DNA from: Verrucomicrobiota bacterium
GTDB lineage: Bacteria; Verrucomicrobiota; Verrucomicrobiia; Limisphaerales; UBA9464
Assembly (NCBI GenBank): GCA_947454705.1
Contig: CANGKZ010000003.1
Location: forward strand, 186,001-250,000
Reading direction: 5' to 3'
DNA length: 64,000 nt
The position numbers and the translations under genes were made by a program. The notes below the pieces were generated by a model. It was not told the origin of the DNA and ran no database searches. It was given only the letters and a program-made list of their open reading frames with translations. Positions 1 through 64,000 of the stretch are shown piece after piece; position 1 is the first letter of the stretch; each line of letters opens with the position of its first letter.

Positions 1-317
1 TCGATCTCGCGTCCCATCTGATCAAACATCTGCCGGAAATCGCGGAAGCGCCGGGCATTGGGAAACCGCTTGAAGGCGGCGTCCGCGCGGCGGTCGTCCA
101 CATCACACAGCGCGACGATGTTCTCCGAGTCGCACTGCGTGACATCGGTCCAGCCCTTTCCTCCCACACCGATGCTGGCGATGTTCAAGCGGGCATTCGC
201 ACCCAGCACCGGCAGTCGATGAATGAACGGAAACGCCAGGGTGGAAGCCAGAGCGGCGTCCCGCAAAAACCGTCGGCGGGAACCAGAAAGAGCATTCGAT
301 GCGTGCGTGGAGTTCAT
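1..317 (-). CDS. Gfo/Idh/MocA family oxidoreductase, N-terminal part, Tat-exported
   Basis: Only the first 105 codons are in the window; the gene runs off the left edge. Translation from the ATG at 317-315 gives a twin-arginine leader (SRRRFLRDAA) and a hydrophobic stretch ending near LPVLGANA. A Rossmann-like start follows (LNIASIGVGGKGWTDV) and then ALCDVDDRRAD, the usual glycine-rich loop and acidic strand end of NAD(P)-binding Gfo/Idh/MocA proteins. Tat-exported members with a substrate-binding C-terminal half are common in Verrucomicrobia and Planctomycetes and often act in sugar catabolism; the substrate cannot be told here. The fold call is firm, the function is not. Confidence 0.85.
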   Translation of the reverse strand, partial: MNSTHASNALSGSRRRFLRDAALASTLAFPFIHRLPVLGANARLNIASIGVGGKGWTDVTQCDSENIVALCDVDDRRADAAFKRFPNARRFRDFRQMFDQMGREI

Positions 318-445
318 GGGGATTTCGGGAGAAGTGTGAGCCTGCGATCGGTTCCTGACCAGACCGCAATCCGGGGCTTCGAGTCCCGGCCATCAAAAGA
401 CTTCTCGTCCGCAGGCGGATTTCTGACATACTCCCCGCCTAGCGA

Positions 446-2632
446 ATGACGCCCAAACTCTTTTCCGAACTCGGCCTTTCCCCTGAAGTCCTCAAGGCCA
501 TTGAACGCCTGGGCTTCGAGCAGGCGTCCCCCATCCAAGCAGAAGCCATTCCGGTGATCCAAACCGGCAAGGATGTGGTGGGCCAGTCGCAGACCGGCTC
601 TGGAAAGACCGCGGCCTTCGCGATTCCCGCGATCGAAAAGATCAAACCCGCCGACCGCTGCGTCCAGGTGCTGGTGCTCTGCCCCACGCGTGAACTCGCC
701 GTTCAGGTCAGCGAGGAAGTGCACAAGCTCGCCGCCTTCAAGCCCGGCGTCCGCGCCCTGCCGATCTACGGCGGGCAAAGCTACGATCGCCAATACGCCG
801 GTCTTCGCGCCGGCGCCAATTTCGTCATCGGCACTCCCGGTCGCGTCATGGACCACATGCAGCGCGGGACGCTGAAGCTCGAGCGCATCCACACCGTCAT
901 CCTCGACGAGGCCGACGAGATGCTCGACATGGGCTTCCGCGAGGACATTGAGGTCATCCTCAAGGCCATGCCCCCCGAGCGCCAGACGGTGCTCTTCTCC
1001 GCGACCGTTCCCCGGGCCATCGAGGAACTCATCCGCAACTACACCCGAGACGCCGTCCGCGTCCGGATCGAGGCCAAGGCCCTGACCGTACCAACGGTGG
1101 AACAGGTCTATTTCGAAGTGGACCGCCGCTGGAAGTTCGAAGCCCTCACCCGGCTCATCGAACTGCACAACACCACGCTCGGCATCGTGTTCTGCAACAC
1201 GCAGCGCATGGTCGATGAACTCAGCGACCATCTTCAGGCCGCTGGCTACAGCGCCGACGCCCTGCACGGCGGCATGGCCCAGGCGGCCCGCGACCGCGTG
1301 ATGAAGAAGTTCCGCAGCGGCGGACTCGAATTCCTTGTGGCCACCGACGTGGCCGCACGCGGAATCGACGTCGATGATGTCCAGGTGGTCTTCAATTACG
1401 ACCTCCCCTACGACGCCGAAGATTACGTCCACCGCATCGGCCGCACCGGCCGCGCCGGACGTACAGGCATCGCCATTACCTTCGTCAGCGGACGCGAATT
1501 CTTCCTCATTCGCGAAATTGAACGCTTCACCCGTCAACGCATTCGCAAGGGCGAGATTCCCTCCGAAGGTGAAATCGAGCGCGTGCGCGAGGATCAGTTG
1601 ATCAGCCGCGTGCGCACCGTGCTCACCGCCGGCGGATTCCCGAAGCGCGAACACCTCATTGAGGCCCTGCTTGAAGAAGGCTTTGATTCCGTCGCCATCG
1701 CAGGCGCTGCGCTCCACATGCTGACTGGCGGTGGAGACAATGCGGAAGGAGCCCCAGCCGCTCCTGCTGGCGTCGCACCCGCTGGCGCACCTGCAGCACG
1801 GCCCGCCAAAGCCGCCCCTGCCCCCGCTGCACCGCGTCCGCAGCCCCAACCGCAGTACGTGGCTGGCGTAGCGTCCGATTCCGTGCCCGCTGCGGCCTCC
1901 AGGCCTGCACCGTTTTCCACCGCTGGCCGGGTGAACCCGAAGCCCGCGCGCCCGACGGAACCCAAACCCGCTGCGGCAGCTCCTGCTCCAGCGCCCACTC
2001 CCGCACCAGCACCGGTGCGCGAAGTGAAGGCAGCTCCTGCGGCAGTTTCACCTGCCGCTCAGGAATTCGACGGCGATGATTTCGGTGAAACCAATCGCCC
2101 CACCAGCAAGCCGGCCGCTGCGCCCGCCCCTGCTCCTGCTCCCGCTCCGGTTCGCGCTGCCGCGTCCGCAGCCCCGGCGGATGCCGAGAACCCGGTGATC
2201 CAATCCTCGACCCGTCACCGCACCACCTCCGTGCCGTTGTCCCGCAGCGAGCCTGCAGCCGCACCTTCGCCTGCTGCCGCACCCGCCGCACCGCGTGCAC
2301 GGGAAGCTGCATCGATTCCAATTTCGCGCTCGGCCCCCGTTCCGCGCCCCGCGGTGCAGCGCCCTGCGCCAGAACCTGTGGCTCAACGCCCTGAGACCTT
2401 CACCACCATCTGGGTGTCGCTGGGACATCAGGACAAACTCACCCCCGAGGAAATGATCACCTGCATTCAGGGGCATACCGGTCTGCCGCGTGAAACCGTC
2501 GGAGAGATCGAAATCCACGAGAAGCACAGCTTCGTCAACGTCGCCGGGGAACACGCCCGGGGTATTGTATCCAAATTGAGTCATGGTGTTTACGGCGGTA
2601 AACGCCTGCGTGCCCGCCTCGCGAGCCAGTGA
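446..2632 (+). CDS. deaD: DEAD-box ATP-dependent RNA helicase with DbpA-type RNA-binding tail
   Basis: 728 aa. The helicase core (about 1-370) has every family motif: GSGKT (51-55), PTRELA, GTPGR, DEAD (154-157), SAT, TDVAARGID and HRIGRTGRAG. A C-terminal domain of about 75 residues beginning near FTTIWVSLG matches the DbpA RNA-binding fold. Between them lies an Ala/Pro-rich low-complexity linker of roughly 220 residues, much longer than in E. coli DeaD (629 aa). Such enzymes remodel rRNA during ribosome assembly and cold adaptation. The ATG at 446 gives the standard MTPKLFSELGL start. pyrE follows 75 bases after the stop, with a perfect stem-loop between. DeaD/CsdA-like is the best name; DbpA-like is the alternative. 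Confidence 0.95.
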   Translation: MTPKLFSELGLSPEVLKAIERLGFEQASPIQAEAIPVIQTGKDVVGQSQTGSGKTAAFAIPAIEKIKPADRCVQVLVLCPTRELAVQVSEEVHKLAAFKPGVRALPIYGGQSYDRQYAGLRAGANFVIGTPGRVMDHMQRGTLKLERIHTVILDEADEMLDMGFREDIEVILKAMPPERQTVLFSATVPRAIEELIRNYTRDAVRVRIEAKALTVPTVEQVYFEVDRRWKFEALTRLIELHNTTLGIVFCNTQRMVDELSDHLQAAGYSADALHGGMAQAARDRVMKKFRSGGLEFLVATDVAARGIDVDDVQVVFNYDLPYDAEDYVHRIGRTGRAGRTGIAITFVSGREFFLIREIERFTRQRIRKGEIPSEGEIERVREDQLISRVRTVLTAGGFPKREHLIEALLEEGFDSVAIAGAALHMLTGGGDNAEGAPAAPAGVAPAGAPAARPAKAAPAPAAPRPQPQPQYVAGVASDSVPAAASRPAPFSTAGRVNPKPARPTEPKPAAAAPAPAPTPAPAPVREVKAAPAAVSPAAQEFDGDDFGETNRPTSKPAAAPAPAPAPAPVRAAASAAPADAENPVIQSSTRHRTTSVPLSRSEPAAAPSPAAAPAAPRAREAASIPISRSAPVPRPAVQRPAPEPVAQRPETFTTIWVSLGHQDKLTPEEMITCIQGHTGLPRETVGEIEIHEKHSFVNVAGEHARGIVSKLSHGVYGGKRLRARLASQ

Positions 2633-2643
2633 GGAGATTGCCG

Positions 2644-2675
2644 GACAAGATCAGGATCCAATCTCTGATCTTGTC
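2644..2675. promoter_or_regulatory. perfect 11-bp stem-loop between helicase and pyrE
   Basis: GACAAGATCAG (2644-2654) and CTGATCTTGTC (2665-2675) are exact reverse complements around a 10-base loop. The stem starts 12 bases after the helicase stop and ends 31 bases before the pyrE ATG. No T-run follows, so it is not a standard intrinsic terminator. It could be an mRNA processing or stability element, an attenuator part, or an operator. Confidence 0.6.
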
Positions 2676-2706
2676 TGAACGCCACCGCGGCCTAGCCTCG
2701 CCCGCC

Positions 2707-3273
2707 ATGACGACTCAGGAAGCGCTGGATCTTTTCCGTTCAACCGGAGCACTGCTGGAAGGCCACTTCGTTTTGCGAAGCGGCCTCCACAGCCGGCAAT
2801 TCTTCCAGTGCGCCCTCGCACTGCAGCAAATGCCGATCGTGGAACGCTTCGGCGCCGCCCTGGCCGAGAAGACCCGTCCACTCGGTGCCGTGACCGTGAT
2901 CTCGCCAGCGATGGGCGGACTCGTCATCGGACAGGAAGTCGCGCGCCAACTCGGACTCCGCTTCATCTTTGCCGAGAAGGAAGAAGGCAAGTTGGTCCTG
3001 CGTCGCGGATTTAAACTCGCCCCCGGTGAGAAATGCCTGGTGGTTGAAGACGTCGTCACCAAGGGCGGCCGCGTTCAGGAAACCATGGATATCGTCCGTC
3101 AGAATGGCGGAACCGTTGCCGGCGTTGCCATGGTCGTCGATCGCTCCGGAGGCGGCGTGGATCTCGGCGTCCCCACCGTGAGTCTCATCAAGCTCGTGGT
3201 CGAAGCATTCCCAGCAGACCAACTCCCCCCCGATCTCGCAGCAACTCCCGCAATCAAGCCGGGAAGCAAATAA
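2707..3273 (+). CDS. pyrE: orotate phosphoribosyltransferase
   Basis: 188 aa. Joins orotate to PRPP to give OMP, the fifth step of pyrimidine synthesis, in the cytosol. The PRPP-binding signature is visible as LVVEDVVTKGGR, and GHFVLRSGLHS near residue 20 matches the conserved N-terminal block of the PyrE family. The reading frame is open from 2629, but the ATG at 2707 gives the normal start (MTTQEALDLF) just downstream of the hairpin. The gene converges on coaE, with 19 bases between the two stops. Confidence 0.95.
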   Translation: MTTQEALDLFRSTGALLEGHFVLRSGLHSRQFFQCALALQQMPIVERFGAALAEKTRPLGAVTVISPAMGGLVIGQEVARQLGLRFIFAEKEEGKLVLRRGFKLAPGEKCLVVEDVVTKGGRVQETMDIVRQNGGTVAGVAMVVDRSGGGVDLGVPTVSLIKLVVEAFPADQLPPDLAATPAIKPGSK

Positions 3274-3292
3274 GTGCCGCGCTCGAGGACGG

Positions 3293-3898
3293 TCAGTCCT
3301 CCGATGAGACGGGCGAACCGAGGCGATTGAGAATGAATTCCCACTGCAATCGGTGGGAGTGAAGCGTTCCCTCGGTCCACACCACAAATGGACTGCGGTT
3401 GATCTTTTCTGGTACGGGAAGCTGGGCAGCAATCCGATCCTGGATCTGCTGCAAGTTCCACCCCCGTTCTTTCAATCGCCCCTGCTGGGTCGCCTGGGTG
3501 CAGGCCACGCTCACCACGGCGTCGAATTCCCGTTCGTATTGCTTCTCAAACAGAAGCGGGATCACCACTGCTCCGGAAGAACTGCTTCGCTTCCATTGCT
3601 GAACGGCATCCCTCCACACCTGGGCAATCCGCGGGTGAAGAATCCCCTCCAAAACAAGTCGCTTGGAAGGATCTTGGAAGACAATCTTGGCGAGCAGGCC
3701 TCGATTCAGAGCGCCTGCCGGATCGAGAATCTCGGATCCAAAGCGCTCCACAATTTCCTGAAGCGCCGTTGATCCAGGTTCAACAAGGGATCTGGCCACC
3801 AGATCCGTATCCACAACGGGAATTCCCAACTGGGTGAGAATTCCCGCAGCAGCGGATTTCCCCATTCCAATGCCCCCGGTAATTCCAAGGACTGGCAT
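3293..3898 (-). CDS. coaE: dephospho-CoA kinase
   Basis: 201 aa, normal family length. Phosphorylates the 3'-hydroxyl of dephospho-CoA, the last step of coenzyme A synthesis. The P-loop GGIGMGKS lies at residues 8-15, and VDTDLVAR (the DxD-type substrate site) and HPRI follow as expected. It is the last gene of a same-strand run that begins with the PilM-like gene at 20159; only 13 bases separate it from the subtilase gene stop, so co-transcription with the secretion genes is likely although no functional link is obvious. Confidence 0.95.
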   Translation of the reverse strand: MPVLGITGGIGMGKSAAAGILTQLGIPVVDTDLVARSLVEPGSTALQEIVERFGSEILDPAGALNRGLLAKIVFQDPSKRLVLEGILHPRIAQVWRDAVQQWKRSSSSGAVVIPLLFEKQYEREFDAVVSVACTQATQQGRLKERGWNLQQIQDRIAAQLPVPEKINRSPFVVWTEGTLHSHRLQWEFILNRLGSPVSSED

Positions 3899-3911
3899 GG
3901 GGAGGAATCGC

Positions 3912-6900
3912 TCAGGGAGCGACGATGGCGCGGTAGTAGCGGATCGTGCGAGCCGCGTCCGTGTCAGGAACCACGAAGGAGCCGGTGGTGTTCACCTTGG
4001 TCGCGATCGTCGACCAGGTCACGAGGTCGTTGGAAACTTGGACCTGGTAGCTCTGCCCCAGCTGGCCAGTGACAGAAACCTGTCCCTTGCCATCTTGGAA
4101 TCCGGTGAACTTGACGGTCGCCGCCGAGGAGGCATCCACCACAGGACGCACCCGAAGCTGGACGTTGTCGATCCAAGCGGTGTCGGAACCGCCGCTGTTC
4201 GCACCGTCCTTCACATAACGCCACTCGTAGGTGTTGTTGCCGGAAGGAATAGGGAACTCAAAGTGCGTCCAAGCCACTTCACCAGACCAGCGCTGCAACC
4301 GATTTCCGTTCAGGTAGAATTCAAGGAAGTCCCAGTTCTCCTCGGAGCTAACCTTGAGATCGAAGGAACCAATCCCGCCCCCGGCAAACGAGGCAACCGA
4401 AAGCGAGCTCGATGCCGAATTCCCAATCGTACCGGCCTTGGCTGCATACTTGCCATCGGCAACCGTCGCGGTCTGAACCGACCATCCGGTCGCTCGGTCG
4501 GTCGTCCAGGCGATCTTGGAGAAGTCACCGGTCTCAAAGTCGTCGGTGTAGGTGATCGGACGGAAGGAAGCTGCGATCGAAGTGTTCTTCGTGATGTTGA
4601 AGACCAGAGTGTTGGTCTCAGAAGACTGATCCCCACTCCAACCCGCGAACTCATACTTCAAATTTGGCACCGCGTGTAGAACCACCGGAGCGTTGCTGGC
4701 GAAGCTCTTCGCAACAGCCTCAACCTTGCCACCGATTCCAGAGGTCACGTTAAGCGTGTAGAGCGTCGCAGGAGCGAAGGTGTAACCGAGAGCGATCGTG
4801 CCACTGGCTCCCGAGAATCCATCCACAGCGATGTAAACCGTCTGCCCCGCACTCACCCCCGCGCTCAGAGCACTGAAGCCCGATCCAATCGCCGCATCAT
4901 CATTCGAGGCAATTGTCGTCAGCGTATCCACGCTCGATCCGGCATAAAGTCCGAGCAGCGTGTCGAAGGTGGAATTGGTGGTGGTAAGAGAGAGAATACC
5001 ATCAGACGGCGCAGTGAAGGACCACCAGAGCGACTTACCGCCCACGCTACCACCGTGTGCCGGCTCACCGCTTTCGCGGCTGGCGGCAGTATTCGTCGCG
5101 TTGATCAAATTGGTCGTGAGCGTCAACGGAATAGCGCCCGCGAAACGATCGTTATCCGGCGCAAACGCGCGTCGATTGATCGTGATCCGGGAACTGAGCG
5201 AAACGTTCTCGGCGTAATCAGAAGCAGATACCGACAGGATATTGTCGCCAGGGTTCAAATTCACGGTGGCAGTCCATGACTCGAGGCCGTTGACCTTCAC
5301 CGAGCTGCCGTTAACCGACAGTTTGACTTCACGGACACCCGATGCACCACGATCCGGATCCAACGCGGATCCGGAGACCAGAACCTGACTCTGACCGGTT
5401 ACGAAACCAGAGGTGGGAGAGGTGATGAAAGCATTCGGTGCCGTGCTGTCGATCGCAGCGCCAGGTGCCACGTGCAGGGTGATGGCACCAGTTCCGAAAT
5501 CGCCCAAACCAGCTACTGCGATCCGATAGGTGGTACCGGCGATTGCATTGAAGGTGAGCGCCGTCCCGATTCGATTGGCAGCAGGAACCGCGGACACGAT
5601 TGATTTCAAGACCAGGAAGCTGCTCCCGGAATAAACCGCGATGGCCGTGGTTGCCGAGGAACCATAGGTGTCGACGCGAACGTTGCCGGAGGTCGTCGGG
5701 GTCCACGAGTACCAGAGCGAGCTGCGAACGTAGGAGGCATTCGCGTGTGCGGGTTCTCCAGCCTCGAGCGTTGCCAAGCTGTTGTCGTCCAGAACGGTGC
5801 CGCCAGCCGCATCAATCTTGATCGGACGGGCAAATTGATCATTCGCAGGCCGATCTCCAACGACGTAGGTAATGACATTCGTTAGACCAGTTTTACCGGT
5901 AGCGGTTGCAATGAACGTCAAGGTGAGCGTTCCGGCTTTTGTTGGAAGAATCGAAGCACTGTAGACCGCATCGGATGCCTCCAAATCAACTCCCTTTCCG
6001 TCATTGAGGAATTTGAGGGATGTTGCAGCATAGCCAGCGCCATCAAGGGTGGCGGTCACCGTCGCGTTGGTGACGCCGATGACGTCAGTCACTCGCGCAA
6101 AGACCGGAACGATGGTCCCAGTCAGCACTCGGGTACCACTCGGGGGATCGACCACCAGCTGGAGGTTTCCACTCACATTCCCGTTGACCGCGTTGAAAGC
6201 ATCGACGCGTCCGCCGGTCACTGTGTTTCCCGAAAGGGAGCGCAGTGGGACGGCCGAGTTCAAGATGCGCTCGCGCAGTTCGAAGAGACTCGCCTTCGGA
6301 TGCGATGCGAGAACCAATGCTGCGACGCCAGCGACGTGCGGCGAAGCCATACTGGTACCGGACTCAACCGCATAGTCGGTGTCAGACCCCTGGAAGGAGG
6401 AGAAGATGTCAACACCGGGCGCACCAATGTGCACGCTGCGACGTCCGAAGTTGGAGAAGTCAGCCAGCAGACCCTTACGATCAATCGCTGCAACGGAGAT
6501 AATGTTGTCCACGCCGTAGCTGGCAGGAAACGACGGATCAATGTCGTTGTTGTTGGATTCATTTCCGGCCGCAGCAACGAAAAGATGCCCAGCGGTACGA
6601 GCTGCAGCGAGCGCGTCCGCGAGTGATTGCTCAGGAAGTCCACCACCCCAACTGTTGTTGGAAACCTTGGCCTTCATCTTGACCGCATACTGAAGGCAAC
6701 GGACAGCGTCGGCTGTGAAACCGGATCCTTCAGCACTGAGGAACTTCAACCCCATGATCGAAACCTTCCAGGCCACACCCACCAGAGGCTCCCCGTTGTT
6801 TGCAGCAGCGCCAATAGTTCCGGAAACGTGAGTTCCGTGGCCCTGATCATCAAACGGATCGCCGCTTCCGGTGATGGCATTGATGCCGTGCACGTCATCG

Positions 6901-7547
6901 ACATAACCGTTGTTGTCGTCGTCGATTCCGTTGCCCGGAATTTCCCCAGGGTTGTTCCAGATGTTGGCCGCGAGATCGCGGTGCGTATAGCGAACACCCG
7001 TATCAATGACCGCAATGAGGACGGTGTTGGTTCCGGTCGTCACATCCCACGCCTTCGCCGCGTTGATGTCGACGCCCGCAACGCCACCTTCTTGACCCGT
7101 ATTTTGAAGCCCCCAAAGCGTTCCATCCTGGAAGCGCAGATCGTTCGGAGTCGCGAGCGCCTTGACCTGATAATCCGGCTCGGCATACGCAAATTGACCG
7201 GAATCCTTGAGGAACTGGATTCGCTGGGTCAGCAGTCGCGCACGAGATTCCGGGGTAACGAAGGCTGCGGTACCGAGTTTGCTCTTGGGTTCATCAACCA
7301 ACAACAAACCTGGCACGAGGGTGAACTCGGTTTCGATTTCCAAACCGGCTTGTTCCAATACCAATTTGGCGGCGCCACGAACCAGATTCGCCTCGTCGGC
7401 GGTCTTGGCATTCATGCGAGCCAAAATACGGGTGGCGTGCGCCTTATGTCCCCCGATGGTGGTGACATTAGCCGCATCCTGAGCCTGAACCAGCAGCACT
7501 GCGCCAAGGCAGGCCAGGATGAGTGCGTTAAATTGCTTGCGAAGCAT
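3912..7547 (-). CDS. exported S8 (subtilisin-like) serine peptidase with C-terminal modules
   Basis: 1211 aa. Signal peptide 1-23 (ends LLVQAQ), propeptide to about residue 140, then a subtilase domain with Asp182 (VIDTG), His237 (GHGTH), oxyanion Asn329 (AAGNE) and Ser399 (SGTSMASPH). Downstream are beta-rich modules, two copies of a segment with ANDQFARPI / PDNDRFAGAI, a bacterial-repeat-like module (KYEFAGWSGD), a jelly-roll-like segment with EFYLNGNRLQRW, and a final tail (YQVQVSNDLVTWS ... RYYRAIVAP) shared with other exported proteins here. The catalytic residues are intact, so it should be active, probably on or outside the outer membrane. It is the eighth gene of the secretin operon, 20 bases behind the beta-helix gene. 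Confidence 0.93.
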   Translation of the reverse strand: MLRKQFNALILACLGAVLLVQAQDAANVTTIGGHKAHATRILARMNAKTADEANLVRGAAKLVLEQAGLEIETEFTLVPGLLLVDEPKSKLGTAAFVTPESRARLLTQRIQFLKDSGQFAYAEPDYQVKALATPNDLRFQDGTLWGLQNTGQEGGVAGVDINAAKAWDVTTGTNTVLIAVIDTGVRYTHRDLAANIWNNPGEIPGNGIDDDNNGYVDDVHGINAITGSGDPFDDQGHGTHVSGTIGAAANNGEPLVGVAWKVSIMGLKFLSAEGSGFTADAVRCLQYAVKMKAKVSNNSWGGGLPEQSLADALAAARTAGHLFVAAAGNESNNNDIDPSFPASYGVDNIISVAAIDRKGLLADFSNFGRRSVHIGAPGVDIFSSFQGSDTDYAVESGTSMASPHVAGVAALVLASHPKASLFELRERILNSAVPLRSLSGNTVTGGRVDAFNAVNGNVSGNLQLVVDPPSGTRVLTGTIVPVFARVTDVIGVTNATVTATLDGAGYAATSLKFLNDGKGVDLEASDAVYSASILPTKAGTLTLTFIATATGKTGLTNVITYVVGDRPANDQFARPIKIDAAGGTVLDDNSLATLEAGEPAHANASYVRSSLWYSWTPTTSGNVRVDTYGSSATTAIAVYSGSSFLVLKSIVSAVPAANRIGTALTFNAIAGTTYRIAVAGLGDFGTGAITLHVAPGAAIDSTAPNAFITSPTSGFVTGQSQVLVSGSALDPDRGASGVREVKLSVNGSSVKVNGLESWTATVNLNPGDNILSVSASDYAENVSLSSRITINRRAFAPDNDRFAGAIPLTLTTNLINATNTAASRESGEPAHGGSVGGKSLWWSFTAPSDGILSLTTTNSTFDTLLGLYAGSSVDTLTTIASNDDAAIGSGFSALSAGVSAGQTVYIAVDGFSGASGTIALGYTFAPATLYTLNVTSGIGGKVEAVAKSFASNAPVVLHAVPNLKYEFAGWSGDQSSETNTLVFNITKNTSIAASFRPITYTDDFETGDFSKIAWTTDRATGWSVQTATVADGKYAAKAGTIGNSASSSLSVASFAGGGIGSFDLKVSSEENWDFLEFYLNGNRLQRWSGEVAWTHFEFPIPSGNNTYEWRYVKDGANSGGSDTAWIDNVQLRVRPVVDASSAATVKFTGFQDGKGQVSVTGQLGQSYQVQVSNDLVTWSTIATKVNTTGSFVVPDTDAARTIRYYRAIVAP

Positions 7548-7567
7548 AATTTAGGGGCGTCGGGAAA

Positions 7568-10405
7568 TCAGGGAACGAGGGTGACCCGGTAGAAGCGGGT
7601 GGAACCATCAGCGCTGAGGGATTCAGATCCCTTCAAGGTTGCTGCCTGGCCGGAGTCGTTTCGCACCGTGGTGACAACCTTCCAGTCAGGTTGATCAAGG
7701 CGGGCGCTAGATTCGAGGCGATAGCGTCCACCAGCAACGGCAGGCCAGCTCACCGTCGCTGCCGCGTTGTTTCCGTTGGACAGCGTCACCTTGACCGGAG
7801 TGATGGTGAACGGATCGGGATCAAATGCATTCGCAATTCCGTTTCCGTTGGAATCGATGGTCTGGCTGTTGAGCAGGGCGCGATTCACTCGGGAAACTCC
7901 ACCGTTGGGGAGACCGAAATCAACACCGCTGTAGAAGCCGGCCTGCGAACTCACCCAACGGATGCGTCCGTCGAGCAATCCATCCAACTGTTCTGCAGGG
8001 AGGTTGGAGTCCGCGAAGTACAATGTGTAGTCGCCGAGGAAGCTCAGGTAGGAATCCATCGCCAGCGCGATGGTCGTTCCGATCTGCAGGTAATCGACAT
8101 ACAACGCCTGCCCGCTTCCGGACCCAGCGAAGACAATCACCCCGTCGGTAGCCGAACCCAAAATCAACTTGCCGATGGATCCGTTCTTCACGAATCCAGC
8201 GGGAGTTGCCCCCAGATTCGCAGAAGGCCAGGAGATGAATGCTTCGGTATTCTCCGGAGCGTTTACTTCAATCGTGGTTCCGGCGAATGATGCCTCTGTC
8301 GGCAACTTGTCAATCGCGATGCCGAGCGTCGAGGTAAGATGATTCGGATTATCCACGCCCCCGTCGGTAAGAGCATCGGAAGCCGCCAGGGTGATTCCCC
8401 GCCCTGCGGTGATTGTCGCGCCGCGGAGCTTGAGAGATTTGGCGCTGATCGAGAGATCGGTTCCGGCCGAAAGCCCAGAGCTCGATCCATCGAACTTCAC
8501 GGAATCGGCGGTAATGTGCACCGCACCGAAAGAGTTCGCAATTTGGCCATAGTTCTGGAAGTCCTTGGCCCAGAAATCAGCTCCGAAGGACGAGTTCGTG
8601 CCTCGGTTGACGTAGACATCAAGCGGCGCGGTTCGATCGGTCGCCAGATCAAGATGTCCATTGATTGAGAAGATTCCGTTATTTGTTACGGTCTTCAAAT
8701 TCGGCATGTTGGTCGCACCGAAGTTGCGAATGCCATTCTGGAAAGTAAGGCTGCCGTTGATGGTCAAATTCTCTGCGTTTGCCTTAAGGCGGTCAGCGAC
8801 AGTGACGGCATCCTCGATCGATACGTTGGTGTTCCCCAGCGTTAAGCTCGTGACCGCCGTGTTGATTGACTCGCTGTCGAGAGTTGATGCGACCATCAGC
8901 ACGTGAAACGCGGTCTCATAGTGCTTGGTATCCACGGCGCCGGTGTCGACGTTGGTCACTGCGAGGTCGAAGGAGTTGGTGAAGACGGTGCTATACGCGG
9001 TCACACGTCCAGAAGCAAAGCGGGTCACGCTGTCCCCGGTGAGGGATTCCAACTTGAGCGAGTCTCCCTTAGAGGTGAGGTCGTAGTTCACGTAAGGTGC
9101 ATCCACGGCGATTCCCTTGGAACCTTTGTAATCTTTGGCTGTTACGGTCACCAAGCTCATGCTCTGAATCTTAGCACGGGTCAGATCGAGCTTGTCGGCG
9201 ACCACTTCCAAGCGACCTGCGAGGTTGGTCAGATTAACCAAACCGGAATTAGCGGATGGAGGCACTTGGCCAAAGACCTGCGCTTGATACCCGGCGTAGT
9301 TTGCCGAGACGACTGTGTTCGAGTAGGCGCTGCCGTTGGTAAACGCAGGCGAAAAGAACGCTTTGAACATGTTCGTGGATATGAACGCATTCGAAGAAGC
9401 GCCGCCCTGACCGGACCATTCGAGATCAAAACTACCGGGACGGTAGGTTGCTTGGGTCACCAAGTTGGTAATCAGGAAGAAGTTCGTGTCCGAAGCAAGC
9501 GTGTCCGTCAGAACAAGCTGCTTGGAGACCCGCTGCCCATTCAGAATGTTGGTCTCACTTCCGGAGAACTTGACCGAAACCGTCTTGAAGGAATTTGCGG
9601 GGTCGGGTCCGTTGACGAACGAAACGTCAGTAATAACATTCGTGGAACCGCTCAGAACAAAGACCGCTTGAATGACCTGATTCGTAGGATCGGCGGCATC
9701 ACCAACAAACTGCTGGTAGACCCACGACCTCGGAGAGTTTAGCTGCAGCTGAGTCGTGATTGCGCGTGGCGTGTTAACCCGGTACTGCGGGGAACGAACC
9801 GTGGCGCGGTTTCCTGCAAGAGACAGCAGGGTGCTGACAGTGATCGAGTTGGTTCCAACTCCCCAGTGCAGATCGCTGACGCCGGTGGCGGGAAAGTAGT
9901 TCGTCGGAGTGGTAAAGCCCGAACTGGGAGTTCCACGACCGAGATCAATAACTCCCCGGTGCAGATCCACATTCTGGCCGGAAATTCGGACCAGTCCCGA
10001 TTGGCTTCCAGTGATCGTTCCCTGGTTGAGAATATTGGTTGCGCTGAGGATAACGTAGGGCTGGCCTGTGATCGATGCGCCAGCTTGGTTGTCAATGACC
10101 GCGGCAGGTTTGCGGATTCCAGTATCTCCGTTGATGTACTCAAGGCGAAAGCCCGAGTTCACGCTAAAAAAGGAGGAGGGCTGCCCAATGAGTTGGCCTC
10201 GGTTCGTGAAGTAAAGTGTGTTCTGAGTCTCAAATGGAACTTCAGTAAACACTCTGAAGAAGTTCTCATTCACGAACACAGAATCATCGATGTTCGGGGG
10301 CAGTGCGGTGGAATAAGGCGCGTTGTTGACGAACGCCATAGCGGGCATCGCTCCAAAGCCGATCGCAGCCAGCACTCCAGCCAATCGTGCGGAAATCCGT
10401 TTCAT
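7568..10405 (-). CDS. large exported protein, probable beta-helix/adhesin type
   Basis: 945 aa from the ATG at 10405, which has an AGGA about 9 bases upstream; an in-frame ATG three codons earlier (10414) is possible. Signal peptide ends near MPAMAF. The body is rich in Asn, Thr, Ser and Gly, with short repeating strand-turn patterns such as NILNQGTITGSQSGLVRISG, as in right-handed beta-helix and filamentous-haemagglutinin-like surface proteins. No catalytic motif was recognised. The C-terminus (YRLESSARLDQPDW ... RFYRVTLVP) is the tail shared with other exported proteins in the window. It lies in the secretin operon, 24 bases from the subtilase gene. Adhesin or surface-layer component is a guess. 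Confidence 0.75.
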   Translation of the reverse strand: MKRISARLAGVLAAIGFGAMPAMAFVNNAPYSTALPPNIDDSVFVNENFFRVFTEVPFETQNTLYFTNRGQLIGQPSSFFSVNSGFRLEYINGDTGIRKPAAVIDNQAGASITGQPYVILSATNILNQGTITGSQSGLVRISGQNVDLHRGVIDLGRGTPSSGFTTPTNYFPATGVSDLHWGVGTNSITVSTLLSLAGNRATVRSPQYRVNTPRAITTQLQLNSPRSWVYQQFVGDAADPTNQVIQAVFVLSGSTNVITDVSFVNGPDPANSFKTVSVKFSGSETNILNGQRVSKQLVLTDTLASDTNFFLITNLVTQATYRPGSFDLEWSGQGGASSNAFISTNMFKAFFSPAFTNGSAYSNTVVSANYAGYQAQVFGQVPPSANSGLVNLTNLAGRLEVVADKLDLTRAKIQSMSLVTVTAKDYKGSKGIAVDAPYVNYDLTSKGDSLKLESLTGDSVTRFASGRVTAYSTVFTNSFDLAVTNVDTGAVDTKHYETAFHVLMVASTLDSESINTAVTSLTLGNTNVSIEDAVTVADRLKANAENLTINGSLTFQNGIRNFGATNMPNLKTVTNNGIFSINGHLDLATDRTAPLDVYVNRGTNSSFGADFWAKDFQNYGQIANSFGAVHITADSVKFDGSSSGLSAGTDLSISAKSLKLRGATITAGRGITLAASDALTDGGVDNPNHLTSTLGIAIDKLPTEASFAGTTIEVNAPENTEAFISWPSANLGATPAGFVKNGSIGKLILGSATDGVIVFAGSGSGQALYVDYLQIGTTIALAMDSYLSFLGDYTLYFADSNLPAEQLDGLLDGRIRWVSSQAGFYSGVDFGLPNGGVSRVNRALLNSQTIDSNGNGIANAFDPDPFTITPVKVTLSNGNNAAATVSWPAVAGGRYRLESSARLDQPDWKVVTTVRNDSGQAATLKGSESLSADGSTRFYRVTLVP

Positions 10406-10438
10406 GTTGATCATCCTGTGGCGAGAAGTTGTTTTCGT

Positions 10439-11974
10439 TTAGCGCGAACGGAGAACCTGAGCCTCAAGAGCGCGGATCGAAGCCCCATCCGGATACGCGA
10501 TAATCGCGTTCGTCGAACCATCGAAGGATCCAAAGCTGATATCCAATGTCCCCTGATCCTCAGTTGTACCAACCCCATCGTCGTTTAGATAGAACCGGCC
10601 GACTTTGGAAAATGAAAACTCATTGCCGGTGTTAATAATACCGGGTCCCTGTTGTTCACCGGCGCCACCAACCCGGTTGACGGCTGAATTGTTAACATAG
10701 CCGTCCCCAGTGGTGGCGTGGGCATAGGTAAGGGGGATGTGGTTCACCGTGCCGATATCCGTAGCCGAGAAGATGAAGTCTGGCCGAGTAATCGAACGGG
10801 AAAGTTTCTGTGAACGAATGACTCCATTCGTGATATAGCGATCGGTCCAAGTAACCGCGTACGGACGTGTGGTGGAGGCCAGAACCGAATCCCAGCCAAT
10901 CCGCGCGAAGGTGACCTTTCCGATTCCGGGGCGGAGCGCTGTCCCAACAAATGTAGTGGAGTTCGTCGTTCCAACCGTTGTGGTAGTACCAGTTGTGGTC
11001 GTGTTGGTTCCACCAGTGCTGACGATCACCGACCACGGGGAACTGCTTGAGCCACCCCCAACAGCGACTTGGTAGGTTGGCGTCCAAGTTTCATCGGCGG
11101 TAGATCCGCCAGAGGATCCGGTGCTGGTACCCGGGGTTCCGACCGGCAGTCCGGTGATTGAACCTCCGACCACATCGGGAAGGACGGTCTCCACAGCGTA
11201 GTTTTTGGATCGGTAAAGGTATTTGATCGCTGCAACCTCTTCGCGAGTGATGTTCGGGAAGTAAGTCCCGGGTGCACCCGCAAGAATTCCACCTTGGGCA
11301 GCGATTCCTTGAAACGCCTGCCAGAAGTAGGCAGCCGTGGTGAAGGCAGGTGCCGCCGCATCCATCGGGTAGTTTACTGTCGTGTAGTTGTCACCCGGGA
11401 GATACCGCTGAACTTGGTAGGTGAATTGCGTTCCGTTGATAAATGCGGTTTGGTGCCAAGTTTCAGGGTCGTAGTTCAGATTGAGAACCGAGAAATGTTG
11501 GATGTTTGCCGGATCTGTAAAAAATTGCCGAATCGACCAGACCCAGCGTTCAGGCGCCCCAACACCGATCCGTTCGAGGAGGTATGAGAGTGCAACAGTC
11601 TTGACGTCAATTAGACCGAGTGCGCTCGCGGTGTTGTTATGGCGGAGTGTGTAGGTCGGGTATTCGGCAAGATCGTCGCTCATCGCATCAGCGTTGGTGA
11701 TGCTGTTGAGCACCTTAATCGCGGATTCGACAGCTGCCACGCCGTTAGAGCCAAAGTAAGTGAGAAAGGAGTCGTCGAAGGCGTAGGTCAGTACAGGAAC
11801 GTTCCAACGATAGCCGTCGCCGAGGTACATCGGTCCACCGGTTTCTCCGGCCTGATATCCAATCGAGCCGGTCATCCAAGTCGCCTTGGAACCGAGGATT
11901 GAGAATGCCTTGGCCTGGTGAACGGGTGTCAGCAGGACCGCAGCCACCAACATTGCAAAAAGAGAACGCAACAT
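10439..11974 (-). CDS. exported protein with a matrixin-like pattern lacking HExxH
   Basis: 511 aa with a signal peptide (LLTPVHQAKAF). The first 300 residues follow the order of M10/matrixin metallopeptidases: VLTYAFDDSFLTYFG with GVAAVESAIKVLNSI resembles the opening strand and helix, and ITREEVAAIKYLYRS resembles the C-terminal 'DD..gI..lYG' helix. No HExxH zinc motif is present, so peptidase activity is not expected. The second half is a Gly/Ser/Thr-rich segment followed by a beta-rich domain, and the protein does not end in the shared FYR tail. It sits 6 bases downstream of the propeller gene in the secretin operon. The matrixin relation is an inference from pattern; the safe call is an exported protein of unknown function. 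Confidence 0.7.
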   Translation of the reverse strand: MLRSLFAMLVAAVLLTPVHQAKAFSILGSKATWMTGSIGYQAGETGGPMYLGDGYRWNVPVLTYAFDDSFLTYFGSNGVAAVESAIKVLNSITNADAMSDDLAEYPTYTLRHNNTASALGLIDVKTVALSYLLERIGVGAPERWVWSIRQFFTDPANIQHFSVLNLNYDPETWHQTAFINGTQFTYQVQRYLPGDNYTTVNYPMDAAAPAFTTAAYFWQAFQGIAAQGGILAGAPGTYFPNITREEVAAIKYLYRSKNYAVETVLPDVVGGSITGLPVGTPGTSTGSSGGSTADETWTPTYQVAVGGGSSSSPWSVIVSTGGTNTTTTGTTTTVGTTNSTTFVGTALRPGIGKVTFARIGWDSVLASTTRPYAVTWTDRYITNGVIRSQKLSRSITRPDFIFSATDIGTVNHIPLTYAHATTGDGYVNNSAVNRVGGAGEQQGPGIINTGNEFSFSKVGRFYLNDDGVGTTEDQGTLDISFGSFDGSTNAIIAYPDGASIRALEAQVLRSR

Positions 11975-11980
11975 AGTCTT

Positions 11981-13480
11981 TTAGGGCAGGCGGACGATGC
12001 GGAAGAACGAGCTGACTGAGTCGAGGGGAACGACCACCGAATCCGAGTTACCAGTCGCGGTGCGACTCGAGCCATCGGCATTCCAGTCGTTCAAGTTTGC
12101 GGAGCGCTGCACCTGGTAGCGTCCGCCAATTTCGGTGTTCCAGCCGAGGCGAGCGCCGGCCGGTGTGATTTCCAACGTGGATTGCAAGGCGACGATGGAA
12201 GCGGGCTTTGCGAATTTCCGCGCAATAACATCAAATCCGCTGTTGAGAGACTGGAACGATGTCCATGCGGCAACAAATCGATTTGACCCGTCGGAGGCCA
12301 CTGCGGATTCCTTCTGCTGGCTGACAACCGTCTGATTGAGCCCGAATTCGTCATCGGCGACTTCGCCGGTGGTTGCAAGGAAGCGACCGAAGACACCTTC
12401 GCGATACCCGTCCTGGTTCAAACTAGTCCAGGTGGCGAGCACAGTGTCACCAGCCACCGCGATGCGGGGGTTGGTTTGATTGGAGTGACGGTAGGCGTTG
12501 ATCCGTTCCGGCATTCTCTGAGCGACTCCGGACAAGTCATAGGACCCAGCCACGATGTCCCATCCGTTTGCCATATCCTCAGCGTCGAATTCCGCCCAAG
12601 CGGCAGCGAAGCCGCCGGTTGGCAAAGCCGCAAGGTTCGGCGTGGAACAGATATTGGTACCGGCGTTGAGGCGAATCTCCCCAGAAAGCGGGAAGCCGGA
12701 TGGACTAAAGACGCGGGCGTAGACGTCCGCCGAACGGTCAAAACGCTGGTTTTCTCCCACCCAAGCCACGGTAAAGCCACCGTCGGTCGTCGCCGTAATC
12801 GCAGGATTACGCTGATTTCCTTCTGTTGTGATATTGGCAACGAAAGGAGTGCCGGTCTTTTGTCCAGTCGCAGTCAGCTTCTGGACGAGAATTCCGGAGA
12901 GGTCACCATCTTGACCAACATTTGCCCATGCCACCACAACGCTCCCGTCGGTCAAACGAGCGAGTTTGGGGGTTTGATTCTGGGTAGAACCACCCGCAAC
13001 GATTTCCACATCGCTCGCAACAAAGGAGGGCGATGTGGTGGTCATCGGGCGCATGAAGCGCGCGTAGATTCCGGGCCGGCCGAGAGGGCCCGCTTGCCAG
13101 GCGAAGACCGCACCGCCATCCGCAAGCAGCGCCACATCGGGCGCTTCGTTGATGAAGGTGGAGTTGGAGTTAACCCAGAATGCAGGCAGCGACCCGGAGA
13201 GTGTTTTGCCAATTCGGCGAGCCCGGATACCGGCTCCATCACCGTTGCCGGCGCTGTCTTGCCAGACCAGGAATCCACCGTCGGTCGAGAATGCAATCGC
13301 CGGAGCGGTTTGATCTCCTGCCATCGGGCCGGTCGGAAGGTATTCGCCTCCGTCAGGAAGGAAACTGGTGGTAGCTCCCGCCACCCAGCTAACCATCCCT
13401 ACGGCCATGATCGAGGCCAGGATACGGAGCGACTTGCTCCCATCCGGGTTGATGCGGTTTAATGGCATAGTCAATTTCAT
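11981..13480 (-). CDS. exported propeller-like protein with FYR-type tail
   Basis: 499 aa from the ATG at 13480 (MKLTMPLNR); the frame is open 14 codons further upstream but that start would lack a normal leader. A hydrophobic signal (ILASIMAVGMVSWVAGA) is followed by about six repeats of roughly 55-65 residues with the pattern 'P.iA...DGGF.VaW' and 'I.aR', for example TTDGGFTVAWVGENQ and LTDGSVVVAWANVGQDGD. This suggests a beta-propeller. The last 55 residues (YQVQRSANLNDW ... SFFRIVRLP) are the shared tail. No enzyme motif seen. It is the first gene after the secretin, 91 bases downstream. Confidence 0.75.
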   Translation of the reverse strand: MKLTMPLNRINPDGSKSLRILASIMAVGMVSWVAGATTSFLPDGGEYLPTGPMAGDQTAPAIAFSTDGGFLVWQDSAGNGDGAGIRARRIGKTLSGSLPAFWVNSNSTFINEAPDVALLADGGAVFAWQAGPLGRPGIYARFMRPMTTTSPSFVASDVEIVAGGSTQNQTPKLARLTDGSVVVAWANVGQDGDLSGILVQKLTATGQKTGTPFVANITTEGNQRNPAITATTDGGFTVAWVGENQRFDRSADVYARVFSPSGFPLSGEIRLNAGTNICSTPNLAALPTGGFAAAWAEFDAEDMANGWDIVAGSYDLSGVAQRMPERINAYRHSNQTNPRIAVAGDTVLATWTSLNQDGYREGVFGRFLATTGEVADDEFGLNQTVVSQQKESAVASDGSNRFVAAWTSFQSLNSGFDVIARKFAKPASIVALQSTLEITPAGARLGWNTEIGGRYQVQRSANLNDWNADGSSRTATGNSDSVVVPLDSVSSFFRIVRLP

Positions 13481-13571
13481 CCCGTCGTTGTCGTCCGCCA
13501 CACCTGAGAGTGGGGCGGACAACCTACTTGTTCTGGGAATCTGGAGTTCTCTGCTAATTCAGTTCCGACGA

Positions 13572-16388
13572 TTATCGTGCAGGGGCCGCAGTGGGCGGAA
13601 CGGCAGCAGGGTCGTAGGGCAGATTGTTGGGATCGTGCACAGGGCGACCAGCCGGATCGAGGATGCGAGCCGTGACGAAGATCATGAGGTTCTTCTTGGT
13701 GCTGGAGGAAGCCTCGCTGCGGAACAAACGTCCGACGAGCGGGATATCACCCAAGACCGGGATCTTGTCTTTGATCTTGTTCTCTTCCTCGGCGATCAGG
13801 CCGCCAATCGCGATGGTCTGACCATCCCAGATGGTAGCTGAAGTCGTGACGGTGCGCACGCGGAGGTGAGGGAGCGGAAGAACCGCACGGATCGGGAGAG
13901 CGACGGTGTTACCGACGAACGCCTGCGACTGCGGAACGAATTGTCCGGGATCATCATAACCGAGGAATTCGGTCAGGGACGGGATGATGGTCAGCTGGAT
14001 GGACATCTCGTCCGAGGAGACGTAAGGAATGACGTCCAACGCCGGACCGAACGGGAAGGTCGTGGTGCTGTAGTTCTGGGTCTGGGTGCCTGCGCCGCCG
14101 GTTTGACCGACGCCGCCGACTCCAGTGGTGCCACCGCCGCCACCGCCAACCTGGCCACCGTTTTGGAGGCCGATGACAACCGTCTTCACATCGGCAACTT
14201 CAATGTGAGTTTGACGACCGCTGTGAGTGATCACTTTCGGTGCGGAGAGCAAGTTGACGCCATCGCGCTGATCGAGCGCGTTGATCACCGCTCGGAACTG
14301 AGGATCGGTGAGGATACCAGTGATGGTTGCAACCGCAGGAATCGGGTTCTGGCTGCCATCGATGTTGCGAACGCCAGCGCTGATATTCTGATCCGTTGCG
14401 GCAGGAGAGACCGCCGTGGTGGCACCGGTCAGAGGATCGGTAGCACCAGGGAAAGTACCAGCGGGGTTGGCCGAGGTGGCAGCTCCCGTGTAGGTCGGCG
14501 CAGTACCACCATTAAGACCCACTTTTCCACCGCCCATCAGGAAGTTCCCGAGGAGCCATTTGAATCCGAGCGCCTTGCTGTCGTTTTGGCTGGTCTCGGC
14601 AAACTTCGCTTCCACTTCAACTTGGGGAGGAGCGATATTGAGGGCTTGGATCGCCTTCTCGATGATGTCGAGGTCAGAGAGCGTGGCACGAACAAACAAG
14701 ACACCGGCGCGATCGTTGAAGAAGATTGCCTTGGTATCAGCATTCGGGTCGGTCTGACCGAACTGGCCGCCGCCGAATCCGCCGCCGCCGCCGAATCCAC
14801 CGCCGCCACCGAAACCACCAGCGCCACCTGCACCGCCGAGTCCCGGAACAGCAACCTGCGGGAAGCTAACACCAGCGGCCTGGAAGAACTGACGGACCAT
14901 GACCTGAACGGAGGCCATCAGGTTCGTACGGGTCACGCCAGTGATACCAGCGCCACCCTGGCCGCCCTGGGCGCCACCGCCGCCGCCGCCACCCTGACCG
15001 CCCTGGGTGCTGCCGGTAACAGAAACGCGGGGTACCGCGAAGACGCCCTGGCCGTTCTGACCGCCTTGGCCACCGCCGCCGCCGCCACCACCACCGCCGC
15101 CGCCACCCTGACCACCCGAGGTGCTCTGGAAGCTGTCGACGATCGAGATACCAGTGACGCTTTCGAGACCCTGCATGAAGGTGTTCGGGTCAACGCGGAA
15201 AGTACGGGCGTGAAGCTGAACTGCTTCAGGAAGCCGCTGGGTGAAGACCACGGCGTAGTCTTCGATGGAGACCTTGATGGGCTTCTCAGCAACCTTGGTG
15301 ATTGCATCGAGTGCGTCCTGCAGGCGGACGTTGTGAAGACCCGGGGTCAAACGGATAACCACGTTGTTGAGGTCCAGAGGTTCAGCTGCAGCCGACTGAA
15401 CAGGCTGACCGGTGGTCGGATCGAGAGTCTGCGGTCCCTGGGTGTTCGGGACGTCGATGCTGGAGCTGATGAGGAAGTTGATTCCGCGGCGCTCCGGGTC
15501 ACGGGCCTTGGCCTGCTCTTCGAGGAACTTCACCACTTCGCTCAGCGGGAGACCTTCAAACTTTACGTCGTTGAGGACGATGCGATCCAGCTTGCTGGCG
15601 ATGACCTGACGGCCGCCACCGGTGTGGATCAAATTGGTCTTGGTCCAAGGATTGGCGATCGGGAGGTTGTTCTTGGGAACTTCCCAAGCCTGTTCGACTT
15701 CAACGATGCGATCCTTGGAGGTGAGCGCCTGGGTCTTGGCGGCGCGGGAGAAACGGGCCTCACGGATGAGGTTCAGGTAGTAGTAGGCGCCCTGATTCTC
15801 GGGGTGCTCCTTGACGGCCTTCTGGAGAATTTCCTCGGCTTCGTCGAGCTTGCCCATCTGGAAGAGGACCACGGCGTCCTGAACCGAGGTGGCAATCTTA
15901 ACCAAATTGGTCTTGTGATCGGCGGCGCGCTCCAAGATGGCGGGCGTCGGCAACTTGCCCTGGAGGTCGGCGAGGCGCTTGTCGTTGTCCGCCTTGAACG
16001 AGCGGGCGACGGAGTTCGCCGGATTGACCTTCAGCGCACGGGAGACTTGCACGTCGGCCTCGCGGACATCGCCTTCGCGTTGAGCAGCGATGGCCAGCTG
16101 GAGGCGGACGGCGGAGAGACCTTCGCCAGCGGCGCGGCGTTCAGCCTGGACGCTGGAACCGAGGACCTCCGTCAGCGCCCAAGCATCTTCGTATTGTTTC
16201 GCGGCGGAACGCAGATCTTTCTGGGAAACGGCCACCTGCGCGCCTTCCAGATACCGGCGAAGGAGGATTGCCTTTTCCTGGCGCCGGATCGCTTCTTCTT
16301 CAGCGACTTGACTCGGGGCTTGCGCCATCACGCCCTGAACTGAGGCGCATAGGAGCAACACGCGGAGGAGGTTGGACACTTTGGTCAT
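13572..16388 (-). CDS. secretin, Amuc_1098-like type IV pilus/T2SS outer-membrane channel
   Basis: 938 aa. Secretins form the ring-shaped outer-membrane pore of type II secretion and type IV pilus systems. A signal peptide (ending GVMAQA) is followed by a TPR-like helical region (about 40-240; AEEILQKAVKEHPENQGAYYY is its clearest helix pair), secretin N-domains (about 270-420; GLPLSEVVKFLEEQ), and the secretin core with the signature VLGDIPLVGRLF near residue 890. Three or four glycine-rich insertions interrupt the N-domain/core region, one with a run of more than ten Gly. Gene order and the TPR leader match the Amuc_1098 family of Akkermansia. Followed by four exported-protein genes on the same strand. 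Confidence 0.93.
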   Translation of the reverse strand: MTKVSNLLRVLLLCASVQGVMAQAPSQVAEEEAIRRQEKAILLRRYLEGAQVAVSQKDLRSAAKQYEDAWALTEVLGSSVQAERRAAGEGLSAVRLQLAIAAQREGDVREADVQVSRALKVNPANSVARSFKADNDKRLADLQGKLPTPAILERAADHKTNLVKIATSVQDAVVLFQMGKLDEAEEILQKAVKEHPENQGAYYYLNLIREARFSRAAKTQALTSKDRIVEVEQAWEVPKNNLPIANPWTKTNLIHTGGGRQVIASKLDRIVLNDVKFEGLPLSEVVKFLEEQAKARDPERRGINFLISSSIDVPNTQGPQTLDPTTGQPVQSAAAEPLDLNNVVIRLTPGLHNVRLQDALDAITKVAEKPIKVSIEDYAVVFTQRLPEAVQLHARTFRVDPNTFMQGLESVTGISIVDSFQSTSGGQGGGGGGGGGGGGGQGGQNGQGVFAVPRVSVTGSTQGGQGGGGGGGAQGGQGGAGITGVTRTNLMASVQVMVRQFFQAAGVSFPQVAVPGLGGAGGAGGFGGGGGFGGGGGFGGGQFGQTDPNADTKAIFFNDRAGVLFVRATLSDLDIIEKAIQALNIAPPQVEVEAKFAETSQNDSKALGFKWLLGNFLMGGGKVGLNGGTAPTYTGAATSANPAGTFPGATDPLTGATTAVSPAATDQNISAGVRNIDGSQNPIPAVATITGILTDPQFRAVINALDQRDGVNLLSAPKVITHSGRQTHIEVADVKTVVIGLQNGGQVGGGGGGTTGVGGVGQTGGAGTQTQNYSTTTFPFGPALDVIPYVSSDEMSIQLTIIPSLTEFLGYDDPGQFVPQSQAFVGNTVALPIRAVLPLPHLRVRTVTTSATIWDGQTIAIGGLIAEEENKIKDKIPVLGDIPLVGRLFRSEASSSTKKNLMIFVTARILDPAGRPVHDPNNLPYDPAAVPPTAAPAR

Positions 16389-16443
16389 GGGGATCTTCTC
16401 GGTTGGGACTCGGAAAACGGGTGGAACAGGCGTCGGGGACGAA

Positions 16444-17247
16444 TCAGGGGACGGTGGAGAGCTTGATGGTGGTGCGGACTCGGTTGGGGGCCGAGACTAC
16501 AATCTCGTCTTTTGCTATGGCAACAATCTTGTAAGTGGCACCGGACAAAACAATGGTCTCATCGACTCGCTTGCGGGCCCAATTGCGATTTTCGATGGGA
16601 TAGGTGAGATCAGCAGCAAACGCCATGCCCTTTGTGAAGACTTTTTCTTTGGTCAAGGAGGCGCGGTCGCCTCCTTCAATCAGTTCGATCACAACTTCAG
16701 TCGGATTGTCTTTGGGACCATGAACCTCACGGAGAATGAAAAGATCATTCTTCGTTCCTTCAGTAAGTGAAACCACCGTCGGACGGCGCTTATCGGCCTT
16801 GCGTTCGTAGTCGCGGGTGATGCTGAACTGGTAGCGATACGGCTCGGCGGTTCCAGCAACAGCGGCGAATGAAATCGAAAGATTCAGCGGCTGAGTTCCG
16901 ACCAGATTGAGACCGCGGGTTCCGGAGCCCGGACGATCGCCGGCCGGGGTAATCGTTCCATCGGCTTTGTAAACCCAGGTATTCGGGTTAAAGGTTTTGT
17001 GCTCACCGGACAGTTGAACAGAAGCAGGTGCGGAGAGGCGTTCGAGGGAAGCAATGCCGGCGGCGAGATCCACAGGCTTCGCTTCGCCCTGCTTTCCGGT
17101 GACGCGCTTGTTGAGCTGTTCGTCCAAGCGACCACGCTCGCTGCTGGCGGCCTGGGTCAGGAACAACGCCATGGCAGCCACGCCCAAGAGGACAACCCCC
17201 AGGACGATCTTCTCGTAATGCGCTTTGAGCTTATTGAGGAATTGCAT
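16444..17247 (-). CDS. Amuc_1099-like pilus-system inner-membrane protein
   Basis: 267 aa. One N-terminal membrane segment (about 14-32, IVLGVVLLGVAAMALFLTQ) after a short basic cytoplasmic start, then a mostly beta periplasmic part. Identification rests mainly on position, between an Amuc_1100-like gene and the secretin, and on size and topology; in Akkermansia the equivalent is Amuc_1099. A PilP-like or GspC-like adaptor linking inner membrane and secretin is a reasonable role, but no PilP motif is clear. Its ATG lies 3 bases after the upstream stop, so translation is probably coupled. Confidence 0.75.
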   Translation of the reverse strand: MQFLNKLKAHYEKIVLGVVLLGVAAMALFLTQAASSERGRLDEQLNKRVTGKQGEAKPVDLAAGIASLERLSAPASVQLSGEHKTFNPNTWVYKADGTITPAGDRPGSGTRGLNLVGTQPLNLSISFAAVAGTAEPYRYQFSITRDYERKADKRRPTVVSLTEGTKNDLFILREVHGPKDNPTEVVIELIEGGDRASLTKEKVFTKGMAFAADLTYPIENRNWARKRVDETIVLSGATYKIVAIAKDEIVVSAPNRVRTTIKLSTVP

Positions 17248-17250
17248 GCT

Positions 17251-18294
17251 TCAGCGTTTGGAAGGGGTTTTGGCCGTCGCAGCGGGGGCCGTCGCCGGGG
17301 TCGCGGCAGAGGCAAGCTTAACCACTTCCAAGGCGATCGTCACCCGAAGTGGTTTTTCATCGAGCGCAGTTTGACCAGCCTTGGTGGGCGTTGCCGGGCC
17401 GGTCGCAGCGGGAGCGGCCGCAGCGGCAGCTCCACCCGGATTGAGTCCGTACCGGGAGGCCATGGCCGGGTTGGCCATTCCGTACCGGCGCATGAGCGCC
17501 ATGCGAGGATCGGAGGCACCAGCCGGAGCACCTGCATTCGGATCCGGAGTGGCGGCAGGGGTATCGGTACCCGTTCCGTGTTCCACATTGATGGTCTTGA
17601 TCAAGTAGGCTTCGGGTGCGTTGAGGAACCCGGAGAGTACGGCTCCGAGTTCGGTGCTGAAGCATTCGAACGAGACTTCGTAGGGGATGATGGATGCGCC
17701 GACCACCGCATTGGTGTCCGCCTTCTTGGTCACGTAATCATTGCTGGTCGCAGTATCGGTGGAGGCAACCTGCGGGCGGCGGAGGCCGTTCAGGGCATGC
17801 ACTTTGGCATCGAAGAGCACCTGGCAGATGCCGGCCAGGTCTCCGAGATGAAGAGCCAGATTCGGAAGGGCTTTTTCCGGAAGCTGCAACTGACGGCGTT
17901 GTTCGCCGAAGGTGAAATCGAATTTCTCGGGAAGCTTTACACCCGAGCGGTCGGCACTGCGGCTGAGATTGAGAATTGTGCCTTCGAGCAGGGATTTGAA
18001 GGTCGCGTTGTTGAGCGATTCAGACTTGGGGATGGTCCCGAAGCGGGCCCGGGCCTGAGCCTTGAACTTCTCGACGCGCTCCTGCTCGGCCTTCACCAAC
18101 TCGATGTTCTTCGCGTTGGGGTACACGGGACGCTTGACCAGCTGGTCGAGCTTCTCGTTGGTGCCGGTGAGCTCGGTGCTCGCGGCTTCGGCGTCGTTCA
18201 GTGTTCCGATGAGGTAGAACACACCGACGCCCAGCAGTACGACGGCGACCACAAGGCCGACGACAAAGAATAGGTTGCGTTTGATCCAGGCCAT
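17251..18294 (-). CDS. Amuc_1100-like (PilO-type) pilus-associated protein
   Basis: 347 aa. Short cytoplasmic N-terminus, one membrane helix (about 9-30, FFVVGLVVAVVLLGVGVFYL), a coiled-coil segment (NEKLDQLVKRPVYPN ... AEQERVEKFKAQARARF), two alpha-beta regions and an Ala/Pro-rich C-terminal stretch. This is the architecture of Amuc_1100 of Akkermansia (317 aa), which is structurally PilO/PilN-like and known for TLR2 signalling in the gut. Residues near 265-285 hold ANPAMASRYGLNP, a motif also present in the PilM-like partner. Gaps are 15 bases upstream and 3 bases downstream. Function is probably assembly of the inner-membrane platform. Confidence 0.85.
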   Translation of the reverse strand: MAWIKRNLFFVVGLVVAVVLLGVGVFYLIGTLNDAEAASTELTGTNEKLDQLVKRPVYPNAKNIELVKAEQERVEKFKAQARARFGTIPKSESLNNATFKSLLEGTILNLSRSADRSGVKLPEKFDFTFGEQRRQLQLPEKALPNLALHLGDLAGICQVLFDAKVHALNGLRRPQVASTDTATSNDYVTKKADTNAVVGASIIPYEVSFECFSTELGAVLSGFLNAPEAYLIKTINVEHGTGTDTPAATPDPNAGAPAGASDPRMALMRRYGMANPAMASRYGLNPGGAAAAAAPAATGPATPTKAGQTALDEKPLRVTIALEVVKLASAATPATAPAATAKTPSKR

Positions 18295-18308
18295 ACCGGG
18301 TCGGAAGT

Positions 18309-20159
18309 TCAGAGCTTGATGGGACGCTTGAGCTTGAGACTCAACGGGAACGAGAATGTGGTGGCGTTGGCCTCAGCTTTCTCCAGGGATCCGGAGAGCT
18401 GCGTTCCTTCACGATCAAACGAAGGGCTGGCTTTGATCGCTTTTTCCAGTGCGTAGATCAGCTGGTTATTGGCCGCTTCATTCAGATTCACGGCCCGGAA
18501 GGTGACCTTGATGGTCGAAAGTTCGTTGGTGTTCGCTGCCTTGGCGGGCTTGCCTTCCCCACCGGCATCCGCAGCTGCGGCTTGGGGCTTGAGCATGAGC
18601 CCGTAGCGCTTGGCCAGAACCGGATCGTTCATGAAACGACTCATGCCGGAGTTCTGCTGTTCCTCCTCGCCTCCGGAGGCGATGGGGGTTTGGACTTCAG
18701 CGGAAATGAAGGAGTCGATCCAAACACCGACCGGCTGGTTGAGGATCTTGCGCTGTTCGTCCTCGGTGTTCTTCATCACACCTCGGAGTTCGGAGAACAT
18801 TTCAGACCAAAGGGTCCGGGCCTGAAGCCATTCTCCGAGTTTCGCTGCTTCATCGAGGGAACGCTTGAGCTTGGCTTCCTCGGCTTCGAGGGTGGTCTTG
18901 GTCCGTTCGAGCGGGTCGACCTGCTTCTTGACGTTTTCGAGGCCGTCGTGACGGGCATCCGTCAGCTTGGCGTGGAACCACCCTGCAGCAAACACGCCAC
19001 CGGCGAGGACGAATGCAGCAGCGAGCAGGAACGGCTTCTTGGAGTTGAACTGCTGGCGATTCAACGATGCCTTGGGCATCAGGTTGAATTCGACCGGGCA
19101 CTGCGCGACGTTGCGCAGACCGACGCCAACCACTTCGCCGAAGCACTGGGCGACCTTTTCGAGGTCCGCCACGGCAACCGTCGGATCGATCTCAATGTTC
19201 CGGAAGGGATTGAGGAAGTCGACCGGCAGGTTGAGCTTCTCCTGGAAGAACTGGGAGGCGTACGGAAGGATGGATCCACCGCCGCAGAGGAACACGCGGA
19301 CCGGAGCGGCGCCGCCCTGCTGAGTGCGGTAAAACTGGACCGTCTGATTGACCTGCAGGTGCAGGCGGGTCAGGACGTTGCGGGCCACCTTGGACACCGC
19401 CGCCTGCTTGGGATCATCAGGTTCCTCGTAGGCACCACCGAGGCTGACAAATCCTTCGGCCAGCTTGAACTTTTCCGCATCGTCGAAGCGGAGCTTGGCT
19501 TCAGCTGCGAACTCCTGGGTGATGGCGTTGGAGCCGACATTGATGCTGCGGCCGTAGTACTTGCCGGCTTCGAAGAGCAGCACGTTGCTGGTCTTGGCAC
19601 CGATGTCGATCAGCAGGCTGCAGCCTTCCTGATCGGCGTAGTTGTAACGGAAAGCGTTGGCGAGGGAGCCGATGGAAGAGTCGATGATCGACATCTTCAT
19701 TCCAGCGGCTTCCCCGGAGGCAAAGAGCTTCTCGACGAGGTCGGACTTGATCGCGACGAGGAGGACTTCGAGTTCGCCGCTCGGTGCGGAACCGAGGATC
19801 TGATAGTCCCAGGCCGTTTCAGCGAGGGGGAACGGAACGTTCTGCTGGGCCTCGTACTGAATGATCTGGGTGACCTTGGAGCTGTCCACCGGGGGCAGCT
19901 TCACGAACTTGGAAAAAACCTGGAAACCCGGGGCACTAAGGTTGCCTTCGCGGGAAACGAATCCACCTTCCGTGAGGAGTTCGGGGAGCGCCTTCTTGAG
20001 GAGGGCGTCACGGGCTGCGTCCTGCGAGCCGGCAAGCCCGAGCGGCTTCACGGCAAAGCGAAGGAGCCGCAGGCCGCCAGAGGCGGACGGCGCAAATTCA
20101 GCGATCTTGAGGCTACCTGCCCCAAAATCGATCGCGAGAAATGACTTCGACTTCAGCAT
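18309..20159 (-). CDS. pilM: PilM/PilN-like fusion, Amuc_1101-like pilus platform protein
   Basis: 616 aa. Residues 1-360 are an actin-like ATPase of the PilM type: FLAIDFGAGSLKIAE at the N-terminus, LLIDIGAKTSNVLLFE as the phosphate-2 loop, VFLCGGGS as the adenosine site. A membrane helix at about 375-395 (FLLAAAFVLAGGVFAAGWF) follows, then a coiled coil and a periplasmic PilN-like part. PilM and PilN are separate proteins in Proteobacteria; the fusion matches Amuc_1101. Its linker carries NDPVLAKRYGL, echoed in the next gene product. It is the first gene of the operon, downstream of a terminator-like hairpin. No PilB, PilC or PilT genes are in the window. Confidence 0.9.
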   Translation of the reverse strand: MLKSKSFLAIDFGAGSLKIAEFAPSASGGLRLLRFAVKPLGLAGSQDAARDALLKKALPELLTEGGFVSREGNLSAPGFQVFSKFVKLPPVDSSKVTQIIQYEAQQNVPFPLAETAWDYQILGSAPSGELEVLLVAIKSDLVEKLFASGEAAGMKMSIIDSSIGSLANAFRYNYADQEGCSLLIDIGAKTSNVLLFEAGKYYGRSINVGSNAITQEFAAEAKLRFDDAEKFKLAEGFVSLGGAYEEPDDPKQAAVSKVARNVLTRLHLQVNQTVQFYRTQQGGAAPVRVFLCGGGSILPYASQFFQEKLNLPVDFLNPFRNIEIDPTVAVADLEKVAQCFGEVVGVGLRNVAQCPVEFNLMPKASLNRQQFNSKKPFLLAAAFVLAGGVFAAGWFHAKLTDARHDGLENVKKQVDPLERTKTTLEAEEAKLKRSLDEAAKLGEWLQARTLWSEMFSELRGVMKNTEDEQRKILNQPVGVWIDSFISAEVQTPIASGGEEEQQNSGMSRFMNDPVLAKRYGLMLKPQAAAADAGGEGKPAKAANTNELSTIKVTFRAVNLNEAANNQLIYALEKAIKASPSFDREGTQLSGSLEKAEANATTFSFPLSLKLKRPIKL

Positions 20160-20192
20160 GGCGAATTTTCGTTCAGCCCGGGTTTAACCGAT

Positions 20193-20226
20193 AAAAAAGC
20201 CCGCCACGGAGTGCCCGCAGGCAGGC
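20193..20226 (-). terminator. intrinsic terminator or attenuator ahead of the pil-like operon
   Basis: On the minus strand GCCTGCC and GGCGGGC form a 7-bp stem (one G-U pair) with a 14-base loop, followed by six T. It lies 34 bases before the pilM-like ATG and 113 bases after the stop of the HAD/methyltransferase gene, so it can end transcription from that gene. Because it sits so close to the next start, it could also act as an attenuator in the operon leader. The rest of 20160-20338 shows no gene. Confidence 0.65.
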
Positions 20227-20338
20227 GATCACGGCTTGTTCTTGGGGGTACCTAAAGAAGCGCGGGGGATGGGTCAAACAAAAAACCCGTTGGCCCGATA
20301 AAAAAGTTTACAGTTGTTTACGATCAGAACTTGCCATT

Positions 20339-21625
20339 TCAGCGGGCTCTCCGGTGCCAGAGGAACATTCGCTCCCGTTGTTGACGGCCTTCAAACGAGG
20401 ATGGGACCCAATGTTCACGGAGTTCGAAGTGCGTTTCGAAGCGGCGGAGAATCTCCTTCACGGTGACTCCGAACGGAGGCCCCGAAGGGTCGCGGGGTTG
20501 CAGGTAGTGGAGGGCGAGAAAGAATCCGCCAGGGCGGACCGAGCGCGCAACGGCTTCGACATAGGCGTCGCGTGTTTCCGGCGGGAGGGCGCAGAAGAGG
20601 GTGTGCTCGAACAGCCAGTCGAACCCCTGAATTTCTGAATCAGGTTCAAGAAAATCACCGTGCGCAAATTCGAGTGTGCCTTCGGGGGCATCGGCGGAGG
20701 CGATGCGACGGGCCTCGGCCACGGCGCTGGGGGCGAGGTCCAGGGCCAACACTTCGTGCCCCGCACTGGCCCATGCCACGGCGTCGTGGCCGCGTCCGCA
20801 TCCGGGCACCAGCACGCGTCCGCGGGGGATCCGCGGTTCACGGGCGAGAAATTCCACCAGCCCCGGCGCAGGACGCCCCTTGTCCCAGCGGGTGTCTCCC
20901 ATTTGGTACAACGATTCCCAATCGGTCGATTCCTCCCGGCGCACGGGCCCGTTCACAAGGCGTTCGGCAGTGACTTCTTCAAGCGACTCGACGGCGAGTT
21001 CGGGGGAATGGGCGAGGAGTTCCGCGAGGGAGATGCCACCGGTGGAGACGGCGAGGCACTGGGCGCCGATGTGATGGGCGCATTCGATGTCGGCAACGGT
21101 ATCGCCGATGACGAGGATCTCGTGTCCTTCGAGGCGGCGGCCGAGTTTCCGGTTGGCCCGATCGCGGGCGATCACGGCGAGCTGGTTGCGTTCCTCGTGG
21201 TCATCGCCGAAAGCCCCCAGTTCGAATTCCTCCGCGAGTCCGTGCGCGGCGAGCTTGAGGGCGGCGCCCACGCGGACGTTTCCGGTGAGCAGCCCCAGGA
21301 CCGGGGGATTCGGCAGGGCGCGCAATCCGTGGATCAATTGCCAGACCCCGGGGCACAGTTCGCCGATGCTGCGGCGGAGTTCGGCATCGAGCAGAAAGGT
21401 GTAGGCGTCCACGAAATGACGCACGTTCCACGGGGCATCGGGAATGCCGTTGGTGCGCAGGAATTCGCGGACAAGGGAGGAGTCGGTGCGCCCGTGAAAG
21501 CGAAGCGAGTCGGTGCCGTTGGGGCGGCCATGGATCACCGCAGACGTGCGGGCAAACGCCCGCTGCCCGGCGCCGCCGGTGCGAATGAGCGTTCCATCGA
21601 TGTCGAACAGGACCAACCGTATCAT
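20339..21625 (-). CDS. HAD-family phosphatase fused to TPMT-like SAM methyltransferase
   Basis: 428 aa, two domains. Residues 1-220 are a haloacid-dehalogenase phosphatase: FDIDGTLIRTGG (nucleophile Asp8, acid Asp10), LLTGN (motif II), and VIGDTVADIEC (motif IV acids). Residues 235-428 are a class I SAM-dependent methyltransferase of the thiopurine-methyltransferase type: WESLYQMGDTRWDKGRPAPG at its start, VLVPGCGRGHDAVAWA as the SAM glycine loop, EVLALDLAPSAV as the acidic strand, and FDWLFEHTLFCALPP. Both active sites look intact. The join is in frame with no frameshift signature. The substrates and the reason for fusion are unknown. Confidence 0.9.
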   Translation of the reverse strand: MIRLVLFDIDGTLIRTGGAGQRAFARTSAVIHGRPNGTDSLRFHGRTDSSLVREFLRTNGIPDAPWNVRHFVDAYTFLLDAELRRSIGELCPGVWQLIHGLRALPNPPVLGLLTGNVRVGAALKLAAHGLAEEFELGAFGDDHEERNQLAVIARDRANRKLGRRLEGHEILVIGDTVADIECAHHIGAQCLAVSTGGISLAELLAHSPELAVESLEEVTAERLVNGPVRREESTDWESLYQMGDTRWDKGRPAPGLVEFLAREPRIPRGRVLVPGCGRGHDAVAWASAGHEVLALDLAPSAVAEARRIASADAPEGTLEFAHGDFLEPDSEIQGFDWLFEHTLFCALPPETRDAYVEAVARSVRPGGFFLALHYLQPRDPSGPPFGVTVKEILRRFETHFELREHWVPSSFEGRQQRERMFLWHRRAR

Positions 21626-21744
21626 GCGCGGAAATCCTGCTTGATCGGCGTCAACGCACCGAGATTTTTTAGCACGATTTTCCGAGTGGCCATTTGAACC
21701 GTACTGGCGTAGTCGTACAGATTGACTGCCGAAACGAGATCCGC

Positions 21745-22617
21745 ATGAAACCCAGCGCCTGTGGTGACCTTCGTGTCCTCCCTGCCCCGCTCCGAGCTGG
21801 TTTCACTCTGATTGAACTGCTCGTGGTGATTGCCATTATCGCCATTCTTGCGGCGATGCTTTTGCCGGCGCTGGCGCGCGCGAAACAGGTGGCTCATTCC
21901 GCAGTTTGCCTCAGCAATTTGAAGCAACTGCAGCTGGCCTACACCCTTTATTCCGGGGACAACCGGGATCAGCTCATCCTGAATGATTCCGTTCTGAACG
22001 TGGATCCCGGAGGGGGAGGATCGGGCACCTTTGAACGCGGAACCTCGTGGTGTCCGGGGGATGTCCGTGTGGATATCAACACCACCAATATCGAGCGCGG
22101 GCTGCTGTTTCAGTACAATCGGTCGGTGGGGATTTACCGGTGCCCGGGCGATACCGGACGCCTCAAACTTCCGAACGGGGCCAAGGTTCCCAAGACCCGG
22201 AGCTACAATCTGAGCATCTGGTTGAACAGCGCGCAGGACGACGGTCCCCCGCCCTTCCGCGCTTACACGACGTTCGCCAGCGTGGTGGATCCGGGACAGT
22301 CCCAGTGCCAGTCGTTCGTCGAGGTGCACCAGGATTACATTGCGGATTCGACGTTCGGGTTGTTGCCGCTGGGATTTTCAGGCTGGCCTGATACCTGGCT
22401 GGACATCCCGGCCGACCGCCATTCGCAGGGAGGAAACCTGACCTTCATGGATGGACACTCCGAGCATCTGCGTTGGCGGTCCAAGAAGACGGGCCTCATT
22501 TTCGCTGCGCCAACGATGCCTGCGGAGCAGCTTCCGGATTTGCGAAAAATGCAGACGACCATTTTGTCCCTGAAGACCTATCAAGACCTCTACGCCTTCT
22601 GGGAGTCGCAACTCTGA
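21745..22617 (+). CDS. pseudopilin-like protein with H-X9-DG motif, copy 1
   Basis: 290 aa from the ATG at 21745 (MKPSACGD); the frame is also open from a TTG at 21694. A class III prepilin cleavage site with its helix ([20 protein letters not shown]) begins about 20 residues in, so PilD-type peptidase should cut before the Phe. The body contains repeated Cys ([15 protein letters not shown]) and ends with [15 protein letters not shown], where His and DG are nine residues apart (H-X9-DG). Such proteins are expanded in Verrucomicrobia and Planctomycetes; their roles are mostly unknown. The next gene encodes a close paralogue 45 bases downstream. Confidence 0.9.
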
Positions 22618-22662
22618 TTTGGTACGAATCGAGCTCGCGGACCCACCGGCAAACCGCAATCG

Positions 22663-23517
<855 letters not shown>

Positions 23518-23579
23518 GCCGTGCGGAGGGATTGAGTTGAGACTTCCGCTCGGTCTGCGGAGGCCGGTACGGTTTCGCG

Positions 23580-24695
23580 GTGTCCACAAGTTCAGCAGCT
23601 CCCGGCGGTCGCAGGCGCTTTCAGGAAGGCGGCCTGCTCGGAGTCATTCTGCTGCTTTCCCTGATTCTCGGCTGGGCGGGCGGATCGGTCCGAATGCCCA
23701 AGTTTGAGCAACTCCCGGATGGCACGCGTCACCGCGTGACGCAGCCCGGGCCCGATGGCGACCCGGTGCCGGTATTCGAACAGCGCAACAAGTTCTTCAA
23801 CGCGCAGAATCTCACCCAGCTGGCCAAGGACACGAGCTTCGTGGCCATCATGGCGGTCGGCATGACCTGGGTAATCATCGCCGGGCAAATTGATCTCTCG
23901 GTCGGTGCGATCTATGCGCTGGCCAGCGTCTGCGGGGCCCTGGTGCTTCACCGACTAGGGCCGGAGGGATCGTCAGCCCCAACCTTCTGGGCCGTGACCG
24001 CGGGCATCCTGGCGTGCCTGGGAACGGGAACCCTCTGCGGTCTGGCGAACGGAGCCATGATCGTGGGGCTTCGCGTGCATCCGTTCATCATCACGCTGGG
24101 AACGATGGCGGTGTTTCGCGGCATCGCCTTCGTGGCCACGCAGGGACAGAGCATTGGCGGATTTCCCCAGGCGTTTCGCGATGGGATCAAGTGGGAGACG
24201 GCGGGCGGGCTGACGCTGGTTCCGCTCGCGGTGACGGTGTTGATCACGATCGCCGGCGGCATCTTCCTTTCCCGGGTGGCGGCGGGACGTCGCATCTACG
24301 CCGTGGGCGGAAATGAACTGGCGAGCCGGTACAGCGGCATCCGGGTGAATCGCGTGAAGCTGGGGGTGTTCCTCGCGTCGGGCACTGCGGCAGGCATCGC
24401 CGCGCTGCTCTCGCTGGGTTACTACGGCGCGGCGACCAGCGGCGACGGTCAGGGCTACGAGCTCAGCGTGATCGCAGCGGCGGTCATCGGCGGGGCCAGC
24501 CTCACCGGCGGACGCGGCTCCGCCCTGGGCGCGCTGCTCGGGGCGTTGATCATTCAGCTGATCCAATCGGGCATTGTCATTCTGGGCATCGATCAGAATT
24601 ACTCCCAGATCCTGATCGGTAGCGTGGTAATCCTTGCGGTGCTGCTGGACCAGCTCACCGCACGTCGGCTGGCCTCCGCGAAGCAGCGCCGCTAG
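23580..24695 (+). CDS. ABC transporter permease, ribose/sugar (RbsC) type
   Basis: 371 aa. Start is a GTG at 23580 (MSTSSAAPGGRRRF). About nine to ten membrane helices; MTWVIIAGQIDLSVGAIYAL, NGAMIVGLRVHPFIITLGTM and AAVIGGASLTGGRGS are hallmark segments of the RbsC/BPD_transp_2 family. Oddities: a hydrophilic insertion of about 45 residues after the first helix (MPKFEQLPDGTRHRV onward), and no ATP-binding or substrate-binding gene beside it. It must work with partners encoded elsewhere or be a leftover of a broken operon. Substrate unknown; sugars or autoinducer-2 are typical for the family. Confidence 0.9.
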   Translation: MSTSSAAPGGRRRFQEGGLLGVILLLSLILGWAGGSVRMPKFEQLPDGTRHRVTQPGPDGDPVPVFEQRNKFFNAQNLTQLAKDTSFVAIMAVGMTWVIIAGQIDLSVGAIYALASVCGALVLHRLGPEGSSAPTFWAVTAGILACLGTGTLCGLANGAMIVGLRVHPFIITLGTMAVFRGIAFVATQGQSIGGFPQAFRDGIKWETAGGLTLVPLAVTVLITIAGGIFLSRVAAGRRIYAVGGNELASRYSGIRVNRVKLGVFLASGTAAGIAALLSLGYYGAATSGDGQGYELSVIAAAVIGGASLTGGRGSALGALLGALIIQLIQSGIVILGIDQNYSQILIGSVVILAVLLDQLTARRLASAKQRR

Positions 24696-24764
24696 GGCAG
24701 ACGCCACGTCGTCAAGTCGGATGAAATAACGACAATCCGTTGGACCCGGGGATAGGGTAAAACT

Positions 24765-24780
24765 GTACCACCTATGGTAC
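24765..24780. promoter_or_regulatory. 6-bp inverted repeat across a start codon
   Basis: GTACCA and TGGTAC flank CCTA, and the ATG of the next gene lies inside the right arm. A hairpin here would hide the start codon; a protein could also use it as an operator. It could equally be chance, since a 6-bp palindrome is short. Confidence 0.35.
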
Positions 24781-26459
24781 ACCCCCACTCCCTCAACCCG
24801 CGGAGGAACTCCTGGCTTCGCCTGGGGATTCTGGCCATCACCTGCGCTCTGAACTGGGTCGCGACTGCGACTGCAGCGGAGATCAACGACACGTTCGCCG
24901 GGCCGACCGACACCGGCTGGCTTCGTTACACGCCGCTCGCCGCTTCGGGAACGACGCATTCCTTTGCGGTCACCAACGGGGTTTATGCCCTCGGCGTCGG
25001 CCCCTCGAAGATCCCGCTCCAGGCGTCCTCCCGTGTGGGAAGCATCCGCCCCGGCATCAAGTGGTCCAATTTTGATATCAGCATTGAGTTCTCCGGTTGG
25101 GATGTGGGATCGAAGACCAACACCGTGGTCTTTCTGGTGGCCCGGCAGACGGGCGCCACCAACACCGCGCCCTACGGCCCGTTCAGCGGGTACATGCTGT
25201 CGATTCAGCCTTCGAGCTCACCGGAACTTTCAGCCGACATCGAACCCCAGGCGCGGCTGGTGATCAGCTCGCTGGATTCCAACTTTACCAGCCCCATCGC
25301 CGCCGCCCAGCTCCGGGATCTCAAGCCGGGAACCTGGTACCGGCTTCGATTCCTGGGCAAGGGCTCGCAGTTGATCGGTCGCGTGTCGAAGGCGGATTCG
25401 CCGGAAGAGACCATCGTGGAGGTCGCCGGGACGGATAATGTCTATTCCTCTGGGTTTTTCTCCATCGGCATTCTCGACCAGGCCGCCGAGGGCGGTTCGG
25501 TGAACAACGGCGCGCACGCGCTGTTCCGGAATCTCCACGCCACCGACAGTCCGACCGATGCCGATCTGCAATCTCCCTCGCCGGCGACAAACTACACCCT
25601 GACGGACGACTTCTCCGGTGCATCGGATGCAGGATGGTCGCATGTGAATCCCTTCGCGTCCCTGGGGCTGAGCAACAAGTTTGAGCTGATTGATGGACGG
25701 TACGTTCTCTCCGCTCCGCCTTCCCCAACGCCGACCACCTTTGCAGCCACGGTGGCGGCGATTCGACCTGAGGTGGATTGGTCCGATTTTCAAACCTCGG
25801 TGGACTTCACCGGATGGTCTCCGTCCACGAAGACCAACATCTATATCATGTCGGCCGCGCGCGGACGGGCGAACACGGATGGGACGTTTGATTTCTATGC
25901 GGCACGCGTCGTGCACTCCGGAAACGATTCCATTCTTGGCGTCGCCTCCAATCCGTTCCTGATCGTGGAACGATGGGAGAAGAGCGCCCGCAGCGGCTTC
26001 AGCGAAATTTCCGGACTCTGGGCATCCACCGGACTGACCCCGAGCAAGACCTACCGATTGGTGTTCACGGGGCAGTGGGATCTGCTGACCGCAAAGCTCT
26101 ACGATCTTTCGAATCCCAACGTGCCGATTGCGGTGTGCAGCCTGGTGGACTCGGCGTTGCGCCGCGGTTTTGTCGGACTGCTCGGTGTTGATCGTTTCGC
26201 CCAGAACGGTTCTGGCAACAGCGGCGTGCGAGTGGCGTTCGACAACTTTGCGGCGGTGGGAACGCCGGTGAACCTGGCCATCAATTCCGCAGGAACGCTT
26301 CAATGGCCCTCGATCTTCACCGGATGGAAACTCCAGCAATCGGTGAAGCCGGAAGGCCCTTGGGCAACCACCACCTTCACTGGAGGCGTCGTGGGAACGA
26401 ACGTGGTGGTGAACACCGGAAACACCGGCTCGGGCTACTTCTTCCGCCTGACCAAGTAA
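24774..26459 (+). CDS. exported protein with two LamG-like repeats and FYR-type tail
   Basis: 561 aa. Signal peptide ends near ATATAAE. Two tandem copies of a roughly 230-residue module follow: copy 1 opens NDTFAGPTDTGW and copy 2 opens DDFSGASDAGW; both contain 'IRP.(I/V).WS.F..S..F.GW..(G/S).KTN', so one arose by duplication of the other. They look like concanavalin/LamG-type beta-sandwiches that often bind sugars. The last 50 residues (WKLQQSVKPEGPW ... YFFRLTK) are a short version of the tail shared by several exported proteins. It converges on recG with 16 bases between stops. Confidence 0.8.
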   Translation: MVHPHSLNPRRNSWLRLGILAITCALNWVATATAAEINDTFAGPTDTGWLRYTPLAASGTTHSFAVTNGVYALGVGPSKIPLQASSRVGSIRPGIKWSNFDISIEFSGWDVGSKTNTVVFLVARQTGATNTAPYGPFSGYMLSIQPSSSPELSADIEPQARLVISSLDSNFTSPIAAAQLRDLKPGTWYRLRFLGKGSQLIGRVSKADSPEETIVEVAGTDNVYSSGFFSIGILDQAAEGGSVNNGAHALFRNLHATDSPTDADLQSPSPATNYTLTDDFSGASDAGWSHVNPFASLGLSNKFELIDGRYVLSAPPSPTPTTFAATVAAIRPEVDWSDFQTSVDFTGWSPSTKTNIYIMSAARGRANTDGTFDFYAARVVHSGNDSILGVASNPFLIVERWEKSARSGFSEISGLWASTGLTPSKTYRLVFTGQWDLLTAKLYDLSNPNVPIAVCSLVDSALRRGFVGLLGVDRFAQNGSGNSGVRVAFDNFAAVGTPVNLAINSAGTLQWPSIFTGWKLQQSVKPEGPWATTTFTGGVVGTNVVVNTGNTGSGYFFRLTK

Positions 26460-26475
26460 TCGACTCCGGCCCGAC

Positions 26476-28623
26476 TCAGGCCGATCGGCCCGACTCTGGA
26501 GCGCCGCGCAGGAACGCACGCACGCGATCCCGCGCGGCCTCCACGAGGTCGCGGTCCCGGATCAAATCTCCGAAGCGAAGATCCGGAAGTCCGCTCTGCT
26601 GGCGTCCCACCAGTTCCCCCGGGCCGCGCAGTTTCAAATCCGCTTCCGCGAGCACGAATCCATCCTGCGTCGCGGCCATGATGCCGAGACGCTCCTTTGC
26701 ATCGTCAGTCGCCTGACCGGATACGAGAATGCAGTGCGACTCGTGGGCGCCGCGTCCAATGCGACCGCGCAACTGATGCAATTGCGCGAGACCGAATTGC
26801 TCGGCGTTCTCAATGATCATCAGGCTCGCGTTGGGGACGTCGACGCCGACTTCAATCACGCTGGTGGCCACCAGCACCTTGAGTTTGCCGAGGCGGAAGG
26901 CCTGCATCGTTTCCTCCTTCTGCGGCACCGGGAGCTGGCCGTGGAGCAATCCGACTCCGTGCGGCGCGAGGAGTTTGCGGATCGCCTCGTACTCGCAGGT
27001 GACGGCCTTGATCTCCTTGGCGTCCTTGGTCTCAACCAAAGGATCCTTGTCCGCGGCCACGATGCGCGGATAGACCACGTAGGCCTGACGCCCGGCCTCC
27101 AATTGTTTGCGGACAAACTCCCACACTTTGGGCAGGGCCTCGGCATCGCGGACGTGGGTGCGGATTTTTCCGCGTCCGGCGGGAAGCTCATCGAGCACGC
27201 TGACATCGAGGTCGCCGTACAGCGTGAGCCCGAGCGTCCGCGGAATCGGCGTGGCGGTCATCACCAGCAAATGCGGATACAGCGCGCCAGAGCGTCCCTT
27301 GCGCAGAAGCGTCTCGCGCTGGGCGACGCCGAACTTGTGTTGTTCGTCGATGATCACGAGCCCAAGCCGTTCGAGAGCCACACGATCCTCGAGCAACGCA
27401 TGGGTGCCGATCCACACGTGGGAGCCGCGGGAGATCAGCTCCTGAGATCCGGCATCCTCGCGCGTGCGACCTCCGCCCACGCGGAGCGAGGTGGCGATGC
27501 CGAGCGGGCCGAGCCAGTTGGAAATCGTTCGATGCAACTGCTCGGCGAGGATTTCGGTGGGCGCCATCACGGCGACATTCCATCCACTCTCCAGGGTCAT
27601 GAGCGCCGCCAGCGCAGCGACCACGGTCTTGCCGGATCCGACATCGCCCTGCAGCAGGCGTCGCATCGGAACGGGCCCGGCGAGATCCGCGCGGAGTTCC
27701 CGTAGCACGCGGACCTGCGCGCCGGTGAGTTTGAAAGAAAGCCCGGCGAGAAACGGTTTCATCAACCGGTTGTCCCCCGAGCACGCAGGGGATTGGGCTT
27801 CGCGTTCGAGCTTGAGGCGTCGCCGCTGGATCACCAATTGCAGTTCGATGAATTCATCGAGCGCGAGCCGTTGTCGCGCGCGCTCGGCGTCCTCGGGTTC
27901 CGCGGGAAAATGGAGACGACGGATGGCATCGGCCCGGTTGGGCAACGGCTGCAAAAGAAGCCCCGGCTGGCGACGATCGCGGTCTCCGGCGGCACGTGTG
28001 TAGAGCGACTCGACCTGCAACTCCGGATGCGGATCGGTCACCAGTCCGGCGAACTCCTCCACCGCGCGCCAAAGAATGGTGCGCAACGCGCGCTGCTGGA
28101 GTCCCTCGGTGAGCGGGTAGATGGGCACGACGCGATTGAGATGGATCGCCGTGTCCTCGCCGGGTTCGGCCTTTTCGGTTTCCGGATGATCCATGGCGCG
28201 GGGCCGGAGCGAATTGGGACGTCCGAACGCCATGCATTCATCGCCCACGGCGAAGAACCGCTCCATGAAGGGAAGATTCCACCAGCGGCAGTGGAGTCGT
28301 GCGGTGCCGTCGTCGAGCACGAGTTCGAAGACCGATCGACCGTTGCGAAACCGCTTCACGCCGGCGGCGACGACGCGTCCGAACACGGTCGAGGGCTGGC
28401 CCATTTCCAGTTCGCGAATCGTGCGGAAGCGGCGGCGATCCTCGTATCGACGCGGCGCGTGGAACAGAAGGTCGCGAACGGTGCGCAGGCCGAGTCGGTC
28501 GAGCAGATGCGCCCGCTCACTGCCCACGCCCCACACCGCGGTCACCGGGGAATCGAGGGAACGCACAACCGCGGCCGGTGCACGTGCGCCGGCCGTGGGT
28601 TCCGGAGATCCGGATCGCGGCAT
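26476..28623 (-). CDS. recG: ATP-dependent DNA helicase RecG
   Basis: 715 aa, close to the usual length. RecG reverses stalled replication forks and processes Holliday junctions. An N-terminal wedge/OB domain (RTIRELEMGQPSTVFGRV) is followed by helicase motifs: GDVGSGKT (Walker A), MAPTEILAEQ (Ia), DEQH (motif II, in IIDEQHKFGVAQR), TATPIPRTL (III), ATSVIEVGVDVPNA (V) and QLRGRIGRG (VI), and the C-terminal RecG segment ELVGRQQSGLPDLRF. The start has an extended Pro/Ala-rich leader of about 25 residues; a later start is possible. Confidence 0.96.
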   Translation of the reverse strand: MPRSGSPEPTAGARAPAAVVRSLDSPVTAVWGVGSERAHLLDRLGLRTVRDLLFHAPRRYEDRRRFRTIRELEMGQPSTVFGRVVAAGVKRFRNGRSVFELVLDDGTARLHCRWWNLPFMERFFAVGDECMAFGRPNSLRPRAMDHPETEKAEPGEDTAIHLNRVVPIYPLTEGLQQRALRTILWRAVEEFAGLVTDPHPELQVESLYTRAAGDRDRRQPGLLLQPLPNRADAIRRLHFPAEPEDAERARQRLALDEFIELQLVIQRRRLKLEREAQSPACSGDNRLMKPFLAGLSFKLTGAQVRVLRELRADLAGPVPMRRLLQGDVGSGKTVVAALAALMTLESGWNVAVMAPTEILAEQLHRTISNWLGPLGIATSLRVGGGRTREDAGSQELISRGSHVWIGTHALLEDRVALERLGLVIIDEQHKFGVAQRETLLRKGRSGALYPHLLVMTATPIPRTLGLTLYGDLDVSVLDELPAGRGKIRTHVRDAEALPKVWEFVRKQLEAGRQAYVVYPRIVAADKDPLVETKDAKEIKAVTCEYEAIRKLLAPHGVGLLHGQLPVPQKEETMQAFRLGKLKVLVATSVIEVGVDVPNASLMIIENAEQFGLAQLHQLRGRIGRGAHESHCILVSGQATDDAKERLGIMAATQDGFVLAEADLKLRGPGELVGRQQSGLPDLRFGDLIRDRDLVEAARDRVRAFLRGAPESGRSA

Positions 28624-28680
28624 GCGGCGAACCTGCCACGGGAGCGAATGGAGGCAATCCTGTGCGTGGGAGAAGAATGG

Positions 28681-28935
28681 GTTGAAGGGGAGAAAGCGAG
28701 GGGTTGAAACGTTGAAGAGTTGAAGGGGAGAACGGGTTGCTCACAGGTATGGAGTACCGCGTTTACGCGGCTCTGCTGTTGGATGGCGAAACAAGCGATG
28801 GGGTGGATTTTCAATCTCAGACCACTTCACATCCACCTCCCCGAACCGTCTGAAGACGGGACTCCAAACGAATGAGAAACCCCTCGAGGCAGCGTCGGAT
28901 TCCCCTTCAACCCTTCAACGTTTTAACCCTTCAAC
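28681..28935. repeat. composite REP-like repeat unit 1 (between recG and rnpB)
   Basis: The unit is bounded by GTTGAA-type heptamer runs: forward near 28681-28728 (GTTGAAACGTTGAAGAGTTG) and in the opposite sense at 28902-28935 (CTTCAACCCTTCAACG). Inside are two small palindromic modules in opposite orientation. Module A, 28742-28770 on the minus strand, reads CCGCG-TAAA-CGCGG-TACTCC. Module B, 28846-28874 on the plus strand, reads CCGTC-TGAA-GACGG-GACTCC. Both are followed by A(T/A)AC. A third copy lies in the unit on the other side of rnpB. The arrangement is that of REP/BIME-type extragenic palindromes. No protein gene is seen in 28624-28969. Confidence 0.75.
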
Positions 28936-28969
28936 TGCCGCAGCGCGGCTTCGGTCGCTGAAACGAAAT

Positions 28970-29383
28970 GGTCTTGGAAGAGCTGTAAGCCGAGTTCTGT
29001 TCGTCCCTTGCGGAACGCGGCGATCATTTGTCTCAGCAACCGATACCCGGGATCCGCCAGCTTTCGCCGGCACGGACGGGCCGTCCCAGATCCCCTATTT
29101 GGTCTTGCTCCCGATGAGGTTTTCCGTGCCCCGCAATTCGCATTGCGGGCGGTGGGCTCTTACCCCGCCTTTTCACCCTTACCCGCGACCTTGCGGCCGC
29201 GGGCGGTTTGTTTTCTGTGGCACTGTCTGTCGCAGCGGATTTTCACCCGCCACGCCTGCGGGCATGCCGGCGTACCCGGGCTCGCGCCCGGTGCTTCCGG
29301 TTTCCTCAGCATCGTGCCCTGTGGAGCTCGGACTTTCCTCCCGAAGCTTGCGCCCCGAGCGATCACCCGCTCTTCCAAGACCG
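28970..29383 (-). ncRNA. rnpB: RNase P RNA, bacterial class A
   Basis: Read on the minus strand, GGUCUUGGAAGAGC at the 5' end pairs exactly with GCUCUUCCAAGACC at the 3' end as helix P1. Universally conserved blocks follow in order: GGAGGAAAGUCCGAGCUCC (CR-I), ACAGUGCCACAGAAAAC (CR-II), CGGGAGCAAGACCAAAUAGG (CR-IV) and, near the 3' end, AGACAAAUGAUCGCC with ACAGAACUCGGCUUAC (CR-V). Length is about 414 nt. It is the catalytic RNA that matures the 5' ends of tRNAs. It lies between two REP-like units; the ends are set by P1 and could shift by a few bases. Confidence 0.96.
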
Positions 29384-29439
29384 CGCGTACCCTAGACCCC
29401 GGAATCAAAATGGGAAGCGGGAAGCCGGATGGGTTGGGG

Positions 29440-29611
29440 GACGGGTTGAAACGTTGAAGAGTTGAAGGGTTGAAGAGGAAGGGGCTGATAACTTCGCCTC
29501 GGAGGGTTGAATGCGACGCCCAACAGCTGAGCCGCGTAAACGCGGTACTCCATACGTGTGAACAAAGCGCTGTTCTCCTCTTCAACCCTTCAACTTTTTT
29601 AACCCTCCAAC
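29440..29611. repeat. composite REP-like repeat unit 2 (between rnpB and ggt)
   Basis: Same make-up as unit 1: forward GTTGAA heptamers at 29440-29475, a palindromic module C at 29532-29560 (CCGCG-TAAA-CGCGG-TACTCC), and CTTCAACCC runs at 29578-29611. Module C and its flanks (29519 to about 29598) are the reverse complement of 28711-28782 in unit 1 with only scattered differences, giving a long imperfect inverted repeat around rnpB. The unit stops about 57 bases before the ggt start codon. No gene is supported in 29384-29667. Confidence 0.75.
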
Positions 29612-29667
29612 CTCCGCCACCCACTGAACCCTCGCCAGCACACTCACAACGCGGTAGAGCTCGCGGC

Positions 29668-31419
29668 ATGAAGTTTTCTCGCGCTTCAAACTCGGGTCGA
29701 CCCAAACGACTCGCCAGCTGGCAGAAGTTGACCTGGATCGGTGCCCTGCTCGCCGGAGTCTCGGCGCCCGCGCGCGGCACGGAACGGCCCATCGGCGCGG
29801 AATTCTCCACGCGATCCGAAGTCATCGCCCAACACGGAATCGCCGCCACCAGCCAGCCGCTTGCCACGCAGGCCGCGCTGGAGGTGCTGCGTCAGGGCGG
29901 ATCGGCAGTCGACGCCGCCATCGCCGCGAACGCGTGCACGGGCCTGATGGAGCCCACCGGCAGCGGCGTGGGCGGGGATTTGTTCGCGATCGTGTGGGAT
30001 CCGAAGACGCACCGGCTCCACGGATTGAACGCGTGCGGACGCTCTCCGTACCGACTCACGCTGGAGGAGTTTCAAAAACGGAACCTCAAGACGATTCCTT
30101 CGTTCGGCCCGCTGCCAGTCACCGTTCCGGGCTGCGTCGACGGCTGGTTCGCGCTGCATTCCAAATTTGGGCGACAGCCGATGGCCTCAAATTTGTCCGC
30201 GGCGATCCGCTATGCCTCGAACGGCTTTCCACTGTCGCCGGTGATTGCATCGGACTGGGCCCGGAACGCCGCGTCACTGAAATCGTATCCGCGCTTCGCC
30301 GAAACCTACATGCCCGGCGGACGGGCGCCGCGCGCGGGTGAGGTGTTCCGAAATCCGGCGCTGGCACGCACGCTCACGCGCATTGCCACGGGTGGACGCG
30401 ACGCATTCTACCGCGGAGAAATCGCCACTGCGATCGCCACAGCGGTGCGCGATCAGGGCGGCTTCCTCGACGAGAAGGATCTCGCGGACCACACCTCGGA
30501 ATGGATCGATCCGGTGTCGGTGAATTACCGCGGATTCGATGTGTGGGAACTTCCCCCGCCCGGACAGGGCATCGCCGTGCTGCAGCAGTTGAACCTGCTC
30601 TCAGCCTACGACCTTCGCTCAATGGGCTTCGGAAGCCGCGACTACATGCACCATTTCGTCGAGACCAAGAAGCTGGTGTACGAGGATCGCGCCCGGCTCT
30701 ACGCGGATCCGGCCTTTTCGAAGGTGCCGGTGGAGGGATTGCTGTCGTCTGCATACGCAAAGCAACGCCGGGCTCTTGTCCGCCCCGACCGCGCCGCGCA
30801 GACGCAGCCGGTGGGTGCCCCACAATTGAAACAGGGGGACACCATTTATCTCACTGTGGCGGATGGCGACGGGATGATGGTGTCGCTGATCCAATCGAAT
30901 TATCGGGGCATGGGCAGCGGCGTGATTCCGGCCGAGTGCGGGTTTATTCTGCACGATCGCGGTGAGCTTTTCGATCTCACCCCGGGGCGTCCGAATTCGT
31001 ACGCGCCGCACAAGCGTCCGTTTCACACCATCATCCCGGCGTTTGTGACCCGGGACGGCGAACCCTTCATGAGCTTCGGCGTGATGGGCGGCGACATGCA
31101 GCCGCAGGGACACGTGCAGGTGCTGGTGAACCTGATCGATTTTGGAATGACGCTGCAGGAGGCCGGCGATGCGCCGCGGATGTATCACACGGGATCGAGC
31201 GAACCGACCGGCGAAACGATGACCGACGGCGGCGTGCTGAATCTGGAGAGTGGATTTTCGGGAACGGTGCAACGCGACCTGGCCAAGATGGGGCACAAAA
31301 TCCAGCGCACCTCGGTGGGTTCCTTCGGCGGCTATCAGGCCATCTTATGGGACCGCACCAACCGCGTGTACCACGGCGCCAGCGAATCCCGCAAAGACGG
31401 CCAGGCGGCGGGGTACTGA
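29668..31419 (+). CDS. ggt: gamma-glutamyltransferase family protein, exported
   Basis: 583 aa from the ATG at 29668; the frame is open further upstream but through repeat sequence. N-terminal hydrophobic leader (LTWIGALLAGVSAPARG). Ntn-hydrolase family that cleaves gamma-glutamyl bonds, e.g. of glutathione, after self-cleavage. Visible signatures: GGSAVDAAIAANACTG and GSGVGGDLFAIV near the N-terminus, and the self-cleavage nucleophile Thr392 in GDTIYLTVADGDG. The family's usual 'TTH' is TIY here, as in the YwrD-like branch, so substrate preference may differ from classical GGT. Probably periplasmic. Confidence 0.92.
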   Translation: MKFSRASNSGRPKRLASWQKLTWIGALLAGVSAPARGTERPIGAEFSTRSEVIAQHGIAATSQPLATQAALEVLRQGGSAVDAAIAANACTGLMEPTGSGVGGDLFAIVWDPKTHRLHGLNACGRSPYRLTLEEFQKRNLKTIPSFGPLPVTVPGCVDGWFALHSKFGRQPMASNLSAAIRYASNGFPLSPVIASDWARNAASLKSYPRFAETYMPGGRAPRAGEVFRNPALARTLTRIATGGRDAFYRGEIATAIATAVRDQGGFLDEKDLADHTSEWIDPVSVNYRGFDVWELPPPGQGIAVLQQLNLLSAYDLRSMGFGSRDYMHHFVETKKLVYEDRARLYADPAFSKVPVEGLLSSAYAKQRRALVRPDRAAQTQPVGAPQLKQGDTIYLTVADGDGMMVSLIQSNYRGMGSGVIPAECGFILHDRGELFDLTPGRPNSYAPHKRPFHTIIPAFVTRDGEPFMSFGVMGGDMQPQGHVQVLVNLIDFGMTLQEAGDAPRMYHTGSSEPTGETMTDGGVLNLESGFSGTVQRDLAKMGHKIQRTSVGSFGGYQAILWDRTNRVYHGASESRKDGQAAGY

Positions 31420-31456
31420 ACCTCGGGAGGGACTTGAAACCCCAGATGCAATTTAG

Positions 31457-31564
31457 AACCGCAGATGCACGCAGATAAACGCAGATGAAATACCGAACTC
31501 GCAGCGATCGCGGGGTTTATTCATGGCGTTCAAATCTGCGTCCATCCGCGTTTATCTGCGGTTT
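31457..31564. repeat. CAGAT-type palindromic element, copy 1
   Basis: Left arm 31457-31489 has CAGAT three times at 10-base spacing (CGCAGATGCACGCAGATAAA). Right arm 31529-31564 is its inverted counterpart (ATCCGCGTTTATCTGCGGTT). The arms enclose about 40 unrelated bases. Copy 2 is at 33792-33936. It lies between ggt and the DCC-family gene. Confidence 0.8.
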
Positions 31565-31645
31565 CAACTCGGGATCTTGGCGTTCTTCGATGGGGTTGCG
31601 GAGGGAGCAGGTTGCGGCGAGGTTCAGGGCACGGTTTGACGACCG

Positions 31646-32065
31646 ATGAGCAACGTCATGATTCCCACTCCCGATCCTTTGGTCCTGTACGACGGGCACT
31701 GCAATTTGTGCGCGAGTTCAGTCCAGTTCGTGATCCGGCGCGATCGCGCGGGAATCTTCCGCTTTGCCTCGATTCAATCAGAGCTTGGACGCACGGTGTA
31801 TCAACAGCACGGATTGGATCCCGACACGCTGGCGAGTTTCATGGTGATCAGCGAGGGCCGCGCCTTCATCCGGAGCGATGCCACCTTGGAGGTGCTGAGG
31901 CGCTGCGGCGGATTCTGGGCGTGTGTGGCGTGGCTGCGGTGGATCCCGAGGTTCGTGCGCGATCCGGTGTACAATCTCGTGGCGCGGAATCGCTATCGCT
32001 GGTTCGGACGTACGGAAACCTGCCTGGTGCCGACGCCAGAAATCCGCGCCCGGTTTATTGCCTGA
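31646..32065 (+). CDS. DCC-family (DUF393) thiol-disulfide oxidoreductase-like protein
   Basis: 139 aa. The defining motif D-G-x-C-x-x-C appears as YDGHCNLC near residue 17, followed by a typical body (VQFVIRRDR, FRFASIQSE) and YRWFGRTETC near the end. DCC proteins resemble thioredoxin-fold redox proteins; cellular role and substrates are largely unknown. The start at 31646 (MSNVMIP) lacks a strong ribosome-binding site, and the ATG at 31658 is an alternative. The downstream neighbour is on the opposite strand. Confidence 0.88.
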   Translation: MSNVMIPTPDPLVLYDGHCNLCASSVQFVIRRDRAGIFRFASIQSELGRTVYQQHGLDPDTLASFMVISEGRAFIRSDATLEVLRRCGGFWACVAWLRWIPRFVRDPVYNLVARNRYRWFGRTETCLVPTPEIRARFIA

Positions 32066-32113
32066 GCGCGGATTTCAAAAGCGGTGAGACCGGAGGCCTT
32101 TCTCCGGCGCGAC

Positions 32114-33688
32114 TCAGGGCGTGACGTCCGTGACGCGGAAGAATCCGGCGTTGGAGGACTTGGGAAGCTCCACGGAATTGAGTCCTGCCACCGCAGTGAC
32201 CGGGGTTCCAACTGCGGTCCAGACGGTCAGGTTGGCAGAGGATTCCACCTGGTAGCGGCGACCGGCGACTCCGGTGAACTTCAGCGTCGCCGCCGTGGTG
32301 CCGTTGACGATGGAGGCCACGATCGGACGCGCGATCACGGGTCCGAGATCCGCGAACATGAGGCGGTCCACGGAGGCGTCGGTCCCGGTGGCCGGATCAT
32401 TTTCGGTCCACACGATGTCCATTTTCTCCGCCGAACCGAAGGCTCCGATCCGGTTCCGAATCGACGGAGCGCGGCCGATGGTTCCCGGAGTGGAGACACG
32501 CACCACGTTCTGGAATCCGTCGGCCGAGGAGGCGGCATAGACCGCTCGGTAGTTGACCGCGGATCCGGTGTATTCGGCATCGTCCCAGCCCACGAGCACG
32601 GTGTCGGATTCGAAGACTCCGATGGCGATGTTCACCGCGTTGTTGGTGGCGGGGGAGAGGAGGATCGGATCCGAGAAGACGGATCCGCTGCGGGGAAGCT
32701 TCTGATAAATCACGCGCCCGGCGGCGAGCCGGCCTGGATGCTGGACGTGGATGGTGTGGAGGTTTCCGGCGGAATCGACGGAAAGGGCGGGATAGGAAAA
32801 CCAACTGATGCTGGCATCGCCGAAGATTTTCGGGGCGAGCCATTTGGTGCCATCGAACACCGACAGTTGCGGCACGTTGTAGTGAACCGTGTTGGTGACG
32901 GTGCCGGAGACGATGTTGGTTTTGTAGTATCTCGAATACGCGATGAAGACGGATCCCGACGGCCCGGTGGTCAGCGCGGGATACCAGGCTCCGAAACCCA
33001 CCTGATCAAAATTTGCGGGGACCTGGCTGATATCGGTTTCGGCCGACCAGGTGACTCCGCCATCCTTCGAGGTGCGGTACCCCACGTTGTACGGGTACTG
33101 ACCATTTTCGATACTCCGCATGTAGGCCATGTGGAGGGTTCCGGTGGCGTCCACATCCATGACCACCCCCGAGGCCGCAAAGGTGGAGCTGGAGGGAAAC
33201 ACCCGGCCGAGTTCCGAATCCTTGTTCAACGCCAGCCAGTCGGTGCCGTTGGCCGACCGATTGACGAAGGCCTGGTTGTTGTAGGTGGTGCCGAGGACGT
33301 AGCCGCCGGAGGGGAGGCGAAGGAGGCAGTCGGGCCGGGCGACGTAGTTGAACTGATCGGTCCGCTGGTAGGTCCAGTGCGCCCCGGCATCCTTGGAGCG
33401 GGCGAGATAAACAAAGTTGGGGCTGGTGACGCCCCCAATGGGACGATTCCGGGCGTAGGCCACGGTAAGGCTGCCATCGGCCTCGCGAACGATCTCGCTG
33501 CCGGTGGAGTACACCGAAACGCCGCCGGCGACGGCCGATGGGAAATCGGAGTCCACGGTATAGCGCTGGATTTGCGCCATCGCCGATCCGGTGGCGAACA
33601 GGGCGGCCACCATTGCCAGCGCCTGACGGACCACCCCGGAAGTCCACGCAGTTCCCGCCCGGGGGGAGGAACTCAGTTTCATCAACAT
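32114..33688 (-). CDS. exported sialidase-like (BNR/Asp-box) propeller protein with FYR-type tail
   Basis: 524 aa from the ATG at 33688, which has AGGGTGAGG about 4 bases upstream on the coding strand; the frame continues upstream without support. Signal peptide ends near ATGSAMAQ. Asp-box-like repeats SKDAGAHW and SKDGGVTW mark a six-bladed sialidase-type propeller. The catalytic Arg triad and Tyr/Glu of true sialidases were not identified, so glycosidase activity is uncertain. The C-terminus (YQVESSANLTVW ... GFFRVTDVTP) is the shared tail. Confidence 0.82.
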   Translation of the reverse strand: MLMKLSSSPRAGTAWTSGVVRQALAMVAALFATGSAMAQIQRYTVDSDFPSAVAGGVSVYSTGSEIVREADGSLTVAYARNRPIGGVTSPNFVYLARSKDAGAHWTYQRTDQFNYVARPDCLLRLPSGGYVLGTTYNNQAFVNRSANGTDWLALNKDSELGRVFPSSSTFAASGVVMDVDATGTLHMAYMRSIENGQYPYNVGYRTSKDGGVTWSAETDISQVPANFDQVGFGAWYPALTTGPSGSVFIAYSRYYKTNIVSGTVTNTVHYNVPQLSVFDGTKWLAPKIFGDASISWFSYPALSVDSAGNLHTIHVQHPGRLAAGRVIYQKLPRSGSVFSDPILLSPATNNAVNIAIGVFESDTVLVGWDDAEYTGSAVNYRAVYAASSADGFQNVVRVSTPGTIGRAPSIRNRIGAFGSAEKMDIVWTENDPATGTDASVDRLMFADLGPVIARPIVASIVNGTTAATLKFTGVAGRRYQVESSANLTVWTAVGTPVTAVAGLNSVELPKSSNAGFFRVTDVTP

Positions 33689-33791
33689 AGGCCTCACCCT
33701 AAGCAAGAAGTTCGCCTTTTCCAGTTTTGACATCGCGATTGCGAGATCCGCCCGGAAACGGTCGGGGGTTGAACCGTGAAAACGGGAGCTG

Positions 33792-33936
33792 AAACCACAG
33801 ATGGACACAGATTCACACAGATCCGGGGAAGCCAGCGACTCGACACGAGCCGCCTGTTTTCACCTTCTGGTGATTTATCAATCGTTCTGTTCCGGGCGTT
33901 TTAATCTGTGTCGATCCGTGTCCATCTGTGGTTGAA
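33792..33936. repeat. CAGAT-type palindromic element, copy 2
   Basis: Left arm 33792-33822 reads CCACAGATGGACACAGATTC and continues with another ACACAGAT; right arm 33903-33936 is its inverted match (GTGTCCATCTGTGGTTGAAC). CAGAT recurs each 10 bases. It differs from copy 1 mainly by A/G changes (CGCAGAT to CACAGAT). It fills most of the space between alaS and the propeller gene; no gene is seen in 33689-33962. Confidence 0.8.
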
Positions 33937-33962
33937 CACCTCTTCGTCCGGATCGTTTGGGT

Positions 33963-36689
33963 TCAGCCCAGCAGGGTCCGGACCTTCGCGAGGGCTTCGT
34001 CGATCTTGGACGGCTCCTTGCCGCCGCCGCGCGCGTTGTCGGGCTTGCCACCGCCCTTGCCGCCCACGATGGGAGCAATGGCCTGGATGGTCTTGCCCGC
34101 CTGGATGCGGGAAACGAATTCAGGCGATACGGAAGCAATCAACGCCACGGATCCGGCGCTGTGGCCGCCGAGAACGATGACGCCCTGGAACAGGCCCTTG
34201 AGCGCATCGGCCACGCCCTGGAGGGTGTCGCCATCGGCCTCGCCGAGGTTGGCGAGCACCATGGGGATGCCTTGGACGGTTTCGACGCGCGCCACGAGAT
34301 CCTTGGCGCGTCCGGCAGCTTCGCGCTGGGCGGCGGCCTTGAGGCTCTTCTCGAGTTCCTTCTGGTGGGCGAGGAGGGTTTCGACCTTCTTCTCCAATTC
34401 GGCGAAGGGTGAATTCAAACGCCCGGCGAGGGCGCGGATGAGGGCTTCGTCGTTGCGGGCCTTGTCGAAGGCGGGCAGACCGGCAACGGCTTCGATACGG
34501 CGAACACCGGCAGCCACGGCGCCTTCGCTGAGGATGCGGAACTGGCCGATCTCACCGGTGGCGCGAACGTGCGTGCCACCGCAGAGCTCCATGTCGTAGC
34601 CGTCGAGCTGACCGGCGCGGCCGCCGATCTGCACCACGCGGACGACGTCGCCGTACTTGTCGCCGAAGAACTGCATGACGTCCTTGCGGCCCTTGATGTC
34701 GGCATACGGCACCTCGGACCAGCTCACGCCGCCGTTTTCGAGGATGCGCTCATTGACGAGGCGTTCGATGTCGGAGAGCTGCGACGCGGTGAGGGCGGCG
34801 CTGTTGAAGTCGAAGGTCAGTTTTTCCGGCGTGACGCTGGAGCCCTTCTGCGACGCGTCCTGGCTGGCAACCTGATGCAGGGCCCAGTGCAGGAGGTGGG
34901 TGACGGAGTGATGACGCTGAATCGCAGCGCGGCGCGAGGCATCGACGGCGAGGCGGACTTTTTGTCCGGTCACCGGAGCTTCGGAGCCTTCGAGGAAATG
35001 CAGGAAGGTGGGGCCACTCTTCTGCGTGGTGCTGATGCGCCACAACTGTCCGGAGCCGGTGAGCTCGCCGGAGTCGCCGACCTGTCCGCCCATTTCGGCG
35101 TAGCAGGTGGAGGCGTCGAGAATGACCGCGGTCTTGTCCTTCAAGGCCACGACTTCGAGCACGGTGGCCTCGGTTTCGAGGGCATCGTAGCCGAGGAAGG
35201 TGGTGGGGGACTTGGTCTCGACCTGCGAGAGTTCGATGACGGTCTTCTTCTGCGCGGCGCGGGCGCGGGCGCGCTGCTCTTCCATGAGGGCGTTGAAGCC
35301 CGCGGTGTCCACGGTGAGGCCGCGTTCGCGCGCCATCAACTCGGTGAGGTCGAGCGGGAAGCCGTAGGTGTCGTAGAGTTCAAAGGCGTTCTCCTTGCGG
35401 AACTGCGCGGAGGCTCCGGCGGCTTCGGCATAGGTGGAGAACAACGCGATGCCGCGATCCAGCGTCTTGTTGAATGCCTCTTCCTCCAGCTTGAGCACGT
35501 CCTTCACCTGCTGCTGCTTGGTGCGGATCTCGGGGAAGACGTCGCCCATCGTGCGGGCGAGGACATCGACGAGTTTGTAGAAGAACGGTTCGCGGAATCC
35601 GAGCGTGCGGCCGTAGCGGACGGCGCGGCGCAGGATGCGGCGGAGGACGTAGTTGCGGTCGTTGTTGCCGGGCTGGATGCCATCGGCCACGGCGAAGCTC
35701 AGCGTGCGGATGTGATCGGCAATGACGCGGAAGGCGACGTCCACCTTCTCCTGCTCGGTGTCACCGGTGCTGCCGGGCTTGGGCAGGGTGGAGCCGTATT
35801 TCTTGCCGCTGTGTTTTTCGATCTCGTCGAAGATGGGGCGGAAGATGTCGGTTTCGTAGTTCGAGATCTTGGCGTTGGCGAAGTCGGCAAATCCCTTCGT
35901 ACCCTGGATGATCGAGGTGACGCGCTCGAAGCCCATGCCGGTGTCCACGTGCTTGGCGGGGAGCGGGGAGAAGGTGCCGTCGGGATTCGCGTTGAACTGG
36001 ATGAAGACGAGGTTCCAGATCTCGATGCACTCGGGGCTGCCCTTGTTGACGAGCGCGCCCTTGGTGTCGCCGTTCGGGGTGAGATCGATGTGGAGTTCGG
36101 AGCACGGGCCGCAGGGGCCGGTGTCGCCCATCATCCAGAAGTTGTCCTTCTTGTTGCCGTTGACGATATGGACGGCGGGGTCGAGTCCGGCGGCGCGGAA
36201 CTTCTCGGCCCAGTAGCCCCAGGCTTCCTCGTCGCGTTCGCTCGGGTCGCCCTTGGATTTGTCGGGGTTGTAGATGGTGGCGTAAACGCGCTGGGGCGGA
36301 AATTTCCAGATGCCCACGACGAGTTCCCAGGCCCAGTCGATGGCCTCCTTCTTGAAGTAATCGCCGAAGGACCAGTTCCCGAGCATCTCGAAGAACGTGT
36401 GGTGGTAGGTGTCGAGCCCGACGTCGTCGAGGTCGTTGTGCTTGCCGCCAGCGCGGATGCACTTCTGGGTGTCGGCCGCGCGGGTGTCGCTGCCGGCGAT
36501 GGCGCCGCCCCACTTGGAGACATCGGCCTTGCGCTCGCCCAGGAAGATGGGGACGAACTGGTTCATGCCGGCGTTGGTGAACAGCAGGTTCGGGCTGTCC
36601 GGCATGAGGCTGGAGCTGGGAACGAGCGTGTGTTCCTTCGATCGGAAGAAATCGAGGTAGCTCTGGCGGATCTGGGCGGAAGTCATCAT
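33963..36689 (-). CDS. alaS: alanine--tRNA ligase
   Basis: 908 aa from the ATG at 36689 (MMTSAQIRQSYLDFF); a TTG three codons upstream is less likely. Charges tRNA-Ala. The class II core is seen at the N-terminus (SLMPDSPNLLFTNAGMNQF, GFERVTSIIQG); the editing domain has RHHSVTHLLHWALH and, later, ELCGGTHVRATGEIG, together the zinc-binding H-x3-H and C-x3-H pattern. The C-terminal oligomerisation domain ends with a glycine-rich GGKGGGKPDNARGGG segment. Full length and intact. Confidence 0.97.
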   Translation of the reverse strand: MMTSAQIRQSYLDFFRSKEHTLVPSSSLMPDSPNLLFTNAGMNQFVPIFLGERKADVSKWGGAIAGSDTRAADTQKCIRAGGKHNDLDDVGLDTYHHTFFEMLGNWSFGDYFKKEAIDWAWELVVGIWKFPPQRVYATIYNPDKSKGDPSERDEEAWGYWAEKFRAAGLDPAVHIVNGNKKDNFWMMGDTGPCGPCSELHIDLTPNGDTKGALVNKGSPECIEIWNLVFIQFNANPDGTFSPLPAKHVDTGMGFERVTSIIQGTKGFADFANAKISNYETDIFRPIFDEIEKHSGKKYGSTLPKPGSTGDTEQEKVDVAFRVIADHIRTLSFAVADGIQPGNNDRNYVLRRILRRAVRYGRTLGFREPFFYKLVDVLARTMGDVFPEIRTKQQQVKDVLKLEEEAFNKTLDRGIALFSTYAEAAGASAQFRKENAFELYDTYGFPLDLTELMARERGLTVDTAGFNALMEEQRARARAAQKKTVIELSQVETKSPTTFLGYDALETEATVLEVVALKDKTAVILDASTCYAEMGGQVGDSGELTGSGQLWRISTTQKSGPTFLHFLEGSEAPVTGQKVRLAVDASRRAAIQRHHSVTHLLHWALHQVASQDASQKGSSVTPEKLTFDFNSAALTASQLSDIERLVNERILENGGVSWSEVPYADIKGRKDVMQFFGDKYGDVVRVVQIGGRAGQLDGYDMELCGGTHVRATGEIGQFRILSEGAVAAGVRRIEAVAGLPAFDKARNDEALIRALAGRLNSPFAELEKKVETLLAHQKELEKSLKAAAQREAAGRAKDLVARVETVQGIPMVLANLGEADGDTLQGVADALKGLFQGVIVLGGHSAGSVALIASVSPEFVSRIQAGKTIQAIAPIVGGKGGGKPDNARGGGKEPSKIDEALAKVRTLLG

Positions 36690-36826
36690 GGCAGGCAAAG
36701 TGCGAAACGGAGCGGAGACCCTAGCGGAACCGCCACGAAACCGGCCAGAATGAAGTTATCGAGCCCGGGGTTGTCCCGGGAGGGCGCGTCGCGGCGGGTT
36801 TCCGCCGGGGATGGGCGACTCAGGAT

Positions 36827-37636
36827 TCAGGGCAGGATGGCTTCGATTTCCTTGCGGAGATCGCCGAGTTCCTTGCTCTTGAATTGACCCTTGGTTTTTT
36901 CCAAAACGCCCACGGTCTTGCGCAGGGCGCCGAGCAGTTCCTGTCGTTCCACGGCGCGGGACCCGGCGGCGTCGGCGGCATCGGAGATGAGCAGGTTTTC
37001 CAATTCCACGAGGCTGACCACGAGGTTCCGGAGCGTGACGCGCAGGTAGCTGCGCATGGCGGTGGTGCGGGCCTCGGCGGAGGGCTGGGCGAGAAGTCGC
37101 TGCAGGTGCGCGAGCTCCTGCTCCCAGTGCTGGAGTCGGGTGCGGCTGTCGCGCAGACGCCGAAGGTCCCTGCCCTCCTGCGCGGCGGAGCGGAGGACAC
37201 GGCAGAGTTCCTCAAATTCGGGCGGCTTCAACAGATAGGCGGCGACGCGATACTCCACAGAACGCGCGGCGGTCTCCACGGCGGGACGTCCGGTGAGGAG
37301 GATGGTGGGAACGGCCGCGGCAGGGGGCATGTTGGCGAGGAGTTCGAGGCGCTGATTGCCGGGCATGTCGATGTCGGCCAGCACGACGTCGAACTCCGAT
37401 TCGCCGAGGCGCTGCAGGGCATCGGCTCCATTCACCGCCTGCACGCAGGTGAAGCCGGCGCGCTCGAGGCGCTTGGCAAGTCCGACACGGAACTGCTCCT
37501 CGTCATCGGCAAAGAGCACGCGCACGAGCGGGCCTGCCTCCGGAACACCCGCCGGGGTGGCAGCAGCAGCGCCGGCGTGGGCGTGGGCCTCGTTCCGATC
37601 GGGATTCTCCTGCGGGATGGATTCCTGGGGATTCAT
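36827..37636 (-). CDS. response regulator receiver protein with coiled-coil C-terminus
   Basis: 269 aa from the ATG at 37636. After an Ala/Pro-rich lead of 35 residues comes a CheY-like receiver: VLFADDEEQ (acidic pair), VVLADIDMPG (phospho-acceptor Asp), ILLTGRP (Thr) and YLLKPPE (Lys). The rest is helical with heptads (DLRRLRDSRTRLQHWEQELA) and no DNA-binding or enzyme domain. It starts 19 bases after the hybrid kinase stop, so it is likely a target of that kinase working through protein contacts. Output unknown. Confidence 0.88.
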   Translation of the reverse strand: MNPQESIPQENPDRNEAHAHAGAAAATPAGVPEAGPLVRVLFADDEEQFRVGLAKRLERAGFTCVQAVNGADALQRLGESEFDVVLADIDMPGNQRLELLANMPPAAAVPTILLTGRPAVETAARSVEYRVAAYLLKPPEFEELCRVLRSAAQEGRDLRRLRDSRTRLQHWEQELAHLQRLLAQPSAEARTTAMRSYLRVTLRNLVVSLVELENLLISDAADAAGSRAVERQELLGALRKTVGVLEKTKGQFKSKELGDLRKEIEAILP

Positions 37637-37655
37637 AACAGGCTGGATTGTGGAT

Positions 37656-40600
37656 TTAGAACCGCATGACCTGCCCCACCTTGGCGGCGGTGCAGGCTTC
37701 GGCGAGTTTGGTCGCAAGGACCGCGAAATCGATCGGCTTCAACACGAGCTCGGAAAGCCCGAGCTGCTTCACCCCCTCGGTGGTGAGATCGCCGGCGTAT
37801 CCGGTCATGATCAAAATCGGTACACGCGGGGCGATCGACCGGATTTCGCGGGCGAGTTCGAGTCCGCTGAGGCCGGGCATGGTGAGGTCGGAGACCACGG
37901 CGTCGTAGTGCGCGGGGTCCTGGCGGAGACGTTCAAGGGCCTGGCCTGGATTGGCGCAGGCATCAACCCGGAATCCCTGGTGTTCGAGCAGCGGTCGGGC
38001 GCTGTTGAGCAGGGCCACCTCGTCGTCGACGAACAGGATGCGTTGTCCGGTCCCCGGGACTCGGCGCGGGAGGTCGATGACGCGTTCGCGCGATTCGGAT
38101 TCCGACGCAGGAAACGAGATTCGGAAGGTGGTACCGGCGCCGGGGCGGCTCTCGACCTCGATGGTTCCCTTGTGTTCCTGGATGATGCCGTGGACGACGG
38201 CGAGTCCGAGGCCGGTTCCTTCGCCCGGGCCCTTGGTGGTGAAGAAGGGGTCGAAGATGCGTTGAAGCACGGCTTCGCTCATGCCGTGTCCGGTGTCACT
38301 GATGCTGAGCTGGAGCCACTGGCTGCCCTTGGGACCGGGGCCGGGCTTGGCTTCGAGCGAGACCTTGAGGATGCCGGGGTTGCCGCGCATGGCGTGCTCG
38401 GCGTTGGCGCACAGGTTGACGACCACCTGGTGGATTTGGTTGGAATCCGCCAGCACGCTGGGGAGGCCGTCCGCGATGTTTTCCTCGATGGAGATGCTGG
38501 CCGGGAGCGTGGAGCGGATGAGCCTGAGCGCCTCGCGAACGACGGGCTCCAGCTGCATGCGGACGCGGACAGGATCCTGTCGCCGGCTGAAGGCGAGGAT
38601 TTGCCGAACCAGGCCGGTGGCGCGATTGCAGGCCTTGAGCACTTCACCGAGATTCTCGCGCAACTCGGTGTCGTGCGGATGATCCATCCGGACGATTTCG
38701 GTGAAGGAGATGATGGCTCCGAGGATGTTGTTGAAGTCGTGCGCAATGCCGCCGGCGAGGGTTCCGAGGGCTTCGAGCTTCTGGGTGTGACGGAGCTGGG
38801 CCTGGAGGCTTTGTTGTTCAAGCTGCGAGAAGAGGAGCGACAGCAGGTTGGCCACCGCGATGGCGAAGGTTTGTTCATCGGCGGTCCAGGCGCGGTCGCC
38901 GCCAAGATGCTCGCAGCACAGCACGCCGCTCTTGCCTTCGCGGGAACGAATGGGCGTGTCGAGCAGGGCGCCGACTCCGGACGGACTGAGGTACGCGGAA
39001 GCGAGCTCGGCGGTCCGGGGGTCGGTGGATACCTGGGTGACGGCCACGACCTCGGAGGCTTCCAGGGCGCTGAAATAGGATTCGAATCCCTTGCGGGTGA
39101 GTTCCTGTCCCTCGGAATGCCGGTTGGTGGGGCGCTGGAAAAACTCCAGGCAAACCAGAGCGGTGCGGGATTTGTTGTAGGTCCACACGCCCACGCGATC
39201 GACCTCCAGGGTCCAGGCCACGACCTCCACGATGTCGCGAAGGACCTTGCCCAGATTCTCCGCTGCGAGCGCGTAGGTACGGCTCAGAGTGCTAAGGGCG
39301 GCCTCGTGTCGCGCGTAGCGTCGATTGGATTCGACGAGTGCCTGCTCGGCCTTGCGTCGCTCGGTGATGTCCTGGATCTGCTTGATGAAGTGGCGCGGGG
39401 TGCCGTCGGGATTCCGCACCAGGGAAACGTTGGCACGGACCCACACGCTGTGCCCCTGTTTGTGGACGTAGCGTTTTTCGAACTCGCAGGCATCGAGCTT
39501 CTCCTCGCGCAGTTGCTTCATGCGTTCGAGGGAGGCCTCCAGGTCATCGGAATGCGTGAGCCCCTCGAACGGGCGCTGGAGGACCTCGGATCGCTCATAG
39601 CCCATGAGATTGCAGAAGGCCTCGTTGACCATGATCCAGCGTCCATCGAGCCCGACCAATCCCATGCCGATGGGGGAATGCTCGAGGGCGGAGCGGAACT
39701 GTTCCTCACTGGCACGGAGGGCGGTCTCGCTGCGGATTTCGTCTTCGAGAATGCTCAACAAAACAGAGCGCGAAGTCTCGGCCTCGGTGAGGAGGCGTCG
39801 CACTTCCACCTCGGCGGTTTCCTTGCGTTCGCGTTCGCGGAGGGCACGGATGCCGAATCCAAGGTCATCGGCCAGGCGCGCGAGGAGATTCACTTCCTCG
39901 GTTTCAAAGGCGTGACGTTCCGAGGTGCTGATGGCGAGGGAGCCGATGACTTCCTCGCCCACACGAATGGGCAGCGCAATTTCGGAGCGCAGCCCCAGTT
40001 GAATGATGCCCTTGCGAAACAGCGCGAGTCGGGGGTCCTTGAGCATGTCGCCAGAGACCACCGGACGACCGGTACGAATGGCGGTCCCGGCGGGGCCCTG
40101 GCCACGTTCATCGTCGCCCCAGGTCACACGCCACGACTGCGCAATCTCGGCGGACACGCCGGCCCAGGCTTTGGCGGTGACGGTTTTTCCCGGGTCGCGA
40201 TTGGCATAGGCCACCCAGGCAAGGTGGTAGCCGCCGATGCTGACGATGGTGGTGCAGTGCTGTCGAACGAGCGATTCCTCATCGCGACCGTGGGCGATAA
40301 TCTGGCTGCAGGCATTGATGGTGCGGAGGGCCCGGTTGACCCGTTGCAGCTCGCCACGGGTCCGTTCGAGCGGGGTGACATCGGTGATCGAGGAAAGCAG
40401 GCACCGTTCCCCGTTGAGCTCGATGATCACCCCGGAAAGCTGCACCGACATGCGTTCCCGCTGGGCGTTCCGAAATTGGAACGGGCGGTCATACACCTGT
40501 CCCTCCCGCTCGAGTTCGGCAAAGAACCGGAGACGGTCCGCATCATCCTCCCAAAGGCCGAGCTCGGCGAGGGACAGATGCATCATCTCCCCACGGCTGT

Positions 40601-42059
40601 AGCCGGTGAATCGTTCCATCGAGGCGCTGACCTCAACGAGTTTTCCATCGGTCAACCGTCGCAGGGCCAGGGCCGCCGGACTGCCGCGGAACACGCGGAC
40701 GAACTTCTCCTCCGAGGCCCGGAGCGCCGCCTCGCAGTTTCGCAGGGCGGTGAGATCGGTTTCAATCACCTCCATCTCCACACCTCCGTCGGGGGCAAGC
40801 GTGGGAAGCAGTTGAAAACGAATGCAGCGGATTTCGCCATCTTCCCGGCGGATCTGCATTTCGCCATCTCCGGAGGTCCGTGTTCGAACGCATTCCCTCA
40901 TGGTGGCGAGAAACCCCTCGCGATCCGATTCGAGGATCTGGGCATCGAGGCCGGCCGGATCCCGCGCGAGCTGTTCCGCACTCAATCCCCGCAGGGCGGC
41001 CACGCCGGCGCAAATCCGGAGGTTCGAGGGAGCCCCCTCCGCGGTGAAGTGGCGAAGGTAGGTGCCGGTGTCGGGCACATGACTCGTGATGCGGTGCAGA
41101 CGGTCCTCGGTTCGGCGGAGTGCCTGTTCCATGGCGCGTTTCTCCGCCCGGACGGCGATGAGCAGCAATGAGGCAATGCCTTGGACGGCGGCGAACGCTT
41201 GGATCTCCACCACCTCGCCGGTGAGACGACGGTACTCCATGCCTTTCTGGCTCAGGAGGGTGGACACCACTTCGCTCACGCCGACGGCGAGCGTCAGCAG
41301 CGAGGCCTCGCGGGCATTGAATCGATACGCCGCCCAGACGATGGGCAGCACGAGGAGGCATCGGTTGGGAAGAATGGGAAGCCGCTCATGAAGGGGCCCG
41401 AAAGTGAACCACACCAGCATCAGTGCCAGGCCGAGAAGACAGAGCCACTCCATCCGATGAGCCCACCGCAGGGCCGACCGCGGCTGCTCAACGGAACGCG
41501 GGGCAAGGGCCGTCGTCAGGGCCGGTGTGAAAAGGAGGAAGGAAAGGCCATCGGCCATCCAGCGCATGCGGAGATCCGACCAGGACGACTCCACTGCAGT
41601 GCCCTTGGTGGAGCTGAATCCGGCGAGGGACGAGAGAACGCAGACGGAGGCGGCGGTTCCAATCAGGGCCAGGATCTCCCGGGGGTATTGGAAGGAGCCG
41701 ACGCGTCCGGCCCTTCCCGTGATCCACGCGGTCCCACCGGCGAGACCCGCGATGCCAATGGCGGTCAGGGACCACAGGGCGGCGTTCTCTCGGTCGGTGA
41801 AGAGAATGAACGCGACCTGCCCGGCCGCGACTCCGGCGAAGATTCCCGGGCGCACCCCGCGGGGCGCGAGCAACAATCCGGCAAGAACGATTCCGCTCCA
41901 CGGAGTCAGTGCGTAGCAGATCCGCTCCACGTTGGGATCCACGGTGGAGAGAATCATCGACCCGATGTAGAGCGCGAACAACCAGCCCAGGTGGGAACGC
42001 TTCGTTTCGCTGGAAACAAGCGTCTCGCCGGAATCGGCTGCTGGAACGACGGGAATCAC
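37656..42059 (-). CDS. MASE1/PAS/GAF hybrid histidine kinase with receiver
   Basis: About 1467 aa. Order: MASE1-like membrane sensor of about eight helices (to ~290), two PAS domains (one with GYSRGEMMHLSLAELGLW), GAF, PAS (GYERSEVLQRPFEGLTHSDD), GAF, HisKA with GGIAHDFNNILG, HATPase with VVVNLCANAEHAM, ISDTGHGM and GTGLGLAVVHGI, and a C-terminal receiver (FVDDE, VSDLTMPG, MTGYAG, LKPID). Start: the frame is open to a GTG at 42200, but that would overlap the upstream gene by 145 bases. The GTG at 42059 overlaps the upstream TGA as GTGA, a normal coupling arrangement, and is preferred. A later start cannot be excluded. Confidence 0.92.
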   Translation of the reverse strand: MIPVVPAADSGETLVSSETKRSHLGWLFALYIGSMILSTVDPNVERICYALTPWSGIVLAGLLLAPRGVRPGIFAGVAAGQVAFILFTDRENAALWSLTAIGIAGLAGGTAWITGRAGRVGSFQYPREILALIGTAASVCVLSSLAGFSSTKGTAVESSWSDLRMRWMADGLSFLLFTPALTTALAPRSVEQPRSALRWAHRMEWLCLLGLALMLVWFTFGPLHERLPILPNRCLLVLPIVWAAYRFNAREASLLTLAVGVSEVVSTLLSQKGMEYRRLTGEVVEIQAFAAVQGIASLLLIAVRAEKRAMEQALRRTEDRLHRITSHVPDTGTYLRHFTAEGAPSNLRICAGVAALRGLSAEQLARDPAGLDAQILESDREGFLATMRECVRTRTSGDGEMQIRREDGEIRCIRFQLLPTLAPDGGVEMEVIETDLTALRNCEAALRASEEKFVRVFRGSPAALALRRLTDGKLVEVSASMERFTGYSRGEMMHLSLAELGLWEDDADRLRFFAELEREGQVYDRPFQFRNAQRERMSVQLSGVIIELNGERCLLSSITDVTPLERTRGELQRVNRALRTINACSQIIAHGRDEESLVRQHCTTIVSIGGYHLAWVAYANRDPGKTVTAKAWAGVSAEIAQSWRVTWGDDERGQGPAGTAIRTGRPVVSGDMLKDPRLALFRKGIIQLGLRSEIALPIRVGEEVIGSLAISTSERHAFETEEVNLLARLADDLGFGIRALRERERKETAEVEVRRLLTEAETSRSVLLSILEDEIRSETALRASEEQFRSALEHSPIGMGLVGLDGRWIMVNEAFCNLMGYERSEVLQRPFEGLTHSDDLEASLERMKQLREEKLDACEFEKRYVHKQGHSVWVRANVSLVRNPDGTPRHFIKQIQDITERRKAEQALVESNRRYARHEAALSTLSRTYALAAENLGKVLRDIVEVVAWTLEVDRVGVWTYNKSRTALVCLEFFQRPTNRHSEGQELTRKGFESYFSALEASEVVAVTQVSTDPRTAELASAYLSPSGVGALLDTPIRSREGKSGVLCCEHLGGDRAWTADEQTFAIAVANLLSLLFSQLEQQSLQAQLRHTQKLEALGTLAGGIAHDFNNILGAIISFTEIVRMDHPHDTELRENLGEVLKACNRATGLVRQILAFSRRQDPVRVRMQLEPVVREALRLIRSTLPASISIEENIADGLPSVLADSNQIHQVVVNLCANAEHAMRGNPGILKVSLEAKPGPGPKGSQWLQLSISDTGHGMSEAVLQRIFDPFFTTKGPGEGTGLGLAVVHGIIQEHKGTIEVESRPGAGTTFRISFPASESESRERVIDLPRRVPGTGQRILFVDDEVALLNSARPLLEHQGFRVDACANPGQALERLRQDPAHYDAVVSDLTMPGLSGLELAREIRSIAPRVPILIMTGYAGDLTTEGVKQLGLSELVLKPIDFAVLATKLAEACTAAKVGQVMRF

Positions 42060-45000
42060 GGGGAGGTTGGCCGAAGCGGATGGGGAAGCGCGCCGGGACC
42101 GGGGTAACGCGGCGGTTCGGAGAGCCTGCGGCACATGGTGTTCACCTCGTCCTTCAGCTGGATCACGCGCTGCTCGCGCTCGATCGTGAGCTGATGCCAC
42201 CGCTGGAGTTCCGCGAGCTGGAGGCGGACCCGCTTCAGCGTTTCATTCCGCTCGGTAATCCATTGGGTGAACATGATCACGCCGCCGATCTCGCCATTCG
42301 GAAACCGCCACGGACGCACCTCCCACTGAAGCCATCCCTCGGTGCCATCGGCGCGCAGGAAGGGTTCCTCGTCGGAGCGCTCCACGCGGCCCTCCAACGC
42401 GGCAACGTGCGCCTGTTTCCAGCGCTCCGGCATGCTGGGGAAAACCTCGGAGCTCGGTCGTCCGACCAGGTCCACGTGCTCCAATCGATAGTCCGAACGC
42501 CAGCGCTGACTGGTCTGAAGAAAGCGGAGATTCCGATCCAGCATCGCCACCGCGGCCGGGACGCTTTCCACAAACTCGCGCAGGAGGGCCTCGCTCGACT
42601 TGAGCGCGTTCTCCATGCGTTTGCGACCGGTGATGTCGGTGAACACGGCGAGGGCGCAGGGAACGCCTCCCATTTCAACGCGATCGACCTGATAGCATGC
42701 CACCACGTCCTCGCCATGACGGTTCACCCAGCGCACCTCGGGTTCGATCCGGGTCGCGCCCTGGGCGCTGGCGATGGCCACGGCGGCGGGATGCGTGAAG
42801 GCGGCGACGGCGGCGCGTCGATCCTCCTCGTCCCTCCAGAATCCGAGTTCAACGGAGCTCTTTCCCACCACCTCTTCGCGCCGGCATCCGGTAAGGTTTT
42901 CCATCGCGGCGTTGAGCTCCAGGATCCCCCCGGTCTCAAGCTTGATGACCACAATCGGCACCGGACAGAGCTGGAACAATTGCGAGAATTTGGATTCCGA
43001 CTGTTTGAGCGAATCGTCGGCCTTCTTGCGTTCCGAAATGTCGCGCGCGATGAGGCAGATCCACTGAAGCCCGTCCGGCACGCGTGGGGCGGTGAGCATG
43101 AGGCCCACCGGGATCTCGGATCCATCGGTGCGCCGAAGCGTGAGATCCTCCACCCAGTCGCCCTTTCGACGCAGCGCCGGCAGCCCCTCGGCCGAAACCC
43201 TGCGGGCGCTTTCGGCGTTGAGGATGGAGGCGATCCGCAGGGCTTGGAGCGGATCGCTGGGGCCGATTCCAAGCATCCTGCGTCCGGCGGCGTTGAGGAA
43301 CTCCAATTGGCCCTCGGCATTGGCGAAGGCCACCAGATCCGGAGTAAGTTCGAGGATGCCGCCGAGGCGGTTTCGCTCGCGCTCGAGCACCGCGCGCTGC
43401 TCGAGCTCACGCACCCGCATGCGCATGCGCTGGCGGGTCACGAGGGCCGCGCCCGCGCCGGCGAGTCCGAAAAGTCCGGCCATCACAGTCGCGCGGAAAC
43501 CGAGCGTCTGCCAGAAGAACGGCTGGATGACAAAGGTGACGGCGGACTCCATCGGGCTCCACACGCCGTCGGAATTGGCAGCTTTGAAACGCAACCGGTA
43601 CGTGCCCGGTCCGGGCGGATAGAAGAACACGCTCCGGCTACCCCCGAGATCCTTCCACGCGTCATCGCGTCCATCGAGCCGGTACGCCGCCATCACCTTC
43701 TCAGGCGCCCGCAGCCCCGGGATGCTGATGTAGGCCGCGACCTCGTGTTGTCCCGGCGGCACGAGCACGGGTTCGGCGTTGGAAACAGTGGTGAACTTCA
43801 TCCGCCCCACGGAGTCCTCGATTCGAATGCGATCGATAAAAACATTGGGCGGGTTCACGTCCAATCGCAGGTACCTCGGATTGATGGTGGCCAGGCCTTT
43901 CAGCGTCGCAAACCAGAGCATTCCCGAACTGTCGCGAAGGGCGGCGGATTGCACCCCGGCCACACACTCCACGCTGGGAAGTCCGTCGCTGACCAGGAAG
44001 ACCTGTCCCTGCAGGCGGGGTCGGTTGCCGTCGGCCACTGCCTCGAGATCCGCCTTGGCCACGCGGCCAATGCCGTGATTGGAGGGCAGCCACCAGTAGC
44101 CCAGACCGTCGTCAACGAAGCCGAACACCTTGCCGACGGGAAGTCCGTTGGTGAGCCCGACATGCGTCATGGTTCCATTGCGCCACCGTCGCACCGGCAC
44201 CACTCCGCCGCCGATCCACAACGTTCCGTCCGATTCAAACTGCAGCGCCATGGTGTCGTGAAGCCGGGCCCCCGATTCATCCAACTGCTCCCTCCACTCG
44301 GCGCCTTCCAGTCGATACAACCCTTCGGAGCCACCGGCCCAGAGCTGTCCGGTCTTCGGATGTTCCGCAAAACAGGAAAGGTTTCCGAGCGTGACTCCGG
44401 GCTGATGGAACACGCGGAACTTTCCCGCTTCCTGCACGGCGACCGTGTCGCTGCCGCCCATCCAGACGCGGCCCTTGGAATCGGAAAACAGCGCCGCCAC
44501 CTGACGTCCACCGGTTCGAGAAGGATCAAGCAACTCGGTGGTGCCGTTGGTGCGAACGATCCAAGTGCCGTCGTTGAAATGAGCGGTCCACCGGTTGCCG
44601 TATCGGTCGCGCAGCAACGCCTGAACGAGGGGGAAATTCAGCGGCTCCGACTGGGAATCAGGCGGTCGCAACACCTGATCCACCGCCACCGCCACACCGG
44701 CCCCGTAACTCCCGAGCAACATGCGACCGGGGCCCTCCTCGATCATGGCGTTGATCTTCCGCGCAGGGGCGAGAGGCGACATGTCGATTCGACGGAACCT
44801 TCTTGGACGCAGTTCCACCATCCCCTCACCGCTGGTGCCGAGCCAGATGTCGCCCTCGGAATCCCCGGCGACGGAGCGAATGGAATTGTGCACCAGACCG
44901 TTTTTTTCCGTGAAGTGACGGACCGCACCCTGGACATCGACGACGTACAGACCGTTGGCCTCGGTTCCGATCCAGACGCGGGAATCGGAATCCTCATACA

Positions 45001-45796
45001 GCTGCCAGCACCCGCCCGACAAATTCGGGACCGCGAGGCGCCGGATCAACCGGCCGCTTTGAAGCCACAGGATTTCGCGGTCGCGAACCACGATCATCGA
45101 CTTGTCGCGTCCCGAGCCGATTCCGCCGAATCCATTGGTGATCGAGGATTCGAGTCCCGAACGGATCCAACGATTCCCCGACCAGTAGCCAAAGAACCCC
45201 TGCTGCCCCACCCAGACGGTTCCCTGCCCATCCACATGACCGAAATTTCCGCGGCCCGGTTCTCCGGGGGGATCGGGCAGATCCACCAATCGCTTGCCGT
45301 CGGACCAGCGGACGTGGCCGTCAAAGGTGGTCATCGCCACCACGCCGGCCTGATCGGAAAAGGTACGGATGTACTGGCTCTCGGACGCCGGTGCGTTCGT
45401 CAGGGTGGTCCAGCGCCCGCGGTCGAGGAGCGCGACCCCGCGGAGCGTTCCGACCCAGAGACGGTTGGCCTCATCGCGATGAAGATTCAGGATCCCGGAG
45501 CTGGGGAGCTCCGGGGTGTTCGATGAATCAAAAATGGTAAAACTCGTGCCATCGAACCGGACCAATCCGTTGAAGGTTCCCACCCAGAGGTAGCCGTCGC
45601 GCGTCTGGGCAATCGAGGTGGCGGAGTCTTCGGGCAGTCCGTTCGAGGTCTGCCAGTTTCGGACCTGATAGTCGTCACTGAGCTTTATCTCCGCAGCGAC
45701 GGCCGACCCGGCGAGGCAACACGCAGCCAGCGACTGCATCCAGCCAAGGATGCGGGCGCTGAAACCTCTCCGTGTTTCCGAGATTTCTTCGGTCAT
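42056..45796 (-). CDS. two-component propeller/Y_Y_Y sensor with three PAS domains and no kinase
   Basis: 1246 aa. Signal peptide (ending GSAVAAE), two seven-bladed-type Reg_prop propellers (SNGLPEDSATSIAQTRDG, YLWVGTFNGLVRFDG and many 'iWvGt..gl' blades), a Y_Y_Y domain (YRLDGRDDAW, GTYRLRFKAANSDGVWS), a membrane helix (ATVMAGLFGLAGAGAAL), then three PAS domains and a helical end (REQRVIQLKDEVNTMCRRL). That terminal motif normally leads into a HisKA domain in hybrid kinases, but here the protein stops. The kinase function may be supplied by the next gene, whose start overlaps this stop. Periplasmic ligand unknown; polysaccharide sensing is common for such propellers. Confidence 0.9.
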   Translation of the reverse strand: MTEEISETRRGFSARILGWMQSLAACCLAGSAVAAEIKLSDDYQVRNWQTSNGLPEDSATSIAQTRDGYLWVGTFNGLVRFDGTSFTIFDSSNTPELPSSGILNLHRDEANRLWVGTLRGVALLDRGRWTTLTNAPASESQYIRTFSDQAGVVAMTTFDGHVRWSDGKRLVDLPDPPGEPGRGNFGHVDGQGTVWVGQQGFFGYWSGNRWIRSGLESSITNGFGGIGSGRDKSMIVVRDREILWLQSGRLIRRLAVPNLSGGCWQLYEDSDSRVWIGTEANGLYVVDVQGAVRHFTEKNGLVHNSIRSVAGDSEGDIWLGTSGEGMVELRPRRFRRIDMSPLAPARKINAMIEEGPGRMLLGSYGAGVAVAVDQVLRPPDSQSEPLNFPLVQALLRDRYGNRWTAHFNDGTWIVRTNGTTELLDPSRTGGRQVAALFSDSKGRVWMGGSDTVAVQEAGKFRVFHQPGVTLGNLSCFAEHPKTGQLWAGGSEGLYRLEGAEWREQLDESGARLHDTMALQFESDGTLWIGGGVVPVRRWRNGTMTHVGLTNGLPVGKVFGFVDDGLGYWWLPSNHGIGRVAKADLEAVADGNRPRLQGQVFLVSDGLPSVECVAGVQSAALRDSSGMLWFATLKGLATINPRYLRLDVNPPNVFIDRIRIEDSVGRMKFTTVSNAEPVLVPPGQHEVAAYISIPGLRAPEKVMAAYRLDGRDDAWKDLGGSRSVFFYPPGPGTYRLRFKAANSDGVWSPMESAVTFVIQPFFWQTLGFRATVMAGLFGLAGAGAALVTRQRMRMRVRELEQRAVLERERNRLGGILELTPDLVAFANAEGQLEFLNAAGRRMLGIGPSDPLQALRIASILNAESARRVSAEGLPALRRKGDWVEDLTLRRTDGSEIPVGLMLTAPRVPDGLQWICLIARDISERKKADDSLKQSESKFSQLFQLCPVPIVVIKLETGGILELNAAMENLTGCRREEVVGKSSVELGFWRDEEDRRAAVAAFTHPAAVAIASAQGATRIEPEVRWVNRHGEDVVACYQVDRVEMGGVPCALAVFTDITGRKRMENALKSSEALLREFVESVPAAVAMLDRNLRFLQTSQRWRSDYRLEHVDLVGRPSSEVFPSMPERWKQAHVAALEGRVERSDEEPFLRADGTEGWLQWEVRPWRFPNGEIGGVIMFTQWITERNETLKRVRLQLAELQRWHQLTIEREQRVIQLKDEVNTMCRRLSEPPRYPGPGALPHPLRPTSP

Positions 45797-45842
45797 GGGT
45801 TGGGGGCCCCGTCGGTCCCCGGAATCATTTCTGATCCAATCT

Positions 45843-46325
45843 CTAGGATTCCATCGTCGCCATCGCCATTCGCGTCACTCCGTGTCCATGTCGTTGCACC
45901 ACGCCGAGCATCGTCTCGATGGAGATGGGTTTGCTCAGCACCTCCGCCGCACCGAGGGCCCGCGCAAGGGCCAGGCAGTCCACCGGCACCCGCGGCGATC
46001 CGCCCGAGATCGCGACAATCGGGAGCTCCGGACGTTTCCGCCGAAGTTCCGCGATCGTCTCCAAACCATCCATTTGATCCATGAAGATGTCCGTGATCAC
46101 CAGCCCGACCCGCTGTGCAGCCAGCGTCCGCATGGCCTTGGCCCCATTGGCGGCGAGCAGCACTTCAAATCCGTGCCGCCCCAACAGCTTCGCCATTCCC
46201 GCCCCGACCGCCGGATCATCGTCCACCAAAAGGATCGCACCACCGTCAGCGGATGGAACCTCGCCCGGTTGCGCTGTCGAGGAAGTGTCGCCGGGAAACG
46301 GGTCAGAGCTCGTTGGAAGGTTCAT
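45843..46325 (-). CDS. stand-alone CheY-like receiver protein
   Basis: 160 aa. A 28-residue unstructured lead is followed by one receiver domain: ILLVDDDPAV (acidic pocket), LVITDIFMDQMDG (phospho-acceptor Asp), IVAISGGSP (Ser in the Thr position) and EVLSKPI (Lys). No output domain. It lies 46 bases upstream of the propeller-PAS gene and 66 bases downstream of cheR, so it may act as a phosphate sink or CheY-type output for this cluster. Confidence 0.9.
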   Translation of the reverse strand: MNLPTSSDPFPGDTSSTAQPGEVPSADGGAILLVDDDPAVGAGMAKLLGRHGFEVLLAANGAKAMRTLAAQRVGLVITDIFMDQMDGLETIAELRRKRPELPIVAISGGSPRVPVDCLALARALGAAEVLSKPISIETMLGVVQRHGHGVTRMAMATMES

Positions 46326-46391
46326 CGTCAGGAACGGGGGCCGGGTTGAGTCGGATGGGCAATTGGAAAGAAGGGATCCGGGTCGCCAGGG

Positions 46392-47204
46392 TTACCGATT
46401 TCGATACACGGTGGTGCGTCCCACGACGACACGTTCGAATCCGTGGTCGATGCCGAAGGTGGTTTCGGTTCCGCCGAGGATCAGGTACCCACCGGGGCGC
46501 AGCACGCGCCGGATTCGCTCGAGGATTTGTCGCTTCACGGCGGGTTCGAAATAGATCAGCACGTTGCGCAGCATCACCAAGTCCATCTGCGGCATCCCAG
46601 GCCAGTCCTGGATCAGATTAAGTTCCCGGAACTCGACCTGACGGCGGAGTTTTGGGCTGATTTCCCATTCCCCGTTCTGACGCGTGAAGTATTTCACCAA
46701 CAGGCTCGCGGGGAGACCGCGGTTGACCTCGAACTGGGTGTACCGACCGAGCCGTGCCTTGTTCAGGATCTGGAAGGAGAGGTCGGTGGCCAGGAACTTG
46801 AAGTCCCAGTTGGCGATTTCAGGGAAATGCTCGTTGAGCAGCATGAGCACGCTGTACGGCTCCTGTCCGCTCGAAGCGGCACCGCACCAAATATGGAGCC
46901 GCCCTTCGGATCGACGCGCCTTGAGCAACTCCGGAATGATGGATTCCTTCAGGCTTTCGAACGGATGCAGGTCGCGGAAAAACGACGTCTCGTTGGTCGT
47001 CATCGCGTCCAGCAGCTTGCGCAGCAGCGGACCGCGCGGGGCGGAGCGGAGCTGGCTGGTGAAGGTGTCGGCATCCGCAATCCCTTCGCGTTTGGCGAGG
47101 GCGTTGACGCGGGATTCGACGACGTACTCGCGTCCGGGCTCGAGCTGGATCGCCGCCTGTTCGAACACCAAGGTGCGGATGAACAAATGGTCCCCGGCGG
47201 TCAT
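46392..47204 (-). CDS. cheR: CheR-type chemoreceptor methyltransferase
   Basis: 270 aa from the ATG at 47204, preceded by GGAGGG seven bases upstream; the frame is open further but without support. Methylates glutamates of chemoreceptors using SAM. Visible features: helical N-domain ending TTNETSFFRDLHPFESL, the SAM loop IWCGAASSGQEPYSVLML, FLATDLSFQILNKARLGRY, and NVLIYFEPAVKRQIL with a final GGYLILGGTETTFG. Genuine CheR pattern throughout. Its likely substrate is the MCP encoded just upstream. Confidence 0.95.
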   Translation of the reverse strand: MTAGDHLFIRTLVFEQAAIQLEPGREYVVESRVNALAKREGIADADTFTSQLRSAPRGPLLRKLLDAMTTNETSFFRDLHPFESLKESIIPELLKARRSEGRLHIWCGAASSGQEPYSVLMLLNEHFPEIANWDFKFLATDLSFQILNKARLGRYTQFEVNRGLPASLLVKYFTRQNGEWEISPKLRRQVEFRELNLIQDWPGMPQMDLVMLRNVLIYFEPAVKRQILERIRRVLRPGGYLILGGTETTFGIDHGFERVVVGRTTVYRNR

Positions 47205-47774
47205 GCGCGTCCCTCCGAAGCACGGGATGGAAGCCGCCGTGGAACGGACCCACTGGGGATGCGGGTCGGGACGTGGTGAAAAGAGTTCACGGAGAAAATC
47301 GGTTGCTGAGAGTTGGTTCGGCTCACCCTGCGCTGCGTTGCGCCGCACCGCACGTCGCAGCCTGCGTAGGACCTGCGTTTTCCGGAGCACCCGGGCGATT
47401 CAGCCGTGCAGCGCCTTGGCCGCACCGATCTACCCGCGTCACCGGTTGACGGGTCCGTCCTCAAGTCCTCCCGTGAGGCCCCGAAGTCCCGTCCTGCTCT
47501 CCACTTGTGGGCCGTGAATCCCACCCGGAAAAGCTGCTGACGACCGAGCCGCCAGCCATGAGAGGAAGTATCGTCGGAAACCCATCTGGAATGAAGCAGA
47601 TAGTGAGGAAAAGAGACCGTCAGTTGGACCAAAAATGAGGCTCTTTTTCCGTCTGTTCCGCCGTTGCCCGAAGCAAAATGCCGGCGCTGCCCGAAGGCAA
47701 CGCCGGCACCCCATCTGCTACCCATCTATCACTCACCCAAATCTGGTCTGGAACCGTCCCTTCCGAAGCCGGGA
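47205..47774. other. 570-base intergenic region between MCP and cheR
   Basis: No supported protein gene on either strand. It holds a terminator for the MCP gene near the right end (47675-47707). It also has an imperfect palindrome, CGTCACCGGTTGACG, near 47440, which could be an operator or chance. The length and the terminator suggest that cheR has its own promoter within it, but no convincing -35/-10 pair was found. Confidence 0.5.
47675..47707 (-). terminator. intrinsic terminator after the MCP gene
   Basis: On the minus strand GCCGGCG and CGCCGGC form a perfect 7-bp stem around a 14-base loop, followed by ATTTTG. It lies 68 bases downstream of the MCP stop and separates cheW-MCP from cheR. 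Confidence 0.7.
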
Positions 47775-49841
47775 CTACGACTGCACCTCGGCCACGAGTT
47801 CCTGGAGTTGAACCGCCATACGGGACAATTCCGCGGAGGCCTTCTCGGTGTCACTGGCACCGGACATGGTGCCCTTGGCGACCTTGGCCACGCCGAGGAT
47901 GTTCTGCGCGATCTCGCTCGCGCCGCGTGACGCTTCGAAGACGTTTCGATTGATCTCGTTGGTCGTGGCGGTTTGTTCCTCCACGGCCCCGGCGATCACG
48001 GTCTGGATGTCGTTGATCTTGTTGATCACCGTGCTGATTTCATTGATCGCCCCGACGGCGCTGCGGGTGTCGGTCTGGATGGCCTCGATCTTCTGGCTGA
48101 TGTCCTCGGTGGCTTTGGCGGTTTCCTTGGCGAGTTCCTTCACCTCGTTGGCCACCACCGCAAAGCCCTTGCCCGCCTCGCCGGCACGAGCCGCCTCGAT
48201 CGTGGCGTTCAGGGCGAGAAGGTTCGTCTGCTGCGCGATCGAAGTGATGACCTTGATCACCTTGCCGATCTGAATGCTGCTCTCACCAAGCTTGCTCACC
48301 GTGGAGTTGGCCGTTTCGGCTGCCTTCACCGCGGTGGTGGCGACCGACGCGGCGTCGTGGGCGTTCTTGGCGATTTCCTTGATGCTCACGCCCATTTCCT
48401 CGGTGGCGGTGGCGACCGTCTGGATGTTCTTGCTCACCTGCTCCGCCGCAGCCGAAACAACCCCGGCCTGCGTCGCGGTTTCCTCGGCATTTCCGACCAT
48501 CTGCTTGCTGTTGGCGAGCAGCTCCTCGGAGGCCGCACCGAGTGCTCCGGCATTCTGCGTGACGGCAGTCATGGTCTTTTGCAGACGCGCCTCGGCGACC
48601 TTCTGCGCGGTGATGTCGGTGGCGATCTTCACCACCTTGTACACGCGACCCACGTCGTCCTTGACCGGCGCATACACCGCCTGGATCCAAAGCTCGCGTC
48701 CCTCCTTGGTGACCCGGCGGAACACATCGCGATGGCTGCGTCCAGCCCGCAGATCGGCCCAGAATTCCTCATACGCGCTCGTCGCGGATTGGGCGGAATC
48801 CAGGAACATGCGGTGATGGCGTCCGGTGACTTCGTCGAGCCGGTATCCGAGGAGTTTGAGAAAGATGTCGTTGGCGGTGATGACCTGTCCCTTGAGATCG
48901 AACTCGATGTAGGCAAAACAGTTGTTAATCGCCGTGGCGAGACCGCGCATGTTCTGCCGTTCGAGCTCAATGTCGGTGATGACGTAGCGGACACCGATGT
49001 ATTTCTTCGGCTTGCCGTTTTCACCCAGGACCGGCGCGACCACGGCATCGACGTAATAAGGCGAGCCGTCCTTGGCCCGATTCTTGATCACTCCGCGGAA
49101 GGTTTTTCCGCGACCGATCGTGGCCCACATTTCCTTGAACACTTCCTTCGCCATGTCGGGGTGGCGCGTGGTGTTGTGGGGTTTGCCGATCAATTCCTCG
49201 CGGCTGTACTTGGACACTTCGACGAACTTGTCGTTGATGCTGAGGATGTCGCCCTTGAGATCGGACTCCGAGACGACGCTCGTGAGGTTCATGATGTCCG
49301 CGCGGACGCGGAGTTCCGTGACCTCCTCCTTCAGCTTCAGCAGCTCGGTGCAGTCGGAGGCGATCTCGATGATCTTCAGCGGCGCGCCGGCGGCATCATC
49401 CAGACGCGAGAACGACGACTTCACCCACAGCACGCGCCCATCCCGCGCGACTCGTCGGTAGACCCCGGAGTGGGACTTGCGAACCAGCAGTTCGTGCCAG
49501 AAATCCCGATACTCCTGCGTCGTCACCGCGCCAGGCTCCGCCAGAGTGCCGTAACTGCGGCCAATCAGTTCGGTCGGGCTGTAGCCATAGAGAGTGAGAA
49601 AGTTGGCGTTGGCCGAAAGCACGGTTCCTTCGGGCGACAACACGGCAATTGCCTGGGTGCTCTCCAGCGCTTCCGTCCGGGCGTTCAACTCCAGCAACGT
49701 GTCCTGACGAAGGCTCGCGGCACTGGATCGCGGATGCTTCGAAGCCGCAGGACGGGACGCCGCGGATCGACGCGGAGCAACCGGTCCATGGTCGGTGCGG
49801 GAATGCGGAAGTGAGGCGGCGGTGTGACGGCTGTGATTCAT
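47775..49841 (-). CDS. soluble methyl-accepting chemotaxis protein with PAS domains
   Basis: 688 aa with no membrane helix. Three PAS domains follow a 45-residue basic lead: one with [15 protein letters not shown], one with [20 protein letters not shown] (the Aer-type HP-D pattern), and one with [20 protein letters not shown] long coiled-coil signalling domain carries the conserved hairpin tip [20 protein letters not shown] and [16 protein letters not shown]. It should form cytoplasmic arrays with CheW and CheA. The PAS domains suggest sensing of redox state or a small cofactor-bound ligand. Downstream of cheW by 46 bases. Confidence 0.95.
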
Positions 49842-49887
49842 GGCGGAATGGGGGAATGGATTGGAACTTGGGATTCGGAAAAGGGAT

Positions 49888-50349
49888 TCAGGTCGGACTC
49901 ACCCCACCGCGTCCGAACGAGGTGGGAAGCTGGATGGCGCGATCGGTATCAAGGATGAGCAGCAGGCAATCCTTCAACTTGTAGATGCCGGTCACGACTT
50001 CGCGAGCGACACCTTTTAAGATCTCCGGCGTCTTTTCGAAGGCCTCGTTTTCGACCTCCACCACATCGCCGATTTCATCCACCAGCAGGCTCACCGCGCC
50101 GTCATCCCCGCGGATCACCACATTCATCGGCAGCGCTCCGGGTTCACGCTGCGGCAGCTCGAGGCGTTGACGCAAATCGATGGCGGTCACGATCTGCCCG
50201 CGCAGATTGATCAGGCCCTGGATCATGACCGGCGCGAGCGGAACCCGCGTCATTTCCTGATACCGGATCACCTCCTGCACCTCGCGGACTTCGACTCCAA
50301 ACAACATCGAATCGAGGCGGAAGGTGGCGAAACGTCGGCCGTCGGACAT
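49888..50349 (-). CDS. cheW: chemotaxis coupling protein CheW
   Basis: 153 aa. Adaptor linking chemoreceptors to CheA. Characteristic segments: [41 protein letters not shown] and [15 protein letters not shown]. First gene of the signalling run. No cheA is found nearby. Confidence 0.95.
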
Positions 50350-50991
50350 GGGAAGAATCGGTTGAAGTGATCTTCAGCGAGGAGAAGGCAACGCGCTTGG
50401 CATCGACTCAGGAACGCTCGGTCCAGGCCGACGCACTGGGCTCGTCTCCCGGGGTGCGAAAAAGCGAAGCGCCGAAGGATGCCGGACGGCACCGGCGGAC
50501 CGGCGGGACACTGGGGGGAACGGAACGGATCCGACGGGGAACGAGGGGAACCGGAGCCGCTTCGGGGGCGGGACCCACGGCTCCAACGGAGCCATCGGGA
50601 ACCACGCAAACGGCGTCGGAAAAATCGGGGAATCGGGTGCTGGAATTCACGGCATCGGACGGGTTTGGAAACGCCCGCTTCACCGGCACCGTGCACGCAC
50701 CCGCGTCACGCAACCCGACATGAAGCCAAGCATTTCCTTGAGGGGCACCTTCCGGGAAATTCTCAATGGCTTGAGCATTTCCACTCCGGCACCCACTCCA
50801 CACCTTCCGCTTGCAGGCCTTAGATCCTGCCCGAGAAGTCCGCTCGCAACCTCGTTACGAGCACCTACTAGTGGACATCGGAATCTCCCGCGTTTCCTTA
50901 AGCGATTTTTCGTCCACCTCGCCAACGCCCCTTGGAAACTACCACTCCCGACGCATCCAAAAATGCGACATGCACCCGAAGACGCAGCGTT
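50350..50991. other. 642-base region with no supported gene
   Basis: Several frames are open for 100-130 codons, on both strands, but their translations are low-complexity Ser/Gly/Pro/Arg strings with no family features and mutually overlapping. The left half (50440-50600) is very GC-rich with short direct repeats of GGGGAAC and CGGACCGGCGGGA-like blocks; the right half is more mixed. It must hold the cheW promoter and the 3' end of the propeller gene transcript lies to its right in the opposite sense of distance. Nothing more can be assigned. Confidence 0.45.
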
Positions 50992-52590
50992 TCAGTCATG
51001 CCCCGGAAGCACCGGCAGTTCGTAGCAGGCTGCTTCGCGATCATTCCGCACCACGAGGTGGTTTCCGACCACGAGCGGATGATTCCACGTCTTGGAATCC
51101 AGCGCGGGAATCTGCCCAAATTCGCGGAATCCGTCCGGCTTTGCCTGAGCGAGGTGGACGGTCCCCTGCTCTTTTTGGATGACCACCAGATCGTCCACCA
51201 CGAGCGTCTGACCCGATCCGTAACGCCCATCCTTCCACTTGCGCTGGCCCGTGGAGGCATCGATGCAGGCCAGGAACCCGTCATCCAATCCGTAGAGGAA
51301 TCCTTCCTTCAACGCAGCGCTGTTGAACTGCGTCTTCATCGTCTTGGATTTCCACACCTCGGTCGCAGTCAGGCGCCCATCGGCCCCCGCCTGGATTTGC
51401 AGCAGGAGACATCCCACGCCATACCCGGCCGACAAAAACACGCGGTCGCTCCCCACCAGCACCGGCTGGCTGCACTTGGGCCATTTGTCGTTGGCCCACG
51501 GATAGTCGAGCAGCACCTTGCCATCCGCAGGATCATGCAGCGTGAGAGAAGCCGCGTTGATCGAGAGAATCACCGTCTTGCCAGCAATCGTTCCCACTGA
51601 GGGCGACGCGTAGCTCGCCTTGTCGGTACCCGCCTTCCACAACGGTTTGCCCGTCTCGCGATCGTAGGCCAGCAGCGTGGAATGATTGGTCGCCCCGCCG
51701 GCCACCACCACCGCGTTGCCCAACACCAACGGAGAATCACTGACGCCCCAGATCAGGTTCGGGAGATCATTTTCGGACAACGTCGAGCGCGACCAGATCT
51801 CGCGTCCGGTCTCGGCATCCACGCACAACAGAACGCCGGTTCCGCCGTGGGTGTAGACGCGTCCATCGACCACCGTGGGCGTCGCCCGCGGCCCTTCGCC
51901 TCCCTGCCATTCAAAAAAGCGGACCGGCTTTCGGGCGGCCCAAATCCGCGCACCGGTCAGCAGGTCGTAGCAGCTCACCGTTTCATCCGTACCGTTCTGC
52001 TCCTGGGTGAACAGGTGACCGTTTACACTTGCAAACGCCGACCAGCCGGATCCAATCGGCTGACGCCAGAGCAGGCGCGGAGGTTGGTTGCTCCAATTGG
52101 AATCCAGTCGGGCCCCGCGCACCACGCCGTCCCGTGCGGGTCCGAAGAATTGGGGGACTGAAGGAAGGGCCTTCAGGGTCGCGGCAACGGCCGGTGGAAG
52201 ATTGGTCACAGCAATGACGGCGGGTCGGGCGACCGTGTTGGTCCGGGCGGGCGACCAGGCCCAGACCCACTTGGGTCGGCCAGTCCCGTCCGCAGTTCCA
52301 TCCACACGCACCGCCTTGCGCAACCCAAACACGGCGCCAAGCACCACCAGCAAACCGAGCACCCGGGTGGTCCATCGGAACCGGCTCAGGAAGAAGAACC
52401 ACAGAAGGGTGAGGAGCACTCCCAGGATCATGAATCCGCCCTGGAGCCAGCTCCGGATGTTGCGTTCCAAATCCTCAGCCTGGTTCAGCGCCACATTCCC
52501 CAGAATCACCAGGGCCCAGACGATGATCAAAAAGAGGAGTCGATGGCCGCGCCGACGTTCTGGGGCGGACGGGTGGGATGGCGTGCTCAT
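50992..52590 (-). CDS. membrane-anchored PQQ-like beta-propeller protein
   Basis: 532 aa from the ATG at 52590 (MSTPSHPS). Three N-terminal membrane helices (about 17-36, 50-70, 75-90) lead into a PQQ-type propeller with repeats such as VSCYDLLTGARIWAARKPV, GVLLCVDAETGREIWSRST and LLAYDRETGKPLWKAGT. The family includes BamB-like scaffold proteins and quinoprotein dehydrogenases; no PQQ-ligating or dehydrogenase residues were recognised, so a scaffold or unknown role is more likely. The propeller should lie in the periplasm. Confidence 0.85.
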   Translation of the reverse strand: MSTPSHPSAPERRRGHRLLFLIIVWALVILGNVALNQAEDLERNIRSWLQGGFMILGVLLTLLWFFFLSRFRWTTRVLGLLVVLGAVFGLRKAVRVDGTADGTGRPKWVWAWSPARTNTVARPAVIAVTNLPPAVAATLKALPSVPQFFGPARDGVVRGARLDSNWSNQPPRLLWRQPIGSGWSAFASVNGHLFTQEQNGTDETVSCYDLLTGARIWAARKPVRFFEWQGGEGPRATPTVVDGRVYTHGGTGVLLCVDAETGREIWSRSTLSENDLPNLIWGVSDSPLVLGNAVVVAGGATNHSTLLAYDRETGKPLWKAGTDKASYASPSVGTIAGKTVILSINAASLTLHDPADGKVLLDYPWANDKWPKCSQPVLVGSDRVFLSAGYGVGCLLLQIQAGADGRLTATEVWKSKTMKTQFNSAALKEGFLYGLDDGFLACIDASTGQRKWKDGRYGSGQTLVVDDLVVIQKEQGTVHLAQAKPDGFREFGQIPALDSKTWNHPLVVGNHLVVRNDREAACYELPVLPGHD

Positions 52591-52711
52591 GGGTTCGGAA
52601 TGCTGGGTGCGGATCATCGACCGTTCTGAGCACGGTCGCGCCCCGATCCTAGCAGGTGAAACGCGTTTGCAAAGTAACGCGTCGGTGAACGGCACCAGGC
52701 CGAGCAACCGG

Positions 52712-53656
52712 CTATTCGCGCGACCCCATCCAACGCACGGTGTTTTCAATCACCTTAAGCACCGCCGGATTCTTGAACACCGGATACAGCTCATGCCCGG
52801 GCCGGAAGTAAAACACCCGGCCCTTGCCAATGTTCCAAACCGATCCGCTGCGGAACCACTCCCCGCGCTCCCAACGTTCCTCCAGCACCACGGCATCGGG
52901 AGCGGGGACATGGAAGGGTTCGTCGTACATCTCGGTCTGCTCGACAGTGAACTCCGGCGGGAGGCCGCGGGCGATGGGATGCTTGGGCAGGAGCACGCGA
53001 ACGTGGCTGGGCATGGCATCGGGCCGGTAGGCGGGGAAACAGCAGTTCGGCAGGGTGAGCTGGATCTCGACCGGCTCGCCGAAGGGTTTGCGATAGATCG
53101 CCGACGGGCTGAGGCGGTCGGTGTACTTCGGCGCGGTGCGGAGATTAGAGAACAGGTTGGTCTCGCGGATGACCGCGGTGGCGCGTTCCGACGGAGTCAG
53201 CACGCGCAGCGCGTCCTCGCGGGCGCGGACGTTCATCGCCTCCATGAACGGAGCCGACCAGTGGGCCGAATGCAGGGCGATGAAGGACAATTTACCGGAT
53301 TGAATCCGCTGCACGATGTCCCGGGCGCGTTCAGTGGAAACCTCGCCATTGCGAACGTGCCCCCACCAGATGAGGACATCGGTGGCATCCAACGCCGCCT
53401 TCGACAGCCCCTGCTCCGGATCATCGAGTCGTGCGGTGTGAACCGTCAGCCCCGGCTTGGTGGCCAGGTGCACCGCGATCTGGTTCCCAAGCCAGTTGGT
53501 GTAAACGCGTCGCTGCGCGGGTTGCTGTTCATCCCAGATCAACACACGGATCGGCGCCGCCGCATGAACGCTCAATCCCATCAGCCCCAGGACGACGAGG
53601 CTCCAACGGAACCACCAGCGGGCGGAGCAAAGGGAAGGCAGGGAGGGAAGATTCAT
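52712..53656 (-). CDS. exported ThuA-like domain protein
   Basis: 314 aa from the ATG at 53656. Signal peptide ends near GLSVHAAA. The body is a ThuA-type class I glutamine-amidotransferase-like fold: IRVLIWDEQQPAQR, TDVLIWWGHVRNGEVS, FIALHSAHWSAPFMEAM and GRVFYFRPGHELYPVFKNP near the end. ThuA proteins are often linked to trehalose or other sugar use, and are common with Gfo/Idh/MocA enzymes in this phylum. Activity unknown. Confidence 0.88.
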   Translation of the reverse strand: MNLPSLPSLCSARWWFRWSLVVLGLMGLSVHAAAPIRVLIWDEQQPAQRRVYTNWLGNQIAVHLATKPGLTVHTARLDDPEQGLSKAALDATDVLIWWGHVRNGEVSTERARDIVQRIQSGKLSFIALHSAHWSAPFMEAMNVRAREDALRVLTPSERATAVIRETNLFSNLRTAPKYTDRLSPSAIYRKPFGEPVEIQLTLPNCCFPAYRPDAMPSHVRVLLPKHPIARGLPPEFTVEQTEMYDEPFHVPAPDAVVLEERWERGEWFRSGSVWNIGKGRVFYFRPGHELYPVFKNPAVLKVIENTVRWMGSRE

Positions 53657-53712
53657 GCGTGGATTCGAGTCAACGCCTCCACCCCGAAACGGGCAAGCCC
53701 GACGGTGGACGA

Positions 53713-54234
53713 TCAGCGGTTCCGCCAGAGCGCAATCGAACTGAACAACCCCACCGCGAAGGAGTAGGCGGCCATGCCGAGTCCCACGGAAAAGGGAACC
53801 AATCGCCACTCCGAAAACGCCATCAACATCCCCCCCACCGCCCCCACCAGCAACGCCTCCCCCATGAAACAGCCCCAGGCAAGACCGCGCGGACATTCGG
53901 CGAGACGATCGGCCATCCAGCATCGGTAGTGGAGCTCACCCATGGACCGCATCACCCAGGCCGACTGCAGATTCCGCGCGGCCACCAGGCAGCTGGTGGT
54001 AATGAGAGAAATCGACAACAACGGCCAGGTGGCGAACCCGAGTGCGAGCAGCAGATTGAGCGGGATGCCCCACTTCCAGCCGAGTCGACGCGCGATCGGA
54101 TTTCCCTCCAGCGTAAGTTTTGGGGTGGCGATCCAGGTGGACCCCAGATCCATCGCCCGCGACGCCGCCACGAGCCCCGCCAGGACCGCCCAGTTGCGGG
54201 TGCCGGGGTCGAAGAATTCGTCGAGCCGCGTCAC
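53713..54234 (-). CDS. small integral membrane protein of unknown function
   Basis: 173 aa. About four membrane segments: 14-31 (AVLAGLVAASRAMDLGS), 56-90, 117-140 and 144-168. A conserved-looking motif TLEGNPIARRLGWKWGIPLN links the first two. No family was recognised with confidence. It lies 56 bases upstream of the ThuA-like start and 48 bases downstream of hisI, on the same strand. Confidence 0.7.
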   Translation of the reverse strand: MTRLDEFFDPGTRNWAVLAGLVAASRAMDLGSTWIATPKLTLEGNPIARRLGWKWGIPLNLLLALGFATWPLLSISLITTSCLVAARNLQSAWVMRSMGELHYRCWMADRLAECPRGLAWGCFMGEALLVGAVGGMLMAFSEWRLVPFSVGLGMAAYSFAVGLFSSIALWRNR

Positions 54235-54282
54235 AACGGTTGCTGGTCCACAGAACGCAAGGGGATCGGACCGTGCCCGCGA

Positions 54283-54672
54283 TTACTTCTTGCCGTAAAT
54301 CGCCTCGGGCGTTTCCAACTGCGTCTCGGTCACCGTGGAGTGATCGCCCGTCTCACCGAACGAGCGGAAGAAGCACGACCGGTAACCCTCGTGGCACGCG
54401 GCGCCGGTTTGCTCGACCTGGATCAGGAGCGTGTCGCCATCGCAGTCAAACGCGATGTCCTTCACCACCTGCACGTGTCCGCTGGATTCCCCCTTCATCC
54501 AGAACTTCTGGCGGGAGCGACTCCAGAAGAAGGTGCGCTTGGTCTCAATCGTCTTCTCCAACGAGGCGCGGTTCATCCAGGCCATCATCAACACGCGCCC
54601 GTTGGCGTGATCCTGAATGATGGCGGGGATCAATCCGTCGGCGTTCCACTTCAGCTGTTCGAGACTTTTCAT
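54283..54672 (-). CDS. hisI: phosphoribosyl-AMP cyclohydrolase
   Basis: 129 aa from the ATG at 54672 (MKSLEQLKW). Opens the adenine ring of PR-AMP, third step of histidine synthesis. Zinc/magnesium-binding blocks are present: [47 protein letters not shown], and the Cys pair in [15 protein letters not shown]. Stand-alone HisI; the HisE pyrophosphohydrolase domain is not fused. With hisF two genes upstream it forms part of a small his group. Confidence 0.95.
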
Positions 54673-54723
54673 CGGGGCAAAACTCAAAAACGTTTCACTG
54701 GCGCACCGCGCGTCCGGGACTTC

Positions 54724-55086
54724 TCAGCGCGAACCGGGCCAGAAGGTGAATCCAACCGCAGCCAGGATGCAGAGAAAAGCCGCAAAATGGTTCCACTGCG
54801 GTCGGGTGTTGAAATACAGGAACGCAAACACCGTGAACACCACGAGCGTGATCACCTCCTGGGCGAGCTTCAGTTGGAAAAGCGAGTAGCGGCCCGATCC
54901 GTATCGATTCGCCGGCACCATGATGGCGTACTCGAACAGCGCGATCCCCCAGCTCACCATGATCGCGATCCACAAAGGCTGATGTTCCTTGAACTTCAGA
55001 TGCCGATACCAGGCAAAGGTCATGAACACATTGCTCACCACCAGGGCGGCAAAGGGAAACCAGGCCGATTGAAGCACGCGCGACAT
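54724..55086 (-). CDS. DMT-family membrane protein (DUF486)
   Basis: 120 aa with four membrane helices. The segments FMTFAWYRHLKF, SWGIALFEYAIMVPANRYG and FQLKLAQEVITLVVF are diagnostic of the DUF486/DMT family of small putative transporters. It lies between hisF and hisI on the same strand with short gaps (26 and 51 bases), probably a passenger in that operon. Substrate unknown. Confidence 0.9.
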   Translation of the reverse strand: MSRVLQSAWFPFAALVVSNVFMTFAWYRHLKFKEHQPLWIAIMVSWGIALFEYAIMVPANRYGSGRYSLFQLKLAQEVITLVVFTVFAFLYFNTRPQWNHFAAFLCILAAVGFTFWPGSR

Positions 55087-55112
55087 CGAAATTCCGAAGC
55101 AGCAGTTGGAAC

Positions 55113-55889
55113 CTAGACGCGTCGAACGGGAATGCCGCGGGAAGCGAGATGATCCTTCACCTGCCCCACCGTGAACTCACCGAAATGGAAAATGCTCGCG
55201 GCGAGCACGGCGTCCGCGCGGCCCTCGATCAACACCTCGGCCATGTGGTCCAGCGTGCCCGCGCCCCCGCTGGCCACCACCGGAACTCCGACCGATTCGC
55301 TGATGCGCCGGGTGATCGCGAGATCGAAGCCCTTCTTCGTGCCGTCGGCATCGATCGAGTTCAGCACGATCTCTCCCGCGCCGCGCCGAACCGCCTCGAG
55401 CGCCCACTCCACGGCGTCCATGCCCGTGGACTCGCGTCCTCCGCGGACAAACACCTGCCACCGGTCCGGCGCCACCCGCCGGGCATCGATCGACACCACG
55501 ATGCACTGGCTGCCGAACTTCTCCGCGCCTGCGGAAATGAGGTCGGGATTGGAAACCGCACTGGAATTGATGCTGACCTTGTCGGCCCCCGCCTGGAGCA
55601 TGGCGCTCATATCGGCCACCGTGCGAATCCCGCCCCCGACGGTCAGCGGCATGAAGCACCGGTCCGCCGTGCGCTCGATCACCTCCACCATGCTGGCGCG
55701 TCCCTGCGAACTGGCGGTGATGTCGAAGAACACCATCTCGTCCGCCCCCTGATCGTTGTAGCGGATGGCGAGCTCCACCGGGTCGCCCACGTTGCGCAAT
55801 TCCCCCGCCTCCGCGCGGCCGAAACTCACGCCGCGCGTGACACGACCGTCGTGAACATCCAGACAGGGAATGACTCGTCGAGCTAACAT
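55113..55889 (-). CDS. hisF: imidazole glycerol phosphate synthase cyclase subunit
   Basis: 258 aa from the ATG at 55889 ([12 protein letters not shown]). With HisH it makes IGP and AICAR in histidine synthesis. The (beta/alpha)8 barrel shows catalytic Asp11 ([10 protein letters not shown]) and the second catalytic Asp in [10 protein letters not shown], plus phosphate-binding LTVGGGIRT and [12 protein letters not shown]. No hisH in the window. Confidence 0.96.
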
Positions 55890-55921
55890 GGGATCAAGTG
55901 AGCGTGAAAAACTCAGCCATT

Positions 55922-55956
55922 GAAAAACAAAAAAGCCCGCCGCAACCGGCGGGCTT
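55922..55956 (-). terminator. strong intrinsic terminator after the HARE-HTH-like gene
   Basis: AAGCCCGCCG (55933-55942) and CGGCGGGCTT (55947-55956) form a perfect 10-bp stem with a CAAC loop; on the minus strand it is followed by TTTTTTGTTTTTC. It lies 24 bases past the stop of the small gene and 33 bases ahead of hisF, isolating the two. Confidence 0.9.
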
Positions 55957-55979
55957 GAGTGATTCATTCAATCCACCGA

Positions 55980-56393
55980 TCAGGCCGGACCGAACTTGCC
56001 ACCGTGGTTCTTGAATCCCTTGTCGCTGTAGAGGAGCGTGTTCAGGGAGTTCATCGGGCTCTTTGCCGAGAACTTATAACCCGACTTGGTGATGGCCGCG
56101 AGGATCTCGGGCTTGGTGAGGGGCTTGGCCTTGGTGGCGGCGAGAACCGCTTCCTTCAGGGAGACTTCGTTGCGAGCGCGCTTGCCACCCGCCTTTGCCT
56201 TGCGGCCTGCTTTGGCAGGGGCGGCAACAGCAACCGGAGCAGCAGCCTTCACAGCGCGGGCGGGAGCCGGCGCGGGAGCGGCCTGGATTTCCAGCGCACG
56301 ATTGATATGAAGCAATTCGGACTCCAAGTCCTGCTTACGCTTCAGCAGCGCATTGCGGAGATTGACGAATTCTTTCAACGGATCTCGTTTCAT
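55980..56393 (-). CDS. small basic protein with coiled coil and HARE-HTH-like domain
   Basis: 137 aa. Residues 1-37 form a helix with heptads (LVNLRNALLKRKQDLESELL-like pattern), 38-72 are Ala/Pro/Lys-rich, and 75-137 resemble the HARE-HTH winged-helix fold: LKEAVLAATKAKPLTKPEIL, then SPMNSLNTLLYSD and a closing GKFGPA. That domain is usually linked to DNA or chromatin in restriction and epigenetic proteins. The start has AAAGGA eight bases upstream. Monocistronic, with its own strong terminator. A nucleoid-associated or regulatory role is inferred only. Confidence 0.8.
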   Translation of the reverse strand: MKRDPLKEFVNLRNALLKRKQDLESELLHINRALEIQAAPAPAPARAVKAAAPVAVAAPAKAGRKAKAGGKRARNEVSLKEAVLAATKAKPLTKPEILAAITKSGYKFSAKSPMNSLNTLLYSDKGFKNHGGKFGPA

Positions 56394-56648
56394 TAGGATT
56401 GTCCTTTTACACTAATTCTGGGGAGACCTCAAGAATGTTTTTAACAGGCCTCAGCTCCTATATCGTCGATTCCATTAATTCCCTGAATGAATATCAGAAT
56501 TGTTGCTCCGTCAGAGCTACAAAATTGCCGCCCCTCCGGCAACTCACTGCGTTCGATTGGCCCATGATCATTGCGTAATTCTCACTCAGAGGGATTGACC
56601 AACCGGCCTTCCTCCGCTTCTTTCACCCGTCTTTTGAATCGCGTCCCT
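56394..56648. other. divergent intergenic region, 255 bases
   Basis: More AT-rich than its surroundings, it separates the HARE-HTH-like gene (minus) from the lipoprotein operon (plus), so it should carry promoters for both. TATAGG near 56455-56465 on the minus strand is a possible -10 for the small gene, without a clear -35. No gene is seen. Confidence 0.4.
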
Positions 56649-57287
56649 ATGAATCGCCAGACCACTGCATCGCTTTCGACCACCGTATGCTCCATTTCCT
56701 TAGGAGCGCTTCTTCTCACCGGCTGCGCCTCCGGAGTTCACAATCCCTCGGGCACCCCGGTCACCCGCGTCAATCCCGATGAACAGGGCGCGGTGGCAGG
56801 AACCGGCATCGAGTCGCAGGATCTGGTCTCCGTGACCGACAAGATGGCCCGCAGCATTCTTGCGAATCCGGAGCTGCAAAAAGCCCAGGGCATTCCGCGC
56901 ATCGTGCTGCTGCCGGTGGAGAACCAGACCCGGTTCGCCATCAACAAGGACATGTTCCTCGACCGCATCCGTGTTCAGCTGAATTCCAAAGCGCAGGGCA
57001 AGGTGCGCTTCCTGGCGCGCGATCGCATGGAGGCACTGGAGAAGGAACAGGAGTTGAAGAAGCAGGGGCTCGTGACTTCGTCCTCCGATCCCAACGTGCG
57101 CGAATTCAAGGGCGCCGACTTCTTCCTCACCGGCAAGCTGTCCGGCCTCACCACCAAGGCCCGCGCCGGAGTGAGCGATTACATTCTCTACACGTTCCAG
57201 CTCATCGATCCGAAGACCAGCGACATCCTCTGGGAGGATTCCGCTGAAATTAAGAAGCAGGGCAACGACGACGCTGCCTACCGCTGA
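56649..57287 (+). CDS. lpoB: LpoB-like lipoprotein (penicillin-binding protein activator)
   Basis: 212 aa from the ATG at 56649 (MNRQTTASL). Lipobox LLTGC with acceptor Cys26. The body matches the LpoB/COG3417 fold: IPRIVLLPVENQTRFAINKD, LDRIRVQL, VRFLARDRMEALEKEQELKK, and ADFFLTGKLSGLTTKA with ILYTFQLIDPKTSDILWED. In E. coli LpoB reaches through the peptidoglycan to switch on PBP1b; the same role in Verrucomicrobia is not established. First of three consecutive lipoprotein genes. Confidence 0.88.
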   Translation: MNRQTTASLSTTVCSISLGALLLTGCASGVHNPSGTPVTRVNPDEQGAVAGTGIESQDLVSVTDKMARSILANPELQKAQGIPRIVLLPVENQTRFAINKDMFLDRIRVQLNSKAQGKVRFLARDRMEALEKEQELKKQGLVTSSSDPNVREFKGADFFLTGKLSGLTTKARAGVSDYILYTFQLIDPKTSDILWEDSAEIKKQGNDDAAYR

Positions 57288-57346
57288 TCGGATCGTCGAA
57301 GGTCTCTCGGTTTCAGCGTTGGTTTTCTGCTTTGATCCCCACCCGG

Positions 57347-58477
57347 ATGAATCGCTCCTTTTGGACGACCCTGATTGCGTCACTGGCCTGCCTGTGGCTC
57401 ACCGGATGCAGCTCGCTGCCTCCGGAGGAACAGGCCAGGCGTGACCGGGTGGTGCTCGACAACCGGCAGGCCCTCACGCTCATGCGCGCCGGCAATTATG
57501 CCGCCGCGCGCCCGCTCCTGGACAGCACGCTGGTCGCTCTCGGCGGATTGACCGCCGGCGACCGGTCGGCGCGGGAATCGCGCAGTTATTTCAAGGAGGA
57601 GTCCCGCAAGAATTTCCGGGGCGAACCCTATGAGCGCGCGATGGCGTATTATTATCGCGGCATTTTATACTGGATGGACGGCGAACCCGACAACGCGCGG
57701 GCCTGTTTCCGCAGCGCCGCGTTGCAGGATGCGGATCCGGAACAGCACCAGTACGATTCCGATTATGTGCTGCTGGATTATCTCGATGGATTCGCCTCGG
57801 TGAAATTATCCGGAGACGGCAGCGATGCCTTCAAACGCGCGGCCAAGGTGGCCCGCGGCACGCCTCCGCCGCCGTATGACAAGTCGGCCAATGTGCTCGT
57901 GTTTGCCGAGCTCGGGCAGGGACCTTCTAAGTACGCGGCGGGCGAACATCAGGAACAGCTTCATTTCAGCGCAGGCTCCTCCTCGGCGGTCTCCGCCCGC
58001 TTCCGGGTGGACTCCACCAATCGCCCGGCCGGTCCGGTGGTGAATGTTCCGGTGTACGACGACCTCACCTACCAGGCCACCACGCGCGGCGGGCGTCAGA
58101 TGGATCATATCCTGGCCAACAAGGCCGTGTTCAAGGATTCGACCGATGCATTCGGCAATGCGGCCCTCGTCTCGGGAGCCATCCTCGCCACGCAGGGCGG
58201 ACGGGGCAGTAATATGGATGAAATCGGCGCCGGACTGCTCGTGGCGGGCCTGATTGGAAAAGTCGTCTCCGCCGCCACCACCCCGTCGGCCGATACGCGG
58301 TGCTGGGAGAATCTCCCCAACCTACTCGCCTTTGCCGCGCTGCGTCTCCCTCCCGGGCATCACAACGGCACCATCGAATTCATCGGCCCCAGCGGCCAGA
58401 TCACGGCCACGCGCCAGGTGAGTTTCGATGTGGTCCCGCAGCGCGACACCGTGCTCTTTCTCAGCGATCGCAATTAA
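57347..58477 (+). CDS. COG3014-like lipoprotein with TPR-type repeats
   Basis: 376 aa from the ATG at 57347 (MNRSFWTTL). Lipobox LTGCSS, Cys21. The N-terminal half has TPR-like helices (QALTLMRAGNYAAARPLLDS, YERAMAYYYRGILYWMDGEPDNARACFRSAA). The C-terminal half has a Gly/Ala-rich, possibly membrane-associating stretch (AGLLVAGLIGKVVSAATT) and a beta-rich end. The position between LpoB-like and YcfL-like genes matches the COG3014 protein found with ycfL and ycfM in Gammaproteobacteria. Function unknown; envelope scaffold is likely. Confidence 0.82.
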   Translation: MNRSFWTTLIASLACLWLTGCSSLPPEEQARRDRVVLDNRQALTLMRAGNYAAARPLLDSTLVALGGLTAGDRSARESRSYFKEESRKNFRGEPYERAMAYYYRGILYWMDGEPDNARACFRSAALQDADPEQHQYDSDYVLLDYLDGFASVKLSGDGSDAFKRAAKVARGTPPPPYDKSANVLVFAELGQGPSKYAAGEHQEQLHFSAGSSSAVSARFRVDSTNRPAGPVVNVPVYDDLTYQATTRGGRQMDHILANKAVFKDSTDAFGNAALVSGAILATQGGRGSNMDEIGAGLLVAGLIGKVVSAATTPSADTRCWENLPNLLAFAALRLPPGHHNGTIEFIGPSGQITATRQVSFDVVPQRDTVLFLSDRN

Positions 58478-58493
58478 TCATCCCCTGTTCGTC

Positions 58494-58913
58494 ATGCACC
58501 TGAAACGTTTGTCCCTTCTTGTCGCCGCAGGCCTGGCCGTTGCCGTCGCCGGTTGTTCCACCGGAGGCGGGGCCCGTCTGCCGGTCAACTCCGGCAAGTA
58601 CAACCAGGAGTTGAATGCGAAGTTCGTCCTCATGGATGACTCCGTCCAACGCTCCGTCACCTGCAGCGCGCTGCAGGAGCGCGCCCTGCCCGACGGACGC
58701 CTCGAGGTGACCGCCGTCATGCGCAATCGCGAGACGCGTCGCATCCAGGTGCAGGTGCAGTGCGTGTTCAAGGACGCGCAGGGAATCTCCACCGGCGACG
58801 AAACCCCGTGGAAGGACGTCATCCTCACCGAGAACGCCATGGAAAACGCCACCTTCGCCTCCATCAACGCGCAGGCCAAGACCTACACGGTCCGCGTTCG
58901 TCAGTCCCGCTGA
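58494..58913 (+). CDS. YcfL-like (DUF1425) lipoprotein
   Basis: 139 aa from the ATG at 58494. Lipobox VAGCST, Cys21. The fold is a small beta-sandwich: RLEVTAVMRNRETRRIQVQV and WKDVILTENAMENATFASIN match the YcfL/DUF1425 family, including the typical final phrase about later residues 'aKtYtVRVR'. In E. coli ycfL is next to lpoB (ycfM), so the three-gene set is conserved across phyla. Role unknown. Confidence 0.82.
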   Translation: MHLKRLSLLVAAGLAVAVAGCSTGGGARLPVNSGKYNQELNAKFVLMDDSVQRSVTCSALQERALPDGRLEVTAVMRNRETRRIQVQVQCVFKDAQGISTGDETPWKDVILTENAMENATFASINAQAKTYTVRVRQSR

Positions 58914-58948
58914 GTCACGGTCACTCCTGCGGGTTCCCGCGGAATTGC

Positions 58949-58979
58949 GCACGACGGCGGTTTGAACACGCCGTCGTGC
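58949..58979. terminator. perfect 11-bp stem-loop after the lipoprotein operon
   Basis: GCACGACGGCG and CGCCGTCGTGC are exact reverse complements around a 9-base loop, 36 bases after the YcfL-like stop and 58 bases before lepB. There is no T-run, so it may be a processing or stability element, or a factor-dependent terminator. Confidence 0.6.
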
Positions 58980-59036
58980 CCGCTGTCGGAGGCGGCGTGC
59001 ACGAGCTGTGTTTCGTGCCTCGTACCGAATTCCTCC

Positions 59037-59720
59037 ATGAACCCGCCTTCCGATTCCTCCGTCTCACCCGCCTCCAAAGTTCCATCGCGGTTCAATTCCT
59101 GGGCGAAGGAGGTTCGCTCCACCGGCGGGATGCTGCTGATCCTGTTCAGCATCCGATCCGTGCTCGCCGATTGGAACCCGGTCCCCACCGGCTCCATGAA
59201 GCCCACCATCCAGGAGGGCGACGTGGTGTGGATCAACAAGCTGGCCTACGACCTCAAGGTCCCCTTCACCACCTGGCACCTGGCCGAATGGTCCAATCCC
59301 GATCGCGGAGACGTGGTGGTGTTCTTCGAGCCCAAGCACGACCAGCGCTACGTCAAACGCGTCGTGGGCCTTCCCGGTGATGTGGTCGAACTGCGCGAGA
59401 ATCAGGTCATTCTCAACGGACGCCCGCTCGAATGGAGCCTCTCCGATGGCATCCACGGCGAGGAACAGCTTGGCGAACACCGTCATGCGATGATGACTCA
59501 GCCGCAGCTCCCCGCCATGCGATCCTTCCCACCCACGCGCGTGCACGAGGGGCATTATTTCGTCATGGGCGACAATCGCGACAACAGCCTCGATTCGCGG
59601 TTCATCGGCACCATCGAGCGGAAACGCATCATCGGACGGGTTTCGGGCGTGTTCGTCTCGGGCGATCCGGAGCACCTGTACCGTCCCAGATTTGATCGCT
59701 GGCTCACCGCGCTGCGTTGA
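59037..59720 (+). CDS. lepB: signal peptidase I
   Basis: 227 aa from the ATG at 59037; the frame extends upstream through the hairpin and is not supported there. Removes signal peptides of exported proteins at the inner membrane. One N-terminal membrane segment (TGGMLLILFSIRSVLADW), catalytic Ser53 in VPTGSMKPT, general base Lys107 in RYVKRVVGLPGD, and box E GDNRDNSLDSRF. The insertion between boxes is short. It should serve the many exported proteins encoded in this window. Confidence 0.95.
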   Translation: MNPPSDSSVSPASKVPSRFNSWAKEVRSTGGMLLILFSIRSVLADWNPVPTGSMKPTIQEGDVVWINKLAYDLKVPFTTWHLAEWSNPDRGDVVVFFEPKHDQRYVKRVVGLPGDVVELRENQVILNGRPLEWSLSDGIHGEEQLGEHRHAMMTQPQLPAMRSFPPTRVHEGHYFVMGDNRDNSLDSRFIGTIERKRIIGRVSGVFVSGDPEHLYRPRFDRWLTALR

Positions 59721-59764
59721 CCGCGGGATTGCAAGAGAGCCCCGGCGTAAGTCTCAATCGGCGC

Positions 59765-60496
59765 GTGAAGATCATCGGCGTCATTCCCGCCCGTTACGCG
59801 TCCACCCGGTTCCCCGGCAAGCCGCTGCATCCCATCGCAGGCATCACGCTCATCGAACGCGTGGTGGCCCGGTGCCGCCTCTCGCGCGTGCTGTCCGACG
59901 TGGTGGTGGCCACCGATGACGCACGGATCGCCGAGGTCGCCGGACGCGTCTGCCGCGTGGAGATGACCCGCGAGGACCACCCAAGCGGCACCGACCGCAT
60001 CGCCGAGGTGGCCAGCCGGGTCGAGGCCGATGGCTACGTGAACATCCAGGGCGATGAACCGCTCATGGACCCCAACGTCATCGATGCCGTCGCGGAACTG
60101 CTCAAGACGCATCCCATGTCCACCGCCGGAACCCCGATCCGCGAGGCCTTCGAGTACGACAATCCGAATGTGGTCAAGGTGGTGGTGGGACAGGCGGGCC
60201 AGGCCCTGTACTTTTCCCGGCGCACCATTCCCTACCTGCGCGACCACGCCTCCGCCCCGGTGGAGCACCAGATGCAGCAGTTCCCATTTTTGAAACACCT
60301 CGGGATTTACGGCTATCGGCGCGACACCCTGCTGCAGCTGGTGCGGCATCCGGTGTCGTCCCTGGAAGCCGCGGAACGCCTCGAACAACTCCGCGCCCTG
60401 GAGCACGGAATCCCCATCGCGGTCGCCCGGGTGCACCACGACAGCATCGGGGTGGACGTCCCGGCCGACGTCCTCAGGGTGGAAGCCCTGTTGTAG
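59765..60496 (+). CDS. kdsB: 3-deoxy-manno-octulosonate cytidylyltransferase
   Basis: 243 aa. The GTG at 59765 gives the usual start ([20 protein letters not shown]); a TTG at 59717 overlapping the lepB stop is an alternative. Makes CMP-Kdo from CTP and Kdo, needed for the LPS inner core. Signatures: [49 protein letters not shown] and [12 protein letters not shown]. Its presence shows a Gram-negative envelope with Kdo-containing LPS. pyrG, which makes CTP, follows. Confidence 0.96.
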
Positions 60497-60502
60497 GTCA
60501 AG

Positions 60503-60535
60503 CCTTTCGGAAAGGAGATCGTCACGATGAGGTGA
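60503..60535 (+). promoter_or_regulatory. pyrG leader: hairpin over a strong SD and a two-codon ORF
   Basis: CCTTT (60503-60507) pairs with AAAGG (60511-60515) around CGG, covering part of a near-ideal ribosome-binding site (AAAGGAG, 60511-60517). Nine bases later ATG AGG TGA (60527-60535) is a complete ORF of two codons. The TGA overlaps a GTG (60532) that is in frame with pyrG, giving a GTGA stop-start. Ribosomes could thus load at the mini-ORF and restart, adding 20 residues to PyrG, or reach the ATG at 60592. Confidence 0.5.
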
Positions 60536-60591
60536 CGCTCCGTTCATTTTTGATTGGCACAGGGCGGGCCGCCAAGGGAACCTGCAAGCCC

Positions 60592-62217
60592 ATGAAGTAT
60601 ATTTTCGTCACGGGCGGCGTTGTGAGCTCCCTCGGCAAGGGACTCACCGCGGCGGCGCTCGGCACCCTCCTGGAGAATCGGGGCCTGAAGGTCACGCTCC
60701 AGAAGTTTGATCCCTACCTGAATGTCGATCCGGGCACCATGAGCCCGTATCAGCACGGCGAAGTGTACGTGCTGGACGACGGCGCGGAGACCGACCTCGA
60801 TCTCGGCCACTACGAACGCTTCACCAACACCAAGCTCAGCCGCAAGAACGCCACCACCAGCGGCCAGGTGTATCAGCAGGTCCTGGACAATGAACGCGAC
60901 GGCGTTTACCTCGGCAAAACCGTGCAGGTGATCCCGCACGTGACCGACGAAATCCAGCGCCGCATCACCCTTCTGGCCGACGACACCAAGGCCGACGTCA
61001 TCATCACCGAAATCGGCGGCACGGTCGGCGACATCGAAGGCCTTCCCTTCCTCGAAGCCATCCGCGAATTCGCGCTCGATGTCGGACCGCACAACGTCTG
61101 CTTCATCCACGTCACCTACGTCCCCTTCATCAAGGCGGCCGGCGAACTCAAGACCAAGCCCAGCCAACAGGGCGTGGCCAAACTCCGCGAAATCGGTCTC
61201 GCCCCGCACCTGCTCGTCTGCCGGTGCGAATACCCGCTCGGAAAGGACATCCGCCAGAAGCTCAGCCTGTTCTGCAATGTCCCGTTCGAGGCCGTGATCG
61301 AGGAGAAGGACGTCGAGCACTCCATCTACGAAGTGCCGCTGATGCTCCAGCGCGAGCGGATGGATGATCTCGTCTGCCGCCAGCTTCACCTCGAAGTGCC
61401 CCCGGCCAACATGGGCCACTGGCAGGACATCATCCGCCGTCTGATCGCCCCGCAGCACCGCGTCCGCATCGGCGTGGTTGGAAAATACATCGAGCTCCAG
61501 GACGCCTACAAATCGGTGTACGAAGCCCTGAAGCACGGCGGCATCGCCAACGACTGCGGCGTGCAGATCGAGCAGATCGAATCCGAGGAACTGGAAAAGG
61601 GCGACGCCTCCAAGCTGCTCAAGGAACTCGGCGGCATCCTCGTTCCGGGCGGATTCGGAGCCCGCGGCATCGAGGGCAAGATCAAGGCCGCGCAATTCGC
61701 GCGCGAGAACAAGATCCCCTACCTCGGCCTCTGCCTCGGCATGCAGATCGCCACCATCGAATTCGCGCGCAACGTGCTCGGACTCGAGAAGGCGCACTCC
61801 ACCGAGTTCGACGAACACACCCCACACCCGGTGATCCACCTGCAGGAGACTCAGCGCCACGTGAAGCGGAAGGGCGGCTCCATGCGGCTCGGCGCGCAGG
61901 AATGTCAGCTCGCCAACGGCACCGTGGCGCAGAAGCTCTACGGAGCCTTCACCATCAGCGAACGGCACCGCCACCGTTACGAATTCAACAACGACTACCG
62001 CCCGCAGTTTGAGCAGGCCGGATTCGTCATCTCCGGCACCACCCCGGACAATCAGCTCGTCGAAGTGGTGGAACTCCCCGCGCACCCGTTCTACGTGGCA
62101 TCGCAGTTCCATCCCGAATTCCTCAGCAAGCCCAACAAGCCGCATCCGCTGTTCCGCGGATTCATTGCCGCTGCGCACCAGCGGCAGCACCAGCAGCCGC
62201 TGAGCGTGGCCCGCTGA
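60592..62217 (+). CDS. pyrG: CTP synthase (glutamine-hydrolysing)
   Basis: 541 aa from the ATG at 60592 ([17 protein letters not shown]). Converts UTP to CTP. Synthetase domain: [14 protein letters not shown] (P-loop), [33 protein letters not shown]. Glutaminase domain: [12 protein letters not shown], nucleophile Cys in [10 protein letters not shown], and His/Glu in QFHPEF. All catalytic residues present. An in-frame GTG at 60532 in the leader would add 20 residues. kdsB lies just upstream; the kdsB-pyrG pairing makes and uses CTP. Confidence 0.97.
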
Positions 62218-62266
62218 GTTGGGATCAGGAATCGGGGATCAGGTCCTCGATATCAAAAACGATTCA

Positions 62267-62299
62267 GGGCGGGAGCGGGTTCCCAACCCACTCCCGCCC
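62267..62299. terminator. GC-rich stem-loop between pyrG and the GEVED-protein gene
   Basis: GGGCGGGAG-C-GGGTT and AACCC-A-CTCCCGCCC pair around CCC with one mismatch. It lies between two convergent genes, 50 bases after pyrG. On the minus strand TTTTT follows seven bases beyond the stem, so it may end transcription from the right as well. Confidence 0.7.
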
Positions 62300-62359
62300 C
62301 TCCTCCGGCCCGCCCTGCGTCGGGCCAACACCCAAGCCTGGGGCCAACCCAGCCCCGGC

Positions 62360-64000
62360 TCAGGGAATCACTCGAATTCGGTACAGCCGAACGCTTCCCT
62401 CGACCGCCGCATTCCACTGCTCGGGCAGGAAGGTTCCGCGCCGGCGTGCCACCTCCACCCACGGCCCCAATGGATCCGTGGCGGATTCAATCACCTGCTC
62501 GCTGCCCGGATCCGGCTGAAACGACAGCACCACGCCTCCGCCCGCCGAGGCCTTGAGCTCCGCCACCAGGGGTTCCACCGGACGCGAACTCGTCTCGGAT
62601 TGAATCGCCAGCGTGCCGCCCGGCAGCGACGCGTGCAGATCAATTCCCGCGATCGGCCGCAGCGACGCGCGCTGGTCCGGCGTCAACGGAGCCACCCAGC
62701 TGAAATCCGTCCCCTCGCCAACCACGGTTCCGTTCACCTCCAGTTTCATGCGCGCATCGAAGCGCAGACCGCCTCCCGCGAACGGCGCCTCCTGCGAATC
62801 CCGCGGCACGAGGGATTGATACCCGGTCAACGATCCCGCACCGATGAGCGCCACCGAAGCGCCGGCCTCGGTTTCAAAGCGTCCGCCCGGAGCGCCGGCC
62901 TCCGCCCATCCCAGCGTCATCGCTCCCGGAGCCGACTCCGACATCAACGCTCCCAATCCCACACGCCCCGCTCCGCCGACCAACAGCAGCCGGCGCAACG
63001 CAGGACCCGCGCCCCCGTTTGTCGAAGAACCAAGTTCGGTAATCACCAGGCTCGCCCCCGCTTGGGCCAACGGCACCGGCAGGAACTCAAACTTCAGCGA
63101 GCGGCGCGACGGATCGGGATTCACCGGGATTTGAACCCCGCCCGAACCGTCCTGCGGCAGATTTTCGACCACCAACGCGCCCGTACCAGAATCGGTCCGC
63201 AGCGTGGCCCCGCCGGAAGGCTGGTGCGGATTCCCACCGAACACCGTGGGCTCCGGCTTGGCGCCAATCTGCACCTGGTAGTCCTCCACCTCACCCTCCG
63301 GAGCCTCTCCAGTCGGGCTGTGGTCGAGTCCTCCAACGGCGAAGAACCGCCACCGGCTTCCGCTCGGGCCGTTGGAGGCACCGGCGGGAATCGAAAGCGT
63401 GAGCCAGTTCGTTCCCGCCACCAGCGGCTGAAGGTGAAACACCTGGTCGCCCGGGTCGCCCCAGTTGCCGTTGTGATTGAAATCGATCCACGCGTTGAGC
63501 ACGCCGTTGGTCGAAGCAATCACCGGGATCACCACCGAACTTCCCGGAGTTAGCACCGGCGGCAGCAGCACGCCGTCGTCATCGTCGAAGCCCGATCGAT
63601 CATCGCCGTCGAAGTTCATCGAGGGCTGACCGTCCGCCTCCGGATCCACGCCGCGGCCGAGGAACCAACCGGGTTGAATGGCATGACGCGCACCATTCTC
63701 CGACCGCAGCGTGGGATACATCGGCGACAGCGCATCGCCGTAGTCCAGAATCCGATTGTCGGAATCCCCGTGGAACTCAAACCGGTTGGTGACCGGCTCA
63801 TCGCAGAGAATGAGATCCACCTGCGACGGCACCCGCGGAATCCCGGGCCGCATCGGGTTGACCACCACGTCGTAGTAGCCGTTCGGCAGTCCGGCCAGCA
63901 GGGCCACCCCGTTGGTCGCGATCATCGATCGGATCAGGTCATTGGTGATCCCCGTCGAAGTCTCGCGCCGCCGCAGCATCTGCACCTCAAACGGCACACC
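62360..64000 (-). CDS. exported GEVED-domain protein with FYR-type tail, 5' end outside window
   Basis: The frame is open to the right edge, so at least 546 residues are present and the start is missing. The visible part begins with a small Ig-like/prealbumin-type segment (GLPNGYYDVVVNPMRPG), then ARHAIQPGWFLGRGVDPEADG and DGDDRSGFDDDDGV, typical of large surface proteins, and a GEVED domain (WIDFNHNGNWGDPGDQVF, GEVEDYQVQI). A beta-rich C-terminal half follows, ending EQVIESATDPLGPW ... RLYRIRVIP, the tail shared by other exported proteins here. The function is probably surface or adhesive. Confidence 0.85.
   Translation of the reverse strand, partial: GVPFEVQMLRRRETSTGITNDLIRSMIATNGVALLAGLPNGYYDVVVNPMRPGIPRVPSQVDLILCDEPVTNRFEFHGDSDNRILDYGDALSPMYPTLRSENGARHAIQPGWFLGRGVDPEADGQPSMNFDGDDRSGFDDDDGVLLPPVLTPGSSVVIPVIASTNGVLNAWIDFNHNGNWGDPGDQVFHLQPLVAGTNWLTLSIPAGASNGPSGSRWRFFAVGGLDHSPTGEAPEGEVEDYQVQIGAKPEPTVFGGNPHQPSGGATLRTDSGTGALVVENLPQDGSGGVQIPVNPDPSRRSLKFEFLPVPLAQAGASLVITELGSSTNGGAGPALRRLLLVGGAGRVGLGALMSESAPGAMTLGWAEAGAPGGRFETEAGASVALIGAGSLTGYQSLVPRDSQEAPFAGGGLRFDARMKLEVNGTVVGEGTDFSWVAPLTPDQRASLRPIAGIDLHASLPGGTLAIQSETSSRPVEPLVAELKASAGGGVVLSFQPDPGSEQVIESATDPLGPWVEVARRRGTFLPEQWNAAVEGSVRLYRIRVIP

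Follow-up and report, generated by a model that had tools for sequence, protein, structure and literature searches.

The window, a stretch of 64,000 nt from a Verrucomicrobiota bacterium, carries rnpB, the gene for class A RNase P RNA, with a repeat unit on either side (Table 1). The original prediction had described three hairpin modules of one plan here, two in opposite orientation in unit 1 and one in unit 2, and direct reading of the sequence finds all three in place. On the strand that runs from CCG to ACTCC, the left module of unit 1 and the module of unit 2 both read CCGCGTAAACGCGGTACTCCATAC (hairpin B), and the right module of unit 1, which lies on the opposite strand, reads CCGTCTGAAGACGGGACTCCAAAC (hairpin A). 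Hairpins A and B of unit 1 are mutually inverted, with their GGAG tags pointing outward and their starts 95 nt apart. Unit 2 has a single hairpin, its copy having no hairpin A, and sits between divergent genes, upstream of both. When unit 1 is folded as single-stranded DNA, the arrays at its two borders pair as an outer stem, and the structure reaches -55.9 kcal/mol (z = -6.5).

Table 1. Features of the two repeat units and of the gene between them (positions in the window)
Feature	Position	Strand	Basis or remark
Unit 1	about 28681-28935		
Outlying single GTTGAAGGGG, left edge of unit 1	28681..28690	+	sequence, repeat list
Array bordering unit 1 on the left, GTTGAAAC GTTGAAGA GTTGAA, 3 octamers	28703..28724	+	
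REP hairpin B of unit 1, GGAG-TA-CCGCG-TTTA-CGCGG	28751..28770	+	sequence, genome-wide B consensus
Spacer separating the inverted hairpins of unit 1	28771..28845		
REP hairpin A of unit 1, GGAG-TC-CCGTC-TTCA-GACGG	28846..28865	-	
Array bordering unit 1 on the right, four minus-strand octamers	28906..28935	-	35 nt 3' of rnpB
rnpB, RNase P RNA class A (context, outside the repeat)	28970..29378	-	Rfam RF00010, 208.4 bits
Unit 2	about 29445-29611		
Array bordering unit 2 on the left, four octamers	29445..29474	+	
REP hairpin B of unit 2, GGAG-TA-CCGCG-TTTA-CGCGG	29532..29551	-	
Array bordering unit 2 on the right, four octamers (two degenerate)	29581..29611	-	

In regard to copy number, a lack of further copies in the genome had been named beforehand as the result that would refute a REP-like family. 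A strict search of the organism's own 5.45 Mb genome (an assembly of 80 contigs, 95.7% complete) with GGAGTNCCGNNTNNANNCGG returned 112 + 122 = 234 matches, against 0 + 0 in the same sequence read backwards, and the modules are therefore not a product of chance. Allowing up to four mismatches, we found 43 hairpins in an unbiased sample of 830 kb, made up of contigs C1, C2 and most of C3. A second set of 68 GGAG-tagged hairpins, drawn from this sample and from loci on further contigs with some overlap between the two, defines the grammar of the module as GGAG, two nucleotides, a perfect 5-bp stem and a TTYA loop. The two spacer nucleotides are TC or TA in 66 of these 68 hairpins and the loop is TTTA or TTCA in 64; the stem is CCGCG or CCGTC in all 68, in a search that had preset a perfect stem starting with CCG. 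CT stands directly after the stem in 41 sampled copies. Across all of the loci that we retrieved, the stems take the forms CCGCG/CGCGG, CCGTC/GACGG, CCGCC/GGCGG, CCGGC/GCCGG and CCGCA/TGCGG, so that a change in one arm goes with a complementary change in the opposite arm and pairing is kept. Within the organism's own genome the stems are near-invariant, and an internal alignment gives no covariation.

The arrangement seen in unit 1 is the rule for close pairs of hairpins A and B. Tags point outward in 17 of the 20 such pairs in the 830 kb sample, at 82-97 nt and with most starts 94-97 nt apart; the other three are neighbors with their tags inward, at 51, 137 and 144 nt. Among 36 aligned dimers, the hairpin columns are conserved at about 0.93-0.97 and the spacer of about 75 nt at about 0.7. 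Placement is far from random as well: gaps between convergent genes hold 25 of the 43 sampled hairpins, compared with 16% of random intergenic positions, and a single hairpin falls inside a predicted gene, although these numbers are approximate, as the genes were called with a simple home-made codon-usage finder.

Comparison with relatives covered a few sites. The congeneric genome G001 keeps the order recG, rnpB and a gamma-glutamyltransferase-like gene (genes named by eye) with alignable flanks, but it lacks the whole of unit 2, a single block of about 186 nt that includes the arrays. Unit 1 is likewise absent from G001, but there the gap is filled by other sequence, and a second relative, G006, has neither unit beside rnpB. 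Copy numbers differ greatly, from 0 to 62 among congeners versus the 234 of the present genome.

These properties invite comparison with the repetitive extragenic palindromes (REPs) that are already known. The closest parallel in form is REPMb, a group-3 REP of subclass 2.5 from Marinomonas sp. MWYL1, whose perfect 5-bp stem and 4-nt loop lie 2 nt from the tag (PMC8266576). Its transposase needs T12, T13 and A15 and accepts any base at position 14, it cleaves at CT or CA, and the AG of the tag is modeled to select CT; SELEX with the CT substrate strongly enriched the last two tag bases only (PMC8266576). The present modules share with REPMb a tetranucleotide tag, two unpaired nucleotides, a perfect 5-bp stem and a T-T-N-A loop. 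They differ in their tag, a constant GGAG beside the palindrome where REPs have GTAG or GTGG and REPMb has GTAG, in their host, which belongs to another phylum, and in that no cognate transposase was found. REPs elsewhere lie between convergent or unidirectional genes, less than 20 bp from 3' ends and often as inverted dimers, and GTAG REPs are abundant in Opitutus terrae, of the Verrucomicrobia (PMC3733652). The present genome is like that of O. terrae in being REP-rich and in coming from the same broad group. With BIMEs and REPINs, and with the HH dimers of GTAG REPs (PMC3733652), the units have in common an inverted REP pair with the tags outside, many copies and placement in convergent or 3' intergenic gaps; unlike them, the present dimers have a long and constant start-to-start distance of 94-97 nt (mostly 38-40 nt in congeners) and are often framed by arrays.

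The REP/BIME organization put forward at the outset is supported by high copy number, intergenic and 3'-end placement, the combination of tag, stem and loop, inverted dimers, and presence or absence between species. We consider it probable that the units are REP-type palindromes paired as BIMEs or REPINs, with dimers often framed by a second dispersed octamer repeat, and we extend this judgment to the explanation as a whole, including Y1 processing, an orphan or in-trans status and a role at 3' ends. The kind of element is known.

The borders deserve separate treatment. They had been described as GTTGAA/TTCAAC heptamers around the REP modules; the framing arrays are there, but their period is 8 rather than 7, with three or four units of GTTGAANN per side, and they turn out to form a dispersed repeat of their own, which is also seen around unrelated cargo or, in a congener, around nothing at all. 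The 830 kb sample contains 47 arrays, and its reversed sequence none. Exactly four octamers are found in 44 of the 47, with the consensus GTTGAAGG GTTGAAAA GTTGAAGC GTTGAAGGGG and with bases specific to each unit. These two features led us to reject ordinary variable tandem repeats as a description for this genome; variable octamer runs do occur in G016, which has many, and in G028. No more than 30 bp separate 24 of the 47 arrays from a preceding stop codon on the same strand, as against a mean of 2.7 and a maximum of 8 for random intergenic positions in 500 trials. Conserved 3' elements of particular genes are an unlikely description, since congeners, though they have REPs, are nearly free of arrays.

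Singles outnumber inverted pairs among the arrays by 27 to 10. In about half, a GGAGT hairpin lies to the inside of the array, and others lead into CCCAGGCC palindromes, into other palindromes or into a gene for a four-helix-bundle protein of the 23S rRNA IVP family (TIGR02436, 89 bits), which is framed by inverted GTTGAA arrays between cysH and cysD (C2:171500-173200). Arrays are lacking at the genome's two other IVP copies, and with one of three framed we set aside IVP genes as regular array cargo. A further palindrome family that shares the GGAGT start, TTTTGGAGTGCGGTGGCAGAGCG...CACCGC, lies on the inner side of GTTGAA arrays at C2:101000-102200, C2:123753 and C2:118558. Other tandem arrays, of the 7-nt units GGAGATG, GATGCTG and GGACTTT, adjoin lone hairpins or GTTGAA arrays at six loci.

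Our search of the literature for octamer arrays found no relevant description. The short tandemly repeated repetitive (STRR) heptamers known from cyanobacteria resemble them, in that a unit of 7-8 nt forms arrays scattered through intergenic regions; the present arrays differ in having 8 nt, nearly always four units, unit-specific bases and a preference for positions after stop codons. Tentatively, and with more doubt than confidence, we propose that the four-octamer GTTGAANN array, whether alone or paired in inverted orientation, represents an independent class of short insertable repeats, so far undescribed, which settle immediately downstream of stop codons and border whatever else the gap contains, be it several REP families, the four-helix-bundle gene of the 23S rRNA IVP family, or nothing.

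The framing also raises the possibility that the composite is one MITE-like element, with the GTTGAA arrays as terminal inverted repeats, the hairpins, other palindromes or gene as cargo, and an enzyme acting on the arrays as the mover. The variety of what inverted arrays enclose (the GGAGT dimer, CCCAGGCC palindromes, the gene between cysH and cysD) would fit, as would the array-to-array absence of unit 2 from G001. A pair of arrays of about 75 nt without hairpins also interrupts valS in G006 (C148:400-1800, at about 600-700 of the locus) and is absent from the present genome, though the reading frame shifts there and could reflect an assembly error. Yet many arrays are single, inverted arrays belong to part of the copies only, 7 of 24 REP clusters have no arrays, congeners carry REPs with almost no arrays, and neither a target duplication nor an enzyme was identified. 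We therefore regard a MITE-like composite as unlikely.

Alternatively, the units may be transcription terminators or stabilizers of mRNA 3' ends that are maintained by selection and are not mobile DNA. Their strong bias toward convergent gaps and the first 30 bp past stop codons, their very stable fold and the greater conservation of hairpins than of spacer are all consistent with this notion. The same placement has been published for REPs generally, however (PMC3733652), unit 2 lies upstream of both of its divergent neighbors, and both the excess of copies over congeners and the absence of unit 2 from an orthologous site are as spreading repeats would give. Selected terminators or stabilizers that never moved thus seem to us quite unlikely.

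The original prediction named RAYT transposases as the usual movers of REP/BIME elements and suggested a search for a RAYT gene adjoined by the same palindrome. None was found in this genome: the sole Y1 gene detected, on contig 26, is of IS200/IS605 type and stands beside a different palindrome. It is the only Y1 transposase found with PF01797, and relaxing the threshold to E<=10 added nothing but a 12.7-bit non-match; in a genome that is 95.7% complete, a RAYT may have been missed. By NCBIfam the protein scores 77.5 bits with the IS200/IS605 model (cut-off 55) and 24.4 bits with the RAYT model (cut-off 80). An inverted pair of CCCAGGCCTGAAGGCCTGGG palindromes adjoins this TnpA gene (locus 1408-2110), and no gene-linked copy of the GGAG palindrome occurs in the genome. 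The CCCAGGCCTGAAGGCCTGGGCTATT palindromes beside the gene have 39 genomic copies at up to two mismatches and form a REP-like family of their own. As the only Y1 transposase detected, this TnpA might mobilize the GGAGT hairpins in trans; its own palindrome also has TTCA as the loop of one strand, and it adjoins GTAGA (GGAGA in G001). We regard such mobilization as very unlikely, given that this palindrome has an 8-bp stem of different sequence, that the locus has no GGAGT hairpin and that an IS200-type enzyme acts specifically on the hairpins of its own element.

Beyond the genome itself, four genomes of the same genus or family supplied seven Y1 proteins, all of which fall below the RAYT cut-off. 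We examined 80 Y1 loci, taken from relatives and from motif-bearing genomes, and in 78 of them a hairpin of the GGAG type was absent from the stretch read. One of the 80 has a single hairpin copy about 500 nt from the Y1 gene (L288), and at one other, L100 in genome G037, related AGAG-tagged hairpins, of another family, lie on both sides of the gene. L100 was set aside as a candidate for the cognate RAYT: its gene has a CCAG-CCTGGGGC palindrome 33 nt from the start, as do the loci of its best-scoring relatives, and G037 has 293 AGAG-tagged hairpins, many of them in alternating tandem series 71 nt apart like BIME-2 (e.g., C52:10794-11540). The hairpins that flank the L100 gene are probably incidental, a weak link. 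An HMM built from the Y1 proteins of the order recovered 20 of 20 controls and had no match in the 96 motif-bearing GTDB stretches listed.

The family is apparently, then, a REP/BIME family without a transposase of its own, combined with a second dispersed repeat. Its copies would have spread in single-stranded form, cut by a Y1 transposase similar to group-3 TnpA-REP, presumably at CT dinucleotides that the tag selects through its AG. The transposase may since have been lost, may have been missed by the assembly or may act from elsewhere; as it was not found in the genome, the family has probably become an orphan or is mobilized in trans. Where they now stand, the units may serve chiefly to give structured 3' ends to transcripts of convergent genes. 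Four GTTGAANN octamers, when present on both sides, form the outer stem of the composite, and we suggest that the octamer array joined REP dimers in this lineage and spread as a separate repeat.

Our findings extend the experimentally defined grammar of REPMb to a new tag, GGAG, and describe in the octamer arrays a second dispersed repeat of very regular anatomy placed after stop codons. Together with the TGGAGTWCCGCGTTYACGCGG form in several phyla, they represent a REP family with many copies in genomes in which no transposase of its own was found, and this bears on the question of whether REPs can be mobilized in trans or survive as orphans. The TGGAGTWCCGCGTTYACGCGG motif occurs in at least 96 stretches, from genomes labeled Verrucomicrobia, Planctomycetota, Hydrogenedentota, Blastocatellia, Lentisphaeria and others.
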